DNA of 64,000 nucleotides from Clostridium brassicae (lineage in GTDB: Bacteria; Bacillota; Clostridia; Clostridiales; Clostridiaceae): assembly GCF_026738875.1 (NCBI RefSeq), contig NZ_JAPQFJ010000001.1:248001-312000 (forward strand), read 5' to 3'. Numbering within the stretch: position 1 is the first letter of the stretch; every line of letters starts with the position of its first letter. Shown piece by piece: positions 1 through 64,000 of the stretch. The notes beneath the pieces are model-generated. The model had not been told where the DNA came from. It did no database searches and saw only the letters and a program-made list of their open reading frames with translations. The translations under genes and the position numbers were made by a program.

Positions 1-2
1 CT

Positions 3-158
3 CGCGAACAATTGATAATGAAAATTTTTAATGAGGAATATTACGGAAATGACAGAATAATAGATGCACATGTGAAAAACCTGAGAAAAAAATTGCCTGA
101 AAAATACATAAAAACAGTAACTGGTGTAGGTTATAAGTTTGATCAGGAGGGTAATTGA
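3..158 (+). CDS. OmpR-family response regulator, C-terminal end (partial)
   Basis: Only the last 51 codons lie in the window; the 5' end is outside. The residues form the wing and recognition helix of an OmpR/PhoB winged-helix domain, with the typical run DAHVKNLRKKL followed by TVTGVGYKF. The stop codon overlaps the ATG of the histidine kinase that follows (TGATG), so the two are translationally coupled and form a two-component system. It probably controls the ABC transporter downstream, an inference from position. The receiver domain cannot be assessed. Confidence 0.85.
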   Translation, partial: REQLIMKIFNEEYYGNDRIIDAHVKNLRKKLPEKYIKTVTGVGYKFDQEGN

Positions 159-1744
159 TGAATTTATCAAAGAAGACCTTCGTGTATAGTGCAATTATAT
201 CGGGGGCAATGGTAACCTTAATGATAGCATATTTTGTATTTATGTTTCCTTCATTATATGTGGATTATATGAGAAAGAGTAATTTAAAAGAAATAAAATC
301 CATACAAGAAAACTACATAAATGACGGGAATTATAGAAATATATCCTCAAGCAATCCTACAGCTACAGCAACTATTAAAATACCAGTCAAGGGTAATGAG
401 ATTTTTATCTCTAATAAATTTACTTCTATAAAAATCACCATTAATGATAATGAGATATTAAAGTATATTGAAAAAGTAAGGTACTATTCTACTCACAAGG
501 AAGAAATGGGAAATATAGATAAAGAGGAATTTAATTTTACTAGTAATATAGGAAATATTTTTAAAAATAAATTGTTTAAGGATAATTTACCATTAACCTT
601 TGAGTTTTTAACAAATGATTATAAGAATATTTATAAAGAAACATCATCAAAGATTCATGTGGTACAAGAGAATACGGTTATTTATGAAACTAATGTATCT
701 GATGGAAGTAACCAGTATGCCAACTATATCGCCATAAGTACCCATAATAATGATATCATTGTATCCATGTTTTCGGTAATAGTTCCTAATATAGGAGAAA
801 TAAGACCAATAATATTTCAAAGCCTACCAATGATTATTGCTACAGCTCTTTTATTAATATTGATATCAACTATATTATTTTCAAGAAAAATAGTGCTTCC
901 AATAGAAAAACTAGTAAATCATGCAGTGTTTATGAAAGACAATACCAATAGAGAAGTTGAACTGATGAAAATGGAAGGAAAGGATGAAATTGCAGTTTTA
1001 GGTGAGACTCTTAATGACTTATATCTAAAATTAAATGAAAATTTTAAGGAGCTTGAAAAAAAGAATAACTATCTTTCTGAGCAAAATAAAAGACAAGAGG
1101 TATTTCTTAGGGCTTCCTCTCACCAGCTAAAAACCCCAGTTGCAGCAGCTTTATTACTGGTAGAGGGTATGATAAATGAAATAGGAAAATACAAAGATAC
1201 AAAGGAGTATTTACCGAAGGTAAAGATTCAATTGCAATCAATGAGAAAAATAATAGATGATATTTTAAATCTTAACAATAGTATGGAAGCCATCAAGAAG
1301 GAAAATATAAATATTGGTGAAATAATTGATGAAAGCCTCTTGTATCATGAGGTGCAAGTAAAATTAAAGGAGTTTACTATAGAAAAGGATCTTAACTTTT
1401 TAAATATAAATACAGATAGGAAGCTTATTTTTAAAATAATAGATAATCTAATAAATAATGCTATAAATTATACTCCTAAAGAGGGGCATATAAAAATAAC
1501 TTTAACGGAGAAAGCATTAACTATTATTAATTATGGGGCATTTATAGATGAAGAATTATTACCACACATATTTGATCCCTTTGTTTCAAGTAATAGTGAA
1601 AATAGGGGGCATGGCTTGGGGCTTTATATTGTAGCCTATTATGCAAACTTATTAAACTATGAGATAGAGGTTAGAAATATTAAGGATGGGGTAGAAGCTA
1701 TTATGTTTTTTACAAATACTAAGGATTTTAAGAGGATTAAATAA
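158..1744 (+). CDS. Membrane sensor histidine kinase
   Basis: Sensor kinase of 528 residues. One membrane helix lies near residues 10-30, followed by an extracytoplasmic domain of about 195 residues and a second helix near 225-245. A HAMP-like linker, a HisKA domain with the phosphoacceptor in SSHQLKTP (His about residue 322) and a HATPase_c domain (N box DNLINNAINY, G box GHGLGLYIV) follow. ATG at 158 is preferred over the adjacent TTG because it overlaps the regulator stop and follows an AGGAGG site. The extracytoplasmic domain is not recognised. Position next to an ABC exporter pair suggests sensing of a membrane-active compound, which is inference. Confidence 0.9.
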   Translation: MNLSKKTFVYSAIISGAMVTLMIAYFVFMFPSLYVDYMRKSNLKEIKSIQENYINDGNYRNISSSNPTATATIKIPVKGNEIFISNKFTSIKITINDNEILKYIEKVRYYSTHKEEMGNIDKEEFNFTSNIGNIFKNKLFKDNLPLTFEFLTNDYKNIYKETSSKIHVVQENTVIYETNVSDGSNQYANYIAISTHNNDIIVSMFSVIVPNIGEIRPIIFQSLPMIIATALLLILISTILFSRKIVLPIEKLVNHAVFMKDNTNREVELMKMEGKDEIAVLGETLNDLYLKLNENFKELEKKNNYLSEQNKRQEVFLRASSHQLKTPVAAALLLVEGMINEIGKYKDTKEYLPKVKIQLQSMRKIIDDILNLNNSMEAIKKENINIGEIIDESLLYHEVQVKLKEFTIEKDLNFLNINTDRKLIFKIIDNLINNAINYTPKEGHIKITLTEKALTIINYGAFIDEELLPHIFDPFVSSNSENRGHGLGLYIVAYYANLLNYEIEVRNIKDGVEAIMFFTNTKDFKRIK

Positions 1745-1867
1745 GAAGAAGTATTGTTTACATTAGCTTATGTAATTATCACAAGATTTGCATACAATCT
1801 TCACATGAAATCCATATAGATTTGGTACAGTTTAACTATGATGAATGGTTAAATAAGGAGAAGATTT

Positions 1868-2767
1868 ATGGTAACTATAAAAAATTTAGAAGTGAAATAT
1901 GGCGAAAAAATTGCATTATCAATAAAGTCACCAATAACCTTTGAAGCTGGTGATAGGATAGGGATAATAGGATCAAATGGAGCAGGAAAGTCTACACTAG
2001 TTAAATCAATATTAGGACTTACAAATTATAATGGAAATATTCATACAAATTTAAAACCAGAGGAAATGGCAGCACATATGCAGGAAAATAATTATGTGGA
2101 TACCATGGCGGTTAAGTATATAATTGAAGCTCTTTTGAATACAAAGATAAAGAAAAATAAGGTACTACAAGAACTAATTAGTTTTTTTTATTTTGAGGAG
2201 TGCCTTAACAAAAAAATTAGTGCATTATCAGGGGGACAGAAGCAACGTTTAACAATAATATTAGTTTTAATTCAAGATGCCTCTTTGGTATTCTTTGATG
2301 AAGTTACTTCAGGGCTAGATTTTGAAACTCGTCAGCAATTAATGAATAAAATAACAGAGTGGTACGAGAATAAAAAAGTTACTATTTGTATAGTATCTCA
2401 TTATTATGAAGAACTAGAGAAATTAGCTAATAAGATATTGATTTTAGATAATGGGGAAGTAGTTGACTTTGGCAGTAAGGAGCAGTTGTTCCAAAAATAC
2501 TGTGGAAAATCAACTATAACCATTGAAAATACTAAAAGAAACGAAGAAGTGACTAAGAACTTCTCTAAAATAATAGCACCTGAACATTTAATAGCTATCT
2601 CTTGCTTAAGTGAGAGTCAGGAATTAGAAATAATAAAGGTATTAATAGGTGAGAATATAAACTTTAAAAGAAGCAATAATGATATTGAAATTATGTATAT
2701 TAATGCTAAAGCAAGGTTCAATGGTGAATTAGGGGGAGAAAATTGTGATGAATACGAAGCTATTTAA
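1868..2767 (+). CDS. ABC transporter ATP-binding protein
   Basis: Cytoplasmic ATPase of 299 residues for the membrane partner encoded next. It shows Walker A (GSNGAGKST), the signature LSGGQKQRL, Walker B ending in FFDEVTSGLD and the switch His in IVSHYYEE. The last ~80 residues form the extra C-terminal domain common in drug and bacteriocin exporters. An AAGGAG-type site precedes the ATG. The gene overlaps the permease start by about 20 bases, so the pair is one operon. The upstream gap holds a short dyad (1808-1823, AAATC/GATTT arms) that could be a regulator site. Confidence 0.9.
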   Translation: MVTIKNLEVKYGEKIALSIKSPITFEAGDRIGIIGSNGAGKSTLVKSILGLTNYNGNIHTNLKPEEMAAHMQENNYVDTMAVKYIIEALLNTKIKKNKVLQELISFFYFEECLNKKISALSGGQKQRLTIILVLIQDASLVFFDEVTSGLDFETRQQLMNKITEWYENKKVTICIVSHYYEELEKLANKILILDNGEVVDFGSKEQLFQKYCGKSTITIENTKRNEEVTKNFSKIIAPEHLIAISCLSESQELEIIKVLIGENINFKRSNNDIEIMYINAKARFNGELGGENCDEYEAI

Positions 2768-3518
2768 TTTGGGGTTAATAAAATATGAATTTAGAAATTT
2801 AATGGGGAATATATTTACAATAATTTTTGGGGTGTTTTTTCCAATTGGTATGACAATATTTTTTGGAACAGCAATGGCAGGTAAAGTGCCAGAGTATATG
2901 AAAGATATTTTTATAACAAATATATTTATTACTTCTAGCTTAATTATTCCATTAGCATCTATTCTTATAGGGTATTCAGCTGTATTTTCACAGGAGCTAG
3001 AAAAAAATATACCCTTGCGCTTTCGGTTATTTGGATATAGTGAGAAAATTGTATTGACTTCTAAAATATGTGCTAATTTAATTTTTATAACCTTATCATT
3101 GATTATGTATGCAGTAGTAGTTTGCTCTGTGTTAAAAGTGCAGGTGCCAACTTTAAGTTCAGTACTTATTTTAATAGGTTCCTTATATTTGTTATCTACA
3201 TTTTTATTTATATTAGCTCATGGAATAGCATTATTTTTCAAAAAATTTGCGCCAACCTATGCAATAACTATGATATTATATTTTGCAATAATGATTTTAA
3301 GTGGAATGTTTGGTGTGCAAGCAAAGGATTTCCCAAATTCAATAAAGGCTGTGTCATATGCTTTTCCGACAACTTATATCAGTGGAGAATTTATAGATTT
3401 TTGGCAAGGTGGTAGCTATAATTTTGTGCCATATATTCAGTCTCTTATATTCTTTGCAGCAGTTTCATGTATTATATTATTTATGTCAATACACCATAAT
3501 AGTAGAAGAATAAAGTAA
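2748..3518 (+). CDS. ABC-2 type transporter permease
   Basis: Integral membrane protein of about 256 residues with six hydrophobic segments, in the layout of ABC-2 exporter permeases (a polar amphipathic N terminus, then paired helices). It is the membrane half of the exporter whose ATPase overlaps it upstream. ATG 2748 is chosen over GTG 2745 because GGGGGAG sits at the usual distance. The substrate is unknown; linkage to a two-component system suggests antimicrobial peptide or antibiotic efflux, by analogy with similar clostridial and bacillar clusters. Confidence 0.85.
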   Translation: MNTKLFNLGLIKYEFRNLMGNIFTIIFGVFFPIGMTIFFGTAMAGKVPEYMKDIFITNIFITSSLIIPLASILIGYSAVFSQELEKNIPLRFRLFGYSEKIVLTSKICANLIFITLSLIMYAVVVCSVLKVQVPTLSSVLILIGSLYLLSTFLFILAHGIALFFKKFAPTYAITMILYFAIMILSGMFGVQAKDFPNSIKAVSYAFPTTYISGEFIDFWQGGSYNFVPYIQSLIFFAAVSCIILFMSIHHNSRRIK

Positions 3519-3532
3519 ATACAGCTAATTAA

Positions 3533-3817
3533 TTTACTCCTGATTTCAGCCCATTCTTGAAAGAGTGGGTTTGGGGTATAGTATTAAAAACTATTCCTGT
3601 TTTTATTTACTCTTAATATGTATATTTTTCAACTGTGATGGATTTATTTATAGAACTTGGAAAAGGAAAAGGAGCAGAAATAATTTCAATTGCAGGGTAG
3701 ATTGGATTTTTTATTCTACTAGTGCTAATTCTAACTGGTATGATGGGTGTACAAATGAGTATGGTTAGAACTTCTAATAGCGGATTTTGTGCTATACTAA
3801 AAAAGAAGATTTTCTAA
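3533..3817 (+). pseudogene. Decayed membrane-protein gene with two in-frame stops
   Basis: One reading frame gives a plausible protein interrupted by TAA at 3614 and TAG at 3698. It has a Trp-rich start (FLKEWVWGIVLKTIPVF), a middle with LIELGKGKG-like composition and a hydrophobic run (GFFILLVLILTGMMGV), and ends at a normal stop. No start codon or ribosome site is evident, so the 5' end is lost as well. The open frame offset from it at 3565 has poor composition and is rejected. The family is not recognised. A relic of a third exporter component is possible from position. Confidence 0.5.
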
Positions 3818-3872
3818 AAAACTTGTAGGAGTAAGTGAGAGTTAATTGTTAAAATTGAATTGATAAGGGAAT

Positions 3873-3916
3873 AAATGAAAAAGCATAGTTTCAATCCAAA
3901 ACTATACTTTTTCATT
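3873..3916. terminator. Bidirectional terminator
   Basis: Inverted repeat with 19-base arms (AAATGAAAAAG... and ...CTTTTTCATTT) and one mismatch around a 6-base loop. The arms carry A and T runs, so it can act on both strands. It overlaps the last codons of the convergent NUDIX gene. Confidence 0.7.
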
Positions 3917-4300
3917 TGCTAAACGTTCTACTGTAGGTACATCTGCTGGTGCCCAATGTAATGATTTAAGATTTTCTCTTTTAAGCCATATAAGTTTAGA
4001 GTGCTCATTAGCAGTAGGAGTACCTTCTTTAATTTTACATTTTATTGTTGTTAGGTTTACAATAAATTTTTCATAATCATGAGTGTTATCATAAAATATT
4101 TCTTTATCTTCAACGGAACATTTTAATTCTTCTTGAATTTCTCTTACTATAGCCTGTCCCAAACTTTCCTTCTTTTCAACTTTTCCACCAGGAAATTCCC
4201 ACATGTTAGGAAGTGTCATTTTAGGGGAACGAAGAGCACACAATATTTCATTATTATCATTTTCAATTATTGCACCAACGACTTTTAATAATTTTTTCAT
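3902..4300 (-). CDS. NUDIX hydrolase, MutT/8-oxo-dGTP type
   Basis: About 132 residues, the usual size of MutT-like (deoxy)nucleoside triphosphate pyrophosphohydrolases. The NUDIX box is intact: GGKVEKKESLGQAIVREIQEEL fits G-x5-E-x7-REUxEE. The N terminus MKKLLKVVGAIIE is typical of the family. ATG 4300 is preferred over the upstream GTG because GAGGTG overlaps that GTG and is spaced correctly for the ATG. Likely role is removal of oxidised or methylated nucleotides; the exact substrate cannot be read from sequence. Confidence 0.85.
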   Translation of the reverse strand: MKKLLKVVGAIIENDNNEILCALRSPKMTLPNMWEFPGGKVEKKESLGQAIVREIQEELKCSVEDKEIFYDNTHDYEKFIVNLTTIKCKIKEGTPTANEHSKLIWLKRENLKSLHWAPADVPTVERLANEKV

Positions 4301-4507
4301 CTTAAACACCTCTATGTTAGGTTAACATATTAGTAAGAAAATATCAATTTAATGGACATATATGTTATAAATAGAAAGATTAGGTTCTTATAAGTTTAAA
4401 TTATTTAGTAATGAGATAAAATAATACACATATCAGTTTAAAAAGGCATTGTACGTCAAGAAAAGTTGTTGATATTTTGTTATTCTGATTACAGGAGGTG
4501 TTAATTT

Positions 4508-5392
4508 ATGGAGTCATGGGAATCTATTCAAAAGACTTTAGATTATATTGAAGAAAATTTATCTAAAAAAATGGAGATTAATAATTTGGCAACGGTAGCA
4601 AGTTTATCTCCTTTTTATTATCAAAGACTGTTCAGTCGTTTGGTTGGAAAACCTGTTAAGGAGTATATAAAACTTCGTCGACTTGCTAATGCTGCAGATC
4701 TTTTAGTAAATGATAATAGACGGATTATTGATATTGGAATGACTGTTGGATTTGAAAATCATGAGACTTTTACTCGTTCTTTTAAAGAAGCCTACAGTTT
4801 AACACCAGAAACTTTTCGCAAGCAACCAAGACCAGTAACACATTTTTCAAAACCTGATTTATCTATGAAATATCAATTGGTAGACGAAGACGTACCATTG
4901 GTGGCTGATGGTATTATTTTAGAAGTAAGTCGGAAAAATTTGAGTGATTCTCGTTTTTTCGCAGGTATATCAACAGATGCCCCTTTCCCTAATAATCCGG
5001 GAGTAGATTATTTAGCTGAGCTTTGGCACAATTTTCATAGCAAAAAAAATACCATTGATAATTTAAAACAGGGTGGTAATGAAATAGGGGTTGGTGCTCC
5101 TAGTGAAAAAGAGGGGCATATTAAGTATTTTGTAGGAGCAGAAGTAACTGATACCAATCATCAAAATGAATTTATCAATTGGGTAATACCAGTTGGAAAT
5201 TACGTAGTTTGTTCATTTGAAGCGGAAAACTTTCATCTTCTTACAACTAATGCATTAGATAAGGCAGTACAGTACATGTATAGTACCTGGATTCCAAGAA
5301 AAAAAATCACTACAGAACCATTTATGGCTGAACTATATTTCGATACTAATGAAGAGGCTGTTTATATGGAAATCTGGATGAAAATATCTTAA
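4508..5392 (+). CDS. AraC-family regulator with GyrI-like effector domain
   Basis: Transcription factor of 294 residues. Residues ~8-105 hold two helix-turn-helix motifs of the AraC/XylS type (HYxQRLF-like first helix pair, then IGMTVGFENHETFTRSFK). Residues ~130-290 resemble the AraC effector-binding/GyrI-like domain, which binds small hydrophobic ligands. The ATG follows a strong GGAGGTG. It is monocistronic, with its own terminator downstream. Its target is unknown; no transporter or enzyme gene is adjacent in the same direction. Confidence 0.85.
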   Translation: MESWESIQKTLDYIEENLSKKMEINNLATVASLSPFYYQRLFSRLVGKPVKEYIKLRRLANAADLLVNDNRRIIDIGMTVGFENHETFTRSFKEAYSLTPETFRKQPRPVTHFSKPDLSMKYQLVDEDVPLVADGIILEVSRKNLSDSRFFAGISTDAPFPNNPGVDYLAELWHNFHSKKNTIDNLKQGGNEIGVGAPSEKEGHIKYFVGAEVTDTNHQNEFINWVIPVGNYVVCSFEAENFHLLTTNALDKAVQYMYSTWIPRKKITTEPFMAELYFDTNEEAVYMEIWMKIS

Positions 5393-5404
5393 ATTTAATA
5401 TTAT

Positions 5405-5434
5405 AAATACACCTTTCTTTTGAGAGGTGTATTT
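5405..5434 (+). terminator. Rho-independent terminator after the AraC-type gene
   Basis: Perfect 10-bp stem AAATACACCT/AGGTGTATTT with a 10-base loop followed by TTG and T-rich sequence, starting 12 bases after the stop codon. Confidence 0.8.
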
Positions 5435-5613
5435 TGTTTATTAATCATATATTATATTTAATACTGTATATAAATACATACGAAGCATGGTTATTGTACG
5501 GGTTTTTTATTTGTAATACATGTTAAAATATATAAAATTATATGTTGAAATATATAAACACCTAGTGTATAATGTGTAATACAAACATTTAATAAAAAAT
5601 ACAAAAAAATGTT

Positions 5614-5683
5614 CGCTTATATAAATTTAGCAATATGGGCTAAAAGTTTCTACCAACTACCGTAAATAGTTTGGCTATAAGTG
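5614..5683 (+). promoter_or_regulatory. Purine riboswitch aptamer, guanine type
   Basis: All conserved parts of the purine aptamer are present: P1 (CGCTTATA/TATAAGTG), P2 with the ATATGGG-type loop, J2/3 GTTTCTACC, P3 (AACTA/TAGTT) with loop CCGTAAA, and J3/1 GGCTAT. The ligand-discriminating base is C (GGC before TAT), as in guanine/hypoxanthine aptamers, not the U of adenine aptamers. The 3' strand of P1 (5677-5685) can pair with the 5' arm of the downstream terminator (5713-5722) with one bulge. Ligand binding should therefore free the terminator and switch expression off. Confidence 0.92.
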
Positions 5684-5712
5684 TTTTATTGTCATGCATG
5701 TATGATGTATTT

Positions 5713-5750
5713 AACACCTTATGCCATTAATTTGGACAAGGTGTTTTTTT
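5713..5750 (+). terminator. Riboswitch expression-platform terminator
   Basis: Stem AACACCTT/AAGGTGTT followed by seven T, 30 bases after the aptamer. Its 5' arm is complementary to the P1 3' strand of the purine aptamer, giving a standard terminator/antiterminator switch for the nucleosidase gene downstream. Confidence 0.88.
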
Positions 5751-5953
5751 GTTAGACGGACAACATTGAATAGCTTTAAGAAACTTACTTTTGTATATTC
5801 AAATGAGTAATGCATTTATAGAAATTAAAATTTTGATTTATTATTTAAGATTTAATCTAAAAACATTACTTATGGTACAAGAATACTCTTTATATAAACA
5901 TAAAAGAGGATTTATAAATAAATTATTTTTTACATAAGAAAGGATAATGAGAG

Positions 5954-6793
5954 ATGAACATGAGAAAAAGGTTTTTAGCAGTAATTTTAGGAATTATAAT
6001 GACATTTGCATTTATAGGATGCAGTAATTCTAAAACTAAAGAGGCAGTTAGGCCAATTGTAATTCAAGGGGCAATGGATGTAGAAACACAAAGTTTAGTA
6101 AAACAGCTGCAAAATGCTGAGAAAGTTACATATGGTGGCTGGACTTTTTGGAAAGGAACAATAGATAAATTTCCTGTAGTTATTGCTAAAACAGAAATAG
6201 GTATGACAAATGCTGCAGCATCAACATTGTTAGCTATTGAAAAATTTAATCCTAGGGCAATAATAAATCAAGGAACTGCTGGAGGACATGATCCTCAATT
6301 ACATCGTTGTGATATTGTTATAGGAAAAAAATCTGTTAATTTTGGAGCTTTTAGATCTGAGCATGGTGACTACAATAAAGGAATTCACTCTGAAAATTGG
6401 ATTCCTATGAATATTGAGGTTAATGTAAATGGAGAAATAAAGGAATTTAAAGATTTTGAAGGAGATGCTCAGCTTATTAAATCTGCTAAAAGTGTAGCAA
6501 ATTTATATAAAAAGGGTAAAGTGGTAGAAGGAGTTATTGGATCTGCTGACCAGTGGAACCGTGAGTTAGATAGAATCAAATGGCTTAATAAAAAGTATGG
6601 AACATCAGTAGAAGAGATGGAAACAGCTTCAGCAGCGCAAGTGGCCAAATCATATAATGTTCCTTTCCTAGGAATTAGAATATTATCTAATAGTGAAGTG
6701 AATAATGAAGAGTATGATAGAAATTCAGGAGAGTATTGTCAAAACTATGTTCTTGAAGTAACAAAAACATTAATTAAGGAATATTCAAAGTAA
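5954..6793 (+). CDS. Lipoprotein nucleosidase / purine phosphorylase-like
   Basis: A 279-residue protein with a lipoprotein signal (hydrophobic run, lipobox FIGC, Cys ~22) and a PNP/UDP fold related to 5'-methylthioadenosine/S-adenosylhomocysteine nucleosidases. Family features seen are AIINQGTAGGHD, the FGAFRSEHGDY stretch and the substrate Glu in EEMETASAAQVA. It should cleave nucleosides outside the membrane to release a base. Control by a guanine-type riboswitch supports purine scavenging. Which nucleoside it prefers cannot be read. The ATG at 5954 is one of two close starts (the other is 5960). Confidence 0.82.
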   Translation: MNMRKRFLAVILGIIMTFAFIGCSNSKTKEAVRPIVIQGAMDVETQSLVKQLQNAEKVTYGGWTFWKGTIDKFPVVIAKTEIGMTNAAASTLLAIEKFNPRAIINQGTAGGHDPQLHRCDIVIGKKSVNFGAFRSEHGDYNKGIHSENWIPMNIEVNVNGEIKEFKDFEGDAQLIKSAKSVANLYKKGKVVEGVIGSADQWNRELDRIKWLNKKYGTSVEEMETASAAQVAKSYNVPFLGIRILSNSEVNNEEYDRNSGEYCQNYVLEVTKTLIKEYSK

Positions 6794-6960
6794 AACTTTT
6801 TAATATTTTATTACTAATTATATTTATATATAGATGAGGAAAGTTAATGTTTTTAAAGAGAATACTTTCTTGTTTTAATTATCAGTGAGTCGGATATGTC
6901 TTTTACTAAGGGCCTAGACTATTGGATAAAAGTGTAAAGGACTCAGAGGGGCAAGAGTTA

Positions 6961-7012
6961 TAAAACTTCTTAAGGACTTAGAAATTTAAATCCTTAAGAA
7001 GTTTTATTTTTG
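6961..7012. terminator. Terminator between convergent genes
   Basis: Long stem TAAAACTTCTTAAGGA/TCCTTAAGAAGTTTTA with T tail. It separates the nucleosidase from the minus-strand radical SAM gene. The rest of the gap (6794-6960) contains another hairpin (6899-6907 with 6935-6943) whose role is unclear. Confidence 0.8.
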
Positions 7013-7128
7013 CAAAAAAACAAGTGTTTATATGAAATATCTTTTTAGATTAATAATACTAATGAAAGTGAAATTAATCTATAGATGTATTGAATATGGA
7101 GGTGTTGTGTCAAAATAATGACCTAAAA

Positions 7129-8031
7129 TTACACATACTTTAAATAAGTTTTTAACATCTGCAATATAGCTTTTATATTACCGTCAAACAACATAGAAAA
7201 CTCCACAGCAAAAAGATATCCACATTCTTTACATAAACCTTCTATTTCGACACATCTTCCACATACATATTTTTTATTATTTTCTGAAACTATGCATTGA
7301 TAACAAGGTCTTTGCCAAGTGTTTTTTAGATATTTATCTAAAGCACATTGCAAGTTAAAAATAGGAAAGCCTTTTTTAATCATATTTTTTATGGTATATA
7401 TTGTTTCTTCTTTTTCAGAATGACTTAAGGAGAGGTCTTCTGTACCTTTGTAAGGAGTGTGAAAATTAAAAGAGATAGAATTTATATTAGGATTTTCCTT
7501 TGCCAATGTGCAAACTTCAGTAACAGTTTTGTAATTAAGCTTGTTTATAGCCATGTATATGCAAATATTAGAATTATCAGCTTTAGAAATATTATTTATT
7601 ATAGTATCAAAAGTATCTCCTCTTATAGTGTTATGAGCTTGTCTATTACCGTCAATGCTTAAAAATATAACATCTGCTTCAGGGATATCTAAATCAATAG
7701 TTCCATTGGTTACAATATTTACTATATAAAATCCAATTTCCTTAGCTTTTTTAATTAGATCTCTTATAGTTTTATCATTGTGCTCCCAAAGTAAGGTTTC
7801 TCCACCACAAAAAAATAAAATTCGGATACCATCATTATAAAAATCCTGCATTTCTTCTACTATATCTTCATAAGGATTCATAATTTGGTTTATATTATTT
7901 ACTGCACAATGTTTACAATGAAGATTACAGTAATCTGTTAAAATTATAGTCCCTAATATAGGCTTCTTCTTTTTAAATATAATTGTTTTTATTCCAAATA
8001 AAGCAAGCTTTAAAAACTCTAATTTTTTCAT
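7129..8031 (-). CDS. Radical SAM protein with C-terminal Cys-rich region
   Basis: About 300 residues. The radical SAM cluster motif is CNLHCKHC (CX3CX2C) near residue 35, and FFCGGETLL is the glycine-rich SAM-binding region. The C-terminal part carries further cysteines (VCGRCVEIEGLCKECGY) that probably hold an auxiliary iron-sulfur cluster, SPASM-like. ATG 8031 is chosen because AAGGAGAA precedes it, although the frame stays open upstream. It lies 11 bases after a HemN-like radical SAM gene in a three-gene operon. The substrate is unknown. Confidence 0.8.
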   Translation of the reverse strand: MKKLEFLKLALFGIKTIIFKKKKPILGTIILTDYCNLHCKHCAVNNINQIMNPYEDIVEEMQDFYNDGIRILFFCGGETLLWEHNDKTIRDLIKKAKEIGFYIVNIVTNGTIDLDIPEADVIFLSIDGNRQAHNTIRGDTFDTIINNISKADNSNICIYMAINKLNYKTVTEVCTLAKENPNINSISFNFHTPYKGTEDLSLSHSEKEETIYTIKNMIKKGFPIFNLQCALDKYLKNTWQRPCYQCIVSENNKKYVCGRCVEIEGLCKECGYLFAVEFSMLFDGNIKAILQMLKTYLKYV

Positions 8032-8042
8032 ATATATTCTCC

Positions 8043-9323
8043 TTATAATTCCAGTCTTTCTATCCAAGGACTTTTCATGGATTCATGCCATAAATAGTTT
8101 AGATAGTATATGGAGTATTGTTTTTCTACATAATGATACGCAAATTGTCCAAATCTAGTTAGAAAAATTTTATTTCCTTTTTTAGTACACATTCTTAATG
8201 TCTTAAGAATTGTAAATAAAAGTTTGAATTCCTTTTCCATATCTTTATTAAATAATTCATAAAATCTATCTTTATCAATTATCCCATCATAGCATCTCCA
8301 AAATATCCAAAATATCATCTTTTCCCTAGATGTCATAGTATTTACTAGATTTATTGGAGGGGTTGGAGATTCTATTGAGTTACACTTTATATATTCATCT
8401 ACATTAAATGTGTTTAAATAAAAATAATTAGAAAAAAGAGAGCTAGCGCCTGCGCCTATTCCTATAAAACTTTCCCTGGTGACAGAGGTGTATCTGTTAT
8501 TTTCAGCTTTACCATATGTCCATATAGAACTTCTTTCATATCCATATTCTTTTGATACATTTTCAATTAGATTAAGAATTTTTTTCTCCCCAAATTCACT
8601 AAACCTACTTAACTTTTTTTCTTTTATAATTCTATCCATAGACGTCATAGGAAATATTATAAGTGGGTATATAGAAAGTTGATGAATGTTGTATGAATAA
8701 ACCTTTCTTAAATCATTTTCAATATCATCAATAGTTTGTCCAGGTATATTAGTCATAATGTCTACATCTACACATTTAAAATTAAACTTAATTATCTTTT
8801 CTAATGCATTTGTAGCTTCAGCTTTTTTATATCTTCTACCTAGGAAATTTAATTTATCATCATTAAAAGTTTGAATTCCTAAACTTATAAGGGTTATATC
8901 TGCAAGTTGTATTTTGTTTAAGAGTTCTTCTGTTACTTCTGTAGGATATACTTCTATCCCAACATCCCCATTAAAATTAAATTCTTTTTTTATAAAATCT
9001 AATACTTCTTTTATTTCATCAATTAAAAGAGTGGGGGTTCCTCCCCCTATATATATGGAAGAAATATTTTTGTTTTTTAAATGTTTCTTATAGAAATTGA
9101 GTTCATTTAGTAAAGCATTTTTATATTTTTCTACCTTTTCTTTTTCATAAACTACTTTATTATATGGACAATAAGGACAAATGCTTTTACAAAAGGGTAT
9201 ATGTATGTATAAACCTGTATTTTCCTCTATTTTATTAAAATCTACCATACCATTTTTATAGCCTTTAAATATAAATTTATCTCTCTTTTTAAGTATTAAC
9301 TTTCTAAATATATCTGTAATCAT
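8043..9323 (-). CDS. HemN/HemW-like radical SAM protein
   Basis: Protein of 426 residues related to oxygen-independent coproporphyrinogen oxidase and its relatives. It has YIHIPFCKSICPYCPY (CX3CX2C plus one more Cys), IYIGGGTPTLL for SAM binding and a C-terminal HemN-like domain. HemN, HemW and HutW/ChuW families share these motifs, so the reaction (porphyrinogen decarboxylation, heme chaperoning or heme breakdown) is not settled. No other heme gene is nearby. It starts 15 bases after the XRE gene and is co-transcribed with a second radical SAM gene. Confidence 0.78.
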   Translation of the reverse strand: MITDIFRKLILKKRDKFIFKGYKNGMVDFNKIEENTGLYIHIPFCKSICPYCPYNKVVYEKEKVEKYKNALLNELNFYKKHLKNKNISSIYIGGGTPTLLIDEIKEVLDFIKKEFNFNGDVGIEVYPTEVTEELLNKIQLADITLISLGIQTFNDDKLNFLGRRYKKAEATNALEKIIKFNFKCVDVDIMTNIPGQTIDDIENDLRKVYSYNIHQLSIYPLIIFPMTSMDRIIKEKKLSRFSEFGEKKILNLIENVSKEYGYERSSIWTYGKAENNRYTSVTRESFIGIGAGASSLFSNYFYLNTFNVDEYIKCNSIESPTPPINLVNTMTSREKMIFWIFWRCYDGIIDKDRFYELFNKDMEKEFKLLFTILKTLRMCTKKGNKIFLTRFGQFAYHYVEKQYSIYYLNYLWHESMKSPWIERLEL

Positions 9324-9337
9324 AATTTATTTTCTCC

Positions 9338-9787
9338 TTATGTATATAGTTCTTGTAATCTTTTTTCCATATACTCTAGATCAAAAGAGGAACATATTCT
9401 TCTATCCTTATTATCTAAGATTCTATAATGATTTGTTATTATATTTTGCTGTATTCTATAAATTCCTTTGCTATTAATTGGTATCCACCATACTTTTCCA
9501 CCCAAAGTATTTTTATAGTTCTCTTCATAATTGTTAAAGGCGATAGACAGTATTAAATCTTCAGAAGACCCTCCAAAAGCCATTTCAAGTATTTCTGAAT
9601 CCTTAAAGATAGTGCATACTGTTACAGCACCAGTCCATCCAAGGCTTGATCTACCTTTTTCTATCTGAACCAATGTTTTTTTTGATATTCCTATTATTTC
9701 TGCCATTTTGTCTTGAGTAAATTCTTTTTCATTTCTTATAAGCTTTAGCTTTTCATCTATCTTTTTTATAAAATCTGTTTTATTCAA
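9338..9787 (-). CDS. XRE-family regulator of the radical SAM operon
   Basis: Protein of 149 residues. The first ~65 form an XRE helix-turn-helix (KLIRNEKEFTQDKMAEIIGI, then KKTLVQIEKGRSS), and the rest is an unrecognised domain with several Trp and Tyr residues. It is the first gene of an operon with two radical SAM genes. A two-site palindrome lies about 15 bases upstream of the ATG, as expected for autoregulation. The signal it senses is unknown. Confidence 0.82.
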   Translation of the reverse strand: MNKTDFIKKIDEKLKLIRNEKEFTQDKMAEIIGISKKTLVQIEKGRSSLGWTGAVTVCTIFKDSEILEMAFGGSSEDLILSIAFNNYEENYKNTLGGKVWWIPINSKGIYRIQQNIITNHYRILDNKDRRICSSFDLEYMEKRLQELYT

Positions 9788-9801
9788 AAAAACCCTCTCC
9801 T

Positions 9802-9841
9802 AACTACACATATAGTGTAATTTTACACTATATGTGTAGTT
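9802..9841 (-). promoter_or_regulatory. Nested palindromic operator of the XRE operon
   Basis: Perfect 19-bp inverted repeat with a 2-base centre. Each arm contains its own 15-bp dyad: TACACATATAGTGTA at 9805-9819 and TACACTATATGTGTA at 9824-9838. Their centres are 19 bp apart, about two helical turns, so two regulator dimers could bind side by side. No T tract follows, arguing against a terminator. Confidence 0.75.
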
Positions 9842-9988
9842 GAGTAAAGGATAATTAAAATATATTTCCATAAATAATAAAATTCGGAGTACTATAGATG
9901 GTTATGTGTATTTGTAGATATGTTGTTAGTAGGTATTCTATAAGGTTAAGAGAGGGCTGAATATCTATGTGTAAATTATAAATTTTTT

Positions 9989-10303
9989 CTATGCTGAAGC
10001 ATAATTAGTTTTTTTAGCTGATATTTTTTTGTTTCTGTATTTAATTTTTTGCTTATTTTCTTTTATCCATTTTAATTTTTGTATCTTCTTTATATATAAT
10101 TCATCTGTGGACAATCTTAGACATGCCACCATCATGTAAAATGATTTTGGGATTATTCTGTTTTTAGTTAAGTATATACATTTTTTTGCTGCTTCAATGT
10201 TTTTAAAGTGACTGTGATTTTTATAATATCCTTCCAAATTAATTACTATATATCCACGTTTACTTTTTTTTATCAAGTAGCTACTATCTTTTAAAATTAT
10301 CAT
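9989..10303 (-). CDS. Small lysine-rich hypothetical protein
   Basis: A 104-residue basic protein with no recognised domain. The first ~60 residues look like a small alpha/beta unit (IVINLEGYYKNHSHFKNIEAAKKC), and the last 30 are dominated by Lys, Ile and Asn and may be disordered. AAGGATGTGAT precedes the ATG. It lies alone between the XRE operon and the PHP gene, all on the minus strand. Function not recognised. Confidence 0.6.
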   Translation of the reverse strand: MIILKDSSYLIKKSKRGYIVINLEGYYKNHSHFKNIEAAKKCIYLTKNRIIPKSFYMMVACLRLSTDELYIKKIQKLKWIKENKQKIKYRNKKISAKKTNYASA

Positions 10304-10359
10304 TTAATCACATCCTTAGGGAGTTATGTGTACTGACTATAAATAGTAGGTTATTTTTA

Positions 10360-11205
10360 TTAAGCTAATTTTAGTTGGTTTTTTGTATAATATATAGACT
10401 TATTGTCTGTTATTTTAACGAACTCAGGCTTTCTATTGTTAAATATAGTTATATATTTAAAGTTAGCTATTTTAGCTATTTCAATAGCCTCTTTTATTCC
10501 TTTTCCAACATCTACAGCATAATGAGCATCAGAACCTATTGTTATAATTTCACCTCCAAGTTCTCTATAGAATTTAACAATATCTAAATCGGGAAGACAT
10601 TTTTTTGCGTGTTGTCTAAGACCTGAAGTGTTAATTTCAATTCCCTTCCCGTTATTAATTAAAATTTTTAATATCTCTTCTAATTCTTCTTTATAATCGA
10701 TTAGTTTTATCTCAACTCCATATTTAGCACTATATCTTTTAACCAAGTCTAGATGAGCAATACAATCAAACAAATTCCATTCTGCAAGTTTTTTTAATTC
10801 TTTTAGGTATATTCTGCAATAATAATCAACGTCTATCTTTGAGTAATTTAATTCTCCGAAATCTACATCATCGCTCATTTTATGTGCAGATGCTAATACA
10901 TAGTCGAAAGGATTATTTTCAAGTATTTCTCTTGAAGATTTTGAATATATATGAGGCTGACCAAGTTCTATACCAAACTTAATTTTAAGATGCTTTTCAA
11001 AAAAATTTCTTGTCTCTAAAATTTCTAATAAATTGTCCTTAGGATCATAAAAAGAGTAATTTTCATTTTTTCTAGTAGGTTCAAAGTGATCTGTAATGGC
11101 AATTTCTTTTAATCCCATTTCTAAAGCTGATTTGCACATTTCTACAACTGAATTATGTCCATCAGTTGATTTTGTAGAATGTGTATGGTAATCATACAAA
11201 TACAT
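10360..11205 (-). CDS. PHP-domain phosphatase, histidinol-phosphatase type
   Basis: About 281 residues with a PHP (polymerase and histidinol phosphatase) fold. Metal-binding motifs are DYHTHS at the N terminus, AITDHFE, GIELGQPH, the AHLD motif and the late IGSDAH. The length fits HisK-type histidinol phosphatases. No other his gene is present, so the natural substrate may differ. ATG 11205 is preferred because AAGGAGATGAT precedes it and the protein then starts MYLYDYHTHS as in the family. Confidence 0.85.
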   Translation of the reverse strand: MYLYDYHTHSTKSTDGHNSVVEMCKSALEMGLKEIAITDHFEPTRKNENYSFYDPKDNLLEILETRNFFEKHLKIKFGIELGQPHIYSKSSREILENNPFDYVLASAHKMSDDVDFGELNYSKIDVDYYCRIYLKELKKLAEWNLFDCIAHLDLVKRYSAKYGVEIKLIDYKEELEEILKILINNGKGIEINTSGLRQHAKKCLPDLDIVKFYRELGGEIITIGSDAHYAVDVGKGIKEAIEIAKIANFKYITIFNNRKPEFVKITDNKSIYYTKNQLKLA

Positions 11206-11461
11206 TAGATCATCTCCTTTTATATGCAACTATTTTTAATATTACACTTAAATTATAATACCTGTTTGTAATATTCTCTTTAAGTTAATATTAAGATTAT
11301 GAAAATTTACATATTAAGTACTAAGCCTAGTATTTATTAAAGTTTTGTAACTACACAATTTCCTAAATTATTAAGTTTGAATTAAATAGTAATAAATGCT
11401 AAAATTAATCTAGATTATTTAAAGCAGGAGTGAGAAAAATGTAATTAGGAAATAGATTCCC

Positions 11462-12694
11462 TTGAAAATTAAATACGATTTGGATGAGGTGTTAAGAATG
11501 CAAGAAATTAAAGGGAGATATAATTCAGCAAAGGTATTTACTGATAATATAGATAGTGAAACTATTTCTCAATTATACACTCTGTTAAATCAAATGTTTA
11601 TTATAGATAGCAAAATAAGAATTATGCCAGATACTCATAGTGGTAAGGGGTGTGTTATAGGTACTACTATGACAATTAAAGATAAGGTGGTACCTAATTT
11701 AGTTGGTGTTGATATTGGATGTGGCGTAGATGTTATAAAAATAGATAGTAAAGAAATGGATTTTGAAAAGTTAGATAAGGTAATAAGAGAAAATATTCCT
11801 TATGGAATGAATATTCATGATAAATCTCATAGATTTTCAAAAGATATAAATTTAGAAGAACTAAAATGTATTAAGCATGTTAATTGCAGCAGAGCTATAA
11901 ATAGTATTGGAACACTTGGTGGAGGAAATCACTTTATTGAAGTAGATGTTGATATTGAAGGAGCATACTATGTTCTTATACACAGTGGAAGTAGATATCT
12001 TGGAGGACAAGTTGCTAAATATTATCAAGATTTAGCAGTTAAGAATTTTAACAGAGATAAAGTCATGAATGAAAGAGAAAAAATAATAAATGAATTAAAA
12101 GCCTGTGGAAAAGCTAGTAAAATTGAAAAAACTTTAAAGAAACTAAAGCATCCACCACAAAATCCTAAAGAACTTATGTATGTTGATGGAGCTAATTTTA
12201 AGGATTATATACATGATATGAATATAATTCAAAACTATGCTAAAACAAACCGCAGGGCTATGGCAGATATAATATTAAAAAATATGGGATGGAAAGTAGA
12301 AGATTACTTTTCAACTATACACAACTATATTGACATAGAAAATATGGTTTTAAGAAAAGGTGCAGTTTCAGCTCAGAAGGGTGAAAAACTAGTAATACCT
12401 ATAAACATGAAAGATGGGGCTTTGATTTGTATAGGTAGAGGAAATGAGGACTGGAATTTTTCAGCGCCTCATGGAGCTGGAAGGATATTTTCTAGAAAAC
12501 AAGCTAAAAAGGTGCTTTCATTAGAAGAATTTAAAAATAAGATGAATGGAGTATGGACATCATGTGTTTCACAATACACTTTAGATGAATCCCCAATGGT
12601 TTATAAACCTATATATGAGATAATAGAAAATATAATAGATACGGTAGATGTCATAAGTACTATAAAGCCAGTTTATAATTTTAAAGCTAACTAA
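11462..12694 (+). CDS. rtcB: RtcB-family RNA ligase
   Basis: RNA 3'-phosphate/5'-OH ligase of 410 residues using GTP and Mn. Conserved motifs are MPDTHSGKGCVIG, VGVDIGCGVDVI (metal-binding Asp and Cys), GTLGGGNHFIEV, HSGSRYLG and the late HGAGR, whose His is guanylylated. It starts with TTG in a poor ribosome-site context. Just upstream, a good GGAG site at about 11427 serves an ATG at 11439 that is followed at once by TAA. That may be a control element or a degenerate start. No RtcA, archease or rtcR neighbour is seen. Confidence 0.9.
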   Translation: MKIKYDLDEVLRMQEIKGRYNSAKVFTDNIDSETISQLYTLLNQMFIIDSKIRIMPDTHSGKGCVIGTTMTIKDKVVPNLVGVDIGCGVDVIKIDSKEMDFEKLDKVIRENIPYGMNIHDKSHRFSKDINLEELKCIKHVNCSRAINSIGTLGGGNHFIEVDVDIEGAYYVLIHSGSRYLGGQVAKYYQDLAVKNFNRDKVMNEREKIINELKACGKASKIEKTLKKLKHPPQNPKELMYVDGANFKDYIHDMNIIQNYAKTNRRAMADIILKNMGWKVEDYFSTIHNYIDIENMVLRKGAVSAQKGEKLVIPINMKDGALICIGRGNEDWNFSAPHGAGRIFSRKQAKKVLSLEEFKNKMNGVWTSCVSQYTLDESPMVYKPIYEIIENIIDTVDVISTIKPVYNFKAN

Positions 12695-12800
12695 AAATAG
12701 GTTTTAAATAGCAGGTAATCTCGTTTTATTAATTACTCCTTCAATTAAATTATTAAAGAAGAGTAGAGTATTAGAGTAGGATAGATATGAAATAAACATA

Positions 12801-12836
12801 AAATGAGCAGAGAGTTTTATTCTGCTCATTTTTTAA
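12801..12836 (+). terminator. Terminator after rtcB
   Basis: Stem AAATGAGCAGA/TCTGCTCATTT with a 9-base loop and a T tail. The remainder of the 12695-12968 gap is AT-rich with no other structure seen. Confidence 0.82.
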
Positions 12837-12968
12837 TAATCGAAAAATTAAAATTTGAAATTTTTAAATAAAACAAGCCACAAAAACTTAATTTAAATAT
12901 AAAATTATTTTATATTTATTTTGATAAAATGAATTACATAGTAATCAATAACATAATTGATTTTATTA

Positions 12969-13802
12969 TTAGAGTTCTTTATACCACACATTCATACTTT
13001 CTATTCCACCTGAAATATTAGTATTGTTAATCAAAGTTCCAGCAAAGGTATAGCAACTTTTAGAAAATGTGATATTCATACCATAGGATATGGATCTGGC
13101 TATACTATATGCTGTTTTAATTCCTCTGTTTTTCATTTCTTCTTCCATTTTGTCTAATAAATAAATAGCTAGTCCATTACCTCTATATTTAGGATTTGTG
13201 CCAAAATCCGTCATTTCGACATTGAGTTTCTCTTCATCCATTTCTGAAGAAGATATAGCTATAAGCTTATCATTATGCCAAATAGTAAAATAAATTACAT
13301 TTTCATTCATAGTTTTTAAAATATATTTGTAATCATGTATAGGAAAAGGGTATGTTTTAAAAATATCTTTATAAAATTCTGCAATTATTTTTGCGTCTTC
13401 TGCACAGGCTTTTCTATAGCTAAGGTATTTGGGTAGGTGATAATCTTTTTTGGTATTTTTATTTTCTTTAGCTTTATCTAAAACATTATTAATAATTTCT
13501 TTATCTTTTTTTTCATGTCTATCTTCAGAGAAATATTTAGCCATAAATAATCCATCATCTTTTCCTTTATATAAATTAGGAACTATAGCCTCTATACAGT
13601 AATTTTTTTCAAAAAAAGTTGATTTTGCACCAGAAGGGATTTTTACAAATATCTTTGTATATCCTTTTTGTTTTGATAGTTCTTCTAAGCTGTTGGTAAT
13701 ATCGGAAATATCATCTTTATGGAGTTTCATTAAGTATACACGATCATTTTCTTTATCATGTTGAATTATGGATTTACCTATTTTACTTATTGTATTATTC
13801 AT
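12969..13802 (-). CDS. ablB: Beta-lysine N6-acetyltransferase
   Basis: GNAT-family enzyme of about 277 residues matching AblB, which acetylates beta-lysine to the compatible solute N-epsilon-acetyl-beta-lysine. Features are the N-terminal [17 protein letters not shown] region and a C-terminal acetyl-CoA fold ([25 protein letters not shown]). ATG 13802 overlaps the kamA stop by eight bases, giving translational coupling and deciding the start. Pairing with the aminomutase is the main evidence for the role: osmoadaptation rather than lysine fermentation, whose kam/kdd genes are absent here. Confidence 0.88.
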
Positions 13803-15102
13803 TCTTCCTTCTCTCCAATCTCTCGTTGTTATTTGGGACAAAAGAAATAGCTTTATCATAATCACAAAGTAATTTTTCAATACCTATAGCTTTTATTTCT
13901 TCCACCTCATCTAAATTTAAGGTTAAATTGCAATTATCACAATCTAAATCACATAAATTAGCTTTATATGAATCAGGTTCTTTGTAAGTGGTTATAACTC
14001 CTTCATAATTTCTTAAAATAACTTTATTATGAGACCAAGATACTAGATAATTTGGCATAACAGGAATTTTACCGCCGCCACCAGGCGCATCAACAACAAA
14101 GGTTGGGATTGCAAATCCACTTGTATGTCCTCGAAGAGATTCCATTATTTCAATTCCTTTTCCAATAGGGGTTCTAAAGTGAGATAATCCTTCTGACATA
14201 TCACATTGATATATATAATATGGTCGAACTCTATTTTGTACTAACTTTTGAACTAATCTTTTCATTATGTGAGGACAGTCATTGACACCTGCTAATAATA
14301 CAGATTGATTACCAAGTGGAATTCCGGCATCAGCTAATTTTTTTAGTGCGTTTCTTGATGATTTTGTGATTTCTCTTGGGTGGTTGAAATGTGTATTTAT
14401 CCATAGTGGATGATACTTTTTTAACATGTTGACTAGATTATCTGTAATTCTGTAAGGTAATACTACAGGGGTTCTTGTACCTATTCGTATAACTTCAACG
14501 TGTGGTATGCTGCTAACTTCTTTTAAAATCCATTCTAAGTATTCATCAGATAATAAAAAAGGATCTCCACCTGATAACAATACATCTCTTACTTGTGGAG
14601 TGTTTTTTATATAATCAATTCCCTTTTTTATAGTTTCTTTATCAGGAATACAATCTATGTCTCCAACTTTTCTTTTTCTAGTACAATGTCTACAGTACAT
14701 TGCACAGACATTACTTATATGAAGTAAAACTCTATCAGGGTAGCGGTGAGTAACACCTTCTACGGGACTATCTTTATCTTCAGCTAATGGATCTGCCATA
14801 TCATATTTGTTTATGATTAGCTCTCGTGAGGATGGAAATGCTTGTTTATAGATAGGGTCATTTTTATAGTCATTAATGTCTATTAAAGACAGATAGTATG
14901 GAGTTATAGACATGGGGAATTTGCCCATTGTCGCTTTTATATCATTTTTTTCTTTCTCATCTATTTTAATATTTAATAATTTTTCAAAGGTTTCTATATC
15001 TTTTACACTGTGGTTTATCTGCCATTTCCAGTCTTTCCAACTAGAGTATTTTTCCTCCCAATTAATTGAATTAATATTTTGCTTTTCATTTTGTTCAGAC
15101 AT
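13795..15102 (-). CDS. kamA: Lysine 2,3-aminomutase
   Basis: Radical SAM/PLP enzyme of 435 residues that converts L-lysine to L-beta-lysine. The cluster motif is [12 protein letters not shown] and the SAM-binding stretch is [11 protein letters not shown]. The PLP region includes [14 protein letters not shown], and the C-terminal Cys set (CDLDCDNC) matches the zinc site of this family. GAGGAGAA precedes the ATG. It forms an operon with ablB. A near-consensus promoter lies at 15169-15197. Confidence 0.93.
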
Positions 15103-15156
15103 AACATTCTCCTCTCTAATGAAATTCTTATATTATATAAAATTTTTATATTTTTT

Positions 15157-15197
15157 ACAAACAACTTTATTATAGCATATGAGTTGTTTGTTGTAAA
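15157..15197 (-). promoter_or_regulatory. kamA promoter with flanking inverted repeat
   Basis: On the minus strand TTTACA (15192-15197), a 17-base spacer and TATAAT (15169-15174), with TG one base before the -10 (extended -10). A 10-bp inverted repeat ACAAACAACT/AGTTGTTTGT (15157-15166 and 15182-15191) brackets the -10 box and could be an operator. Confidence 0.65.
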
Positions 15198-15438
15198 ATA
15201 AAAAGTATATGAGGTATTTAACAATTTTAAAGATAGATAGCATGAAATACAATATAGAGATAATTTATGTAAAAGTTTAATTATTAGTAAGGGAAGCTTA
15301 AGGAAACATATACTAAGGGTAGTGTATGTTTATATTTTTCATCATTATAGGATAACTTGATATAATTTGACTTGAAATGTAGAATTTTTAATAAAAAAGA
15401 TGTAAAATATCATTTATACATAAGAGGAGGAGTGAAAT

Positions 15439-16401
15439 ATGAAGAAAAGAATAAGCTTATTAATTTTCACCATGTTTTTTATATTTGGATTAGTTGGATG
15501 TAGCAATAGTGTTGTTAAAGATTCAATAAAACAAGGAAAAGAAGCACTTCAAAATAAAGATTATAATAAGGCATTAGCTTCCTTTGATATAGTGTTAGAT
15601 AAAGATAGCAAAAATGAAGAAGCTAATACTTTGAAAAGTATTATAAATGGATACTTAACAGCTAAAGAATATTTACAACAAGGTAAAGTAGAAGAAGCAC
15701 AAAACACACTTAAAGGAATTGATTCTAAGTATAATGAATACTCAATAAAAGATGATATAAATAAATTAAAAACAGAAATAGAAAAAGCTAAAGAAGATAA
15801 TAAAACAATTGATGAGGACATTATTAAATTAAATGCGTTATATGCTAATCACAAGTATGATGATGCAAAAAATCTTATTTTAGAATTAAATAAAAATCAG
15901 TTAAATGATAAACAAAAAGAAGAAATAAATAGTATAAATAATAAAATTATTAGTGAAGAAAAAAATTTAGGAAGTAATAAAAATACAGCAAATAGTAAAG
16001 AAAAAAATTTAAATACAACAAACACACAAGTATCAGTGCCTAAAAATCAAAAAAAATTATATATAAATAAATTAGATAATATTAAAGAAGGGCTAAAAGA
16101 TTTAGAAGTTAAGTACAGTGGATCAACATCGGAAATGAAACAAGCTGCTCAAGAAGAGTATAAAAGATGGGATACTTCTTTGAATGAAATATATGGTGTA
16201 TTAGAGTCACAATTATCATCTAGTGACATGAAACAATTAAAAGAAGAACAGCGTAAGTGGATATCTTATAGAGATAATAAAGCTAAAAAAGATTCTCTAG
16301 AGTTTAAAGGTGGAACAATGGAGTCACTAACTTATCTTGCTTCATCAGGGGAATCAACAAAAAATAGATGTTATCAATTGGTTGAAAAATATATGAAATA
16401 G
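15439..16401 (+). CDS. Lipoprotein with LprI/DUF1311-like C-terminal domain
   Basis: A 320-residue lipoprotein: signal peptide with lipobox GLVGC (Cys ~21). Residues ~25-180 are helical and TPR-like (ALQNKDYNKALASFDIVL, EEANTLKS). A Lys/Asn-rich linker follows, then a C-terminal domain at ~205-320 with the EEQRKWISYRDNKAK signature of DUF1311, known in lysozyme inhibitor LprI. It may bind a wall enzyme or sense the envelope; that is inference. The start follows a strong GAGGAGG. Confidence 0.8.
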   Translation: MKKRISLLIFTMFFIFGLVGCSNSVVKDSIKQGKEALQNKDYNKALASFDIVLDKDSKNEEANTLKSIINGYLTAKEYLQQGKVEEAQNTLKGIDSKYNEYSIKDDINKLKTEIEKAKEDNKTIDEDIIKLNALYANHKYDDAKNLILELNKNQLNDKQKEEINSINNKIISEEKNLGSNKNTANSKEKNLNTTNTQVSVPKNQKKLYINKLDNIKEGLKDLEVKYSGSTSEMKQAAQEEYKRWDTSLNEIYGVLESQLSSSDMKQLKEEQRKWISYRDNKAKKDSLEFKGGTMESLTYLASSGESTKNRCYQLVEKYMK

Positions 16402-16475
16402 GTAATATTGAAACATTTTACAGGCTGTTGTATACTTATGTAGAAAAATTATACATAATGAAAGGAAAAAAACTA

Positions 16476-17984
16476 ATGAAAAAATCTAGAAATATTTCAA
16501 TTATAACTATGATTATTTTTACGTTTTTAATGACATTAATCCCAGTTACTAAAGCACATGCCATTATAACACAAAGTAATATGGATAAAGCCACATTACT
16601 AAGCAATGATAAAAGGGTATCTGAAACTTTAACTAATAAAAATTTTAGAGATGATAGAAAGTACTATAAATTTAATATGGACAAGGATGGTCGGGTTGAT
16701 TTAACAATAAGTCATGATAAAGCTTATTCTGATAAAACTTTATTAATAGAGTTATATGATGAAAATGGATATAAAATAAAATCATCTCAAACTAAAGGAG
16801 AAGAATACAGAAATACAACATATTTACCAAAAGGTACTTACTATATTTATGTTCTAAAATATGCTTCAATAAGTTCTGTAAGTTTTGATATAAAGGTTAA
16901 TTTAAAGTATGGAAATTATTATGAAAAAGAGCCTAATGGTTCTATAGAAACTGCTAATGATATAAATTTAGATACTAGTTATACAGGTACCAGTGATGAT
17001 TATTATGATGAAGATTATTATAAATTTTATATAAATAAGGATGGAAAAATTACAATAAATTTTTCTTATGATTTAGTTGAAGGAGTAGAAAAAGGAGTTT
17101 GGAGGATAAGTATAGAAGATACTTATGGAACTTTAATAAGTGAGTATATCACTAAAACAGATGATACTAGTTTTGAAAAAAACATATCACTAAGCAAAGG
17201 AACATACTTAGTAAAAATCAAGCCTTACTCTGGCAAAGGTGTAGATTTAAATTATTCATTAAAGCTTAAATTTTCTTCAGATAATACATATGAAAAAGAG
17301 CCTAATGATTCATTAAAATACGCTACACCAATTGATTTAAATAGAGAATATAATGGGTCCATATCCTCTAAATTAGATAATGATTATTATTCATTTGTTG
17401 TAGGAAAACCTCAACCAGTTGAAATCAAATTATATAATTACAATATAAAAACTAAGTACCCAACTCTTATGCAAATTAAGATAGTGGATGCTGCTGAAAA
17501 AGAAGTTGTAAATACTAGACTAGTTCCTGATTATCTTGACAATGTTTCTTATAAGGTAACATTAGATAAAGGGACATATTATGTTCATGTATTTTTGTTT
17601 CCTTTAAGCTATTTTGAGAATGATTTAGATTACTCTATAAAAGTAATCGGAGATTCATCTTCTTCAACTATCGATACAGAGGGATTTAAGTCAAAACCAA
17701 CTCAAACTAATATTTCACCAAATAAGACATGGGAAATTAATTTTAGTGGGGCATTAGATATTAAAACAATAACTGAAAAAAATATATATGTTTTAGATAG
17801 TAATAAAAATATAGTTCCTATGCTTTATGTATTAGATACTGTAAAAAATAATAAAATAAGTGTAACACCTGTTAAAAATTATAATAGAGGAGAAACATAT
17901 ACTTTATACATTAAAGATTTAAAATCAACTTCAGGAAAAGTATTAAAGGAAAGAACAAAAATGGATTTTGTAATTCAAAAATAG
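16476..17984 (+). CDS. Secreted PPC-domain protein with C-terminal Ig-like domain
   Basis: About 502 residues with a signal peptide (ISIITMIIFTFLMTLIPVTKAHA). Three pre-peptidase C-terminal (PPC) beta domains follow, two introduced by YEKEPN(G/D)S repeats. The last ~100 residues are an SbsA/Big_5-like Ig domain (FKSKPTQTNISPNKTWEINF to MDFVIQK). No catalytic domain is seen, so it is probably a binding or accessory surface protein. The same C-terminal domain type ends the M16 protease at 58314. ATG 16476 is chosen for its AAAGGAAA site and for a proper signal peptide. Confidence 0.78.
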   Translation: MKKSRNISIITMIIFTFLMTLIPVTKAHAIITQSNMDKATLLSNDKRVSETLTNKNFRDDRKYYKFNMDKDGRVDLTISHDKAYSDKTLLIELYDENGYKIKSSQTKGEEYRNTTYLPKGTYYIYVLKYASISSVSFDIKVNLKYGNYYEKEPNGSIETANDINLDTSYTGTSDDYYDEDYYKFYINKDGKITINFSYDLVEGVEKGVWRISIEDTYGTLISEYITKTDDTSFEKNISLSKGTYLVKIKPYSGKGVDLNYSLKLKFSSDNTYEKEPNDSLKYATPIDLNREYNGSISSKLDNDYYSFVVGKPQPVEIKLYNYNIKTKYPTLMQIKIVDAAEKEVVNTRLVPDYLDNVSYKVTLDKGTYYVHVFLFPLSYFENDLDYSIKVIGDSSSSTIDTEGFKSKPTQTNISPNKTWEINFSGALDIKTITEKNIYVLDSNKNIVPMLYVLDTVKNNKISVTPVKNYNRGETYTLYIKDLKSTSGKVLKERTKMDFVIQK

Positions 17985-17990
17985 AGGCAG

Positions 17991-18583
17991 TTCACAATTA
18001 TTTTTAGAAAAAATTACTAAGAATAATTGTGAATTGTTTTTTTATAAATGAACATAATAATAGCATAAGGAACATGACAGTTGAGTCAAGACCTATATAT
18101 GCTCTTAGGGTTTTGGGGTATATATGGGTCGGTCAAAGATTTTGTATAGGTCTATAGAGGCTTATATAAGGTCAGAGAGAAGATTTTACACTGTGGGGTA
18201 AAGCTTTATTATAGTGAATTTTGAAAAATAAATTCATTATAATGAGGTTGAAACTTATAGTGTAAGGTCGAGCTAAGATTATATGATGTATTGAAATAGG
18301 TTTTATAAGGTCGAAAGATTTTATAAAGTTTATGAGATATGTTATATAGTCGAGGAAACCATTAGTATAGGTTGTGACCTGCTTTATTATAGTCGGAAGA
18401 TTATAGTAAGGTAATAAGCTATCTATATTAGTGTAACTTAGATTGTTATGCTCTTTAGATGTAACATTAGTTTTGAAAAATTAAAAAATTTTACAGAACT
18501 AATATTATAAAACGAATGTAGATATATGTTCGTAAAGACCTAGAATCCCGATACTTTACCTCATAAAGTATCGGGATTTTCTT
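17991..18583 (+). ncRNA. Candidate large structured RNA, copy 1
   Basis: Gene-free unit nearly identical to 25402-25986. It begins with a conserved hairpin plus T run (17991-18045), which may also terminate the preceding gene, and ends in a terminator. Internal hairpins are a 14-bp stem at 18208-18243, TATAAGGTC-GAAA-GATTTTATA at 18304-18325 and TATAGTC-GGAA-GATTATA at 18388-18405, the last two with GNRA tetraloops. The element GGTC...GATT recurs in several other hairpins (near 18125, 18170, 18265). Toward the 3' end are stems TTAGTTTT/AGAACTAA and ACGAATGT/ATGTTCGT. Differences from copy 2 keep pairing. No sustained reading frame was found. I do not recognise the RNA family. Strand is inferred from the terminator. 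Confidence 0.72.
18544..18583 (+). terminator. Terminator of structured RNA copy 1
   Basis: Stem AATCCCGATACTTT/AAAGTATCGGGATT, 7-base loop, then TT and a short tail. The equivalent hairpin in copy 2 has a different sequence but the same fold. It may also stop convergent reading from the aminotransferase gene. Confidence 0.85.
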
Positions 18584-18602
18584 AAAAATTCATGTGAATT
18601 GC

Positions 18603-19955
18603 TTACCAACCTTTTGAAATTTCTAGAACTTCATCTGAAATTTCATTGTTTAAGTATGATTTTATAGCTTCCTCAATAATATCTAGCGATATATCTATTT
18701 GCTCTTTATTTATTACAAGTGGTGGTTGTATTCTCAGAACATTACTTGAAACGAAAGTAACTAATACTCCATTTTCCCATGCACTATAACAAATTTTTGC
18801 AGCTGCATTAGCATCTCTTTCTTTAGTAGTTCTATCCTTAACAAGATCAACTCCTATAGTCATTCCAACACCACGTACATCTCCAATGATTTCATATTTT
18901 TTTTGCATCTCTCTGAATCTTGATTTCATATACTCCCCTAAAGTTTTTGAACGTTCTATAAGTTTTTCTTCACGTATAACTTGAAGAGTAGCAATTGCTG
19001 CCTTACAAGAAATAGGGTTTGCTGTACCAGTAAATGTATGAGCGGGTGCATCTAAGGATTCCATAATTTCTTTTCTAGCTACAATAGCACTCATAGGCAT
19101 ACCTGATGCAATTGATTTCCCAAGAACAACCATATCCGGTTCTATATTAAAATTATCTATTCCAAACCATTCTCCAGTTCTACCGAAGCCTTGTTGTACC
19201 TCATCAACAACAAATAATATTCCATTTTCTTTACAGATACTATAGAGTTTATCCATGTATTTTTTAGGAGGTACTATAAACCCAGCATCTCCAGCTATAG
19301 GTTCTATTAATATAGCTGCAACCTCTTCTGGTGCTAAATAATACTTAAAAGCGTTTTCTAGTTCATTGATACATTCTAAATTACAATTACATTCTTTTTT
19401 TTCAAATCTACAACGATAACAGTCTGGATAATGAATATGATGTATTTCTGGAAGTAAAGGTCCTATTTTTCTACGCATATTAAGATTTAATGCTGAAAGA
19501 GAAATGGCTCCATAGGTTGAACCATGATAAGAACCAATAAAGGATATTATTTTACTTCTTCCTGTATATGCTCTTGCAAATTTTATCATTCCATCATTAG
19601 CATCAGATCCTGTAAGTCCAAAAATAATTCTTTTTTCAAAGTTGCCAGGAGTAATATCTATAATTTGCTTTGCAAGTTCTACAAGTGGCTCATGATATAC
19701 ATAAGGATAAATATAGTGAACAAAATCTTTTGCTTGATTTGTAATTGCTTCTACAATTTTAGGGTGACAGTGACCAGTATTAAGCATAGCGGCACTTGCA
19801 AGCATATCAATATATTGGTTGCCATCAGCATCTTCAATTATTGCCCCTTGTCCTTTTTTTACTGCTAATGGGAAATAGGGAAGTTTACCTGCTTGTGCAT
19901 ATATTTCTTTATCTTTTTCTACAATAGATTTACATTTATCAATATTTTTATTCAA
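18603..19955 (-). CDS. Class III aminotransferase
   Basis: PLP-dependent enzyme of 450 residues in the 4-aminobutyrate/ornithine aminotransferase class. Seen are the N-terminal YIDMLASAAMLNTGHCHP region, GSDANDGMIKFARAYTGR, the Asp in FVVDEVQQGFGRTG and the PLP Lys in VLGKSIASGMPMS. A Cys-rich insert (CYRCRFEKKECNCNLEC) is unusual and may bind metal. A -24/-12 sigma-54 promoter lies upstream and a sigma-54 activator gene is adjacent. This suggests regulated catabolism of an amino acid or omega-amino acid, substrate unknown. A 15-codon relic of a second copy lies at 23091. Confidence 0.85.
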   Translation of the reverse strand: MNKNIDKCKSIVEKDKEIYAQAGKLPYFPLAVKKGQGAIIEDADGNQYIDMLASAAMLNTGHCHPKIVEAITNQAKDFVHYIYPYVYHEPLVELAKQIIDITPGNFEKRIIFGLTGSDANDGMIKFARAYTGRSKIISFIGSYHGSTYGAISLSALNLNMRRKIGPLLPEIHHIHYPDCYRCRFEKKECNCNLECINELENAFKYYLAPEEVAAILIEPIAGDAGFIVPPKKYMDKLYSICKENGILFVVDEVQQGFGRTGEWFGIDNFNIEPDMVVLGKSIASGMPMSAIVARKEIMESLDAPAHTFTGTANPISCKAAIATLQVIREEKLIERSKTLGEYMKSRFREMQKKYEIIGDVRGVGMTIGVDLVKDRTTKERDANAAAKICYSAWENGVLVTFVSSNVLRIQPPLVINKEQIDISLDIIEEAIKSYLNNEISDEVLEISKGW

Positions 19956-20012
19956 TTTTGGTTCCTCCTTTAAGTTAATTCAGTTGTTAGATTTGCTTTA
20001 AAATATTCTACT

Positions 20013-20029
20013 TGCAAGAATCGCTCCAA
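20013..20029 (-). promoter_or_regulatory. Sigma-54 (-24/-12) promoter of the aminotransferase gene
   Basis: The minus strand reads TTGGAGCGATTCTTGCA, which fits YTGGCACGNNNNTTGCW except at two positions, with the GG and GC elements correctly spaced. It lies about 58 bases before the ATG. The neighbouring gene encodes a sigma-54 activator. Confidence 0.75.
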
Positions 20030-20094
20030 AATATGAGGAAAGTACCATTAAGCCTGCTATTATCCACTACGAGGGCTATTTAATCATATGAACA

Positions 20095-20141
20095 AAAAGA
20101 ATGGCAGTGTAAAGCTATTTACACTGCCATTCTTTTTATTA
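20095..20141. terminator. Terminator/palindrome between activator and aminotransferase genes
   Basis: Stem AAAGAATGGCAGTGTAAA/TTTACACTGCCATTCTTT with a 4-base loop and T runs on both strands. It should terminate the activator gene. Its core GTGTAAA-N4-TTTACAC resembles the palindrome at 20183-20220, so it may double as an upstream activator site. Confidence 0.7.
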
Positions 20142-20182
20142 TTTTAAAACATTACTATTTATAAGGGATTTACTACAGATAT

Positions 20183-20220
20183 TAAGTGTAAAGTATTTAC
20201 ATGTAAACACTTTACACTTA
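20183..20220 (-). promoter_or_regulatory. Candidate upstream activating sequence, 38-bp palindrome
   Basis: Two 19-base arms with one mismatch and no spacer. Each arm holds AGTGTAAA and TTTACA, so the site is a pair of GTGTAAA-N3-TTTACA units. It abuts the stop codon of the activator and lies about 170 bp upstream of the sigma-54 promoter, a normal distance for enhancer binding. Confidence 0.6.
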
Positions 20221-20221
20221 A

Positions 20222-21592
20222 TTACAAATTATATTTTTTTAAAAACTTGTATAGTGTTGGTCTCGAAATTCCTAAAATTTCCGCTGTTTTTTTCTTGTTG
20301 CCTTCAGTTGAGTTTAATGTATTCATTAAAATTTCTTTACTTATTATTACTGATTCTTTTTTTATAATTTCTTCGTAATTTGGTTCTTTAAATCCAGCCA
20401 TAGAGAGGTTTTTTTCTGTAATCCACTTCTCATCACATACAAACATAGATCTAGAAATTACATTTTCAAGTTCTCTAATATTTCCATTCCAGCTATGTTT
20501 CATAAGAATTTCTTTTGCTTTATCATCTATTCCTTTAACATATTTATTACCTTTATCTATAAGTTTCTGTACAAAATAATCTGCAAGTAAAAGTATATCA
20601 TTTCCTCGATTTTTTAAGGGAGGAATTTCAAGATATAAAACTTTTAACCTATAATATAAATCTCGTCTGAATTGACCATTTTCAACCATTTCTTCTAAAT
20701 TCCTATTTGTAGCCGCTATTATTCTTACGTCTACGTTTATGGGTTTATTTCCACCAATTCTATTTATACACATAGTTTCAAGTACTCTTAATAATTTAGC
20801 TTGAATATCTATCTGCATTTCTCCAAGTTCGTCAAGAAATAAGGTTCCTCCATTTGCTAGTTCAAACTTTCCAGGTTTTCCACCTTTTCTAGCTCCAGTA
20901 AAAGAACCTTCTTCATATCCAAAAAGTTCACTATCTATAAGCTCATTTGGTAAGTTTGCACAATTTAGCGCAACAAAAGGTTTACGTTTTCTGTTACTAT
21001 AATTGTGTATAGATTGGGCAAATAATTCTTTACCAGTTCCTGTTTCCCCATAAATTAAAATACTTTCATTACTTTTCGAAAATGACTTAGCTAAATTTAT
21101 AACTTTTTTTAAAGTATTACTATTTCCAATAATATCATCAAACATGAAAAATGCTTGATGACCTGCAATTGTATTTGCAAGTTCTCTAGAACGTTCAATA
21201 CTCCTAAATATATCTATGGCTCCAATAATATTACCATCTTTATCAAATATGGGATAACCCGAATTTATAAGATGTGTTTTTTTACCTTTAAAATTCCAAA
21301 AATATTCTACATCTATAATGCTTTTTTTCTTTTCAATAACTTCTATTAACATGGGTTTATCTGGAGATAAACTATCTACTTTTTTATTAAGTAGCTCATC
21401 TTTAGTAGCCCCGACTATTTCACAACAAGCATTATTTACATATAATAAATATCCATTTTTATCACAAAATGATATGCCATCGTTTACTGAATCTAATGCC
21501 ATTAGGAGTATATCATTAAAAGTTTTATCAGAATTATTACATTTTGTGACAAGTGATGGATATAATTGTTCTACTAATATATCTTTTTTCAT
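20222..21592 (-). CDS. Sigma-54-dependent transcriptional activator with PAS domain
   Basis: About 456 residues. A PAS domain (~25-130; GISFCDKNGYLLYVNNACCEIVG region) is followed by an AAA+ domain with Walker A GETGTGKE, the loop GSFTGA (variant of GAFTGA, contacts sigma-54) and Walker B GGTLFLDELGEM. A Fis-type helix-turn-helix ends the protein (KKTAEILGISRPTLYKFLKK). It should activate the adjacent aminotransferase gene in response to a small molecule sensed by PAS. The start is uncertain: ATG 21592 has AAGAGG at a long distance, ATG 21616 has none. Confidence 0.88.
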   Translation of the reverse strand: MKKDILVEQLYPSLVTKCNNSDKTFNDILLMALDSVNDGISFCDKNGYLLYVNNACCEIVGATKDELLNKKVDSLSPDKPMLIEVIEKKKSIIDVEYFWNFKGKKTHLINSGYPIFDKDGNIIGAIDIFRSIERSRELANTIAGHQAFFMFDDIIGNSNTLKKVINLAKSFSKSNESILIYGETGTGKELFAQSIHNYSNRKRKPFVALNCANLPNELIDSELFGYEEGSFTGARKGGKPGKFELANGGTLFLDELGEMQIDIQAKLLRVLETMCINRIGGNKPINVDVRIIAATNRNLEEMVENGQFRRDLYYRLKVLYLEIPPLKNRGNDILLLADYFVQKLIDKGNKYVKGIDDKAKEILMKHSWNGNIRELENVISRSMFVCDEKWITEKNLSMAGFKEPNYEEIIKKESVIISKEILMNTLNSTEGNKKKTAEILGISRPTLYKFLKKYNL

Positions 21593-21772
21593 TATATATT
21601 TACCATACCTCTTCATTATATTTCTATTTTTCTCTAATACCTTTTAGTATAAAACTTATTTACATTATAACAAATCATAGGGGATAGTTAACAAACAATT
21701 ATATTTTTTAAGACGAAGTAAAATCAAAAATACCCCATTTTATTAATTTGCTAAAAGAGATTATAGATTTTA

Positions 21773-22981
21773 TTATTCAGGTAGAGATATTAAGTGTTCC
21801 ATTAAGTTTGTATACCAAGGTAGTATATCATTACCAAAGGTGTTGAAGATATTTATTATATCGCCATGATCCATATTATTTAACATAGGCATATCGTGCC
21901 ATATTCCTTTTTTAGATTGACCATTAAACTTTACTATTTTATCATTAGAACCTTCCTTAGGACCATTTTGACTTATAACATTTACAATGCCATCATTATG
22001 TGCCCAATTTTTACCTATGATAACTTTAATAGGGTCATTACGTCTATAATAAATCATTTTATTTGAAAATAATAAAAAGAAAGGATTCATACGAGAATCA
22101 AAAACCACATTTCCAGTTAAATAATTATTTCTAGTGGCTTTTGTTGAGTATGCAAAATAGTATACATCAGCTTGAGTGTGTACCCACTTATTTAGCTCTT
22201 TTGCACCTTCAGTAGTTAGATCATAAGCAGCAATATCGCGGTTATTTTCCCAAAGAGGACTTTCTAAAACTCTATGGATATATTTTACGGCTGATTCTCC
22301 AGATTCTCTTTTCAATCCCCAGTGTTCTAATTTAAAGTCGAGTAAATGATTTAACATGTTCCCTGATAACGTTCCTAAATAAGCAGTTAGTTCTTTAGCA
22401 TAAGCTAATAAATAGTTAGAATCTGCAAGGGTTGTTCCGTCATGGGGAGCAGATATAGTTGATACACTACAAATCCAATGTTTTTTTCCCGAAAATAATG
22501 AAGACATACTATAGTGGCTATAACTTCTTTCAGATTTTGAACCTTTAGCTAAAAGTTGATCTAGTACACGAATAGTTTGTCCACCCATACTATGGCCTAT
22601 TAAATGAACTTTTTTTATTTTACCATTGTTATCTCTTTCTCCCCAATCTTTATATATACCAGGATAAATCCTGCCAAATCTATTATGTCCATGTTCTTTT
22701 GAATGCTTTTCTCCATAATCTACTTGACCACCTTTTATGTATGCATAAAGTTCACAAGCTCTATCCCAGTTACTTGATATGGGGCCAATAGAAGCTGTAT
22801 ATATTTTATAGCCTTTGTTTTTTAGTTCAGTTTCTAAGTCTCTAAACCCTCCCCAATATTTGAAACCTAAGGCTTCATCTCTTCCCCACCCCCTGAAACC
22901 ATGGACTAAAATTACGGGATAAGTGTTTAGAGTATTTTTATATTCTGTAGTTGTAATCAATGGTAAAGAATGTTTAATCAT
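21773..22981 (-). CDS. Lipase, staphylococcal/thermoalkalophilic (family I.5-like) type
   Basis: About 402 residues of alpha/beta hydrolase fold: oxyanion region YPVILVHGFRGW, nucleophile motif GHSMGGQ (Ser ~131), and Asp and His regions late in the protein (NWAHNDGIVN, LNNMDHGDI). The GHSMGGQTIRVLDQLL stretch is characteristic of staphylococcal and Geobacillus lipases. ATG 22981 follows AAAGGGGGGAA. With this start there is no signal peptide or pro-region, unlike most secreted relatives, and the open frame upstream does not add one. Hydrolysis of triacylglycerols is expected. Confidence 0.85.
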   Translation of the reverse strand: MIKHSLPLITTTEYKNTLNTYPVILVHGFRGWGRDEALGFKYWGGFRDLETELKNKGYKIYTASIGPISSNWDRACELYAYIKGGQVDYGEKHSKEHGHNRFGRIYPGIYKDWGERDNNGKIKKVHLIGHSMGGQTIRVLDQLLAKGSKSERSYSHYSMSSLFSGKKHWICSVSTISAPHDGTTLADSNYLLAYAKELTAYLGTLSGNMLNHLLDFKLEHWGLKRESGESAVKYIHRVLESPLWENNRDIAAYDLTTEGAKELNKWVHTQADVYYFAYSTKATRNNYLTGNVVFDSRMNPFFLLFSNKMIYYRRNDPIKVIIGKNWAHNDGIVNVISQNGPKEGSNDKIVKFNGQSKKGIWHDMPMLNNMDHGDIINIFNTFGNDILPWYTNLMEHLISLPE

Positions 22982-23090
22982 AAAAAGTTCCCCCCTTTTA
23001 CTTTTAATTAATGGAAATAAATGGGTATAATTTATAATATCATTCAAGTTTAAAAATGTAAATAAATCTGTAAAGTAAAGGTTCAATTAT

Positions 23091-23138
23091 TTACCATCCT
23101 TTTGATATTTCTAAAACTTCATCTGAAATTTCATTATT
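23091..23138 (-). pseudogene. Relic of a second aminotransferase 3' end
   Basis: Encodes NNEISDEVLEISKGW and a stop, identical to the end of the aminotransferase at 18603. The 48 bases differ at four positions. Nothing upstream (beyond 23138) continues the gene. It records a lost paralogue or a recombination boundary. Confidence 0.75.
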
Positions 23139-23249
23139 TATAAAGAAAAGAGGATAGTTAACAAAGTTTGAATAATTGTAAATAATAAGAAACAGTTAAC
23201 AAAAAAATTTTAATAATGCTATGATAAATTATATTTTCTAAAGATATGA

Positions 23250-23314
23250 TTGACATAATATATATTTATAAATATAATAAATTAAACAGTGTTTAATTTA
23301 TTAACGGTGTTTAA
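23250..23314 (+). promoter_or_regulatory. Consensus promoter and TetR operators
   Basis: TTGACA (23250), 17-base spacer, TATAAT (23273): a perfect vegetative promoter. Immediately after it are the dyad TTAAACAGTGTTTAA (23282-23296) and a weaker one TTAACGGTGTTTAA (23301-23314), placed where a repressor would block initiation. Confidence 0.8.
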
Positions 23315-23334
23315 TAAAAAAGAAGGTGACGATT

Positions 23335-23958
23335 ATGGGTAAGGAAAGACAAATGCGTAAGCAGGAAGAAATAAAAAAATTAATTATGGATACTGCGAGA
23401 AATATAATTTCAAAAGAGGGGATTGAAGGATTGTCAATACGTAAAATTACTAATAAAATAGAGTACTCCCCGGCTATCATATATCATTATTTTAAAGATA
23501 AAAATGAGATTGTAGAGTCAGTAATGATGGAGGGGTATAAAAAAATACTTAATTCAATTAAAAAAGCAAAAATAAATTATGATGAGCCAGAAAAAGAAAT
23601 TAAGGAAGTATTTACAAATTATATAAAAGCAGCGCTAGAGTATTCAGAAGAATATAAGGCTTTTATGTTAAATGATAATCCTTCTATATTAAATAGAATA
23701 GGAATACTGGAAAAAGGAATTTCTCAAAAAAGACAGTCTTTACAGTTATTGTGTAACAATATTCAAAGAGGAGTAAAGCAAGGAAGATATATACCTTGTG
23801 ACGCTGAACTTACAGCTCAAATTATATGGACATCGACATTTGGACTAATAATAAGACTAATAATTGAAAAGAACACTCCAAAAGAACAAGTGGACAATCT
23901 GATAGAAAGGCATTTTACTTTACTATTTAATGGAGTAATTTTAACAAAAGAGGAGTAA
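23335..23958 (+). CDS. TetR-family repressor
   Basis: About 207 residues: N-terminal TetR helix-turn-helix (GIEGLSIRKITNKIEYSPAIIYHYFKDKNEI spans the motif) and an all-helical ligand domain. ATG 23335 is chosen because AAGGTG lies seven bases upstream. First gene of an operon with an FMN-binding protein and a flavodoxin. Strong dyads overlap the transcription start, so it most likely represses its own operon. Ligand unknown. Confidence 0.85.
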   Translation: MGKERQMRKQEEIKKLIMDTARNIISKEGIEGLSIRKITNKIEYSPAIIYHYFKDKNEIVESVMMEGYKKILNSIKKAKINYDEPEKEIKEVFTNYIKAALEYSEEYKAFMLNDNPSILNRIGILEKGISQKRQSLQLLCNNIQRGVKQGRYIPCDAELTAQIIWTSTFGLIIRLIIEKNTPKEQVDNLIERHFTLLFNGVILTKEE

Positions 23959-23962
23959 AAAT

Positions 23963-24343
23963 ATGAAAAGAGTAATAAAAATATTAGGAATAGTATTTTT
24001 AACATTATGTATTGTTATGTCTATAGCTTTTTTTTATATCAAATCAATAAAAGTGCCAGAGATTCCTGTTGTTAATGTAGACTTGAAAAATGTTAGTGAT
24101 GGTTCATATACTGGTGAATATTTTGCTAATCCAGTAAAAGCTGTTGTTAAGGTTCAGGTGAAGAATAACAAGATAGTGAACATAATTATTATGGAGCATA
24201 AGAATGGTATGGGAAAGAACGCAGAAAAAATAATAGATAAGATCATAAGTAAGCAATCCTTAGATGTAGACAGTATTAGTGGTTCTACATTAAGTAGCAA
24301 TGTAATTCGTAAAGCAGTAGAAGTTGCTATTAATAAATATTAA
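23963..24343 (+). CDS. Membrane-anchored FMN-binding domain protein
   Basis: A 126-residue protein with one N-terminal membrane helix (ILGIVFLTLCIVMSIAFFYI) and an extracytoplasmic FMN_bind domain (DGSYTGEYFANPVKAVVKVQ). SGSTLSSNVI matches the SGAT-type site where FMN is joined to Thr by the flavin transferase Apb/ApbE in RnfG and NqrC. It begins four bases after the TetR stop, so it is co-transcribed. Probable role is one-electron transfer at the membrane with the flavodoxin encoded next. No apbE gene is seen in the window. Confidence 0.82.
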   Translation: MKRVIKILGIVFLTLCIVMSIAFFYIKSIKVPEIPVVNVDLKNVSDGSYTGEYFANPVKAVVKVQVKNNKIVNIIIMEHKNGMGKNAEKIIDKIISKQSLDVDSISGSTLSSNVIRKAVEVAINKY

Positions 24344-24382
24344 ATTATGAATTATATCGATTAATTAATGGAGGGAAAAAAT

Positions 24383-24892
24383 ATGAATAACTTAATAATT
24401 TATGCTACTAAGTATGGGTGTACAGAAAAATGCGCTGAGATTTTATCAGAAAAATTAATGGGAAAAGTTGATTTATGCAATTTAAAAGTTGAAAAAGTTC
24501 CAGAACTTTTACAATACGATAAAATTATTATTGGTGGATCAATTTATGCAGGAAAAATTCAAAAAGAAGTGAGTGAATTTTGTTTAAAAAATATTTGTAT
24601 GTTAAAAGATAGAAAAGTAGGATTTTTTATATGTGGTATGTTAAAGGGAGACAAAGCAAAAATGCAGATTAATGATTGCTTTCCACAAGAATTATTAATT
24701 AATGCTGTTGTTACAGAATCTTTTGGAGGAGAGTTTAGGTTTGATAAGATGAATTTTATGGAAAGATTTATAATAAAGATGATATCTAAAAAAGACAAGA
24801 GTATTCCTCGACTAAATATAAATAAAAATGTATCAGATATTTTAGATGAAAACATTAATAGATTTGTTGATACAATGAATAAGTCTATGTAA
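24383..24892 (+). CDS. Flavodoxin-domain protein
   Basis: About 169 residues with a flavodoxin fold: FMN phosphate loop YATKYGCTEKCAE and the second loop IIGGSIYAGKIQKE. It resembles the menaquinone-dependent protoporphyrinogen oxidase (HemG)-like flavodoxins of clostridia rather than short-chain electron-carrier flavodoxins. GGAGGG precedes ATG 24383. Last gene of the TetR/FMN-binding operon. No heme synthesis genes are near, so a redox carrier role is the safer call. Confidence 0.8.
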   Translation: MNNLIIYATKYGCTEKCAEILSEKLMGKVDLCNLKVEKVPELLQYDKIIIGGSIYAGKIQKEVSEFCLKNICMLKDRKVGFFICGMLKGDKAKMQINDCFPQELLINAVVTESFGGEFRFDKMNFMERFIIKMISKKDKSIPRLNINKNVSDILDENINRFVDTMNKSM

Positions 24893-24924
24893 ACTTATAT
24901 AAAATACTAATACATTGAAAAGAA

Positions 24925-25095
24925 TTAAACACTAAACATATTGTTCATGTTTATTAAAGTTTCACAAGCTTTCAGATTGTATTCCTCATCATTATTAAGT
25001 TTGAATTCAACTTCTTCTAAGTAATCTGTAGCTCCTAATTCATTTTCATTCATAGCTTTAACTAATTTATCTAATAAATTTTTAAATATTTTCAT
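24925..25095 (-). CDS. Small acidic hypothetical protein
   Basis: A 56-residue reading frame starting MKIFKNLLDKLVKAMNENEL with a strong GGGGG ribosome site 9 bases upstream. Composition is balanced and helical, with an acidic middle (DYLEEVEFKLNNDEEYN). Short enough to be missed by length cut-offs. It lies convergent to the flavodoxin gene. Function not recognised. Confidence 0.6.
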   Translation of the reverse strand: MKIFKNLLDKLVKAMNENELGATDYLEEVEFKLNNDEEYNLKACETLINMNNMFSV

Positions 25096-25401
25096 TTATA
25101 TTGCCCCCTGTAATTTGTTTTTTTATTTTGTAACTTATCTTTAGTTCTCTTTATGTATTAATTATATATTCTAAGTGTTTTAGCAACCATTGATTTGAAT
25201 TACATTTAGAGTTTTGTAACTTACGTTTTTGTAATAATGATGAAAGGTTATAATTATATAATCGGAATAGTGTATCAAGAGAAAAACAATAGAATAGTAG
25301 TAGTTCGCTATAAGTAACAAAAAGCAAAATAGAATAAGGGGAAGTTAACAAAAATCGGGTTTAAAAAAGAAATATAAATATAGAAGGTAATATAGAGATG
25401 T

Positions 25402-25986
25402 TTCACAATTATTTTTAGGGAAATTTACCAAAAATAATTGTGAATTATTTTTTTATAAATGAACATAATAATAGCATAAGGAACATGACAGTTGAGTCAA
25501 GACTTATATATGCTCTTAAGGTTTTGGGGTATATATGGGTCGGTCAAAGATTTTATATGGGTCTATAGAGGCTTATATAAGGTCAGAGAGAAGATTTTAC
25601 ACTGTGGGGTAAAGCTTTATTATAGTGAATTTTGAAAAATAAATTCATTATAATGAGGTTGAAACTTATAGTGTAAGGTCGAGCTAAGATTATATGATGT
25701 ATTGAAATAGGTTTTATAAGGTCGAAAGATTTTATAAAGTTTATGAGATATGTTATATGGTCGAGGAAACCATTAGTATAGGTTGTGACCTGCTTTATTG
25801 TAGTCGAAAGATTATAGTAAGGTAATAAGCTATCTATATTAGTGTAACTTAGATTGTTATGCTCTTTAGATGTAACATTAGTTTTTATAAGTTTAAAACT
25901 TACGGAAAACTAATATTATAAAACAAGTATATACTTGTAAAACCATAAATCCCAATACTTAGGAAACTGAGTGTTGGGATTTTTTA
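25402..25986 (+). ncRNA. Candidate large structured RNA, copy 2
   Basis: Second copy of the unit at 17991-18583, same orientation, 7.4 kb away. From about 25440 to 25885 I count seven single-base differences, all transitions. One turns the tetraloop GGAA into GAAA (25806-25809), keeping the GNRA class; others convert A-U to G-U pairs. At the 3' end the sequence diverges but hairpins remain: TTAGTTTT/AAAACTAA, ACAAGTAT/ATACTTGT, and terminator AATCCCAATACTTAG/CTGAGTGTTGGGATT (25948-25982) with T tail. The opening hairpin is also kept although no plus-strand gene lies upstream, so it belongs to the unit. The 300 bases before it (25096-25401) show no gene I can support. Confidence 0.72.
25948..25986 (+). 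terminator. Terminator of structured RNA copy 2
   Basis: Stem AATCCCAATACTTAG/CTGAGTGTTGGGATT with a 4-base loop and six T. Same fold as the copy 1 terminator, but with G-C replaced by A-U pairs. Confidence 0.85.
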
Positions 25987-26229
25987 TGAATTAAATTTTT
26001 TTAGTTTACAAAAATTTATAAAAGATAAATAACTATTTTACTTATATTGACATATATTGCAATGAACATTAAAATATATATTGTATTATATGAGTAAGTT
26101 TTAAGCTTCAAGTGGGGCTTTTTTAGGTTCTATCTGAGGCTTATACCCATTATATGGGATTTTAATATTAAGTATTCACGTATTAGTGGATATAGACATG
26201 AGATAAAATAAAGGTAAGGAGTGAACAAT

Positions 26230-28131
26230 ATGGCAGCAGAAAAAGGTAATATTTCTATTCACACTGAAAATATTTTTCCTATTATTAAAAAGTGGCTTTA
26301 CTCAGATAAGGACATATTTATAAGAGAGCTTATAAGTAATGGTTGTGATGCTATAAACAAATTAAAGAGCCTATCTATGATGGGAGAAGCAAAGGTTGAG
26401 AATGACCCTAAATACTATGTTAAGGTTGTTTACAATAAAACTAATAAAACCCTTAAATTTATTGACAATGGTATTGGAATGACAGATGAAGAAGTTAAAA
26501 AATACATAAATCAAGTGGCGTTTTCTGGAGCAGAAGATTTTATATCTAAATATAAAGATAAAATAGACGAGAAGGATCAAATAATAGGTCACTTCGGACT
26601 TGGATTCTATTCAGCTTTTATGGTATCAGATAAAGTACAAATTGATACACTTTCATATAAAGAAGGTGCTTCTTCTGTAAAGTGGATATGTAGTGGAGGT
26701 ACTGAATATGAAATTGCTCCTTCAGATAAAAAGGGTAGAGGAACTGAAATAACACTTTATATTAATGATGATAGTAAAGAGTTTCTTGAAGAGTTTAAAA
26801 TAAGAGGCATAATTGAAAAATACTGCAGTTTTTTACCTATAGAAATATATCTTGAGGATGAAAATGCAGAAGCACAAGTAAAGGAAGAGTCTAAAGATGG
26901 AGAAGTTAAAAAGGAAGAACCAAAGCCTTTAAATGATACAAAACCTCTTTGGCGTAAAAGTCCAAACGAATGTACAGAAGATGAATATAAAGATTTTTAT
27001 AAAAAAGTATTTCATGATTATAAAGATCCATTATTTTGGATTCATCTTAATGTAGATTATCCTTTTAATCTTAAAGGAATTCTTTATTTCCCTAAAATGG
27101 ACAATACATTAAATACTATTGAAGGTGAAATTAAATTATACAACAATCAAGTATTTGTTGCTAATAATATAAAAGAAGTAATTCCTGAATTTTTAATGCT
27201 ACTAAAGGGTGTTATTGATTGCCCAGATCTTCCACTTAATGTTTCAAGAAGTTTTCTTCAAAATGATAGAAGTGTAATGAAAATTTCAAAGCACATAAGT
27301 AAAAAAGTTGCAGATAAACTTAATGAGTTATTTAAGAATTCTAGAGATAAATACAATGAAAATTGGCAAGATATAAATGTATTTATAAAATATGGTTGCA
27401 TGAAAGAAGAAGATTTTTATGACAAAGTTAAGGATATTCTAATATATAAAACTACAAATGGAGAATATATAACTCTTAAGGAATATCTTGAAAAGAACAA
27501 GGAAAACCATGAAAATAAAGTATTCTATACAACAGATGAACAGCAACAAGCACAATATATTAAAATGTTTAAAGAAAATAATATAGAGGCTATAGTACTT
27601 GATGCACCTATTGATTCTCATTTTGTAAGTTTCTTAGAAATGAAGGAAAACGGTGTTAAATTCAATAGAATTGATTCAGATTTATCAGAAACAATGAAGG
27701 ATAATAAACTATCTGAAGAGGAAAATAAAGAGGAACTAGATGCACAAGTTAATGAAATAACTACTATATTTAAAGAAACCTTTGATAATGATAAATTTAA
27801 TGTTAAGGTAGAAGGTTTAAAAACAGAAAGTATACCAGCAGTTATTCTACTAGACGAACAATCAAGAAGAATGGAAGAAATGGCTAAGATGTTTGGTGGA
27901 ATTAATATGAATATGCCTAGCGGTGAAGAAAGTATAGTTGTAAATAGGAATAGTAGCCTAGTAAGATCATTACTTGAAATTAATAAAAAAGAAGATAGAA
28001 AAGAAGATGTAAAGCTTATATGCAGACATATTTATGATCTTGCTTTAATGAGTCATAAAACTTTGGATGCTGAGAAAATGACAAAGTTTATAGAAAGAAG
28101 TAATGAAATTTTAGAAAAGCTTGCAAAATAA
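26230..28131 (+). CDS. htpG: Chaperone HtpG (Hsp90 family)
   Basis: About 633 residues, full length for bacterial Hsp90. N-terminal GHKL ATPase: RELISNGCDAINKLK, DNGIGMT and GHFGLGFYS. Middle domain includes the catalytic Arg region (NVSRSFLQND), and the dimerisation domain ends the protein. ATG 26230 is chosen over GTG 26221 since AAGGAG is then eight bases away. No CIRCE element is visible upstream. A weak hairpin with a T run at 26102-26127 may be an upstream terminator. Confidence 0.96.
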   Translation: MAAEKGNISIHTENIFPIIKKWLYSDKDIFIRELISNGCDAINKLKSLSMMGEAKVENDPKYYVKVVYNKTNKTLKFIDNGIGMTDEEVKKYINQVAFSGAEDFISKYKDKIDEKDQIIGHFGLGFYSAFMVSDKVQIDTLSYKEGASSVKWICSGGTEYEIAPSDKKGRGTEITLYINDDSKEFLEEFKIRGIIEKYCSFLPIEIYLEDENAEAQVKEESKDGEVKKEEPKPLNDTKPLWRKSPNECTEDEYKDFYKKVFHDYKDPLFWIHLNVDYPFNLKGILYFPKMDNTLNTIEGEIKLYNNQVFVANNIKEVIPEFLMLLKGVIDCPDLPLNVSRSFLQNDRSVMKISKHISKKVADKLNELFKNSRDKYNENWQDINVFIKYGCMKEEDFYDKVKDILIYKTTNGEYITLKEYLEKNKENHENKVFYTTDEQQQAQYIKMFKENNIEAIVLDAPIDSHFVSFLEMKENGVKFNRIDSDLSETMKDNKLSEEENKEELDAQVNEITTIFKETFDNDKFNVKVEGLKTESIPAVILLDEQSRRMEEMAKMFGGINMNMPSGEESIVVNRNSSLVRSLLEINKKEDRKEDVKLICRHIYDLALMSHKTLDAEKMTKFIERSNEILEKLAK

Positions 28132-28258
28132 TAATAGCAGATGAAGTGAATAAATGGTAAAAATAATAGATAAGCAGCTTTTAAAATATTTAAAAGTTGC
28201 TTGTTATTTATTTTTTTAGAACATAGATATTGTAATTTACATAGAGACTAAAAATCTA

Positions 28259-28288
28259 TTGACAAAAATATACCGACTGGTTTATTAT
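28259..28288 (+). promoter_or_regulatory. Promoter and operator of the second TetR gene
   Basis: TTGACA, 18-base spacer and TATTAT. Between them lies ACCGACTGGTT (28272-28282), closely matching ACCAACCGGTC before the -10 of the nitroreductase gene. Same position relative to TATTAT at both promoters. Confidence 0.68.
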
Positions 28289-28323
28289 TGTGTTAAATAA
28301 CTTTTATGGAAGGAATGTATGTA

Positions 28324-28884
28324 ATGAAATCAGGTAAAGGGGAAAAGACAAAACAGTTGTTAATAGAAACGGCATCTAAATTATTCTTAAAAAATGGATA
28401 TTCAAATACGGGAATAAATGATATATTACATGAAACTAATGTGTCAAAAGGTTCGTTTTATTTTTATTTTTCTAGTAAAAAAGAACTTGGATTTGAAGTA
28501 GCAAAATATTATGGAAAAGTAATGTTACGAGATTGGATAGAACCATTATCAAATAATCCTTGGAATGTATTTATCAATAATATGGTTATGGATATAAAAA
28601 ACTCAGTGTCACAAGGTAATTATTTTGGTTGCCCAATAGCTGTATTGGGTTTAGAAATAGCTTTTATTGAAAATGATCTATCAGAGGCATACTCAAAAGG
28701 TATGTGTAAATTAATCAGTATTTTTTCAAATTCTCTACAAATATCTGGATTAACGAAAGATAAAGCTGATTTAATTGGTAGAAAAGCTTTTGCTATATAT
28801 GAAGGGTATGTACTTTATTATAGAATAAGTAAAGATGAAAAGTCTTTTGAATATATGCTTCAAGATTTATTATCTCTAAAATAG
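28324..28884 (+). CDS. TetR-family repressor
   Basis: About 186 residues: N-terminal helix-turn-helix (GINDILHETNVSKGSFYFYF) of the TetR/AcrR family and a C-terminal ligand domain typical of the YcdC/TetR_C class. ATG 28324 is chosen because AAGGA lies nine bases upstream; ATG 28306 contains that site. The next gene is a nitroreductase whose promoter carries the same operator-like motif, so this regulator probably represses both in response to an electrophile or quinone, as NemR does. The ligand is inference. Confidence 0.85.
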   Translation: MKSGKGEKTKQLLIETASKLFLKNGYSNTGINDILHETNVSKGSFYFYFSSKKELGFEVAKYYGKVMLRDWIEPLSNNPWNVFINNMVMDIKNSVSQGNYFGCPIAVLGLEIAFIENDLSEAYSKGMCKLISIFSNSLQISGLTKDKADLIGRKAFAIYEGYVLYYRISKDEKSFEYMLQDLLSLK

Positions 28885-28942
28885 GATAATAAATCTTGAA
28901 GTAGTAATCAACTTCCATGAAGTTATTTTTTATTCTATATGA

Positions 28943-28959
28943 ACCAACCGGTCTATTAT
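28943..28959 (+). promoter_or_regulatory. Operator and -10 of the nitroreductase gene
   Basis: ACCAACCGGTC followed by TATTAT. It repeats the arrangement ACCGACTGGTT-TATTAT of the TetR gene promoter. The start codon follows 15 bases later, leaving a very short leader. Confidence 0.65.
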
Positions 28960-28973
28960 AAGGAGGAGTAAGC

Positions 28974-29576
28974 GTGAGTATAAAACAATGTATAACTATG
29001 AGAAGAAGTATAAGAAAATATAAAGAAGATGATATTCCTGATGAATTAATCTTTGACTTGCTTGATTGTGCTAGACTTGCACCCTCTGCATGTAATTCGC
29101 AGCCTTGGCGTTTTAAAATAGTTAAAGACAAAAAAACAAAGCAAACTTTATCTAAAATTTCATTTAATCAAAAGCATATTTCAGAAGCACCAGTAGTACT
29201 TGTATGCTGTGCTAATCTGAAGGAGTATGTTAGAGAATCTTTATTTGGTAGTGATGAGTTATACAACCTAGATGTTATTGATAAAGACCTTTATAAAATG
29301 ATTAAGAATAGAAGCAATGGTCTTAAGAAAATACAAGCTGAAAAACTAGCAGTAGAAGTGTCTTTTAATGTAGCAATGGCAATTGAACATATTGTATTGA
29401 GAGCTACTGAACTTGGTATTGGCAGTTGTTGGGTGAAAATAGCTGATGAAAATAAGATTAAAGAATTATTTAGTTGGGATGAAAATATAAAATTTGTGAG
29501 TATGCTGACATTGGGATATCCAAATGAAGAGCCTAAATCTATAAAAAAATTATCCTTAGAGGAAATAATGTTATAA
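28974..29576 (+). CDS. Nitroreductase-family FMN oxidoreductase
   Basis: A 200-residue flavoenzyme with the family opening RRSIRKYKEDDIP, the LAPSACNSQPWRF motif for FMN binding and the late GIGSCWVKIA. It reduces nitro compounds or quinones with NAD(P)H; the physiological substrate is unknown. Starts with GTG after AAGGAGGAG. It follows a TetR gene sharing its operator motif, so the pair is probably an inducible detoxification unit. Confidence 0.87.
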   Translation: MSIKQCITMRRSIRKYKEDDIPDELIFDLLDCARLAPSACNSQPWRFKIVKDKKTKQTLSKISFNQKHISEAPVVLVCCANLKEYVRESLFGSDELYNLDVIDKDLYKMIKNRSNGLKKIQAEKLAVEVSFNVAMAIEHIVLRATELGIGSCWVKIADENKIKELFSWDENIKFVSMLTLGYPNEEPKSIKKLSLEEIML

Positions 29577-29629
29577 AATATCTTTAGAATATTTTATTGA
29601 ATTGAAAAAATATAATTAATAGTATAGTA

Positions 29630-29682
29630 GTACTAATACTCTAGAAGATTTGGGTGTTTTTAGGTTTTTAGAGTATTAGTAC
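29630..29682. repeat. Inverted repeat after the nitroreductase gene
   Basis: Perfect 14-bp arms GTACTAATACTCTA/TAGAGTATTAGTAC around a 25-base T-rich loop. No T tract follows the stem, so it is not a standard terminator; it may be a binding site or a weak terminator. Confidence 0.5.
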
Positions 29683-29796
29683 AATATAAACAATTAAATT
29701 ATATGTTGATTAAAAAAATTCAGTTGTGTATAACAATTATGATAACTATACATATGGTAAAAAAACGATGAACAGGATGTTTAATTAAAAAAATAA

Positions 29797-30468
29797 TTAT
29801 ATTCTATTAATGCTTTCTACTAATTCTGGAACAAATGATAAATCAGATAGTTTTTTTAAGGTTAATCTTTCAACTTCTTTAGGTACTTGTACTAAATCAG
29901 GTATTAACACAACATTGATATTGCCATCATAGGCTGCTTTTATTCCATTAATGGAGTCTTCTAGTACCAAAGCATTTTCTTTATTTACATTAAGCTTTTC
30001 GCAGCATGTTAGAAATATTTCTGGATCAGGTTTGCCATTTGTAACCTCTTGTCCACTTATTATATAATCAAATTCATCAACTAAATTTGCTGATTCTAAA
30101 TAAAAATCTATTACTGATCTTTGACTTGAAGAGGCTATAGCTATTAAAATATTGTTTTCTTTTAAGTATTTAATGCATTCAATTAAGCCTTTTTTTATAC
30201 CTACACCATTTTCTTCAATTTCTTTTAGCATAACTTTATTTTTTTCACTTTTAAGATTAGTGTAAGGAAAGTTGTCACCATAGGTATCTTTAAAAACTTT
30301 TTCTGTAGCTTTTATAGTAAGACCCATTACCTTGTTGAAAAGCTCATCATTAAAAATATATCCATATTTTTCACCAATTTTTTGCCAGGATTCTTTTGCT
30401 AATCTTTCAGTATCAAACATAAGCCCGTCCATATCAAAAATCACTGCTTTAATCATATTTATTTTCAT
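29797..30468 (-). CDS. HAD-family hydrolase, beta-phosphoglucomutase-like
   Basis: About 223 residues. HAD motif I DMDGLMFDTE, motif II (IAIASSSQ), the Lys in GKPDPEIF and motif IV LVLEDSINGI are all present, with a helical cap after motif I. The family contains beta-phosphoglucomutases and sugar or nucleotide phosphatases; the substrate is not settled. Start at 30468 has AAGGA five bases upstream; MIKAVIFDMDG at 30456 is an alternative. Confidence 0.85.
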   Translation of the reverse strand: MKINMIKAVIFDMDGLMFDTERLAKESWQKIGEKYGYIFNDELFNKVMGLTIKATEKVFKDTYGDNFPYTNLKSEKNKVMLKEIEENGVGIKKGLIECIKYLKENNILIAIASSSQRSVIDFYLESANLVDEFDYIISGQEVTNGKPDPEIFLTCCEKLNVNKENALVLEDSINGIKAAYDGNINVVLIPDLVQVPKEVERLTLKKLSDLSFVPELVESINRI

Positions 30469-30672
30469 CCCTTTCCTTTATCTAAATAACAAGGTTCTGT
30501 TTTAAAAGAGTATTGCTGTTGAAATTTACAAAATCAACAATTTATTAAAACATAGCCAATAATAAACTTAATTAATGTTAGTATTTAGTCAGTAGGGTGT
30601 CTCTGCAATCGTCAATAAATGGTTACTTAGATAATTTAGATTTATCTAAGTATTAAATATATCATTATATTA

Positions 30673-30715
30673 ATGAAAAAACAATCCATCATAAAATGAT
30701 AGATCGTTTTTTCAT
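30673..30715. terminator. Bidirectional terminator
   Basis: Arms ATGAAAAAACAATCCATCAT/ATGATAGATCGTTTTTTCAT with G-U pairs and a 3-base loop. Lies in the gap between the HAD gene and the PTS cluster; the rest of 30469-30806 is AT-rich apart from the dispersed hairpin listed next. Confidence 0.72.
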
Positions 30716-30732
30716 GTAGTTTTATATGGTTG

Positions 30733-30793
30733 AGAAAATTGTATAATTAAAATTTGAATATGCTTATACAGTTTTAAAATTATACAATTTTCT
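30733..30793. repeat. Dispersed hairpin element, copy a
   Basis: Perfect 16-bp arms AGAAAATTGTATAATT/AATTATACAATTTTCT around a 29-base AT-rich loop. Related hairpins occur at 49213, 52899 and (degraded) 61714, each just after a gene. Here it is 14 bases after the stop of the minus-strand SIS gene. Confidence 0.7.
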
Positions 30794-30806
30794 AAGCTAA
30801 GTATAT

Positions 30807-31775
30807 TTAATATTCCAATTTCCACATGTATCTTCTTTTAGTCAATGGATGACTTCTAGCAATAGCTAATTGCTCAGCATATACTCTCATAACTCCTGAA
30901 ATTAGCATTGGATTAAAATAATCAACAACCTTTGGAGAAATTACAGAAGATATACCAAAATCTTTAGCATCTATAACTGTTATTTTAGCATCGAATCTTT
31001 GTAGAAATGTTAAAGCTCTACTATCCATTGGACGAGTTTTACCATCATTCATAAATAGTAAGAAAGGAACATTCTTATCAACTATTTCAAAAGGACCATG
31101 GAAAAATTCTCCGTTATGGAAGTTGCCAGAATTAACCCATTGCATTTCCATAAGTAAGCAAAGAGAAGTTGAATATGCTACTTTAGCTGTTGCACCACTA
31201 CCCATAAGATAAATTAGCTTGTCGTCTTTATAAGAATTAGCAAATTTTTTAGCTTCAGGCAGTACAGTTGATACAGATTCTTCTATTAAGTTATATATTT
31301 TATCAAAACCATTAATCATTTCTTTATAATTATCATAACCTTCAAACTGATACAAAATTTCTACTGCCAATTGTACTGCTAAAGTCATTTTTTCTAATTT
31401 AGCAGCATAATTTTTTTCAAATCCATGTACTAGTACATAATCAGCATCTTTAGTTATTGGAGAGTTTTCAATATGAGTTAAAGTTATAACATGGGCTCCT
31501 AATTTTTTAGCCTTAGAGGTAGCTTCAACTGTTTCAGGAGTAGTTCCCCCCAAAGAAGCTGTAATAACAATACAACTTGAATCAACAGCTTTTGGAGTTG
31601 CATAATTGAATTCATTTGCGGTGTATAAGCTTACACGGATATCTTTGCTATTTTCCTCTAAGAAATATTTAGCAGGATATAAATCTGCCTGAGAAGCTCC
31701 ACAACCAACATAAACAATACTTTTTATATTAGGTTGTCTTTCTTTTATAGTTGTGATAATGTTTTTGGGTGTCAT
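30807..31775 (-). CDS. SIS-domain sugar-phosphate deglycase (FrlB/GfrF-like)
   Basis: A 322-residue protein with two SIS domains (YVGCGASQAD; YLMGSGATAKVAYS). The C-terminal RSHPLTKRRYMWKLEY resembles fructoselysine-6-phosphate and glucoselysine-6-phosphate deglycases and isomerases. It lies with a mannose-family PTS, matching gfr/fra-type loci where the PTS imports and phosphorylates an amino-sugar or glycated amino acid and the SIS enzyme cleaves it. The exact substrate is inference. AAAGGAGG precedes the ATG. The 225-base spacer to the IID gene holds a small hairpin at about 31923-31942. Confidence 0.82.
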   Translation of the reverse strand: MTPKNIITTIKERQPNIKSIVYVGCGASQADLYPAKYFLEENSKDIRVSLYTANEFNYATPKAVDSSCIVITASLGGTTPETVEATSKAKKLGAHVITLTHIENSPITKDADYVLVHGFEKNYAAKLEKMTLAVQLAVEILYQFEGYDNYKEMINGFDKIYNLIEESVSTVLPEAKKFANSYKDDKLIYLMGSGATAKVAYSTSLCLLMEMQWVNSGNFHNGEFFHGPFEIVDKNVPFLLFMNDGKTRPMDSRALTFLQRFDAKITVIDAKDFGISSVISPKVVDYFNPMLISGVMRVYAEQLAIARSHPLTKRRYMWKLEY

Positions 31776-32000
31776 AAAAATTTCCTCCTTTAAAGTATAT
31801 TTAGCTAGAACTATGCAAAGCTTTGTGAGTGTTGATTTCCCTAGCTTTTATATTTTCCTCTCCTGTGATATAATAAAGATACACCACATAAATTTAAAAT
31901 ACCACAGTAAGGTTTTTAACATATTTTGCTTTTTATTGAGCAAATAAATTTAATATTTTTATTGAATATCTAAACCTTAACAGCCGGATTAAAATTTAAG

Positions 32001-32834
32001 CTATATGAATATACCAAGGGAATTTAATAATATTCCTCCGGCAATACATAAGAATAGAATCCAACCGGTTTTAACCTTCTTTTGAAGCAACCAATACATG
32101 AAGAAGGTTAAACCTAAAGGTATCATGCCTGGTATAATACCATCTAAAACTTTTTGAAGCTCAAATGAGGTGCCTATTTTTATAGGTGTTGTAATACCGA
32201 TCATACTTCCTATCATAGATCCAACAACCATCAAACCTACAATTGTTGATATATACATTAGCTTGTCCATCAAACCTTCTTTATATAATTTTGAAAGGTA
32301 TGTATTTCCCATAGTATATCCGATTTTACCGCCATAGTAAGTTACTAAAAAAGAAGGGATAAAAGATACAAGCATTGCTAAAATAGGTCCTAATATACTT
32401 CCTTGTTTTGCAAAGTTAACACCTAATCCAAAAGCAAGGATTCTAACTGTTCCTTGAAAGAATGAATCTCCTATTCCAGATAGTGGACCCATTAAACTGG
32501 TTTTTACAGCATTAATAGTATCAGGTTGAAAATTTTCCTTATCTTTGTAATATTGTTCTTCCATAGATGTAGTAAGACCCATAATAAAAGAAGTGGTTTG
32601 AGGAGTACAATTAAAGAACACCATATGCCTTTTGTAAGCTTCCTTTTTTAATTCTAAATCTTTAGGGTCTTTATATATTTCATCTATTATAGGAGCCATA
32701 CCGTACATATATCCCATGTTCATTTGTCTTTCATAATTCCAAGAAGCTTGTATAGCCCATGACCTCCAAAAGAAGTTCCAATATTTTTTCTTATTAGGAT
32801 CTTTTTTAATTGGTTTGTTTGCTTCAGTTGACAT
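32001..32834 (-). CDS. PTS mannose-family EIID component
   Basis: A 277-residue membrane protein with the EIID start WRSWAIQASWNYERQMNMGY and MAPIIDEIYKD, a central glycine-rich region (GPLSGIGDSFFQGTVR) and C-terminal helices. With EIIC it forms the sugar-translocating channel. It starts 17 bases after the IIC stop, so IIB-IIC-IID are one operon on the minus strand. Confidence 0.92.
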   Translation of the reverse strand: MSTEANKPIKKDPNKKKYWNFFWRSWAIQASWNYERQMNMGYMYGMAPIIDEIYKDPKDLELKKEAYKRHMVFFNCTPQTTSFIMGLTTSMEEQYYKDKENFQPDTINAVKTSLMGPLSGIGDSFFQGTVRILAFGLGVNFAKQGSILGPILAMLVSFIPSFLVTYYGGKIGYTMGNTYLSKLYKEGLMDKLMYISTIVGLMVVGSMIGSMIGITTPIKIGTSFELQKVLDGIIPGMIPLGLTFFMYWLLQKKVKTGWILFLCIAGGILLNSLGIFI

Positions 32835-32850
32835 TTTTATACCTCCTTAT

Positions 32851-33609
32851 CTAATCAAGAGTATCTACGCTAGTATTATTGTTGTTAAATTTTATCTCGG
32901 ATAAAATAAATGCTAATAGTATTGCGAATATTGCGACACCTGTTAAGCTTATACCAGAATAAACAGTTATAAAGAACCCAATTAGTAAAAATGGCAACAT
33001 TTTTTTTGTTAACATTGATGTTAATAATAGTGCAAATCCATAAGCAGGTAATATCTTACTTGCAAGGTTTAATCCATTTGTTAGCCAAGTTGGAATCATA
33101 TCTACTATTTGTTTAACTAAATCCGTTCCAAAGTAAATGGTTATAAAAATAGGTACAAAATACATTAAAGAATAAAGAATTACTCCCCAAACTATATGAA
33201 GGTTTTTAGCTTTATTGAATTTTCCATCTTCAATGCATTTATCTCCAATATGAGTAAATTGTGATAACAACATTCTTAATACAATCCCGAGCATTTGTCC
33301 TAATATAGCAATAGGTATAGCGATAGTTAAAGCTGTTTCAGCACTAGCATTTGTTAAGATTGCAAAAGAGGTTGCTATAATTGATCCTAAGTTCATATCA
33401 GGGGGTGCTGCTGCACCTATATTTACAATTCCTAATGATATTAATTCTAAAGATGCACCTACCATAAGTCCTTTTGTTATATCTCCTAATATTATTCCTA
33501 CTAGGGTACTAACAATTAAGGGTCTCTCAAAGTTAAGTCTTCCAAGAAGACGTGAGTCTAATATACAAAATACTCCAACTAATCCTATCAGTATTGATTT
33601 AAGAAACAT
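32851..33609 (-). CDS. PTS mannose-family EIIC component
   Basis: A 252-residue polytopic protein: family opening LDSRLLGRLNFERPLIVSTL, then GASLELISLGIVNIGAAAPPD. Partner of EIID in the translocator. Lies between IIB and IID. Confidence 0.92.
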   Translation of the reverse strand: MFLKSILIGLVGVFCILDSRLLGRLNFERPLIVSTLVGIILGDITKGLMVGASLELISLGIVNIGAAAPPDMNLGSIIATSFAILTNASAETALTIAIPIAILGQMLGIVLRMLLSQFTHIGDKCIEDGKFNKAKNLHIVWGVILYSLMYFVPIFITIYFGTDLVKQIVDMIPTWLTNGLNLASKILPAYGFALLLTSMLTKKMLPFLLIGFFITVYSGISLTGVAIFAILLAFILSEIKFNNNNTSVDTLD

Positions 33610-33634
33610 CTTTTATCCCCCTATCCTCATAATT

Positions 33635-34105
33635 TTAGAGTTTTGGATTTAAATCTTCTTTTCTAGAAGTAGGAACTTGTTGCATATATAAGTAGATTCC
33701 TATGTCTTTTAATTTTCTACTATCCTCTATTTCAGAATCATTTAAAAAAATGGCTGTACTAAATTGTTTTGAGTTATCTTTTTTTGCTATTCCACCATAA
33801 TTAATTTCTTTAATATTAGGATATTGTTCACAAAATCTTAAGGTACTATTAGTTCCACCAAATATAATCATTACATTGTCACTTAAGTTTTCTATTTTAT
33901 CCATTTTAGAAATTGCAGCATCAACAGTAAAAATATTTAGTTTTATTTCTGGTGGTTTAGTTAAATTTAGTGACATTTTTTTAAACTCGTTGTTAGCAGA
34001 ATCGTCATCAATAACGATGATTCTTGTAATCTGTAAAGCTTTACACCATGAAAAAATTACTTGTCCATGAAGTAGTCTGTGATCTATGCGCAAAAGTTTA
34101 ATCAT
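33635..34105 (-). CDS. PTS mannose-family EIIB component
   Basis: A 156-residue cytoplasmic domain with RIDHRLLHGQVIFSW, whose first His after Asp is the phosphorylated residue. It passes phosphate from EIIA to the incoming sugar. First gene of the minus-strand PTS operon; its promoter and a dyad lie at 34157-34185. The matching EIIA is encoded separately at 35250 on the other strand. Confidence 0.93.
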   Translation of the reverse strand: MIKLLRIDHRLLHGQVIFSWCKALQITRIIVIDDDSANNEFKKMSLNLTKPPEIKLNIFTVDAAISKMDKIENLSDNVMIIFGGTNSTLRFCEQYPNIKEINYGGIAKKDNSKQFSTAIFLNDSEIEDSRKLKDIGIYLYMQQVPTSRKEDLNPKL

Positions 34106-34156
34106 AAAAAAGCCCCCTTATTTATAATTATTTAATTTGTACTATATTGTATTATA

Positions 34157-34185
34157 ACTATAGCACAAATTTGTATTGTGCGCAA
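34157..34185 (-). promoter_or_regulatory. PTS operon promoter with operator dyad
   Basis: On the minus strand TTGCGC, a 17-base spacer and TATAGT. The spacer carries GCACAA-N7-TTGTGC (34163-34181), a dyad suited to a GntR-type repressor such as the one encoded divergently. Confidence 0.6.
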
Positions 34186-34260
34186 TGGTTATAACAATGT
34201 TTTTTTATTTAGATATGCTAGTATATTGGCCTAAGTTATGCTATACTAATAATTGTAATA

Positions 34261-34325
34261 AAAGGATATAACAAATATTTAAAAGTAATAAACATAAATC
34301 ATTATAATCAAAGGATATAACAAAT
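34261..34325 (+). repeat. 16-bp direct repeat ahead of the GntR gene
   Basis: AAAGGATATAACAAAT occurs at 34261-34276 and again at 34310-34325, 49 bp apart. They lie in the leader of the GntR gene and may be binding sites. Confidence 0.6.
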
Positions 34326-34344
34326 AAAAAAGGTGGGTTAATAA

Positions 34345-35067
34345 TTGAAAGAAATTAAATTAAATAGAAATACAAATGTTCCATTATATAAACAATTAGC
34401 ACAGGTTATTGAAGTAGAGATAAATAACAAGAAATATGATGAAAATTTTAAATTACCAACTGAAAATGAGTTAGCTAAAGCATATGATGTAAGCCGAATT
34501 ACTGTTAGACAGGCGCTTAAATTGTTAGAAGATAAAAATCTAATTTCTAGAGAGGTAGGAAAGGGTACTTTTATAAAAGACAATAGATTAAATCAACCTA
34601 TTGAAGGATCTCATAGTTTTAGTGAGCTAATTGAGAAAGAAGGATTTAAACCAGGAGCTAAGTTAATAAGTGCATCTTTAGAAATTCCAACAGATGACGA
34701 TATAAAAGATCTTAATTTAGAAGAAGGGGAACTTATAGTAGTTATTAAAAGAATTAGATATATGAATGAGATTCCTATTTCTTATGAGATATCAAAATTC
34801 CCAAGCAGCTTTAAATTTTTACTGACCAAAAACCTAGATAATAATTCATTATATAAACTTTTATATGAAGAGAAAGAACTTTATTTTATAAATGCAAAAA
34901 GAACAATTGAACTAGTTTGGGCAAATGATATTTTAAGTGAATATCTAAAGGTAGAAAAAGATTACCCAATAATATTAATTAAAGGAATTGCTGAAGACAA
35001 TTACGGAAAAATTTCACATAAAGCTTTTCAATATATATTAGGAGATAAATTTAAATTTACTATTTGA
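34345..35067 (+). CDS. GntR-family (HutC/UTRA) regulator
   Basis: A 240-residue regulator: GntR winged helix (LPTENELAKAYDVSRITVRQ) and a C-terminal UTRA ligand domain (FSELIEKEGFKPGAKL to the end), the class that senses sugar phosphates. It starts with TTG after AAGGTGGG. Divergent from the PTS operon and followed by the EIIA gene, so it very probably controls both. Confidence 0.88.
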   Translation: MKEIKLNRNTNVPLYKQLAQVIEVEINNKKYDENFKLPTENELAKAYDVSRITVRQALKLLEDKNLISREVGKGTFIKDNRLNQPIEGSHSFSELIEKEGFKPGAKLISASLEIPTDDDIKDLNLEEGELIVVIKRIRYMNEIPISYEISKFPSSFKFLLTKNLDNNSLYKLLYEEKELYFINAKRTIELVWANDILSEYLKVEKDYPIILIKGIAEDNYGKISHKAFQYILGDKFKFTI

Positions 35068-35249
35068 GAAATTTGAATAATCCTAAAACCGTAGAAAATT
35101 TTTATGTAGATAAACGTTAGTAAACTTTATCTAGGAGTTGGAAACATGAGATAAAACTTGTATTTTGCATTTGAAATTTTGTCATTTAAGTATCTAGACT
35201 CTATAAAGGTTGAAGCTATATGATAATATTTTAGAAAGGGTGAATATAT

Positions 35250-35675
35250 ATGAAATTAATAGTATGTGGTCATGGAGGCATTGCCCCAGGAATTTTAAAT
35301 GCAGCTAATATGATTTTTGGAGAACAGGAAGGGGTTTTTGCTGTTCCTTTTTTCAATGGAGAAGGAACAGATGATTTGAAAAAGAAAATTGAGGATGTTT
35401 TAGGAAAAGGTGAAGATGATAATGAAGTTCTATTTATGATTGACATTTTTGGAGGGACTCCTTATAACGTAGTTGCAGAATATTCTTATAACAAGAGGAA
35501 TATGGACATAATTACCGGGGTGAATTTACCTTTAGTTCTAGAAGCTGTATCATTAAAAAATTCTATTAAATTAGATGATATGGTTTTATTGTTGAGCAAT
35601 TCAGGCAAAGAAAGTTTTAGGGTTCATAGTAAAGAAATAAAAAGAGTAGAAAATAATAATGATAATGACTTATAA
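35250..35675 (+). CDS. PTS mannose-family EIIA component
   Basis: A 141-residue EIIA domain with the phosphorylated His in CGHGGIAPGILNAA and FMIDIFGGTPYNV. It is separated from its IIB-IIC-IID partners by the GntR gene and transcribed in the opposite direction, which is less usual. A 180-base leader precedes it, with AGAAAGG before the ATG; the leader contains degraded AGAAATTTG- and ATTTTGTCATTTAA-type sequence like that after 61697. Confidence 0.9.
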   Translation: MKLIVCGHGGIAPGILNAANMIFGEQEGVFAVPFFNGEGTDDLKKKIEDVLGKGEDDNEVLFMIDIFGGTPYNVVAEYSYNKRNMDIITGVNLPLVLEAVSLKNSIKLDDMVLLLSNSGKESFRVHSKEIKRVENNNDNDL

Positions 35676-35793
35676 AAATTTTATAAAGCTTTAATGGAAC
35701 ATTAAGGGTATATGGAGTGTACATTTATTAAGCAAATATACTTTGATTTTTTTCTTGCTTCATTTATGGCAACAATAGTAGCAAGACATAATT

Positions 35794-35877
35794 AATGTAG
35801 CTGAGAATGCTAAAGAAGGGCTAAATATAGCATTAGGTACTGAACAAGAATCCAAAGAAGTGAAATTTAAAATATAG
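35794..35877 (+). pseudogene. Short gene remnant
   Basis: A 27-codon open stretch reading NVAENAKEGLNIALGTEQ and a few more residues, ending at TAG, has ordinary protein composition but no start. A second protein-like piece (ASFMATIVARHN) lies just upstream in another frame. Together they look like a frameshifted, truncated gene; the family is not recognised. Confidence 0.35.
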
Positions 35878-35911
35878 AATATTAACATATACTAACAGTT
35901 TTCAATGTGTG

Positions 35912-35985
35912 AAAGAACTACTTAAAGTGTTACATATATAGGTGAGCTTTACCTATGATACTTTAAGAGGTTCTTTTATTTTTTA
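35912..35985 (+). terminator. Long terminator before the GHKL kinase gene
   Basis: Outer stem of 17 bp with one mismatch (AAAGAACTACTTAAAGT/ACTTTAAGAGGTTCTTT) enclosing an inner hairpin (TAGGT/ACCTA), followed by a T-rich tail. Confidence 0.75.
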
Positions 35986-36112
35986 TTAACTATTTTCAAT
36001 TTTTTCTCATTATATGATATGTTTTTAAATTTTTGTTAACTGTCTTATATTATTTTGTTATAATTTTAAGGAAAGCTGATAAAAAGCTGAAATAGAGAGG
36101 CTGAGATATATT

Positions 36113-36982
36113 ATGAAAAAGAGACTTAACAAAAACTTAAATATAAATAAAACCATTATAACAATAGTAATGTTAAATATAATACAACTAGGGAGTATTA
36201 TAGCAATTGTACTGTTTAAATATTCAATAAAAAAACAATTAGTAAAAGAGGAGAATTTTAAGATAAATATTTTTATATATTTAATTTTATCTATAGTAAT
36301 ACTGAATGGTTTCATTATAGTAAGGGATTTTTACCTATTAAACAAACATAATTATAGATACGATATGATGAAAAAATCATTAGAGCAGGTAGAAAACCTA
36401 AATAAAACTTTGAGAGCTCAGAGGCATGATTTTATGAATCATCTGCAAGTGGTGTATAGTCTTATGGAATTAGAAGAATATAATGAAGCACAAGGTTATA
36501 TTGATAAAGTTTTTAAAGATATTCAAAAAGTTAATAAAGCATTAAAAACATTGAACCCAGCTGTTAATGCACTTCTTCAGGCAAAGCTTTTATATGCAGA
36601 AAAGAGAGGGATAAATATGGAGATTGTTGTAACCTCTCAACTTAAAGGTTTAAAAATACCTTCATGGGAGTTTTGCAGAGTACTTGGAAATATGATTGAT
36701 AATTCTATATTTGCTCTTCATGAGAAAGATAAAAATAGGCTTTTACAGGTGGAATTGTATGAAGATGTAAAGATGTATAGATTCAGAATAAAAAATAATG
36801 GTCCTGAAATTCCAAAGGATATTAGAAGTAAATTATTTGATGTAGGATTTACTACTAAAGGAGAACGAGGAGAAGGAATGGGACTTGCTATCGTAAAGCA
36901 GATAATCACAAATTACGGAGGAGATATTTATTTACAAAGTGATGAAAATGTAACTGTTTTTGAAGGTTGGATAAAGAAGTAG
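36113..36982 (+). CDS. GHKL sensor kinase with two membrane helices
   Basis: A 289-residue kinase. Two hydrophobic helices (~15-37 and ~48-68) are followed by a coiled segment and a Spo0B/CitA-type dimerisation helix with the phosphoacceptor in RHDFMNHLQV. A HATPase_c domain follows (DNSIFAL, G box GEGMGLAIV). There is almost no extracytoplasmic loop, so the signal is probably within or at the membrane. The LytTR regulator at 39211 is the likely partner, with nfeD and floA between. A hairpin after this gene suggests separate or attenuated transcription. Confidence 0.85.
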   Translation: MKKRLNKNLNINKTIITIVMLNIIQLGSIIAIVLFKYSIKKQLVKEENFKINIFIYLILSIVILNGFIIVRDFYLLNKHNYRYDMMKKSLEQVENLNKTLRAQRHDFMNHLQVVYSLMELEEYNEAQGYIDKVFKDIQKVNKALKTLNPAVNALLQAKLLYAEKRGINMEIVVTSQLKGLKIPSWEFCRVLGNMIDNSIFALHEKDKNRLLQVELYEDVKMYRFRIKNNGPEIPKDIRSKLFDVGFTTKGERGEGMGLAIVKQIITNYGGDIYLQSDENVTVFEGWIKK

Positions 36983-36989
36983 TTCAGGT

Positions 36990-37036
36990 GCTAAAAAGGA
37001 CATTTCAGACTCTAATATGTACTTTTTAGCTCTTTT
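36990..37036 (+). terminator. Hairpin after the sensor kinase gene
   Basis: GCTAAAAAGGACAT/ATGTACTTTTTAGC with one mismatch, then TCTTTT. Eight bases after the stop codon; it would limit readthrough into nfeD-floA. Confidence 0.65.
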
Positions 37037-37128
37037 GTATTTAAGAATGTGAGGTTAGGTAGTAAGGTATAAGCAAGATATACAAAACATTTAATTAAGA
37101 GTGAATTTATTTAGGAGGTGATTAAGGA

Positions 37129-37614
37129 GTGGCAATTGATATTTCAACACTTTCTGTAATATGTTTTGTTATAGGTTTTTTACTTATGATAATAGAGATG
37201 TTTCATCCAGGTTTTGGGTTCCCAGGAGTTATTGGAGGAATATTGCTTATAGTTGGTATAGTATTTAGTGCTAAAACTATAGTACAGGCACTGATTATGC
37301 TTATTATTATATTGACTGTGTTAGGTATATCTCTTACTATAGTTCTGAAATCATTTTCAAAGGGAAAACTTTCTAAGACTCTTGTTTTAGAGGATATACA
37401 AAAAAAGGAATTAGGATATATATGTGTGGAAGATCTTAATTTTTTTCTTAATGAAGAAGGGGTAACTACCACAGTTTTAAGACCTTCAGGTACTGCAGAT
37501 TTTAATGGCATAAAACTTGATGTAGTTTCAGAAGGTGAATTTATACAAAGAGAAAAGAAAGTGAAAATAATACAGGTTGAGGGAAGACGTATAGTAGTAA
37601 AAGAGATTATATAA
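37129..37614 (+). CDS. NfeD-like membrane protein
   Basis: A 161-residue protein with two or three N-terminal membrane helices ([34 protein letters not shown]) and a C-terminal OB-fold beta domain ([18 protein letters not shown]). NfeD proteins pair with flotillins in membrane microdomains, and floA follows 44 bases later, like yqeZ-floA in Bacillus. Starts with GTG after two ribosome sites (AGGAGGTG and AAGGA). Confidence 0.88.
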
Positions 37615-37658
37615 AGAAAAAGGATTATAAAAAAACTATTAATGAGGGGAGAATTTTT

Positions 37659-38645
37659 ATGAATAGTACAATAGGTATGATAATAATTTTAGCATTAGTT
37701 GTAACTTTTTTAGCTTTATTTTTTAGCTTTGTTCCACTTGGACTTTGGATTTCAGCTTTAGCAGCAGGGGTTAAAGTAAGTATAGGTAATATGGTTGGAA
37801 TGAGACTTAGAAGAGTTGTTCCAAAGAAAATTGTACGTCCATTAATAAAGGCAACAAAAGCAGGAATTAAAGTTAATATAAATGAACTTGAAGCTCATTA
37901 TCTTGCAGGCGGAAATGTAGACAGAGTGGTAGATGCTCTTATAGCGGCACATAGAGCAGAGTTTAAGTTACCTTTTGAAAGAGCAGCGGCAATTGATCTT
38001 GCTGGTCGTGATGTATTAGATGCTGTAAAAATGAGTGTTAATCCAAAAGTAATTGAAACACCAAGTATTTCAGCGGTGGCCAAAGATGGTATAGAATTGT
38101 TAACAAAGGCAAGAGTAACTGTTAGAGCAAATTTAGAAAGATTAATAGGTGGTGCAGGAGAAGCTACTGTACTTGCAAGAGTAGGTGAAGGGGTGGTTAC
38201 TACTGTAGGAAGCGCTCAGTCCCATAAGGAAGTTTTAGAAAATCCAGATAAGATATCTCAAACAGTTTTATCAAAGGGATTAGATGCGGGAACTGCTTTT
38301 GAAATACTATCTATAGATATAGCAGATATTGATATTGGAAGAAATATAGGAGCACAACTTCAATCACTTCAAGCAGAGGCAGATAAGAATATAGCTCAAG
38401 CAAAAGCGGAGGAAAGAAGGGCAATGGCTGTTGCAAAAGAGCAGGAAATGAGAGCTGGCCTTGTAGAAGCAGAGGCAGAAATACCAAAAGCTATAGCAGC
38501 TGCACTTAAGGATGGTAATCTTGGAGTAATGGATTATTATGATATGGAGAATGTTATCTCAGACACTAAGATGAGACAATCTATTTCTAAGACTGGAAGT
38601 CAAGAGAAAATAATTAGAGATGATAATTCCAAAATAAAAAAATAA
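37659..38645 (+). CDS. floA: Flotillin-like protein FloA
   Basis: A 328-residue scaffold of functional membrane microdomains. It has an N-terminal hydrophobic hairpin ([20 protein letters not shown]), a PHB-type domain with [15 protein letters not shown] and [18 protein letters not shown], and a helical Ala/Glu-rich C-terminal region ([20 protein letters not shown]). Length and motifs match Bacillus FloA (YqfA). Middle gene of the nfeD-floA-38660-LytTR operon. Confidence 0.93.
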
Positions 38646-38659
38646 GTGGTGATTAATTT

Positions 38660-39220
38660 ATGGAATTAATTATGGATATTATAGGAGAGCTATTAGAAGG
38701 TATATTAGGGTTCTTAACTAAATCATCTAAGAAAAAATTTAAAGGTGAAGAAAGTGATGATAGATTTGTATATGAAACGTCTGGCAAAAGTGAAGATGGG
38801 GAAGATAAATGGAATGAAGTAAAGGAATGGAAGGTAGTAGATAAGTGGAATGAAGTATCTGACTGGAATCAAACGAGCCAAGAAAAACTAGAGGATGAAA
38901 AAAATCAATTATATGAAGTAAATCAAGAGGAACAAGTAAATTATTCAAGTAAGGTTGGAAATTTAGGATTAGATAATAATTTACTTGAGGTTTACAATGT
39001 TAAGCAAATTGGTAAAGATGGCTTAGTCTGTGATAATCAACAAAGCAGTCACAATAATTTATATTATGATATTGAACCAAATAAAGAGATATATAATGAT
39101 GAAGTAGTTAGTAGCAATCTGAACTTTAATACAGAGGCATTAAGAAATTCCTTAATATATTCTGAAATTTTAGATAAGCCTAAAGCCAAAAGTAGAAGGA
39201 GGCGTAAAAATTGGATCTAA
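38660..39220 (+). CDS. Acidic hypothetical protein after floA
   Basis: A 186-residue protein. The N terminus is an amphipathic or membrane-associating helix (MELIMDIIGELLEGILGFL), followed by an acidic, Trp-bearing repeat (KWNEVKEWKVVDKWNEVSDW) and a low-complexity Asn/Glu-rich tail ending in a basic RRRRK patch. In Bacillus a small yqfB gene follows floA; this protein is longer and I do not see clear homology. Its end overlaps the LytTR gene start by ten bases. It may link flotillin microdomains to other proteins, which is inference. Confidence 0.7.
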   Translation: MELIMDIIGELLEGILGFLTKSSKKKFKGEESDDRFVYETSGKSEDGEDKWNEVKEWKVVDKWNEVSDWNQTSQEKLEDEKNQLYEVNQEEQVNYSSKVGNLGLDNNLLEVYNVKQIGKDGLVCDNQQSSHNNLYYDIEPNKEIYNDEVVSSNLNFNTEALRNSLIYSEILDKPKAKSRRRRKNWI

Positions 39221-39951
39221 AGGTATTAATTTGTGACGATGAGTTTGGCATGAGGACAGTTTTAAGAAAAGCTGTAGAAAAAATTGATGGATTTAAAATA
39301 GTGGGGGAAGCTGAAGATGGAGAAGATGTCATCGAACTTGTAGAAGAAACTCGTCCTAATATAGTATTTCTCGATATTGAAATGCCAAAACAGAGTGGTG
39401 TAGAATGTGCAAAGAAAATAGCTGATATAGATCCTAAAATTATTATTATATTTGCAACAGGTTACAATGAATATATGTCAGAAGCTTTTGAACTTTATGC
39501 CTTTGACTATATAGTAAAGCCTTTTAAATTAGAGAGAATTTATCAAACACTTCAAAAAATCAAAGATATTAATAAATTAAAAGAAGAACAATCCATAAAC
39601 AAAATAATTCGTCATGAAAAAGGATTAGACAAAATTTTGATAAAAAATAAAGAGGGTCTAAGTTTTGTAGATATAAAAGATATAATTATGATTCAAAGGG
39701 AAGACAGGAGTACAGTTATATATACTATAGATAATAATTATGTAACTTCTGAAGCTTTAAGTTCTTTAGAAGAAAAACTTGATAAAACACAATTTTTTAG
39801 AAGTCATAAATCATACATTATTAATCTTTCTATGATACAAAAAATATACCCTTACGGAAGATGGACATATATTGCAAAACTTAGAAACACTGATAAGGAT
39901 GCGCTTCTTACCCATGAAAAATATGAAGAAATGAAAAATATATTTTTATAG
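39211..39951 (+). CDS. LytTR-family response regulator
   Basis: A 246-residue regulator: receiver with ICDDEFG and phosphoacceptor in IVFLDIEMPKQSG, a Lys in IVKPFKLERI, and a C-terminal LytTR DNA-binding domain (REDRSTVIYT, FFRSHKSYIINLSMIQKIYP). Starts with TTG after AAGGAGG inside the end of the previous gene. Probable partner of the GHKL kinase at 36113, the usual pairing for LytTR regulators. Target genes are unknown. Confidence 0.9.
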   Translation: MDLKVLICDDEFGMRTVLRKAVEKIDGFKIVGEAEDGEDVIELVEETRPNIVFLDIEMPKQSGVECAKKIADIDPKIIIIFATGYNEYMSEAFELYAFDYIVKPFKLERIYQTLQKIKDINKLKEEQSINKIIRHEKGLDKILIKNKEGLSFVDIKDIIMIQREDRSTVIYTIDNNYVTSEALSSLEEKLDKTQFFRSHKSYIINLSMIQKIYPYGRWTYIAKLRNTDKDALLTHEKYEEMKNIFL

Positions 39952-39956
39952 AACAC

Positions 39957-39978
39957 ACCCCTGGATTACTCCAGGGGT
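39957..39978 (+). terminator. Terminator after the LytTR regulator gene
   Basis: ACCCCTGG/CCAGGGGT with a 6-base loop, five bases after the stop. It is GC-rich for this genome and the T tail is weak. Confidence 0.65.
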
Positions 39979-40243
39979 AAAATACTTTTTAAAATAATTC
40001 TAAGTTTAGTATAGATATGAATAGAGTATAAATTTATATACAGAGTGTGTTAAATATGATACTTATTTTATTAATGGATAAGCTATTTGAAATTTACATT
40101 TCACATATAATAGAGTAAAATAATGTATATACATAGAATAATGTAGTAATATACACTAATGCTATATTAAAGGGTATTTTTATGTCAATGTATTAAGCTT
40201 TTGAGTGTACAACAAAATTTTTAATTTGAGAGGAGTAATACAA

Positions 40244-40687
40244 ATGACACAACAAATTGATAATATTTGGCCAGGAGTTGCTATAATTATTTTTGATGAA
40301 GAAAATAGAGTCTTATTACAAAAACGTTCAGATGTAGGCCTTTGGGGAATTCCTTCTGGACATGTAGAAGCAGGTGAAACAGTAATAGAAGCCGCTATTA
40401 GAGAAGTATGGGAAGAAACAGGGCTAAATATTAGAATCAACAGATTGATAGGAGTTTATTCGGATCCAAAGTCTCAAGTATTTAAGTATCCTAATGGCAT
40501 TACAACACATTTTATAACTATATATTTTGAGGGAAAGGTAACAGGTGGACAAATATCTTGTTCTTCACCTGAAACTCTTGAGTTACGTTATTTCCCAATA
40601 GATGATTTGCCATCTGATATTTTACCAATGAATCCTCAATGGCTAAAAGATGCCCTTTGTAATCAGGAGGCACCTTTTATTCGTTAA
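40244..40687 (+). CDS. NUDIX hydrolase
   Basis: A 147-residue protein with an intact NUDIX box (GHVEAGETVIEAAIREVWEETGL is the G-x5-E-x7-REUxEETG pattern). The N terminus IWPGVAIIIFDEENRVLLQKR resembles ADP-ribose or nucleotide-sugar pyrophosphatases. ATG 40244 is chosen since AGAGGAG lies upstream; the frame extends further without a ribosome site. Monocistronic. Substrate unknown. Confidence 0.82.
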   Translation: MTQQIDNIWPGVAIIIFDEENRVLLQKRSDVGLWGIPSGHVEAGETVIEAAIREVWEETGLNIRINRLIGVYSDPKSQVFKYPNGITTHFITIYFEGKVTGGQISCSSPETLELRYFPIDDLPSDILPMNPQWLKDALCNQEAPFIR

Positions 40688-41034
40688 TATAAATAAAAAT
40701 TTTATTTTAAGGACATTTATAGTGTTCTAAACATAAGAAAAAAATATCAATTGTAAATGAGAAAAATTAGAGTTTATATAATATATTAATAATATCACTA
40801 CTTGTTAAGGGGTATTATTATAACCTAGAAACTAAAGTTGATATATGATATTCTTTAATAGTATTTTGCCCCCCTTTTTATATAGGAATTTAGAAAATAT
40901 AGTTAGTATATGATTTATTTTGTTAATATAAATATTGCATAATTCTACAATTATAAAGTATATAATACTGTATTATATACAATATTTAATAAAGTAATAT
41001 AATAATTTATATAAATAATGGAGGTGATGATAGG
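40688..41034. other. Intergenic region, 347 bp
   Basis: Very AT-rich. I see a pyrimidine run at about 40867-40880 and several TATAAT-like boxes, but no gene, repeat or strong hairpin. Confidence 0.5.
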
Positions 41035-41478
41035 TTGAAGAGAGTACTTCTCATTAATGATTGTAAATTTGAGAAAATTGTTATAAAAGACTTACTTATA
41101 AAATTGGGATATGGTGTTGAATTAGGTGATGAATATGAAGCATTAAAAATGAGCGAGGAGCTTGATCCTGATATTGTTATTGTTAATTTAATAATGAAAG
41201 AAACAACAGGAGATAAGCTTATAAAAAAAATAAAAAGCATTAATAAGGATATAGTTTGTATATTGTCTTCTAGTAATAAACTCAATATAGATGAGTATAA
41301 GAAAAAAGGAGTGGATGGAGTTATTCAAACTCCTATAAATCCAGATAAATTAGTAGAAATTCTGCAATGTAAACAAACTGATGATAAAAAGTTAAGATTT
41401 TGTCCATATTGTGGTAATAAATTAGAAGGTTTATCTGGAAAAATTATATTTTGCCCTTTTTGTGGACAGCATTTGTAG
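41035..41478 (+). CDS. Degenerate receiver domain fused to a zinc ribbon
   Basis: A 147-residue protein. Residues 1-115 follow a receiver fold (KRVLLINDC; DPDIVIVNLIMKE; VDGVIQTPINPDKL). The phosphoacceptor Asp is Asn (N51), the acidic pair is ND and the conserved Lys of the KP motif is Thr, so phosphorylation by the usual route is unlikely. The C terminus is a zinc ribbon with CPYCGNKL and CPFCGQ. Starts with TTG after GGAGGTGATGA. It is monocistronic. It may act as a protein-protein switch; function unknown. Confidence 0.75.
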   Translation: MKRVLLINDCKFEKIVIKDLLIKLGYGVELGDEYEALKMSEELDPDIVIVNLIMKETTGDKLIKKIKSINKDIVCILSSSNKLNIDEYKKKGVDGVIQTPINPDKLVEILQCKQTDDKKLRFCPYCGNKLEGLSGKIIFCPFCGQHL

Positions 41479-41799
41479 TGTAGGGGGTGCCTCGAAATAG
41501 AAAGTAGTTTCTAGAGTGAGAGACAACCCCTTTTAAATTATCTAGGAATTATAATTTATATAGTTAAATTAAGTTTTAGGATAAATAAAAAACATTAATT
41601 TAAAAAACATAGTATAACAAAAAATGAAAAAACTGAAAATTCAGAAAAAGGGTTTTAATTTTTATTAAACCATGCTATAATATAAACAAGAAGAAAAACT
41701 CTTCTTGCAAATCCTAATTCATTAAAACTAGTTAGAGTTATCAAAGTAATTAAGAATTAAGAATTAAGAGTAAAAGCATGAAAGAGTAAAATTAATTTA

Positions 41800-42137
41800 G
41801 GAGTCAAAGGCTCAAAGAGTTTGGTAGTTAAAGAAGTAAAGCAAAAAAAATGGGAGTCAAAGACTCAGAGGAATTTATGTTAGGAGTCAAAGGTTCGAAG
41901 GTTTTAAAAATAAGTAAAGGATTTAGGAGTCAGAGGCTCAAAATCATTAATTAAAGAATTAAAGAATTAAAGAATTAAAGAATTAAAGAATTAAAGAATT
42001 AAAGAATTAAAGAATTAAAGAATTAAAGAATTAAAGAATTAAAGAATTAAAGATAGTTAAAAGTTTAAAAATTTAGGAGTCAAAGGCTCAAAAGATTCAA
42101 TCATAAAAGTAATTGAGAGTTTAGGAGTCAAAGTCTC
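41800..42137 (+). repeat. Array of six short GGAGTC hairpins
   Basis: GGAGTC-A(A/G)A-GNYTC occurs at 41800, 41853, 41883, 41926, 42076 and 42124. Each can fold as a 5-bp stem with a 3-base loop (for example GAGTC-AAA-GACTC). The second arm varies (GGCTC, GACTC, GGTTC, GGCTC, GGCTC, GTCTC), and except for one base in the last copy every variant still pairs through G-U. The whole gap 41479-42339 has no supported complete gene. Confidence 0.75.
41949..42052 (+). repeat. 8-bp tandem repeat, 13 copies
   Basis: AATTAAAG repeated 13 times without error, between the fourth and fifth GGAGTC hairpins. Perfect identity suggests recent slippage expansion. Confidence 0.95.
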
Positions 42138-42152
42138 AAAGAATTAAGATAA

Positions 42153-42298
42153 GTTGGAAATAAAATTTTAGATTTACCAGATGAACAATTAAAGTGTATT
42201 TAAGTGCAATTGAAATTGAAGCAGAGGTAATTAGGAAGGATCGTTTTGTGATTAAGGCAGTAGACAATGAATTTAAAAATGAATTAGGGTTTGCGTAG
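42153..42298 (+). pseudogene. Frameshifted gene fragment
   Basis: Protein-like sequence GNKILDLPDEQLK continues, after a one-base frameshift near 42193, as VYLSAIEIEAEVIRKDRF and further acidic and basic residues to a TAG at 42296. There is no start codon with a ribosome site. It abuts the hairpin/tandem-repeat region, which may have expanded inside or next to the dead gene. Family not recognised. Confidence 0.45.
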
Positions 42299-42337
42299 CA
42301 GCCAGTTTTATAGTTTTTATAATAAACTGGCTGCTAC
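42295..42337. terminator. Terminator of the 42340-44427 gene pair
   Basis: Perfect 14-bp stem GTAGCAGCCAGTTT/AAACTGGCTGCTAC, immediately after the stop of the minus-strand gene; AT-rich flanks on both sides. Confidence 0.78.
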
Positions 42338-42339
42338 TA

Positions 42340-43440
42340 TTATTTAATATTAATTTTTAAAAGTTTCGAATCAACATTACATACTATTTTTGAGTCATAT
42401 ATGCCAAGTAGTTTTCCTTTATATGTTAGTTGCTTATTAGTATTTATTTCTGTTAAGGTACCTTTTAATGAATCATTAATATATATAGTATCTTTATCTA
42501 TTAGATAAAGATCTTTTTTATTTACTTCATGGGGTAATTTTAGTTCAGTCCAATCTGTTGTGTTAATATCATCTAATTTTTTATAATATATAGTTGATAT
42601 CTTATTATCTGATAATTCTCCTAAGTAAATGGTATCGTTTTTATCAGTATTTATTAGTGTTAATTCTTTGGAGTTTTTAATTTTAACTCTGCTAGTATCT
42701 TTCTTATTTAAAATATAAACTTTATGATTAGGTAATGTTTCATAAACTACAGCATCGTTATTTAACAATAACGAAATATTACTAATATTAGTATTATCTA
42801 CATCCAACTTATATAGATGGTTCATCCTATCTATTTTATATAAAGAATTATGAGAAGTTGAATTTTTTAGTTTTAGGAAAACAATACCCGTTAGAGGTGA
42901 CGAATTTATATCATCAATTTCTGATCTTGTATTGGATACTATTTTTATATTTTCATCATCACGTTTAACTTCATCCATGTGATTATTGTCAGCATTATAA
43001 GAAAAAAAAGTGAATGTACTACTCTTTTTTAGTTTTTCCTTAATAGCTATGTATAGTTTATTTCTATTAGGTATCCACCTATAACAAGATACATGTCCTG
43101 ATCTTGGGATATCTAATGTTTTTTCAGCTCCGGTATTAGTATCAATAACTTTAAAATTATCATTATCCATATAGCTAATATAACTACTATCATAGGAGAC
43201 CTGAAGATTTTCTATATCATTAGGGAGATCTATTTGTATGTCAGTGTTATTAGTGCTGGCGGTATTAACAACTTTTTTTAAAACCATATCTTTAGATACA
43301 TCTCTTTTCACCAATAAAAAACTATTTATGTAATATAAAACAGAAAATTGTACAGCTAGTCCAAAAGTTACAAATATAAATAGTTTTTTAAAAAAAACAA
43401 TATTTCTTTTCTTTTTATTTGATTTTTTTGTGTGTTTCAT
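42340..43440 (-). CDS. Membrane-anchored hypothetical protein, propeller-like
   Basis: A 366-residue protein with a Lys-rich N terminus, one membrane helix (~20-42) and a large extracytoplasmic part of beta-strand character with short repeats (SYDSSYISYMDNDNFKVID; LYKIDRMNHLYKLDVDN), suggestive of a beta-propeller. No enzyme motif is seen. It starts 15 bases after the phosphodiester glycosidase-like gene, so they are co-transcribed, which suggests a joint role in cell-surface glycan handling. GGAGG precedes the ATG. Confidence 0.65.
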   Translation of the reverse strand: MKHTKKSNKKKRNIVFFKKLFIFVTFGLAVQFSVLYYINSFLLVKRDVSKDMVLKKVVNTASTNNTDIQIDLPNDIENLQVSYDSSYISYMDNDNFKVIDTNTGAEKTLDIPRSGHVSCYRWIPNRNKLYIAIKEKLKKSSTFTFFSYNADNNHMDEVKRDDENIKIVSNTRSEIDDINSSPLTGIVFLKLKNSTSHNSLYKIDRMNHLYKLDVDNTNISNISLLLNNDAVVYETLPNHKVYILNKKDTSRVKIKNSKELTLINTDKNDTIYLGELSDNKISTIYYKKLDDINTTDWTELKLPHEVNKKDLYLIDKDTIYINDSLKGTLTEINTNKQLTYKGKLLGIYDSKIVCNVDSKLLKINIK

Positions 43441-43455
43441 ATACTCGCCTCCAAT

Positions 43456-44427
43456 TTAGGGTTGCACATATATTGCTGAAGGGATAGAACGTTCTCCTGT
43501 ACTATCACAAGGATTGTTAATTACCTTTCCTTGAAAATACATAGTAGCAGATGATCCACCATCTAAATTAGCTGCATTACATGCACCTCGATCATATAAA
43601 ATATCTTGCAGTTCAGGCATAGTAACCCCAAGTCGCTTAACTACTGTACCATCTATAACTAGAAGAAGAATACTACCGTCTTTTCTTTGTCCTATTGCAG
43701 TTCTAGGAGCAGATCCCCATCCACCATCACCTTTTATTTTAACTTTTTTACCATCTACAATTAAAGCTGGGCCATAAGATAAGGCTTCACTACAATTTAA
43801 ATCCTCTAGGTCTTCTAAAGTATATTCGCCCACAAGTAGTTTACCTTTTTTAGTTATACCAATAATTTCTGTTTTTTCATTTTGCTTAATTGTACTTTTA
43901 ATTAATTTTCCGTTTGACATTATTACTCCTAGAGGAATAGCACCAGTACCTGCATTTGTAGTTCCGTTTGAAAAAGCACCACCATTTACAGCTGCTATGG
44001 CATTAAAACGTTTAGCTATTTCACTAGTAGTTTGTCCAACTTCACCTAACTTTTCAGCATATCCTACTTTAACTTTTTTAGGGTTGCTAATTACAAGAAG
44101 GTATCCTTTAAATCCTGACTCTTCAATATCATATCTTTCAATATTATTTTTATTATCAGAGTTTATATCTATATTATCTATATTTTCTTTAGATTGAGCT
44201 ATTGTTTCAATACAATTTTCACTTAATATGCTTTGAATTTTTTTATCTGATAAAAAAAGCTTTGCAATCCATCTATGATTTAGTGTTGTCATGGACATTC
44301 CAACTAATGTATTTCTTACATTATTAAAAGGACCATAAAACACAGTAATAGGTGTAGTTATACTGCAAAACAGTAATTCTAATAGAAAAAATTTAAATAT
44401 TTTAGATTTTAGTTTAGGTTTTTTCAT
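43456..44427 (-). CDS. Phosphodiester glycosidase-family (NAGPA/DUF2233) protein
   Basis: About 323 residues with an N-terminal signal or anchor segment (~10-30) and an NAGPA-type domain. Typical motifs are FNAIAAVNGGAFSNG, WGSAPRTAIGQRKDGSILLLVIDG, NLDGGSSATMYFQGKVINNP and the closing RSIPSAIYV. The family includes the mannose-6-phosphate uncovering enzyme and bacterial exopolysaccharide proteins. ATG 44427 follows AAAGGTG. It acts outside the membrane; the substrate is unknown. Confidence 0.82.
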   Translation of the reverse strand: MKKPKLKSKIFKFFLLELLFCSITTPITVFYGPFNNVRNTLVGMSMTTLNHRWIAKLFLSDKKIQSILSENCIETIAQSKENIDNIDINSDNKNNIERYDIEESGFKGYLLVISNPKKVKVGYAEKLGEVGQTTSEIAKRFNAIAAVNGGAFSNGTTNAGTGAIPLGVIMSNGKLIKSTIKQNEKTEIIGITKKGKLLVGEYTLEDLEDLNCSEALSYGPALIVDGKKVKIKGDGGWGSAPRTAIGQRKDGSILLLVIDGTVVKRLGVTMPELQDILYDRGACNAANLDGGSSATMYFQGKVINNPCDSTGERSIPSAIYVQP

Positions 44428-44789
44428 AATATGCACCTTTATTTTAAAAATTTGTTACTTAAATATAATACAATATACTGTGTATTATATCTACTGCTTG
44501 TTAGATATGTTAATAAATAGTTAAATATAATGGTAATTTATGTAAAACTATAAGATAAATATATAATCACTTATTATAAAATTATAAAAATGGTATTTAT
44601 AATATATTCATCTTTACATTAGGCAAGGATACATTTTATAATGTTAGTGAAACTTTGTTATTTAAAATTAGATATTAAAACTTAAAAAACAATAGTAATA
44701 AGAATAAAAAATATAAATTGTATAAACTTTTATTTTTTTTATACGATAAAAGTATAATTGAAAAATTTATATAAAGCGGGGAGAGAGTT
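44428..44789. other. Divergent intergenic region, 362 bp
   Basis: Contains the promoters of two divergent genes. TTGTATAAAC... and a TATA-rich stretch near 44715-44765 are likely for the plus-strand gene. No other structure recognised. Confidence 0.45.
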
Positions 44790-45743
44790 ATGAGTTTCTC
44801 TGGAAACAATATTAGCAACATATTTTTAAAAGCCTATATGGCTCAAGCAAAAAATAGTTTAAATAATGATGGAAAATTATCAAATGATACAGAAAGTTTT
44901 AATAAAGAAATGCAAACTCTGGCTTTTGAAATAATGATGAATCAAATGATGGAAAGTTCAGGTAACTCCATGATGAAAGAGTATTTAACAACGGCCTTAG
45001 CACAGCAAGACCCTTTAAGCTCATCTGATGGTTTAGGAACTTTAAGTGATTTTAATTCACTTATGAGAACTACTAACTATAATGATACATCTTTGCAAAC
45101 TCATAATAAAGGAATAGATATTGATTTTAGCGTATTAGGTGTAAAGGCTTCTAAATATGAATCAAACGTAAATCCAGGAACAATTAGCAATACTCCAGGA
45201 GATTATGGTGGAAAATCTTATGGAGCATGGCAATTTTCAGCAAAAACAGGTTCTCTGGATGATTTTATAAATTGGTTAAAAGATAATAATGGGAAGTTTG
45301 CATCTAAACTTTTAGAAGCGAAGAGTAGGGATGGCAATAAATTTGGTAAAAATTTTGATGCTGCATGGACTAGTATAGCTTCAAACAATAGAGAGCAATT
45401 TATGAAGGTTCAACAAAGTTATGTAAAAGAACATTACTATGATAAAGTTGCACAAATTTTAAAATCTAAGTTTGGCTTTGATATAAATACAAGGAGCAAT
45501 GCTTTAAAAGAAAGTTTATGGTCTACTGTAGTTCAGCATGGTACAGGGGGAGCTTCATCCATATTTTCTAAATTAAATTTAAATAATAGTGATGCAAATA
45601 TTATAAATGATTTATACAATGAGCGTCAGAAAGTTAATATTTATTTTAGAAGTAGCTCTGATAGAGTTAAGCAAAGTGTATACAATAGATTTACAAGAGA
45701 AAAACAAGATATGCTTAATATGCTGAAGGAAGAGTTCATATAA
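44790..45743 (+). CDS. Putative peptidoglycan hydrolase (lysozyme-like)
   Basis: A 317-residue protein without a signal peptide. The N-terminal ~60 residues are Met-rich and helical (LAFEIMMNQMMESSGNSMM), like the start of FlgJ-type or phage proteins. Residues ~120-317 contain SKYESNVNPGTISNTPGDYGG and SYGAWQFS, the arrangement of a lysozyme-like active site with a catalytic Glu in YES. Substrate cleavage is inferred from the motif only. Strong GGGGAGAG site; followed by a terminator, so monocistronic. Confidence 0.6.
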   Translation: MSFSGNNISNIFLKAYMAQAKNSLNNDGKLSNDTESFNKEMQTLAFEIMMNQMMESSGNSMMKEYLTTALAQQDPLSSSDGLGTLSDFNSLMRTTNYNDTSLQTHNKGIDIDFSVLGVKASKYESNVNPGTISNTPGDYGGKSYGAWQFSAKTGSLDDFINWLKDNNGKFASKLLEAKSRDGNKFGKNFDAAWTSIASNNREQFMKVQQSYVKEHYYDKVAQILKSKFGFDINTRSNALKESLWSTVVQHGTGGASSIFSKLNLNNSDANIINDLYNERQKVNIYFRSSSDRVKQSVYNRFTREKQDMLNMLKEEFI

Positions 45744-45846
45744 AACAGACTAAAGAAATATTTAGTAAACTGAATAAGGGATAGTAGCAGATGAATATAA
45801 GAAGAATATAGAAGGATTTTCATAAAATATATTTATGATTGAGATA

Positions 45847-45877
45847 AAAAAAGCTCTAGGTATACTAGGGCTTTTTT
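45847..45877 (+). terminator. Terminator
   Basis: AAAAGCTCTAG/CTAGGGCTTTT with one G-U pair and a 5-base loop, T tail; A run on the other strand makes it usable in both directions. Confidence 0.8.
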
Positions 45878-45951
45878 AGGTATATTTTATAACTATCATC
45901 TATTTAAGTTTTTATAAATTATTGGGTGAAACTAAGTAATATTTAAAATTA

Positions 45952-46398
45952 TTAAATTTGTCCCATAGATTTTAAAATTAATTGAGCAATAATAGCGGAT
46001 GATAAATAAGTACCTATGAATACAAAGCAGGATAACAATACTAGTTTCCAACCGATTTTTGCAAAAGAATCCAAATCTTTTCCAATTGAAATGCCTGAAT
46101 AAGCAAGTATTGGAGTTGTTAAAGATAAGAAACTAACTTTTTTTACATAATCTGAAACAACTGCTGCAAATGGAAAACCAGGGAATGTTAAAAGTGAGCC
46201 AATTAAAACTATATATGCTACACTTGGAATTTTAACAGGAATAACTTTAGTTAAAAGTACTCCGCAAACACAAATTGCAACAAGTATTATCATTCCAGGA
46301 ATAGATTCCATAATTCCATTTTTATAACCAATTAAATTACCTACTAAGGATAAAACACCTACTATCACCATTATGAATAAAGTATCTTTTGTCTTCAT
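45952..46398 (-). CDS. Small polytopic membrane protein
   Basis: A 148-residue protein with four or five membrane helices (LFIMVIVGVLSLVGNLIG; PGMIILVAICVCGVLL; LVLLSCFVFIGTYL). Its stop-start contact with the upstream DUF3100-like gene (46398) indicates coupling, and the two probably form one transporter. The gene upstream of them encodes an M20 amidohydrolase. Weak resemblance to DUF340/LysO-type exporters; not certain. Confidence 0.7.
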   Translation of the reverse strand: MKTKDTLFIMVIVGVLSLVGNLIGYKNGIMESIPGMIILVAICVCGVLLTKVIPVKIPSVAYIVLIGSLLTFPGFPFAAVVSDYVKKVSFLSLTTPILAYSGISIGKDLDSFAKIGWKLVLLSCFVFIGTYLSSAIIAQLILKSMGQI

Positions 46399-47201
46399 TA
46401 GTTATCCTCCTTTACTTTTGTTTCAGGTAAAGTTCCATATTTAAGTTTATAAGATTTTTTATATAGCCATTCTGAGAGTGGTAGGGATAACCATAAAGAC
46501 ATATATAGTCCGTCAAGACCAGATAGCATATTACTTGCAGCACCAAAAGCAGCTAAGGTGTCTTTCATCTGAGGATACATAGAGCTTAAAGAACCTACTG
46601 ATGCAGTCATCATACTAGCACTTCCAACTCCAGAAGCCATAGCTAAAGAATATGGATGTAGTGGTGAGTACGCGGCAAAAAAACTTGCAATTACGCCGAA
46701 AAATAAAGTACCAACAACTGTACCACAAATATATACGCCCATAACTCCTTGACCTTCAGGACCTTCCATACCGTAAACATCGCTGATTAGAGCAACGTTT
46801 GGTTCACGAGCTATAGAGTGAGCAGCTCCAATAGACTCTCTTTTTAGTCCAAGAAACACAGCTAAAGGTATTCCAAGAAAAACAGTACCTATATTTCCAA
46901 ATTCTTGAAGGATAAGTGCGGGACCAGCTTTTATTATTTTAGGTAAGCTTGGACCTATTAAAGTTCCATAACGAGCCATAAGTAACATTAGGGTTACTGT
47001 TATTAAGCTTCCAGCATCAGACATATCTTTTTCATTTGCTACTTTTAAAAATTTAGGTGTTAAGAATATACCTATTATTAGAGCGTAAAGCATAGGTAAT
47101 AAAACAATAGTTCCAGGACCACATTTAAAGTTAAATGCCCCTATGAGTTCTGAGATGATTACAAGGATAAGAACTATCCCATGAAGTTTCCAATTTTTCA
47201 T
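46398..47201 (-). CDS. DUF3100-like membrane protein
   Basis: A 267-residue polytopic protein with the conserved stretch REPNVALISDVYGMEGPEG and VGSASMMTASVGSLSSMYP, as in DUF3100 transport-like proteins. About seven helices. It lies between the amidohydrolase and the small membrane protein, overlapping the latter by one base. Probably imports the substrate of the amidohydrolase; this is inference from the operon. Confidence 0.75.
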   Translation of the reverse strand: MKNWKLHGIVLILVIISELIGAFNFKCGPGTIVLLPMLYALIIGIFLTPKFLKVANEKDMSDAGSLITVTLMLLMARYGTLIGPSLPKIIKAGPALILQEFGNIGTVFLGIPLAVFLGLKRESIGAAHSIAREPNVALISDVYGMEGPEGQGVMGVYICGTVVGTLFFGVIASFFAAYSPLHPYSLAMASGVGSASMMTASVGSLSSMYPQMKDTLAAFGAASNMLSGLDGLYMSLWLSLPLSEWLYKKSYKLKYGTLPETKVKEDN

Positions 47202-47238
47202 TTGTTTGCCCCCATTTCTTTTGTATAATATGAATAAA

Positions 47239-48546
47239 TTAGCTAAAATAGTTTTCCATCATAGCTACATATTCTTCTTTAGTTAATAAAGGTTTGAAAT
47301 TTGACTTTATTTCTTTAGCTTTTTCAGCTTCATTACTTAATAGGTCTACTATAGTCATAGCAAATAATTTAGCAGGTAATAAAGCAGCAGAAGAATAATC
47401 CACTGCATGAAAATCTTCTGTATGAAGCGCACCGTCAACTCCACCTATAAAAGGATGTATTGTAGGTATTATATGAGATAAATCTCCCATATCTGTTGAA
47501 GCACCAAAATGCCCAGCATTTACTACTTGTTCTTTTGGCAATATACTTAAAGCATTATCTACAAACAAGTTATTTAAATCTTTAGAGCAGTTTAAAGGTA
47601 AATAACCTGGAATTGTTTTTACGATGGTTTCAGCTCCTACAGCATAACCACCAGCTTTTAAAGCATTATCTACTTTAATGTGAGTGTTTTCTATTGATTT
47701 CATGCTTTTAGCTCTAACATAAGTTTCAAGTCTAACATCACAAGGAACACTATTAACTGTATCTCCACCTTTTGTTATAATAGGGTGAACTCTTACATGA
47801 TCCTCATCTATAAAAGTTTCTCTAAGAGCATTTATTCCCATGAGGCCTATCATTGCTGCATTTAAAGCATTAACGCCTTCATGAGGTGCTTCAGCTGCAT
47901 GAGCAGTTTTGCCAATATACTGAATAGTTTTAGCCATAAAGCCATTGCTTGTATCTCCAACAGATACTTTAGTTTCAGGTGTATTTTTATCAGAATGCAT
48001 CATCATAGAAATATCTACATCATCAAATTCACCAAGGTATATAAGTTCTTGTTTTCCACCAAAGAAATGAATTTTACCTTCTTTATGAAGTTTTTCTCTA
48101 TATTCAATTTCTATAAATTCTTCAGCTGGAACTCCCATAAATGTTACATTGCCATGAAGCTTGTCTGCAATATTAGATAATTTTAATCCTAAAGCCGCTC
48201 CCATCATTGCTGTAAGTTGTAGATTGTGGCCGCATGCATGAGCTGCTCCTGTTAAAGGATCTGCTTTAGAACTAGTTGGACAAAGAACGGCATCTAATTC
48301 ACCAAGAATAGCTACATTAGGTCCTTCTGAAGAGTTCTTTAATTTTGCTTTCACACCTGTTATAGCTAAATTATTTTTGTAAGGAAGATTCAATTCCTCA
48401 AAAAAATTTGCTACAATTTGTGAAGTTTTGTTTTCCTTAAAACCAAGCTCTGGAGATTCATCAATTTTTTTAGCTAAGGCTATAAGTTTTTCTGCATTGT
48501 CATCAATAGTTTTGCAGACTAGTTTTTTTAATTCTTCATTGGTCAT
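47239..48546 (-). CDS. M20-family amidohydrolase (AbgB-like)
   Basis: A 435-residue metal-dependent amidohydrolase. Seen are ILGELDAVLC, AHACGHNLQLTAMMGAA with metal ligands, the GVPAEEF Glu pair, GKTAHAAEAPHEGVNA and the late ALHTEDFHA. It resembles p-aminobenzoyl-glutamate hydrolase subunit B and N-acyl amino acid hydrolases. First gene of an operon with two membrane proteins, so it likely hydrolyses an imported N-acylated compound. GGGGCG-type ribosome site. Confidence 0.85.
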   Translation of the reverse strand: MTNEELKKLVCKTIDDNAEKLIALAKKIDESPELGFKENKTSQIVANFFEELNLPYKNNLAITGVKAKLKNSSEGPNVAILGELDAVLCPTSSKADPLTGAAHACGHNLQLTAMMGAALGLKLSNIADKLHGNVTFMGVPAEEFIEIEYREKLHKEGKIHFFGGKQELIYLGEFDDVDISMMMHSDKNTPETKVSVGDTSNGFMAKTIQYIGKTAHAAEAPHEGVNALNAAMIGLMGINALRETFIDEDHVRVHPIITKGGDTVNSVPCDVRLETYVRAKSMKSIENTHIKVDNALKAGGYAVGAETIVKTIPGYLPLNCSKDLNNLFVDNALSILPKEQVVNAGHFGASTDMGDLSHIIPTIHPFIGGVDGALHTEDFHAVDYSSAALLPAKLFAMTIVDLLSNEAEKAKEIKSNFKPLLTKEEYVAMMENYFS

Positions 48547-48914
48547 TTTAATCGCCCCTTTTTATGATAAATATTAGTAATGAGTACAGTTATTGTATCA
48601 CTTATATATAAAATAGTAAATAAGAGTAGCACAGTTGAATATTTAATAAGTTAATAATGTAGCATATATATAATATATACATACATATATCTTATATGTA
48701 TAAGTAATTAGTATAGCTATTATATCATTTTTATATATAATAGTAAATAAAAATAGCATAATTAATATTTAAAAAGGTAATAGTGTAGCTTATATATTGT
48801 ATAAGTACTATATATGAGAACTTTATAATTTTAAAATAACATATATCCAAGCTAAAAACTGGACAATAGAATTATTATAATTAATTAAGATGGTAAATTT
48901 AATTAATGAAGGTG

Positions 48915-48995
48915 AGTACAACCCGTCAACAGGGAAAGTTGAACTTATGGAGCGTCTGGAGCAGGCCTGTGGTTCGATTCCACTACAACAAATTA
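48915..48995 (+). other. tRNA-like structured stretch (not a complete tRNA)
   Basis: An island richer in GC than its surroundings inside the 735-bp gap 48547-49281. Three hairpins follow one another: CAACCC-GTCAACA-GGG region, GTCTG-GAG-CAGGC, and GTGG-TTCGATT-CCAC (48969-48983), which is exactly a tRNA T arm. No matching acceptor 5' strand or anticodon arm is found, so this is not a full tRNA. It could be a remnant of a tRNA or tmRNA, or part of another RNA. An open frame starting at ATG 48947 has untypical codons and no ribosome site. Confidence 0.35.
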
Positions 48996-49146
48996 TGCTC
49001 ATAATTGTAACAAGAGTACAATTAGATTGTAAATGTAACTACCAAGTACTAATTTATTAATTAAATTGAGGTGTGGGTAAGGGGAAAATTAATACAACAT
49101 ATATACTAATATACTAAGATTATAATGCTTAATATATAATGAAATT

Positions 49147-49191
49147 AAATTACCCCATAATTCATAAGAAAAATGAATTATGGGGTAATTT
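49147..49191. terminator. Inverted repeat, probable terminator
   Basis: AAATTACCCCATAATTCAT/ATGAATTATGGGGTAATTT with an 8-base loop. Lies in the gap ahead of the minus-strand gene end; the tail is AT-rich but has no clean T run. Confidence 0.6.
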
Positions 49192-49212
49192 AATGGTGAA
49201 AATCCAAAATAG

Positions 49213-49258
49213 AGAAAATTGCATTACACATTTGAAGTTTTTAATTATGCAATTTTCT
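49213..49258. repeat. Dispersed hairpin element, copy b
   Basis: AGAAAATTGCATTA/TTATGCAATTTTCT with one mismatch. Compared with copy a, a U-A pair is replaced by C-G, keeping the stem. It lies 24 bases after the stop of the minus-strand gene. Confidence 0.65.
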
Positions 49259-49281
49259 TAATACAATAAAATAAGTAAGAG

Positions 49282-49854
49282 CTATTCACTACTAGTAGCA
49301 GAGATTGTATAACCACTGTAATCTTTATTTGAATCATCAAAAATTATATTTATAGAATTAAAATCTTTAGATATATAAATGGGACTTAGTTCTATGTGGT
49401 TTTCTTCGTTTATAGGAAAAACTGTATAATGATCATCATCTTTTGTTACTAAAATATTGATTATATATTTTTTATTACAAAAGTTCATAGTAGCATCTAT
49501 CTTTTCATCACCGGTCAAATCTTTATATATCTTTCCATCTATATTTATAGAAACATTTTTCTTTATAATTTTTTTCCCATCCAACATATTACCATAATAG
49601 GTTTTTTCAATATTTGTAGGTTTGCAATATATAAATGAACTTATGGTTATTATTATCAACATAATCAATAATGCTAGTTCCCATTTAGTACCTCTTTTAT
49701 TACGTCTATTTATTATGAGTAATATAATCAGAGCAAAACAACCGATAAATATAGCTAATACAGTCCATAATGTAATATTATAATTATTTTTCTTTGCAAT
49801 ATCATAACATAATTTAATAGAAATAAGTTTTATAATTATGATAAATATATACAT
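49282..49854 (-). CDS. Hypothetical membrane protein
   Basis: About 190 residues: three hydrophobic segments in the first 85 residues (MYIFIIIIKLISI; TLWTVLAIFIGCFALIILLI; LALLIMLIIITISSFIYC), then an extracytoplasmic domain of ~100 residues with beta-strand pattern. ATG 49854 follows GGAGG; the longer frame has no site. No recognised family. Confidence 0.6.
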   Translation of the reverse strand: MYIFIIIIKLISIKLCYDIAKKNNYNITLWTVLAIFIGCFALIILLIINRRNKRGTKWELALLIMLIIITISSFIYCKPTNIEKTYYGNMLDGKKIIKKNVSINIDGKIYKDLTGDEKIDATMNFCNKKYIINILVTKDDDHYTVFPINEENHIELSPIYISKDFNSINIIFDDSNKDYSGYTISATSSE

Positions 49855-50120
49855 GCAAATCCTCCACAATAATGTAATTAAATACATAAATATAAAAAAA
49901 TATATTTATATCATATTTATGGATTAATACTAACATATATTATGATATGAGACAATCATGTAAATTGTATTCTATTAAAGTTATTCAGTAAGGATATTAT
50001 TTCCTAAAAAATAATATGAAAATAAAAAATATCAATAAAATATTGGATTTATATAGTACTACAATATATAAACTACGAATAAAATATTTATTGAAATAAA
50101 GTGATTAAAAGGAGAGCCTT

Positions 50121-50591
50121 ATGAATTCTTATAATTTTGTTGATGAAAATTTTTTTGATAATGGAAAAAATTATTGTGTGTCTAATTCTAGTACTAAATT
50201 AGATTCTTATAATGCAACACCACATCTGGGACTTAATGGTAAATTAATTAAAGGATCAGCTTGTAATGTTTATTTTGTGTGGAATGGTGGTTATAAATGC
50301 TTTGTGCCAAATGCTAATACATTTAACAATTTATTCAAAAATTGGAAGACTATAATACAATTACATGATGATGAACTAAATAGTATTTCGACTGGTCCAG
50401 ACATATCTAATAATGCATGTCTTATAACTGGTAATAACAATACTTACCTTTTGACTAATGGTGAAAAACATTTCATTACTGCACCTTCTGTTATGGAGTA
50501 TTGTAATTTTGATTGGAAAAAAATTTTGAAAGTACCTCAAATCATTATAGATTCTATACCTAATGGTAAAAACATTGATTATGGTATATAA
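50121..50591 (+). CDS. Small protein with two YLxxNGxKxFI repeats
   Basis: A 156-residue protein without a signal peptide. Two ~55-residue repeats share the pattern LIxGxxxxxY(F/L)xxNGxKxF(V/I)xxxxxxxxxxxxWKxIxxxxxxxxxSIxxG (about 45-95 and 100-152). Similar repeats occur in bacterial surface and phage-associated proteins. AAAGGAGAG precedes the ATG. Function not recognised. Confidence 0.6.
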   Translation: MNSYNFVDENFFDNGKNYCVSNSSTKLDSYNATPHLGLNGKLIKGSACNVYFVWNGGYKCFVPNANTFNNLFKNWKTIIQLHDDELNSISTGPDISNNACLITGNNNTYLLTNGEKHFITAPSVMEYCNFDWKKILKVPQIIIDSIPNGKNIDYGI

Positions 50592-50658
50592 CTAAATTTT
50601 TTATTATTTAATTAGTGATATGATAATTTGCCTATATATTTTATATAGACAAATTTAG

Positions 50659-50692
50659 GCTGTTGGCAAATATAATTTGTTAACAGCTTTTT
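50659..50692 (+). terminator. Terminator
   Basis: GCTGTT/AACAGC with an inner CAAAT/ATTTG stem, followed by five T. A second AT-rich palindrome (CTATATA/TATATAG) lies just before it. Confidence 0.7.
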
Positions 50693-50883
50693 ACATTTAG
50701 AATAAAGAATTTAATATTTATATGGAATATAAATTGAAATCCATAAAGTTTATTAATATAAATATTAAAATATGGAGATGAATATAGTATAATTAAATTT
50801 GTATAAATGTAAAAATATGCAAATATATCAATTTAATAAACTGAAAAAGTCTATTAAATTATAAAAAATAGGGGGTATTATTT

Positions 50884-51357
50884 ATGAAGGAAATAGTTTT
50901 AGCTGGAGGATGTTTTTGGGGAGTAGAAGAATATATATCAAGAAGTCAGGGGATATTGGAAACAAAAGTTGGTTATGCAAATGGAATAAAAGAAAATCCT
51001 AGATATGAGGAAGTGTGCACTGGAACTACAGGCCACGCAGAAGCTTGTTACATAAAGTATGATGAAAAAATTATATCTTTAGAAGAATTGTTAAGTAAAT
51101 TTTGGAGTATAATAGATCCAACATCAGTAAATAAACAGGGTAATGATATGGGGAGTCAATATAGAACAGGCATATTTTATTTAGATGAGAAAGATTTAAA
51201 TATAATTACAAAGAGTAAAGACCAGGAACAAAAAAATTATGAAAAGTCTATAGCTACTAAAATAGAGCCTTTAGAATGTTTTTATGATGCTGAAGAATAT
51301 CATCAAAAATATTTAAAGAAAAATCCAGAAGGATATTGTCATATACATTTAGACTAG
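50884..51357 (+). CDS. msrA: Peptide methionine sulfoxide reductase A
   Basis: A 157-residue MsrA that repairs methionine-S-sulfoxide. The catalytic Cys10 is in [15 protein letters not shown], the GHAEAC motif and [12 protein letters not shown] complete the fold, and the end GYCHIHLD carries a second Cys. No MsrB domain is fused or adjacent. GGGGG-type ribosome site. Monocistronic; the following gap has a terminator at 51468. Confidence 0.94.
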
Positions 51358-51467
51358 TTCTAAATAAAAACTTAATATTAGTATCTTACTACCATATATA
51401 AGAATCTTAAAATATTGATAAAGAATTTTTGAGAAGTGTATCTAAATTTCATGAAAGTTTAAATAAG

Positions 51468-51516
51468 CGTAGGTTAATTTGTTAAAAGCGAATTTATCTA
51501 CGTCTTTTTTATAAGG
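51468..51516 (+). terminator. Terminator after msrA
   Basis: CGTAGGTTAATT/AATTTATCTACG with one mismatch and one G-U pair, then TCTTTTTT. The remainder of 51358-51700 is AT-rich with nothing else recognised. Confidence 0.68.
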
Positions 51517-51700
51517 TTCTATTTTCAAGGATATCAAAATACAAGTAGGTATAATTACTATATATGATAAAAACAATAATATTTTAACTTAGTAATTTAT
51601 TAAACATAATCCAAAACATATATGGTAATATTTTAAAATAAATAGAAAAATATGGTATAATAAAATAAACCCAATATATTGTAATAAGGGGGAAGAAGTT

Positions 51701-52891
51701 GTGAGTAATATTACTTCATTCATTGATGGTAGTAAAAGAATGTATGGATTTATAAATGAAAGAGGAAATTATAGCCTGGATTTTGATAAAAAAGATACAT
51801 CTTCTTACTTTATAATAATAGCTATGTTAGTAGATGAAAATAATCTAGACTATTTAGAAAATGAGATGAGTAAAATCAGTAAAGAATTTTTAAGGGTTGG
51901 GGAAACTAATATTATACAAAGTTTAAATAGTTATCCTAATAGAGTTATGATACTTAATAAAATTAAAGATTTAGAGTTTGAAATTTTTTCAGTCATTGTT
52001 GATAAAAAGAAGATATTTGAGAGTAGTGGATTAAGGTGTACTAAGTCATTTTTGAAATTTCTTAATGGATTACTTTATAATGAGATACATAATTATTTTC
52101 CTAAGTTGCAAATAATAGTTAAGTCAGATGAGGACAAGCAATTCATGGAAGAGTTTAAAAAATATATTTTAAAAAATCATATTCCAAATCTATTAGGTGA
52201 ATATGAGTTTGGATTTAGTAATAATAAATCTGAAAACTTAATGCAGCTATCTGAAGTAATTTGCCAAATAATTGCAGCTGGGTATGAAGAAAGTCTTAAG
52301 TCATATGAATTAAGTGTATATATGGATATATTGCAAGATAAGCTTTTACCTATTGTAATATGGCCCCAAGAATTAGAAGATTATATTAAAAAATTAGAAC
52401 AATATAAGAGTGATGATTATGACGAAAACATAGCATATAGCAGTGTAAGGCTAGCTATTAAATTTATTAAAAATAATAAAAATAGTAATCATATTGAGAA
52501 ACAGGAACAAGTTTATGTACTAAGATATTTGTTAAGTATGCTAATTTCTCAAAAATCAAATGAGTATATATCTTCTAGAGATATTATAAATAATTTATGT
52601 GAAATAACAGGAAGAGAATATAATCCACAATATTTTAAGACAAGGATAATAGCTAAGTTAAGAGATGCCGGAGTAATAATTTCTAGTAGCCAAAATGGTT
52701 ATAAGATACCAATTAAAGAAAAGGAAATATTAGCTTTTGTCAATCAGACAAGCTCTATGATTAAACCTATGTTAGAAAGACTTAAAATATGTAGAAATAG
52801 AGTATTAAGTGCAACAGATAATGAGTTCGATGTTTTGAATTTTCAGGAATATAAATATCTAAAGGAATTTTATGATAAGACTATGTTTTAG
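51701..52891 (+). CDS. DUF3800-like protein with C-terminal winged-helix region
   Basis: A 396-residue protein. The N-terminal ~210 residues follow the DUF3800 layout, an RNase H-like fold found in many mobile and defence contexts. It has an early Asp motif (TSFIDGSKR; usually DES), a YFIIIAMLV strand, IVKSDEDKQFMEEF and a late QLSEVICQIIAAG (usually QLADLI). Some acidic positions are therefore changed (DG for DE, SE for AD), so nuclease activity is uncertain. Residues ~265-345 resemble a winged helix (SSRDIINNLCEITGREYNPQYF; SQNGYKIP). Starts with GTG. Monocistronic, followed by a dispersed hairpin. Confidence 0.55.
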   Translation: MSNITSFIDGSKRMYGFINERGNYSLDFDKKDTSSYFIIIAMLVDENNLDYLENEMSKISKEFLRVGETNIIQSLNSYPNRVMILNKIKDLEFEIFSVIVDKKKIFESSGLRCTKSFLKFLNGLLYNEIHNYFPKLQIIVKSDEDKQFMEEFKKYILKNHIPNLLGEYEFGFSNNKSENLMQLSEVICQIIAAGYEESLKSYELSVYMDILQDKLLPIVIWPQELEDYIKKLEQYKSDDYDENIAYSSVRLAIKFIKNNKNSNHIEKQEQVYVLRYLLSMLISQKSNEYISSRDIINNLCEITGREYNPQYFKTRIIAKLRDAGVIISSSQNGYKIPIKEKEILAFVNQTSSMIKPMLERLKICRNRVLSATDNEFDVLNFQEYKYLKEFYDKTMF

Positions 52892-52898
52892 AAAATTA

Positions 52899-52946
52899 AG
52901 GAAATTGTATAATTCTTGTGTTGGGAACTTTAAATTGTACAATTTC
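52899..52946. repeat. Dispersed hairpin element, copy c
   Basis: GGAAATTGTATAATT/AATTGTACAATTTCC with one G-U pair. Outer A-U pairs of copy a are replaced by G-C here. Seven bases after the stop of the DUF3800-like gene. Confidence 0.65.
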
Positions 52947-53086
52947 CTCCATTAAATTATTGAATAAGTTATGTGGAATGTATCATAATAAATAAGAAAA
53001 ATGAATATATACTAATATCTTATCTTAAGAATGCTAATTTTCAAGGTGAATTTATTTTGATAGGATCAATTAAATAGTGATCTAGA

Positions 53087-54004
53087 TTATATAATATATT
53101 TTTTAATATATTCTTGAAAATCCCATGTATCCAAAAAGTTTTTTGCAGCTCTATATCCAGATTTGAAAAGCATTAAACTTTTTTCCTTTGAAAGATTAAA
53201 ATCTGTTACATCTACATTAAAAGCTGGCACAAAAACTGTTCTAGCAGTATCTTCTTCGCTTAAATATCTTCCATTTGTTCTACATGTCATTGTATCTGCA
53301 ATGTCGAATAAAAAAGACATTGGGTCTGTTTTCCCTTCAGAAGTATAACTTAAATTTGAAGTTTTGAATTTAAAACCAATGGTTGGTATGTCATACTTAT
53401 CATTAGTGTCAAATATAGATATAGGATAGTTCCAACATATTCCACCATCTACAACATAACTAATTCCACCATGATATTTAAATTTTACAGGCTTGAAGTA
53501 AAAAGGAATACTCATACTCATCCTTATAGCTTTAGAAATTTTAAAATTCATTGGATTTATCCCATAATCAGAAAGGCTATCTGGAAGTATTAACATCTTT
53601 TTTTTTGTAATGTCTGAAGCAATTACTTTCAGTTTACATTCTCCATTTTTACAAATATCCTTAAATGTAGAAACGTCTTTTTTGTTTAGTAGCTCTTCTA
53701 TCCATTTTTCAAAATAGTTTCCTGAATAAATTCCTTTCTCTGCAAAGACTCCCAAGGGTTTTCCAAGCAGAGGGATTTTTTGCATCCTATCCTTATCTAA
53801 AAATTTAAGAAAATTAGTTTGAACCATTATTTTCTCTATTTCTTTTGAAGTATAGCCAGATGCTAAAAGAGCAGCAAGTATAGCCCCCGCAGAGCTTCCA
53901 CCTACCTTTCTCCATTTATATTCTTTCTTTTCAAAGTAACTCAGTGCCCCAATCAAACCTATTCCTCTCATTCCACCACCTTCAAATACAGCATCGCATA
54001 TCAT
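53087..54004 (-). CDS. Patatin-like phospholipase
   Basis: A 305-residue lipid acyl hydrolase: glycine-rich oxyanion motif FEGGGMRGIGLIGAL, nucleophile GSSAG (Ser38) and the catalytic Asp in YVVDGGICWNYP. No signal peptide, so cytoplasmic unless exported otherwise. GGGAGG precedes the ATG. Monocistronic. Bacterial patatins act on phospholipids or lysophospholipids; the substrate is not evident. Confidence 0.88.
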   Translation of the reverse strand: MICDAVFEGGGMRGIGLIGALSYFEKKEYKWRKVGGSSAGAILAALLASGYTSKEIEKIMVQTNFLKFLDKDRMQKIPLLGKPLGVFAEKGIYSGNYFEKWIEELLNKKDVSTFKDICKNGECKLKVIASDITKKKMLILPDSLSDYGINPMNFKISKAIRMSMSIPFYFKPVKFKYHGGISYVVDGGICWNYPISIFDTNDKYDIPTIGFKFKTSNLSYTSEGKTDPMSFLFDIADTMTCRTNGRYLSEEDTARTVFVPAFNVDVTDFNLSKEKSLMLFKSGYRAAKNFLDTWDFQEYIKKYII

Positions 54005-54524
54005 ATATTACCTCCCTATATGTTTCACATGTTAAGTTACATAAGTATTTAATAATTTTCTTTTCTTAGAAAATATAATTAGTTTGAGAGAAAAAACTAA
54101 TCTTTAAAGGATTAATGAACAAATTGAAGTTAATAATTATTTAAGATAACTTATGATGTGAAATATTTAAATAAAGCATATACTTAATGAAAAATAAATA
54201 GTTCAAATAAAAGTACATGTTTAAAATATATAAAATAAATTATAAAATTATTATATTTTTTATGAATAAATTGTAAGAATACATTAAAGAACTTTTCAAA
54301 TGTTTGTTTAAAAAACTTCATTAGGTTTGCATATAATTTATAACAAAAATAGGGAATTTATAAAATTTTAATTCTAAATTTAGAGTTTTTTTTAAATATT
54401 AATGAGTTAAAAATTTAAAATATAATATTTTTTATAATAAAATTAATTTTTGTGTTAAAATTTAGTCTTAATAGACGATAATTGGTTTATATCATAATTT
54501 AACTAACCAAGGAGGAATATGTAT
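54005..54524. other. Divergent intergenic region, 520 bp
   Basis: Extremely AT-rich. It must hold the promoters of two divergent genes (patatin and ketosynthase-like). I see several TATAAT-like boxes but no gene, palindrome or repeat that stands out. Confidence 0.5.
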
Positions 54525-55529
54525 ATGACTTATAGGAACATAAGATTAAAAGGAATAGAAATATATCATCCTAAAAACAAAGTACATAATTCATTTTTTA
54601 TTAAACACTTTGATAAAGAGGCTGAAAAAGTAGAAAAATTAATGGAACATTTAGGACGAGAGTATAGGTATTTTGGAGATTTAAATGAGGAAAATGCATT
54701 AACCTTAGCAGTTGAATCTTCTAAAAAGGTGATGAAGGCTGCTAATATATGTCCAGAAGAGCTTGATATGATAGTATTCGCTTCTGATACACCAGAGTAT
54801 ACTTTTCCTAGTAATGCATTAAAGATAAATAATGAAATTAAAGCTAAAAATGCACATCTTGTTTATGATATGAATTCTAATTGTATAGGAATGTTAACAG
54901 CTATGGACGTAGTAAGTAGATATATGAAATCTAATAATAATATTAAAAAAGCACTTGTTGTAGGATCATTGATGATAAGTTCTGTAATAGACAAAAATGA
55001 TGATTTAACTTATCCAACATTTGCAGATGGTAGTGCTGCTATCATACTTGAAGCAGTGGAGGAAAATGAGAGTAGAGGGTTTATAGACTCTAATACATTT
55101 ACAGACAGTAATTATCATAATTCATTTTTAAATCCTTTGTGTGGATTATCTAAATTACATAAAAATGATGTACAATCAAGGGCTAAGCAGTTACTGTGGT
55201 CTCCGTTTGATTTCAGTTTTTTAGCTACTAATTGGAAAAAAGTTATAACTGAAATGCTTGATAGATATAGCTTGCAACCAGAAGAAATAGGACATTTTTT
55301 ATTTTCACAATTCTCAAAGCCAGATGTAGAAGAAACTTTAAAAAAGATGAATGTAGGGTTAGATAAGTATACATTTGTAGGAAATGAATATGGGTATACT
55401 GGGGTATCAAGCCCATTTTTTGCATTACATAGGGCTCTAAAAGATAATAAGATAAAAGAAAACGATTATGTGGTATTTTGTTCAGTAGGAGCTGGATATA
55501 CAATGACTTCTATATTATATAAATTTTAA
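54525..55529 (+). CDS. Ketosynthase III-like protein lacking the catalytic His motif
   Basis: A thiolase-fold protein of 334 residues related to FabH/PqsD. The nucleophilic Cys is kept (MNSNCIGMLTAMD) and so is ADGSAAIILEA. The usual HQAN motif reads SQFS (FLFSQFSKPD), so the catalytic His and the Asn next to it are missing; the later Asn region is GNEYGYTGVSS. It therefore probably performs acyl transfer or a non-decarboxylative condensation, or is only structural. ATG 54525 has GGAGG nine bases upstream. It is followed by an MCP-like receptor gene. Confidence 0.8.
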   Translation: MTYRNIRLKGIEIYHPKNKVHNSFFIKHFDKEAEKVEKLMEHLGREYRYFGDLNEENALTLAVESSKKVMKAANICPEELDMIVFASDTPEYTFPSNALKINNEIKAKNAHLVYDMNSNCIGMLTAMDVVSRYMKSNNNIKKALVVGSLMISSVIDKNDDLTYPTFADGSAAIILEAVEENESRGFIDSNTFTDSNYHNSFLNPLCGLSKLHKNDVQSRAKQLLWSPFDFSFLATNWKKVITEMLDRYSLQPEEIGHFLFSQFSKPDVEETLKKMNVGLDKYTFVGNEYGYTGVSSPFFALHRALKDNKIKENDYVVFCSVGAGYTMTSILYKF

Positions 55530-55640
55530 TTATAATTTGATTTTTAAAATCAATTTAATAAATTAAAGTTATGTCTTGTTATATTAATAACTTTTAAAAG
55601 TTTATTTAAATATAAACATATAAAATCGGAGGGACATTCA

Positions 55641-57173
55641 ATGGATAATAATGTTAATACCATTATAGATTATCAAAGAAAAACTTATAAGTTAGTTATA
55701 AATATTTATATTTTAAGTATTACTGCAGCAGTATTATTATTTCCTAGTGTGAAAGCGTTTGGATTATATCCAGAAGTTGAGTGGAAATATATAATTGGAT
55801 TTATTGTAATAGGTTTATTGGAAAATATAGTATTAGGACTTACGAAAAACAAAATTTCAGATAGAGAAAAAACAAGTGATAAGAAATTTTCTAGAGTTAA
55901 AACTTTAGTGGGATTAGGGTGTTTTGTAAATTATATTTATATGTCAATTATGATTCCATCTAAAGAATTATGGGTATGTGTATTTTACTTTATTTTATTA
56001 TGTGCAGCATTTTTAGATAAAAAGTTAATCATAGAATCAATTGGATTAGGTATTATTTCTCAGATATTAATTTTCAAAATGAATCCTTCGGTTTTACCAT
56101 CACAAGATGTGTTGTTGAGGGAAGGTATTATGAGATTAGTTGTTATACCCTTAATATGTTTTGGAATATATTTTTTCATGTATCTTTCTAGTGATTTATT
56201 AGAAAAAGTTGATCTTAAAATGAAAACAGAAGTTGAACATAACAAAAAAATATCAAATTTATTTACTAGAATATCAGAGTTTTCACAAACTTTATTAAGT
56301 TCTAGTGAAAACTTAACGGCTGTTATAGAGGATGAACATAGCTTCATTCAAGAAATAGCAAGTACTAGTACTGATGTTAATCAAGATAGTAATGAAATGT
56401 TAGAAAAAACAGAAAAAAATAGGGAAATATTAGAAGGCTTACAGAATTTAAACCAAACAGTATCTACAAAAGCGAAAGATACAGAAAAATTATCTTCTGA
56501 TTTAATAGATATCGCTAATGAAAATAAAAATTCACTCAATAAAGCACTAGAGATTATAAACAATATAAAAGAAAGTATAGAAAATACTCTTAATGCTACA
56601 AAAGTATTAAATGAGAAATCAGATCAACTAGATAGTATTTTTAAAATTTTAGCGGATATTTCAGATAAAACTAATCTTTTAGCATTAAATGCATCAATTG
56701 AAGCTGCAAGGGTTGGAGAAGCAGGTAAAGGATTTGCAGTAGTAGCTACTGAAATACAAAAACTTTCTGAAAGCACTAAACAATCCTTAGATGAAGTTGG
56801 TTTAATTACAAATGAACTTAAGGGGAATGTTTGTAAAGTAGAAAATCTTATGATAAACAACAATGGAGAGATAATAGAGGGAAACAATATATTAAATTCA
56901 GTATTTAATAGTGTAGGAAAAATGATGTTAGTATTAAATACATCTGTAAATGATATAAAAGATATCAATACATCTGCTGAAGTATTGCTAACTGAAGTAA
57001 ATAGTGTTGTAAAATTTAATGCGAATATATATGGAACTACTAAAGAGACTATAAGTAAATTTAAAAATGTAACTGAGAAGATTAATGAAAATGTAAACCT
57101 TATAGAAGAAATATCAGTTAATACTGAGAATTTAAAGGATATAGCAAGTGAAATGAGTAAAATTATTGAATAG
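55641..57173 (+). CDS. MCP-like receptor with polytopic membrane domain
   Basis: A 510-residue methyl-accepting chemotaxis-type protein. The first ~185 residues form about six membrane helices in place of a periplasmic sensor. A coiled coil and the MCP signalling domain with the conserved tip ([20 protein letters not shown]) follow. Without a large outer domain, it should sense something within the membrane or the membrane state. Its position 110 bases after a ketosynthase-like gene hints at a lipid-derived ligand; that is inference. Confidence 0.85.
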
Positions 57174-57302
57174 ATAAGATTGTAAAATGCTTTAAGGTTT
57201 CCTATAATTTATTTTAGTAAAACAAATATAACTTAGTATAGTATTATTTGTTTTACTTATTAATTATGCTTCAAGATAGGTTTATGTTGAAGGAGGGGAA
57301 AT

Positions 57303-58163
57303 ATGGATAGAGTAATTCATATATGTTTTTCTGCAAGTGCTGGTGGAAGCTTAAAGCATGCAATTAAAAGTGAGGTAATTAAAGGAGATAAGGTTATATG
57401 TCTTTATGATGATTTATCTAATGGTCCTATAGACAAATTAAATACCATAGACAAAAGATTAAAATGGTTGAAAAAGATTATCTTATATGAAGAACTTAAG
57501 AATACAATTTTATTAAAAGAAGATAAGAATTCAGAATTTTACAAAGAAATATATAATGAATTAGAAGTTTGGGGAGTAAGGGAGTTTAAGGAAAAATATG
57601 ATGAGTATCATAAAGAAATTATAAATGTAGATAATGAGGACACTATATATTTTTGGTGTGCTGAAAATGCTATGGAACTTACAGGATTAATGTATACTCT
57701 TGAATTATTGAATTGTAGTTTAGATAAAACTTATTTAATTAATGCATCAGAAGTTACATACAATCAAGGTATGATTAATGAATTTACTCCAAGAGCGATT
57801 GGAGAAATAGCCCCAAAAAGATTTCCAGAGTTTATGAAGATATCTAAAAAGATTAATGAAGAGATGTATCAATCTTTATCAGAAAATTTCAAAGTTTTGA
57901 AAAGTAAAAATACTAATCTTAGAGTTTATAAGGACGGTAAAGTTATAAGTGTGTCAGAGGATTATTTTGATGAGTTTATATTACATTATGTAGAGGAAAA
58001 ATTTAGGAAATCTGCTAGGGCTGTTGGTAATGTATTAGGACATAATAAAGACCTAACAACTGATACGTATATAGTTTGGAGAATTACTGAGCTTATTAAG
58101 AATAATAAAATTCAGTATAAAGGAAAATTTGGAATAATGAGATATATGGAAATAAAAAAGTAA
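57303..58163 (+). CDS. DUF1835/DUF3658-domain protein
   Basis: A 286-residue cytoplasmic protein with the DUF1835 opening HICFSASAGGSLKHAI and DKVICLYDDLSNGPI, and a C-terminal DUF3658-like helical domain (FILHYVEEKFRKSARAVGNVLGH). The molecular role of this family is not known. Strong GGAGGGG ribosome site. The 129-base gap after the receptor gene is short enough for co-transcription but gives no proof. Confidence 0.82.
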   Translation: MDRVIHICFSASAGGSLKHAIKSEVIKGDKVICLYDDLSNGPIDKLNTIDKRLKWLKKIILYEELKNTILLKEDKNSEFYKEIYNELEVWGVREFKEKYDEYHKEIINVDNEDTIYFWCAENAMELTGLMYTLELLNCSLDKTYLINASEVTYNQGMINEFTPRAIGEIAPKRFPEFMKISKKINEEMYQSLSENFKVLKSKNTNLRVYKDGKVISVSEDYFDEFILHYVEEKFRKSARAVGNVLGHNKDLTTDTYIVWRITELIKNNKIQYKGKFGIMRYMEIKK

Positions 58164-58211
58164 GTTAATGTGAATTATTGGGCAAGCTAATAATATAAAA
58201 ATACAATAAAC

Positions 58212-58251
58212 CTTAAGTAAATCTTAAGTTTACTCCTAATAATTGTATAAG
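58212..58251 (+). promoter_or_regulatory. 11-bp direct repeat ahead of the M16 protease gene
   Basis: CTTAAGTAAAT and CTTAAGTTTAC are directly adjacent (58212-58222, 58223-58233), one helical turn apart, and a -10-like TATAAG lies at 58246-58251. This spacing is typical of sites for OmpR/PhoB-type response regulators. No such regulator gene is adjacent. Confidence 0.5.
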
Positions 58252-58313
58252 AATAAATTATATGCTAATATGTACTAGAATTACAAATTTTCATAAAAAA
58301 AGGGGAGTTAACA

Positions 58314-61300
58314 ATGAACAGAAAATTAAAATCTACATTGGTTTTAACTTTGGCAGCAGTTATTACTTCTCAAACTTTAGTAATGGGAAGTATGGGCAAA
58401 GTTAAGGCATTAGATTTAAATTCAAAGACTTGTTATGCATTGGTAGCAAATCAAGAGGATTTAGGGGGATTTCAGTTAGTATCAAAAAAATGGGTTGAAG
58501 ATTTAAAATGCAATGCTTATGAATATAAACATCCTAAGAGTGGAGCACGTCTTATGTTTCTAGACAATAAAAACGAAGATAAAATGTTTTGTGTTAATTT
58601 CCGTACTCCTTCTAAGGATGATACAGGAATAAATCATATTATAGAACATTCAGTTCTGCAAGGTTCTAAGAAATATCCAGTTAAAGATCCTTTTATAGAA
58701 ATGAGCAAACGTTCATTAAATACTTTCTTAAATGCTATGACTGCATCAGATAGCACTATGTATCCAGTGTCAAGTAAAAATAGTAAAGACTTTGAAAACT
58801 TAATGAGTATATATTTAGATGCTGTTTTTTGCCCTAATATGGCTACAGATGAAAAAATATTTAAAGAAGAAGGCTGGAGATATGAACTAAAATCTCCTAA
58901 TGATGAGTTAAAGTATAATGGCATAGTTTATAACGAAATGAAAGGAAATTATTCTAGTCCTGATCGTATATTAAATAGGGCTATTAATCAATCTCTTTTC
59001 CCAGACACCTCGTATAAATATGAGTCTGGCGGATATCCTGAAGAAATGCCAAATTTAACTTATCAAAAGTTTGTAAATACATATAAAGAGTATTATAATC
59101 CTTCAAATAGTTATTTCTATTTATCAGGAAATTTAAATATAAACAAAGCTTTAAAATATATAGGTGAAAACTATTTAAATAATTTTGATAAAAAAGAAGT
59201 CAAAACAGAGTTACAAATTCAAAAACCATTTAATGAAAGAAAAATGAAGGTTGAAGAATATTCAATACCAAAAGGTACATCAATTGAAAATAAAACTTAT
59301 TTAAGTTCAAACTATGTAGTGGATACTGTGAAAAACAAGGATGTAGTTTTAGGATTTTCAGTACTTCAGACATTGTTAGCAGGTATGCCGTCTTCTCCTA
59401 TTTCAAAGGCATTAAAGGAAAATGGATTTGGAGAGAATGTTAGCGCAAGCTTTAATCCTAATTCTTTGCAACCCGTATTTAGCATAAATGCACAAAATGT
59501 AGATGAAAGTAAGAAAGAGAAGTTCCAAGAAATAATTGATAAAACGCTTAAAGACGTAGCTAAAAATGGATTTGATAAAGATTTAATGAATTCTGTACTT
59601 AATGTATATGAACTTTCTAATCGTACTGTAAAAGGCAACTTTGCCCTTGCATATAATATGTTAATGATGAGAAGCTGGTTATATGATGGAGAACCAACAT
59701 TATATTTAAATATAAACTCAGATATAAACAATCTTAAAGATAAGATAAAAAATGGATATTTGCAGACGTTAGTACAAAAATATTTATTAGATAATAAACA
59801 TGCATCTTTAATAGTTTTAAAACCTTCACCTGGACTTGAAGAAAAGAAGGAAGCTGAATTAAAAGGAAAATTAGCAAAAATTAAAGCTAGTCTTTCAAAA
59901 GATGAAATAAATAAACTTGTACAACAAACAAAAGAACTTAAAAAATGGCAAGAAACTCCAAATTCAAAAGAAGCTTTAAGTAAACTTCCAAGCCTTACTC
60001 GTGAAGACATAAGTAGCAAAGCTAAAGAATACAACACAGTAGAAAAAGATATAGATGGAATTAAAACACTGTACCATCCTATTTATACTAATGGAGTCGA
60101 TTATATAAGATTATTTTTCGATACTACTAAAGTACCTCAAGAAAAATTATGTTATATGTATTTGTTAAGTGGACTTTTAGGTAGTATGGATACAAAGAAA
60201 TATAGTGAAGAAGATTTAATGGAGGAAATATTAAAAAATTCAGGTGGTATTAGTATTCAAAATAACAATTTTGTAAAACAGAAAGACAACAATGTATATC
60301 ACCCTAAAATGATGGTGAGTATTACATCATTAAAAGAAAAGACACCTATAAGCTTTGAATTAGTAAAAGAAATAATATACAATAGTAAATTAAATGATAA
60401 AGCAAAGTTAAAAGATAAAATAAAGAATATAAAGATGGTAAATGAATCAGTATTAAATTCAAGTGGTGATAGTGTAGCTATGCAAAAAATAGTATCTTAT
60501 ATGTCAGAGTCAGGTAAATACAATAATCACCAGACAGAAGAATTTTATAAATTTTTATGTGATTTAGATAAAAATTTTGATAGTAAAAGTGATGAAATAA
60601 TAAAAAATCTAGAAGAAGTTAAGAATCTTGTATTTAACAAGCAAGATATGATAGTTAGTTATACTGGAGAAGAAAAAGATTATAATAATTTTGTTAATAA
60701 TTTCAAAAGCTTTTCAAATAATTTAAGAAATGAAAAATTGCAAAGTAATAAATATGTTTTTGATAGTTCTAATATTAATGAGGGAATAATGATACCTTCA
60801 AAGGTTCAATATGTAACAAAAGGCGGAGATTTGAAAAAAGCAGGTTATGAGCAAACTGGAAAACTTATGGTACTTGCTAATATATTACAAGGTGGATATT
60901 TGTGGAACAATATAAGAATAAAAGGCGGAGCTTATGGAACTAGCATGGATTTAAATAATTCTAATGTAATATTTTCATCTTATAGAGATCCAAATTTAAA
61001 GGAAACTTTAGATATTATTGATGGAATTCCAGAATATCTTAGTAAATTTGATGCAAGCGAACAAGAAATGACTAACTTTATAATAGGAACTATTGGAAAA
61101 ATGGATGCTGCTAATAATTTTATAAATAGTATGTTAGGTCCTGCTGGTGATGCAATGATAGCCGATAGTTTGTATATAAGTGAGACTAAACAAGAAGACA
61201 TGCAAAAGGAAAGAGAAGAAATTATATCAACTACAGCTGAAGATATAAGAAATTTTGCTAAGGTTATAGATACTTTATTAAAACAAGATTATCTATGTGT

Positions 61301-61697
61301 AGTTGGTGGAGAAACAAAAATTAAAGAAAATCAAAATAACTTTGCTGTTATAAAAAGTCTTACAGATGATAAGGATAAAAAATCATTAGTGATAGACATG
61401 GAGAAAAAAGAAAATGTTCCTATGGACAAAAAGTGGGGTATTAAATTCTCTAAAAGCTTAGATGAATTAACAGTAAATACATCAAATGTCTATGTTTTAG
61501 ATGACAAGAATCATCAAGTTAAGGTAAAAGCAAGCTACGACAAAAAAAATAATTCTATTATAGTAGAACCAGAAAATTCATATGAAAAAGGCAAGAAATA
61601 TACTTTATTTATTAAAGGCATTCAATCTTCAAAGGAAAATAAAAAACAATTTAAATTATTAGCTCCTATGAAGATGGAATTTACAGTGCAAAAATAG
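58314..61697 (+). CDS. Secreted M16C (PreP/falcilysin-like) zinc protease with Ig-like domain
   Basis: A 1127-residue peptidase with a signal peptide (~1-32). The inverted zinc motif is HIIEH (His108, Glu111, His112), with the distal Glu in NGIVYNEMKGNYSSPD. Two M16 halves linked by a helical hinge (~500-560) form the closed chamber typical of the M16C group, which degrades peptides of limited size. The last ~90 residues are an SbsA-like Ig domain (WGIKFSKSLDELTVNTSNVY to MEFTVQK), also found in the PPC protein at 16476, suggesting a shared surface location. Confidence 0.92.
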   Translation: MNRKLKSTLVLTLAAVITSQTLVMGSMGKVKALDLNSKTCYALVANQEDLGGFQLVSKKWVEDLKCNAYEYKHPKSGARLMFLDNKNEDKMFCVNFRTPSKDDTGINHIIEHSVLQGSKKYPVKDPFIEMSKRSLNTFLNAMTASDSTMYPVSSKNSKDFENLMSIYLDAVFCPNMATDEKIFKEEGWRYELKSPNDELKYNGIVYNEMKGNYSSPDRILNRAINQSLFPDTSYKYESGGYPEEMPNLTYQKFVNTYKEYYNPSNSYFYLSGNLNINKALKYIGENYLNNFDKKEVKTELQIQKPFNERKMKVEEYSIPKGTSIENKTYLSSNYVVDTVKNKDVVLGFSVLQTLLAGMPSSPISKALKENGFGENVSASFNPNSLQPVFSINAQNVDESKKEKFQEIIDKTLKDVAKNGFDKDLMNSVLNVYELSNRTVKGNFALAYNMLMMRSWLYDGEPTLYLNINSDINNLKDKIKNGYLQTLVQKYLLDNKHASLIVLKPSPGLEEKKEAELKGKLAKIKASLSKDEINKLVQQTKELKKWQETPNSKEALSKLPSLTREDISSKAKEYNTVEKDIDGIKTLYHPIYTNGVDYIRLFFDTTKVPQEKLCYMYLLSGLLGSMDTKKYSEEDLMEEILKNSGGISIQNNNFVKQKDNNVYHPKMMVSITSLKEKTPISFELVKEIIYNSKLNDKAKLKDKIKNIKMVNESVLNSSGDSVAMQKIVSYMSESGKYNNHQTEEFYKFLCDLDKNFDSKSDEIIKNLEEVKNLVFNKQDMIVSYTGEEKDYNNFVNNFKSFSNNLRNEKLQSNKYVFDSSNINEGIMIPSKVQYVTKGGDLKKAGYEQTGKLMVLANILQGGYLWNNIRIKGGAYGTSMDLNNSNVIFSSYRDPNLKETLDIIDGIPEYLSKFDASEQEMTNFIIGTIGKMDAANNFINSMLGPAGDAMIADSLYISETKQEDMQKEREEIISTTAEDIRNFAKVIDTLLKQDYLCVVGGETKIKENQNNFAVIKSLTDDKDKKSLVIDMEKKENVPMDKKWGIKFSKSLDELTVNTSNVYVLDDKNHQVKVKASYDKKNNSIIVEPENSYEKGKKYTLFIKGIQSSKENKKQFKLLAPMKMEFTVQK

Positions 61698-61713
61698 CAA
61701 CTTAATATTTGAG

Positions 61714-61757
61714 AAAATTGTATAATCAAAAAATTTAAATAGGTAATGTAATTTTGT
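61714..61757. repeat. Dispersed hairpin element, degraded copy d
   Basis: AGAAAATTGTATAAT matches the left arm of copy a exactly; the right side (GTAATTTTGTC) no longer pairs well. It lies 16 bases after the M16 protease stop. Confidence 0.5.
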
Positions 61758-61841
61758 CATTTAAATAAAAAATAAATATTTCTATAAGCTATAAGTGAAA
61801 ATTATTAAAATCAATTTTTGTTTATAGGAATATTATATAAT

Positions 61842-61880
61842 AAAGGCACTCCTGATTTTTATAACAAGGAGTGCTTTTTT
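61842..61880. terminator. Terminator between convergent genes
   Basis: GCACTCCT/AGGAGTGC with a 13-base loop and a six-T tail on the plus strand; an A run on the other side allows use by nadC as well. Confidence 0.82.
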
Positions 61881-61895
61881 AGATTGAAAAATTAT

Positions 61896-62735
61896 TTATT
61901 TATCTAATTTTAAATTTTTCATGCTTATATCTAATGCTTTAGCAGAATGAGTAATTTTACTTGTAGAAATATAATCTACTCCGGTGTTAGCGATGGATTT
62001 TACAGTACTAAGATTTACATTACCGGAGGCTTCAATTATAGCTCTTTTATTAATTATTTTTACTGCTTTTGTCATTGTTTCTATATCCATATTATCAAGC
62101 ATTATTATATCAGCTTCAGCTTCTAATGCTTCATATACTTGATTTATAGTTTCAACTTCTACCTCTATTTTTCTTACAAAAGATACATTATTTTTTACTA
62201 GTGAGACAGCATTTTTTATTCCACCAGCAGCACTTATATGATTATCTTTAATGAGTATTCCATCAGATAAGCTAGACCTGTGATTAACTCCACCACCAAT
62301 TTTAACTGCGTATTTTTCAAGCATTCTTAAATTAGGTGTTGTTTTTCTTGTATCTAAAAGCTTGGTTTTTGTACCTTTTAATTCATCTACAAAGCTTTTA
62401 GTAATAGTTGCTATACCGCTCATTTTTTGAAGCAAATTGAGGGCTAACCGTTCGCCGGTTAGTATATTTCGTGTATTCCCTTTAATTACACCTATAATCT
62501 GTGATTTTTCAACTGCACTTCCATCATCTACAAATAAGTCTATATTTACATTACCTAAAATTTGAAAAACTCTTTTAAAAACCTCAATACCTGCAATAAG
62601 ACCATTTTCTTTTGCAATCAAATCAACGCAACAAGTGCTGTCTTCACCTATAACAGAATCTGTGGTTATATCTCCGTATAAAGAATCTTCTTTAAGAGCG
62701 TTTATTAGTACTTTATCAATAATTAACCAGTTCAT
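61896..62735 (-). CDS. nadC: Quinolinate phosphoribosyltransferase
   Basis: A 279-residue NadC making nicotinate mononucleotide from quinolinate and PRPP. Seen are EDSLYGDITTDSV, NLLQKMSGIAT, LLDTRKTTPNLRMLEKYAV, GGGVNHRSSLSDGILIKDNH, EVEVETINQVYEAL and the final EASGNVNLSTV. It overlaps the nadB end by 20 bases, so the genes form an NAD synthesis operon. GGGGTGAT precedes the ATG. Confidence 0.96.
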   Translation of the reverse strand: MNWLIIDKVLINALKEDSLYGDITTDSVIGEDSTCCVDLIAKENGLIAGIEVFKRVFQILGNVNIDLFVDDGSAVEKSQIIGVIKGNTRNILTGERLALNLLQKMSGIATITKSFVDELKGTKTKLLDTRKTTPNLRMLEKYAVKIGGGVNHRSSLSDGILIKDNHISAAGGIKNAVSLVKNNVSFVRKIEVEVETINQVYEALEAEADIIMLDNMDIETMTKAVKIINKRAIIEASGNVNLSTVKSIANTGVDYISTSKITHSAKALDISMKNLKLDK

Positions 62736-64000
62736 TTTTTATATCACCCCGAATTTTTATTAACTCTTTTAAAACTATTTTTTTATTTAAAAGAGAAAGG
62801 TTTGTGGCGTATTGATTATCTATTTGTTTATCTATGCACTTTAAATTTATATTACGAATATTATTATTTATAATATTTGCAGCTCGTTTTGAGAATACTA
62901 GAGCTTCTAGTAGAGAGTTACTTGCAAGTCTATTAGCACCATGCACACCAGTACAACTAACTTCACCACAAGCAAATAAATTTTCCATAGAAGTTCGTGA
63001 ATAGCAGTCTACTTTTATTCCACCCATAAAATAATGTTGAACAGGTGTAACTGGTATTTTCTCTTTTGTGATATCTAAATTTCTTGATTTACATTCACTG
63101 TATATTAATGGAAATCTTTTTATAATAAATTCTTTAGGCATATGTGTTATATCTAAATAAACATATTTTGAATTTGTTTTATTTTCTTCTTCCAATATAG
63201 CTTTCGAAACTATATTTCTTGGAAGTAATTCATCAACAAATCTTTTACCATTAATATTTACTAATTTAGCACCTTCTCCTCTTAGAGATTCTGAAATTAA
63301 AAATCTTTTTCCTTCTGCTTTATCTTCATATAATCCTGTAGGATGAAATTGAATGTAATTTAGATCTTTTACATCAATACATTTTCTTAAAGCTATAGCT
63401 ATGCCATTGCCAGTTAGCGTTCTCTGATTAGTGGAATTCTTAAATAGTCCTCCTATACCTCCTGTTGAAAGTATTGTATTTTTAGCATATATATTAACTA
63501 TGCTTTCTTCATTTGTTGCAATTCCACCAAAACATATATTATTTTTATCTATTAAATCTATAAGAGTTGTGTTTTCATATATTCGTATGTTTTTTCTTTT
63601 TATAACTTGTTTTAATAGAGCCTCAGAGACTTTTTTACCTGTTTTATCAGCACAATGAACAATTCTGTTAACACTATGGGCACCTTCTCTTGTATAATCC
63701 AGAAATCCGTTTTTTTTATCAAATTCCACACCTAAATTTATAAGCTCTTGAATGTTACTTAGTGATTCGGATGCAAGAACTTCTACTGCTTTTATATCAT
63801 TTTTATAATTACCAGCTTTTAAGGTGTCTTCAATAAATAAGTCTTTGTCTTTTTCATCTCTGGCTGTAGAAATTCCCCCTTGAGCAAGGTAAGAATTACA
63901 TTCTTCTAATGTTGATTTGGTAATCATCACTATATCTAAATTTTTATATAGATTTAATGCAGTATACATTCCAGCGATTCCAGTGCCGACTATAAGTACA
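62716..64000 (-). CDS. nadB: L-aspartate oxidase, N terminus beyond window (partial)
   Basis: Flavoprotein oxidising L-aspartate to iminoaspartate for quinolinate synthesis. The frame continues to the window edge, where the FAD-binding GTGIAGMYTAL is visible; only the first few residues and the start lie outside. Other motifs are NSYLAQGGISTA, EGAHSVNRIVHCADKTG, QFHPTGLY, RFLISESLRGEGAKLVN, HYFMGGIKVD and GEVSCTGVHGANRLASNS. The C-terminal helical domain is short compared with proteobacterial NadB. nadA is probably just outside the window. Confidence 0.94.
   Translation of the reverse strand, partial: VLIVGTGIAGMYTALNLYKNLDIVMITKSTLEECNSYLAQGGISTARDEKDKDLFIEDTLKAGNYKNDIKAVEVLASESLSNIQELINLGVEFDKKNGFLDYTREGAHSVNRIVHCADKTGKKVSEALLKQVIKRKNIRIYENTTLIDLIDKNNICFGGIATNEESIVNIYAKNTILSTGGIGGLFKNSTNQRTLTGNGIAIALRKCIDVKDLNYIQFHPTGLYEDKAEGKRFLISESLRGEGAKLVNINGKRFVDELLPRNIVSKAILEEENKTNSKYVYLDITHMPKEFIIKRFPLIYSECKSRNLDITKEKIPVTPVQHYFMGGIKVDCYSRTSMENLFACGEVSCTGVHGANRLASNSLLEALVFSKRAANIINNNIRNINLKCIDKQIDNQYATNLSLLNKKIVLKELIKIRGDIKNELVNY

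Follow-up and report, generated by a model that had tools for sequence, protein, structure and literature searches.

It is rare to find a large structured bacterial RNA that has no known relatives. OLE is a large structured RNA of Bacillota, the raiA motif RNA (ModT, RF03072) is much smaller than the RNA described here, and CsfG, a noncoding RNA under forespore sigma control, is small, as are other sporulation sRNAs. According to passages of PMC11706538, OLE together with OapA forms a membrane-bound ribonucleoprotein, deletion of ModT impairs sporulation, and the abundance of ModT rivals that of rRNA in exponential growth. GOLLD and ROOL form homo-oligomeric, RNA-only complexes, as stated in an excerpt of PMC12286853. 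In a genome-wide scan for structured RNAs, several pathogenic clostridial genomes were judged much harder for the method used (excerpt of PMC6429828), and this difficulty is a possible reason why the family described here was overlooked. In the open-licence PMC literature we found no paper on a large structured RNA of Clostridia or Clostridium, and none of the matches listed there was a paper on the present RNA.

Here we describe an RNA encoded twice in the window, that is, in the whole 64,000-nucleotide stretch of DNA that was analysed. An earlier note on this DNA had reported a duplicated noncoding unit and proposed that it encodes a large structured RNA; we extended the analysis to homologues, consensus fold, genomic context and promoter. 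Neither the forespore-type promoter nor the standalone setting nor the regular arrangement of wobble pairs had been noticed there.

Results

Two copies of the RNA in the window

Both copies of the duplicated unit are present, as the earlier note had claimed. The features are located as follows, the core of copy 1 by the alignment of homologues mapped onto the window and that of copy 2 by the constant offset between the two copies:

17991 to 18043, plus strand: hairpin followed by a T-run, overlapping the −35 region of copy 1
18031 to 18059, plus strand: predicted sigma-G/F-type (forespore) promoter of copy 1
18067 to 18582, plus strand: predicted RNA copy 1, about 515 nt with estimated ends; conserved core 18067-18456, then variable 3' hairpins and terminator
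18067 to 18082 (5' strand) and 18441-18456 (3' strand), plus strand: closing helix P1, from the 75-sequence alignment
18083 to 18134, plus strand: arm 1, from the 75-sequence alignment
18138 to 18173, plus strand: arm 2, from the 75-sequence alignment
18182 to 18269, plus strand: arm 3, two helical halves with a symmetric internal loop between them
18277 to 18351, plus strand: arm 4, two helical halves; GNRA tip in 73 of 79 homologues
18360 to 18433, plus strand: arm 5, two helical halves; GNRA tip in 75 of 79 homologues
18459 to 18533, plus strand: variable 3' hairpins of copy 1; the copy 2 counterpart ends with a hairpin at 25923-25938
18546 to 18580, plus strand: intrinsic terminator of copy 1 (copy 2: 25949-25985)
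25442 to 25470, plus strand: predicted promoter of copy 2, with the same elements at an offset of 7411
25478 to 25986, plus strand: predicted RNA copy 2; core 25478-25867, placed by the constant offset of 7411 from copy 1

Between 18036 and 18474 the copies differ at eight positions, transitions only; the difference at 18036 lies upstream of the RNA and the remaining seven are inside the core, which agrees with the roughly seven core transitions counted in the earlier note. The tetraloop change that it had pointed out is that of arm 5, with GGAA in the first copy and GAAA in the second, and the pairing of the 3' hairpins and terminators is indeed kept in both copies though their sequences have diverged. 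Its view that no reading frame explains the unit also held within the window: neither 17985-18602 nor 25352-26220 is overlapped by an ORF of at least 60 aa that starts with ATG, GTG or TTG, and the changes track base pairing. The start of the unit at 17991 had to be revised: the hairpin there sits at and before the predicted promoter, and the RNA core begins near 18067. This hairpin probably belongs to the gene before it (ORF 16428-17984) as its terminator, was copied along in the duplication and would lie outside the RNA, as conservation among the homologues begins at the promoter.

Both copies are predicted to fold far more stably than shuffled sequences. For copy 1 (18040-18583) the folding energy was −202.8 kcal/mol versus −106.5 ± 5.9 for the shuffles (z −16.3), for copy 2 (25450-25986) it was −196.7 kcal/mol versus −104.4 ± 6.5 (z −14.3), and 0 of 100 shuffles folded as well as the real sequence in either case.

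Homologues across the phylum

By DNA search, six of the eight genomes of the genus, counting that of the window, have the RNA, and matches at E <= 1e-3 were obtained in 66 of the 206 genomes of the family, the weakest of them being short and possibly due to chance. A covariance model of arms 3 and 4 (R1; 21 sequences, 60 pairs) was built from the 29 non-redundant copies among 72, of which 22 were aligned and a misaligned partial copy (L073) was then dropped. R1 matched copy 2 at 25587-25767 with 129.3 bits. In the family it matched 71 of 206 genomes. The class sample gave 38 of 391 genomes, from 25 of 222 genera, and the phylum sample 79 of 299, from 60 of 215 genera; since searches over 40 genomes ran with stricter filters, by which weak matches are lost, these genome counts are lower bounds. 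The hosts include Acetivibrio, Desulfosporosinus, Pelosinus, Maledivibacter, Anaerosolibacter and Clostridium polyendosporum, with Pelosinus belonging to the class Negativicutes and Desulfosporosinus to the Clostridia. An R1 match of 99 bits (L264:6568-6779) lies on a contig labelled Bacillus sp. EB600, outside the Clostridia and Negativicutes, and may be contamination.

Many genomes carry at least two copies, some of them about 5-30 kb apart, and one genome has a tandem pair (L117:8001-8207 and 8522-8732), whose members are both almost complete as judged by profile. In genome G103, R1 gave eight matches at seven places, with five within about 33 kb on contig C16. Exact-pattern scans with the window's own 5' block gave no matches in genome and viral contigs, and blastn of copy 1 gave none in phage and plasmid records. 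A degenerate pattern detected 55 loci, 52 of which have an R1 match at E <= 0.01, weak in two of them (E ~0.001; L298 and the cut-off L295); the three loci that R1 did not match are L257, L274 and L286, the last being cut off by its end.

Consensus fold and covariation

We aligned 81 copies of at least about 109 bits, known duplicate loci excluded, and dropped two that were cut off; the weaker and more distant copies lie outside the resulting 79-copy alignment. Removal of four further rows for gaps or near-identity left 75 sequences for the covariation analysis (mean identity 69%, minimum 47%). Their consensus contains 148 pairs. These make up five arms and the closing helix P1, and in each of arms 3, 4 and 5 an internal loop joins two halves. 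The cells are canonical in 94.8%, and changes on both sides (double compensatory) occur in 121 of the 148 pairs. Covariation was assessed with a home-made analogue of R-scape, a G-test with APC whose null was obtained by reshuffling substitutions on the tree. With the 75 sequences, 35 of the 148 structure pairs were significant, and when all pairs were considered, 10 were significant and all 10 fell within the structure; the same test on an earlier, narrower alignment was weak, with one match over all pairs and 18 of 134 structure pairs. RNAalifold of arms 3-4 agrees with the consensus, with changes on both sides in 33 of 60 pairs.

The fold has a repetitive character. The linkers between the arms are alike, the commonest being GAGCUAA, GAACGAAC and GGAGGGAA, and the internal loop of arm 3 contains GAAA in 71 and CCAA in 69 of the 79 homologues. 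In many copies arm 5, too, is matched by the arm-4 part of R1 (18360-18433, with E 3.5e-5, is one example); arms 4 and 5 are thus related units and form an internal repeat. In the distant copies L118, L123, L124 and L280 (Pelosinus), single-sequence folding, the only method applied to them, gave several arms with GUCGAGC-type linkers and, in some, extra hairpins.

These results bear on two further statements of the earlier note. It had described a GGTC-loop-GATT hairpin repeated in the core, which applies only to arms 4 and 5, at their GNRA tips; in most of these elements GGUC closes one arm and GAUU opens the next, with the conserved junction linker between them. It had also read covariation from the two copies, which by themselves are insufficient as proof; the homologues found here prove it. 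A lack of covariation among further homologues had been one of three outcomes named beforehand as refuting the proposal, which withstood this test.

The RNA matches no Rfam family. With Rfam 15 at gathering score on the whole window, the models of ROOL, GOLLD, OLE, raiA and HEARO named in the earlier note included, the RNA had no match and hence no membership in these families above the gathering score. The sole gathering-score match in the window is a purine riboswitch at 5597-5697 (79.5 bits). Copy 1, searched with E up to 10, gave 17 matches, every one far under the family cut-off, and 20 homologous loci, searched at gathering score only, gave nothing at the RNA. At one of these loci, a TwoAYGGAY RNA match of 45.8 bits (cut-off 43) was located away from the RNA (L253:1513-1654, minus strand). 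With no Rfam match, phylum-wide homologues and extensive compensatory change, the proposal of a conserved large structured RNA outside known families stands, and it is nearly certain that the fold is real and that this is a new large RNA family.

A regular register of wobble pairs

Thirty-two of the 148 pairs are wobble pairs in half or more of the pairing sequences, and their arrangement is regular. Nine helices run without interruption over at least four pairs, and in eight of these a G.U stands exactly 9 bp after a U.G, a regularity reached by 0 of 20000 permutations. Furthermore, G.U and U.G are two apart seven times, and G.U to G.U spacing of 11 occurs four times; in arm 1, the corresponding U.G is present in only 44%. 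Read on both strands, the wobble unit is two-fold symmetric (U-N8-G). The strand of the RNA is fixed as well, since a conserved G.U would be A.C on the opposite strand. An excerpt of PMC8793689 describes an along-groove packing motif in which the G.U of one helix lies against a Watson-Crick pair of another, and it is this motif, taken with the wobble spacing, that led us to propose a helix bundle. We infer packing into a bundle from the wobble spacing alone, a spacing that a protein-bound scaffold would explain equally well.

Genomic context

We clustered the neighbouring ORFs (at least 90 aa, about 8 kb on either side where the contig allowed) of 61 loci. No ORF family was widely shared or at a fixed position beside the RNA in these 61 neighbourhoods; the largest cluster, from 17 loci, is a mixture at varying positions that resembles response regulators, sensor proteins and GGDEF/EAL proteins as judged by eye, and the next families comprise at most seven loci. 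A fixed same-strand downstream gene family, the mark of a cis-regulatory leader or riboswitch, was likewise not found. In the window, copy 1 is followed by an opposite-strand ORF, and copy 2 by the terminator and then a same-strand ORF at 26221. A terminator-like element (hairpin and T-run, dG <= −9) is present within 200 nt of P1 in 45 of the 78 copies used out of 79, compared with 2 of 78 in shuffles (one shuffle per copy), and the T-run lies at a median of 465 nt from the P1 start in copies with any such element. Because there is no fixed neighbour family and terminator-like hairpins are present, the RNA is most likely its own gene acting in trans.

Promoter and link to sporulation genes

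The predicted promoter of copy 1 consists of a −35-like GAATT (18031-18035), a 17-nt spacer and a −10-like CATAATA (18053-18059). Most homologues, with flanks otherwise unrelated, have an upstream G(T/A/C)AT(A/T), about 14 nt and a −10 region (e.g., GGTTATATTAATA, GCACATATTAATA, GAACATAATAATA) that ends a few bases before P1, and G[ACT]AT stands at the fixed −35 position in 28 of 40 family copies. Both hallmarks of sigma-F/G promoters given in a passage of PMC3789822 are found in many of the RNA promoters.

We derived a promoter matrix from 40 of the 72 RNA upstreams, after removing near-duplicates, L073 and L081, and, as an independent test, applied it to the upstreams of three types of forespore gene in relatives, namely SASP (30 loci, taken from 48 listed places), gpr (23, with L208 dropped by hand and L218 omitted as a repeat of a locus) and spoVT (24), with 391 upstreams as controls. 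The scores exceeded the 95% control level in 16/30 SASP, 5/23 gpr and 3/24 spoVT upstreams (Mann-Whitney p versus the 391 controls, 4e-9, 1e-4 and 0.03, respectively), and the 99% level in only 8/30, 4/23 and 0/24. A sigma-G/F regular expression, written after seeing the RNA promoters, matched 33/40 and 33/52 RNA copies; elsewhere it matched 4/30 SASP, 13/23 gpr and 6/24 spoVT upstreams and 9/760 controls, the forespore windows being 110 nt and the controls 70 nt long. Meanwhile, a sigma-A-type pattern occurred in 0/40 and 2/52 RNA copies versus 63/760 controls. The promoter type of the forespore (sigma-G/F) regulon is recognizable by sequence in most copies and is not universal. An ATTACCA- or ATTTCCA-like element is found directly before the −35 in many RNA copies, and a similar one before some SASP genes (loci L164 and L173); it is perhaps the binding site of a putative forespore regulator.

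A sigG-type gene accompanies the RNA; the definition used, TIGR02850 at E <= 1e-60, may include sigF as well. Such a gene is present in 37 of 38 RNA-bearing versus 256 of 353 other genomes of the class sample (Fisher 1.4e-4) and in 78 of 79 versus 174 of 220 in the phylum sample (Fisher 2.8e-6), the co-occurrence being matched by eye and the Fisher tests ignoring relatedness. The RNA-bearing exceptions are G536 and G862, which are 71% and 61% complete. Conversely, 256 of 293 sigG-type genomes in the class sample and 174 of 252 in the phylum sample have no RNA match, with weak matches lost to the stricter filters, and a genome of the same genus (G007) is also sigG-type without an RNA match. Most sigG-type genomes are without the RNA; therefore it is dispensable for sporulation in general and has a lineage-dependent part at most. 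From the promoter type and the sigG co-occurrence, we consider it quite probable that sigma-G and/or sigma-F direct transcription of the RNA in the forespore.

Discussion

We assign a probability of roughly 0.6 to the reading that this is a standalone, trans-acting large structured RNA of spore-forming Bacillota, made in the forespore and serving as a bundle or scaffold particle in the spore. In this mechanism, sigma-G and/or sigma-F would transcribe the RNA in the forespore. Its five arms and closing helix are built of repeated, wobble-bracketed helical units of roughly one turn. With the wobbles regularly spaced, every helix would present identical minor-groove features on a single face, so that the arms would pack alongside one another as a compact bundle, which may be oligomeric or protein-bound. 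While the spore develops or lies dormant, this particle would have a structural or scaffolding role; a role as an antisense regulator or riboswitch is not proposed. Action as a compact bundle or RNP in the spore is our best guess; for an RNA bundle or oligomer taken by itself, the odds are somewhat against it. The most specific form of this reading is a dedicated architectural RNA of the endospore, made only in the forespore, whose one-turn helices, bracketed by two-fold-symmetric wobble pairs, pack laterally, and which persists into dormancy as an RNA or RNP particle; this form is doubtful.

The same 9-bp wobble register in eight helices could also be read as a series of repeated sites for a forespore dsRNA-binding protein, giving a multivalent RNP without self-packing. 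The reach of a dsRNA-binding domain is about one helical turn, from one minor-groove feature to the next. However, no neighbouring ORF family is widely shared, although a partner could be encoded elsewhere, and the GNRA tips and symmetric internal loops suit RNA-RNA packing too, so we regard this version as rather unlikely. A regulator that acts in trans by pairing with forespore mRNAs would likewise be a standalone unit with a promoter-like element and a terminator, as observed, but it is quite improbable here: the core is almost wholly paired, its conserved unpaired parts are short junction linkers and loops, and antisense action needs no precise multi-arm geometry.

Two other explanations dispense with sporulation or with a cellular function. 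An ordinary growth-phase promoter, with the RNA unrelated to sporulation, would account for the −10 regions that partly read TATAAT in some copies and for the sigma-G/F fit not being universal; we consider it improbable given the near absence of the sigma-A-type pattern (0/40 and 2/52 copies vs 63/760 controls), the resemblance of the RNA promoters to the SASP and gpr upstreams and the co-occurrence with sigG. A selfish or mobile structured element multiplying in genomes might be suspected from the multiple copies in many of the hosts, some separated by about 5-30 kb and one pair in tandem. Against this stand the low copy number, the conserved promoter-like element and the phylum-wide compensatory evolution; in addition, no family among the (unannotated) ORFs extends beyond a minority of the 61 neighbourhoods, and copy 1 has no blastn match in phage or plasmid records, which makes such an element very improbable indeed.

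The RNA is present in 79 of 299 phylum-sample and 38 of 391 class-sample genomes, yet no Rfam 15 family matches it. If made in the forespore, it is a possible RNA component of bacterial spores. If its forespore expression holds, this would be the first large structured RNA known to us to be linked to the interior of the developing spore; it would also raise the question of whether spore maturation, dormancy or revival needs an RNA particle. Moreover, the regular spacing of the wobble pairs is a candidate rule for helix packing.

Large standalone RNAs are already known from bacteria; what is new is this RNA family together with its architecture of wobble pairs in register. In kind it comes closest to raiA/ModT, OLE, GOLLD and ROOL, and by the Rfam models it belongs to none of them. 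It resembles CsfG and other sporulation sRNAs in being noncoding and, as its promoter type suggests, under forespore sigma control, and differs from them in its roughly 148 conserved pairs and in having no Rfam match. With the raiA motif RNA it shares the character of a structured standalone RNA of Bacillota; it has no Rfam match to raiA and carries a forespore-type promoter, whereas ModT is abundant in exponential growth. OLE and the present RNA are both large structured RNAs of Bacillota, but the latter has neither an Rfam match nor a widely shared neighbouring ORF family. It is distinct from GOLLD and ROOL in lacking an Rfam match and, for copy 1, a blastn match in phage records, and like them it is a large, ornate bacterial RNA, for which, by analogy, assembly into a homo-oligomer would be a possible mode of action.
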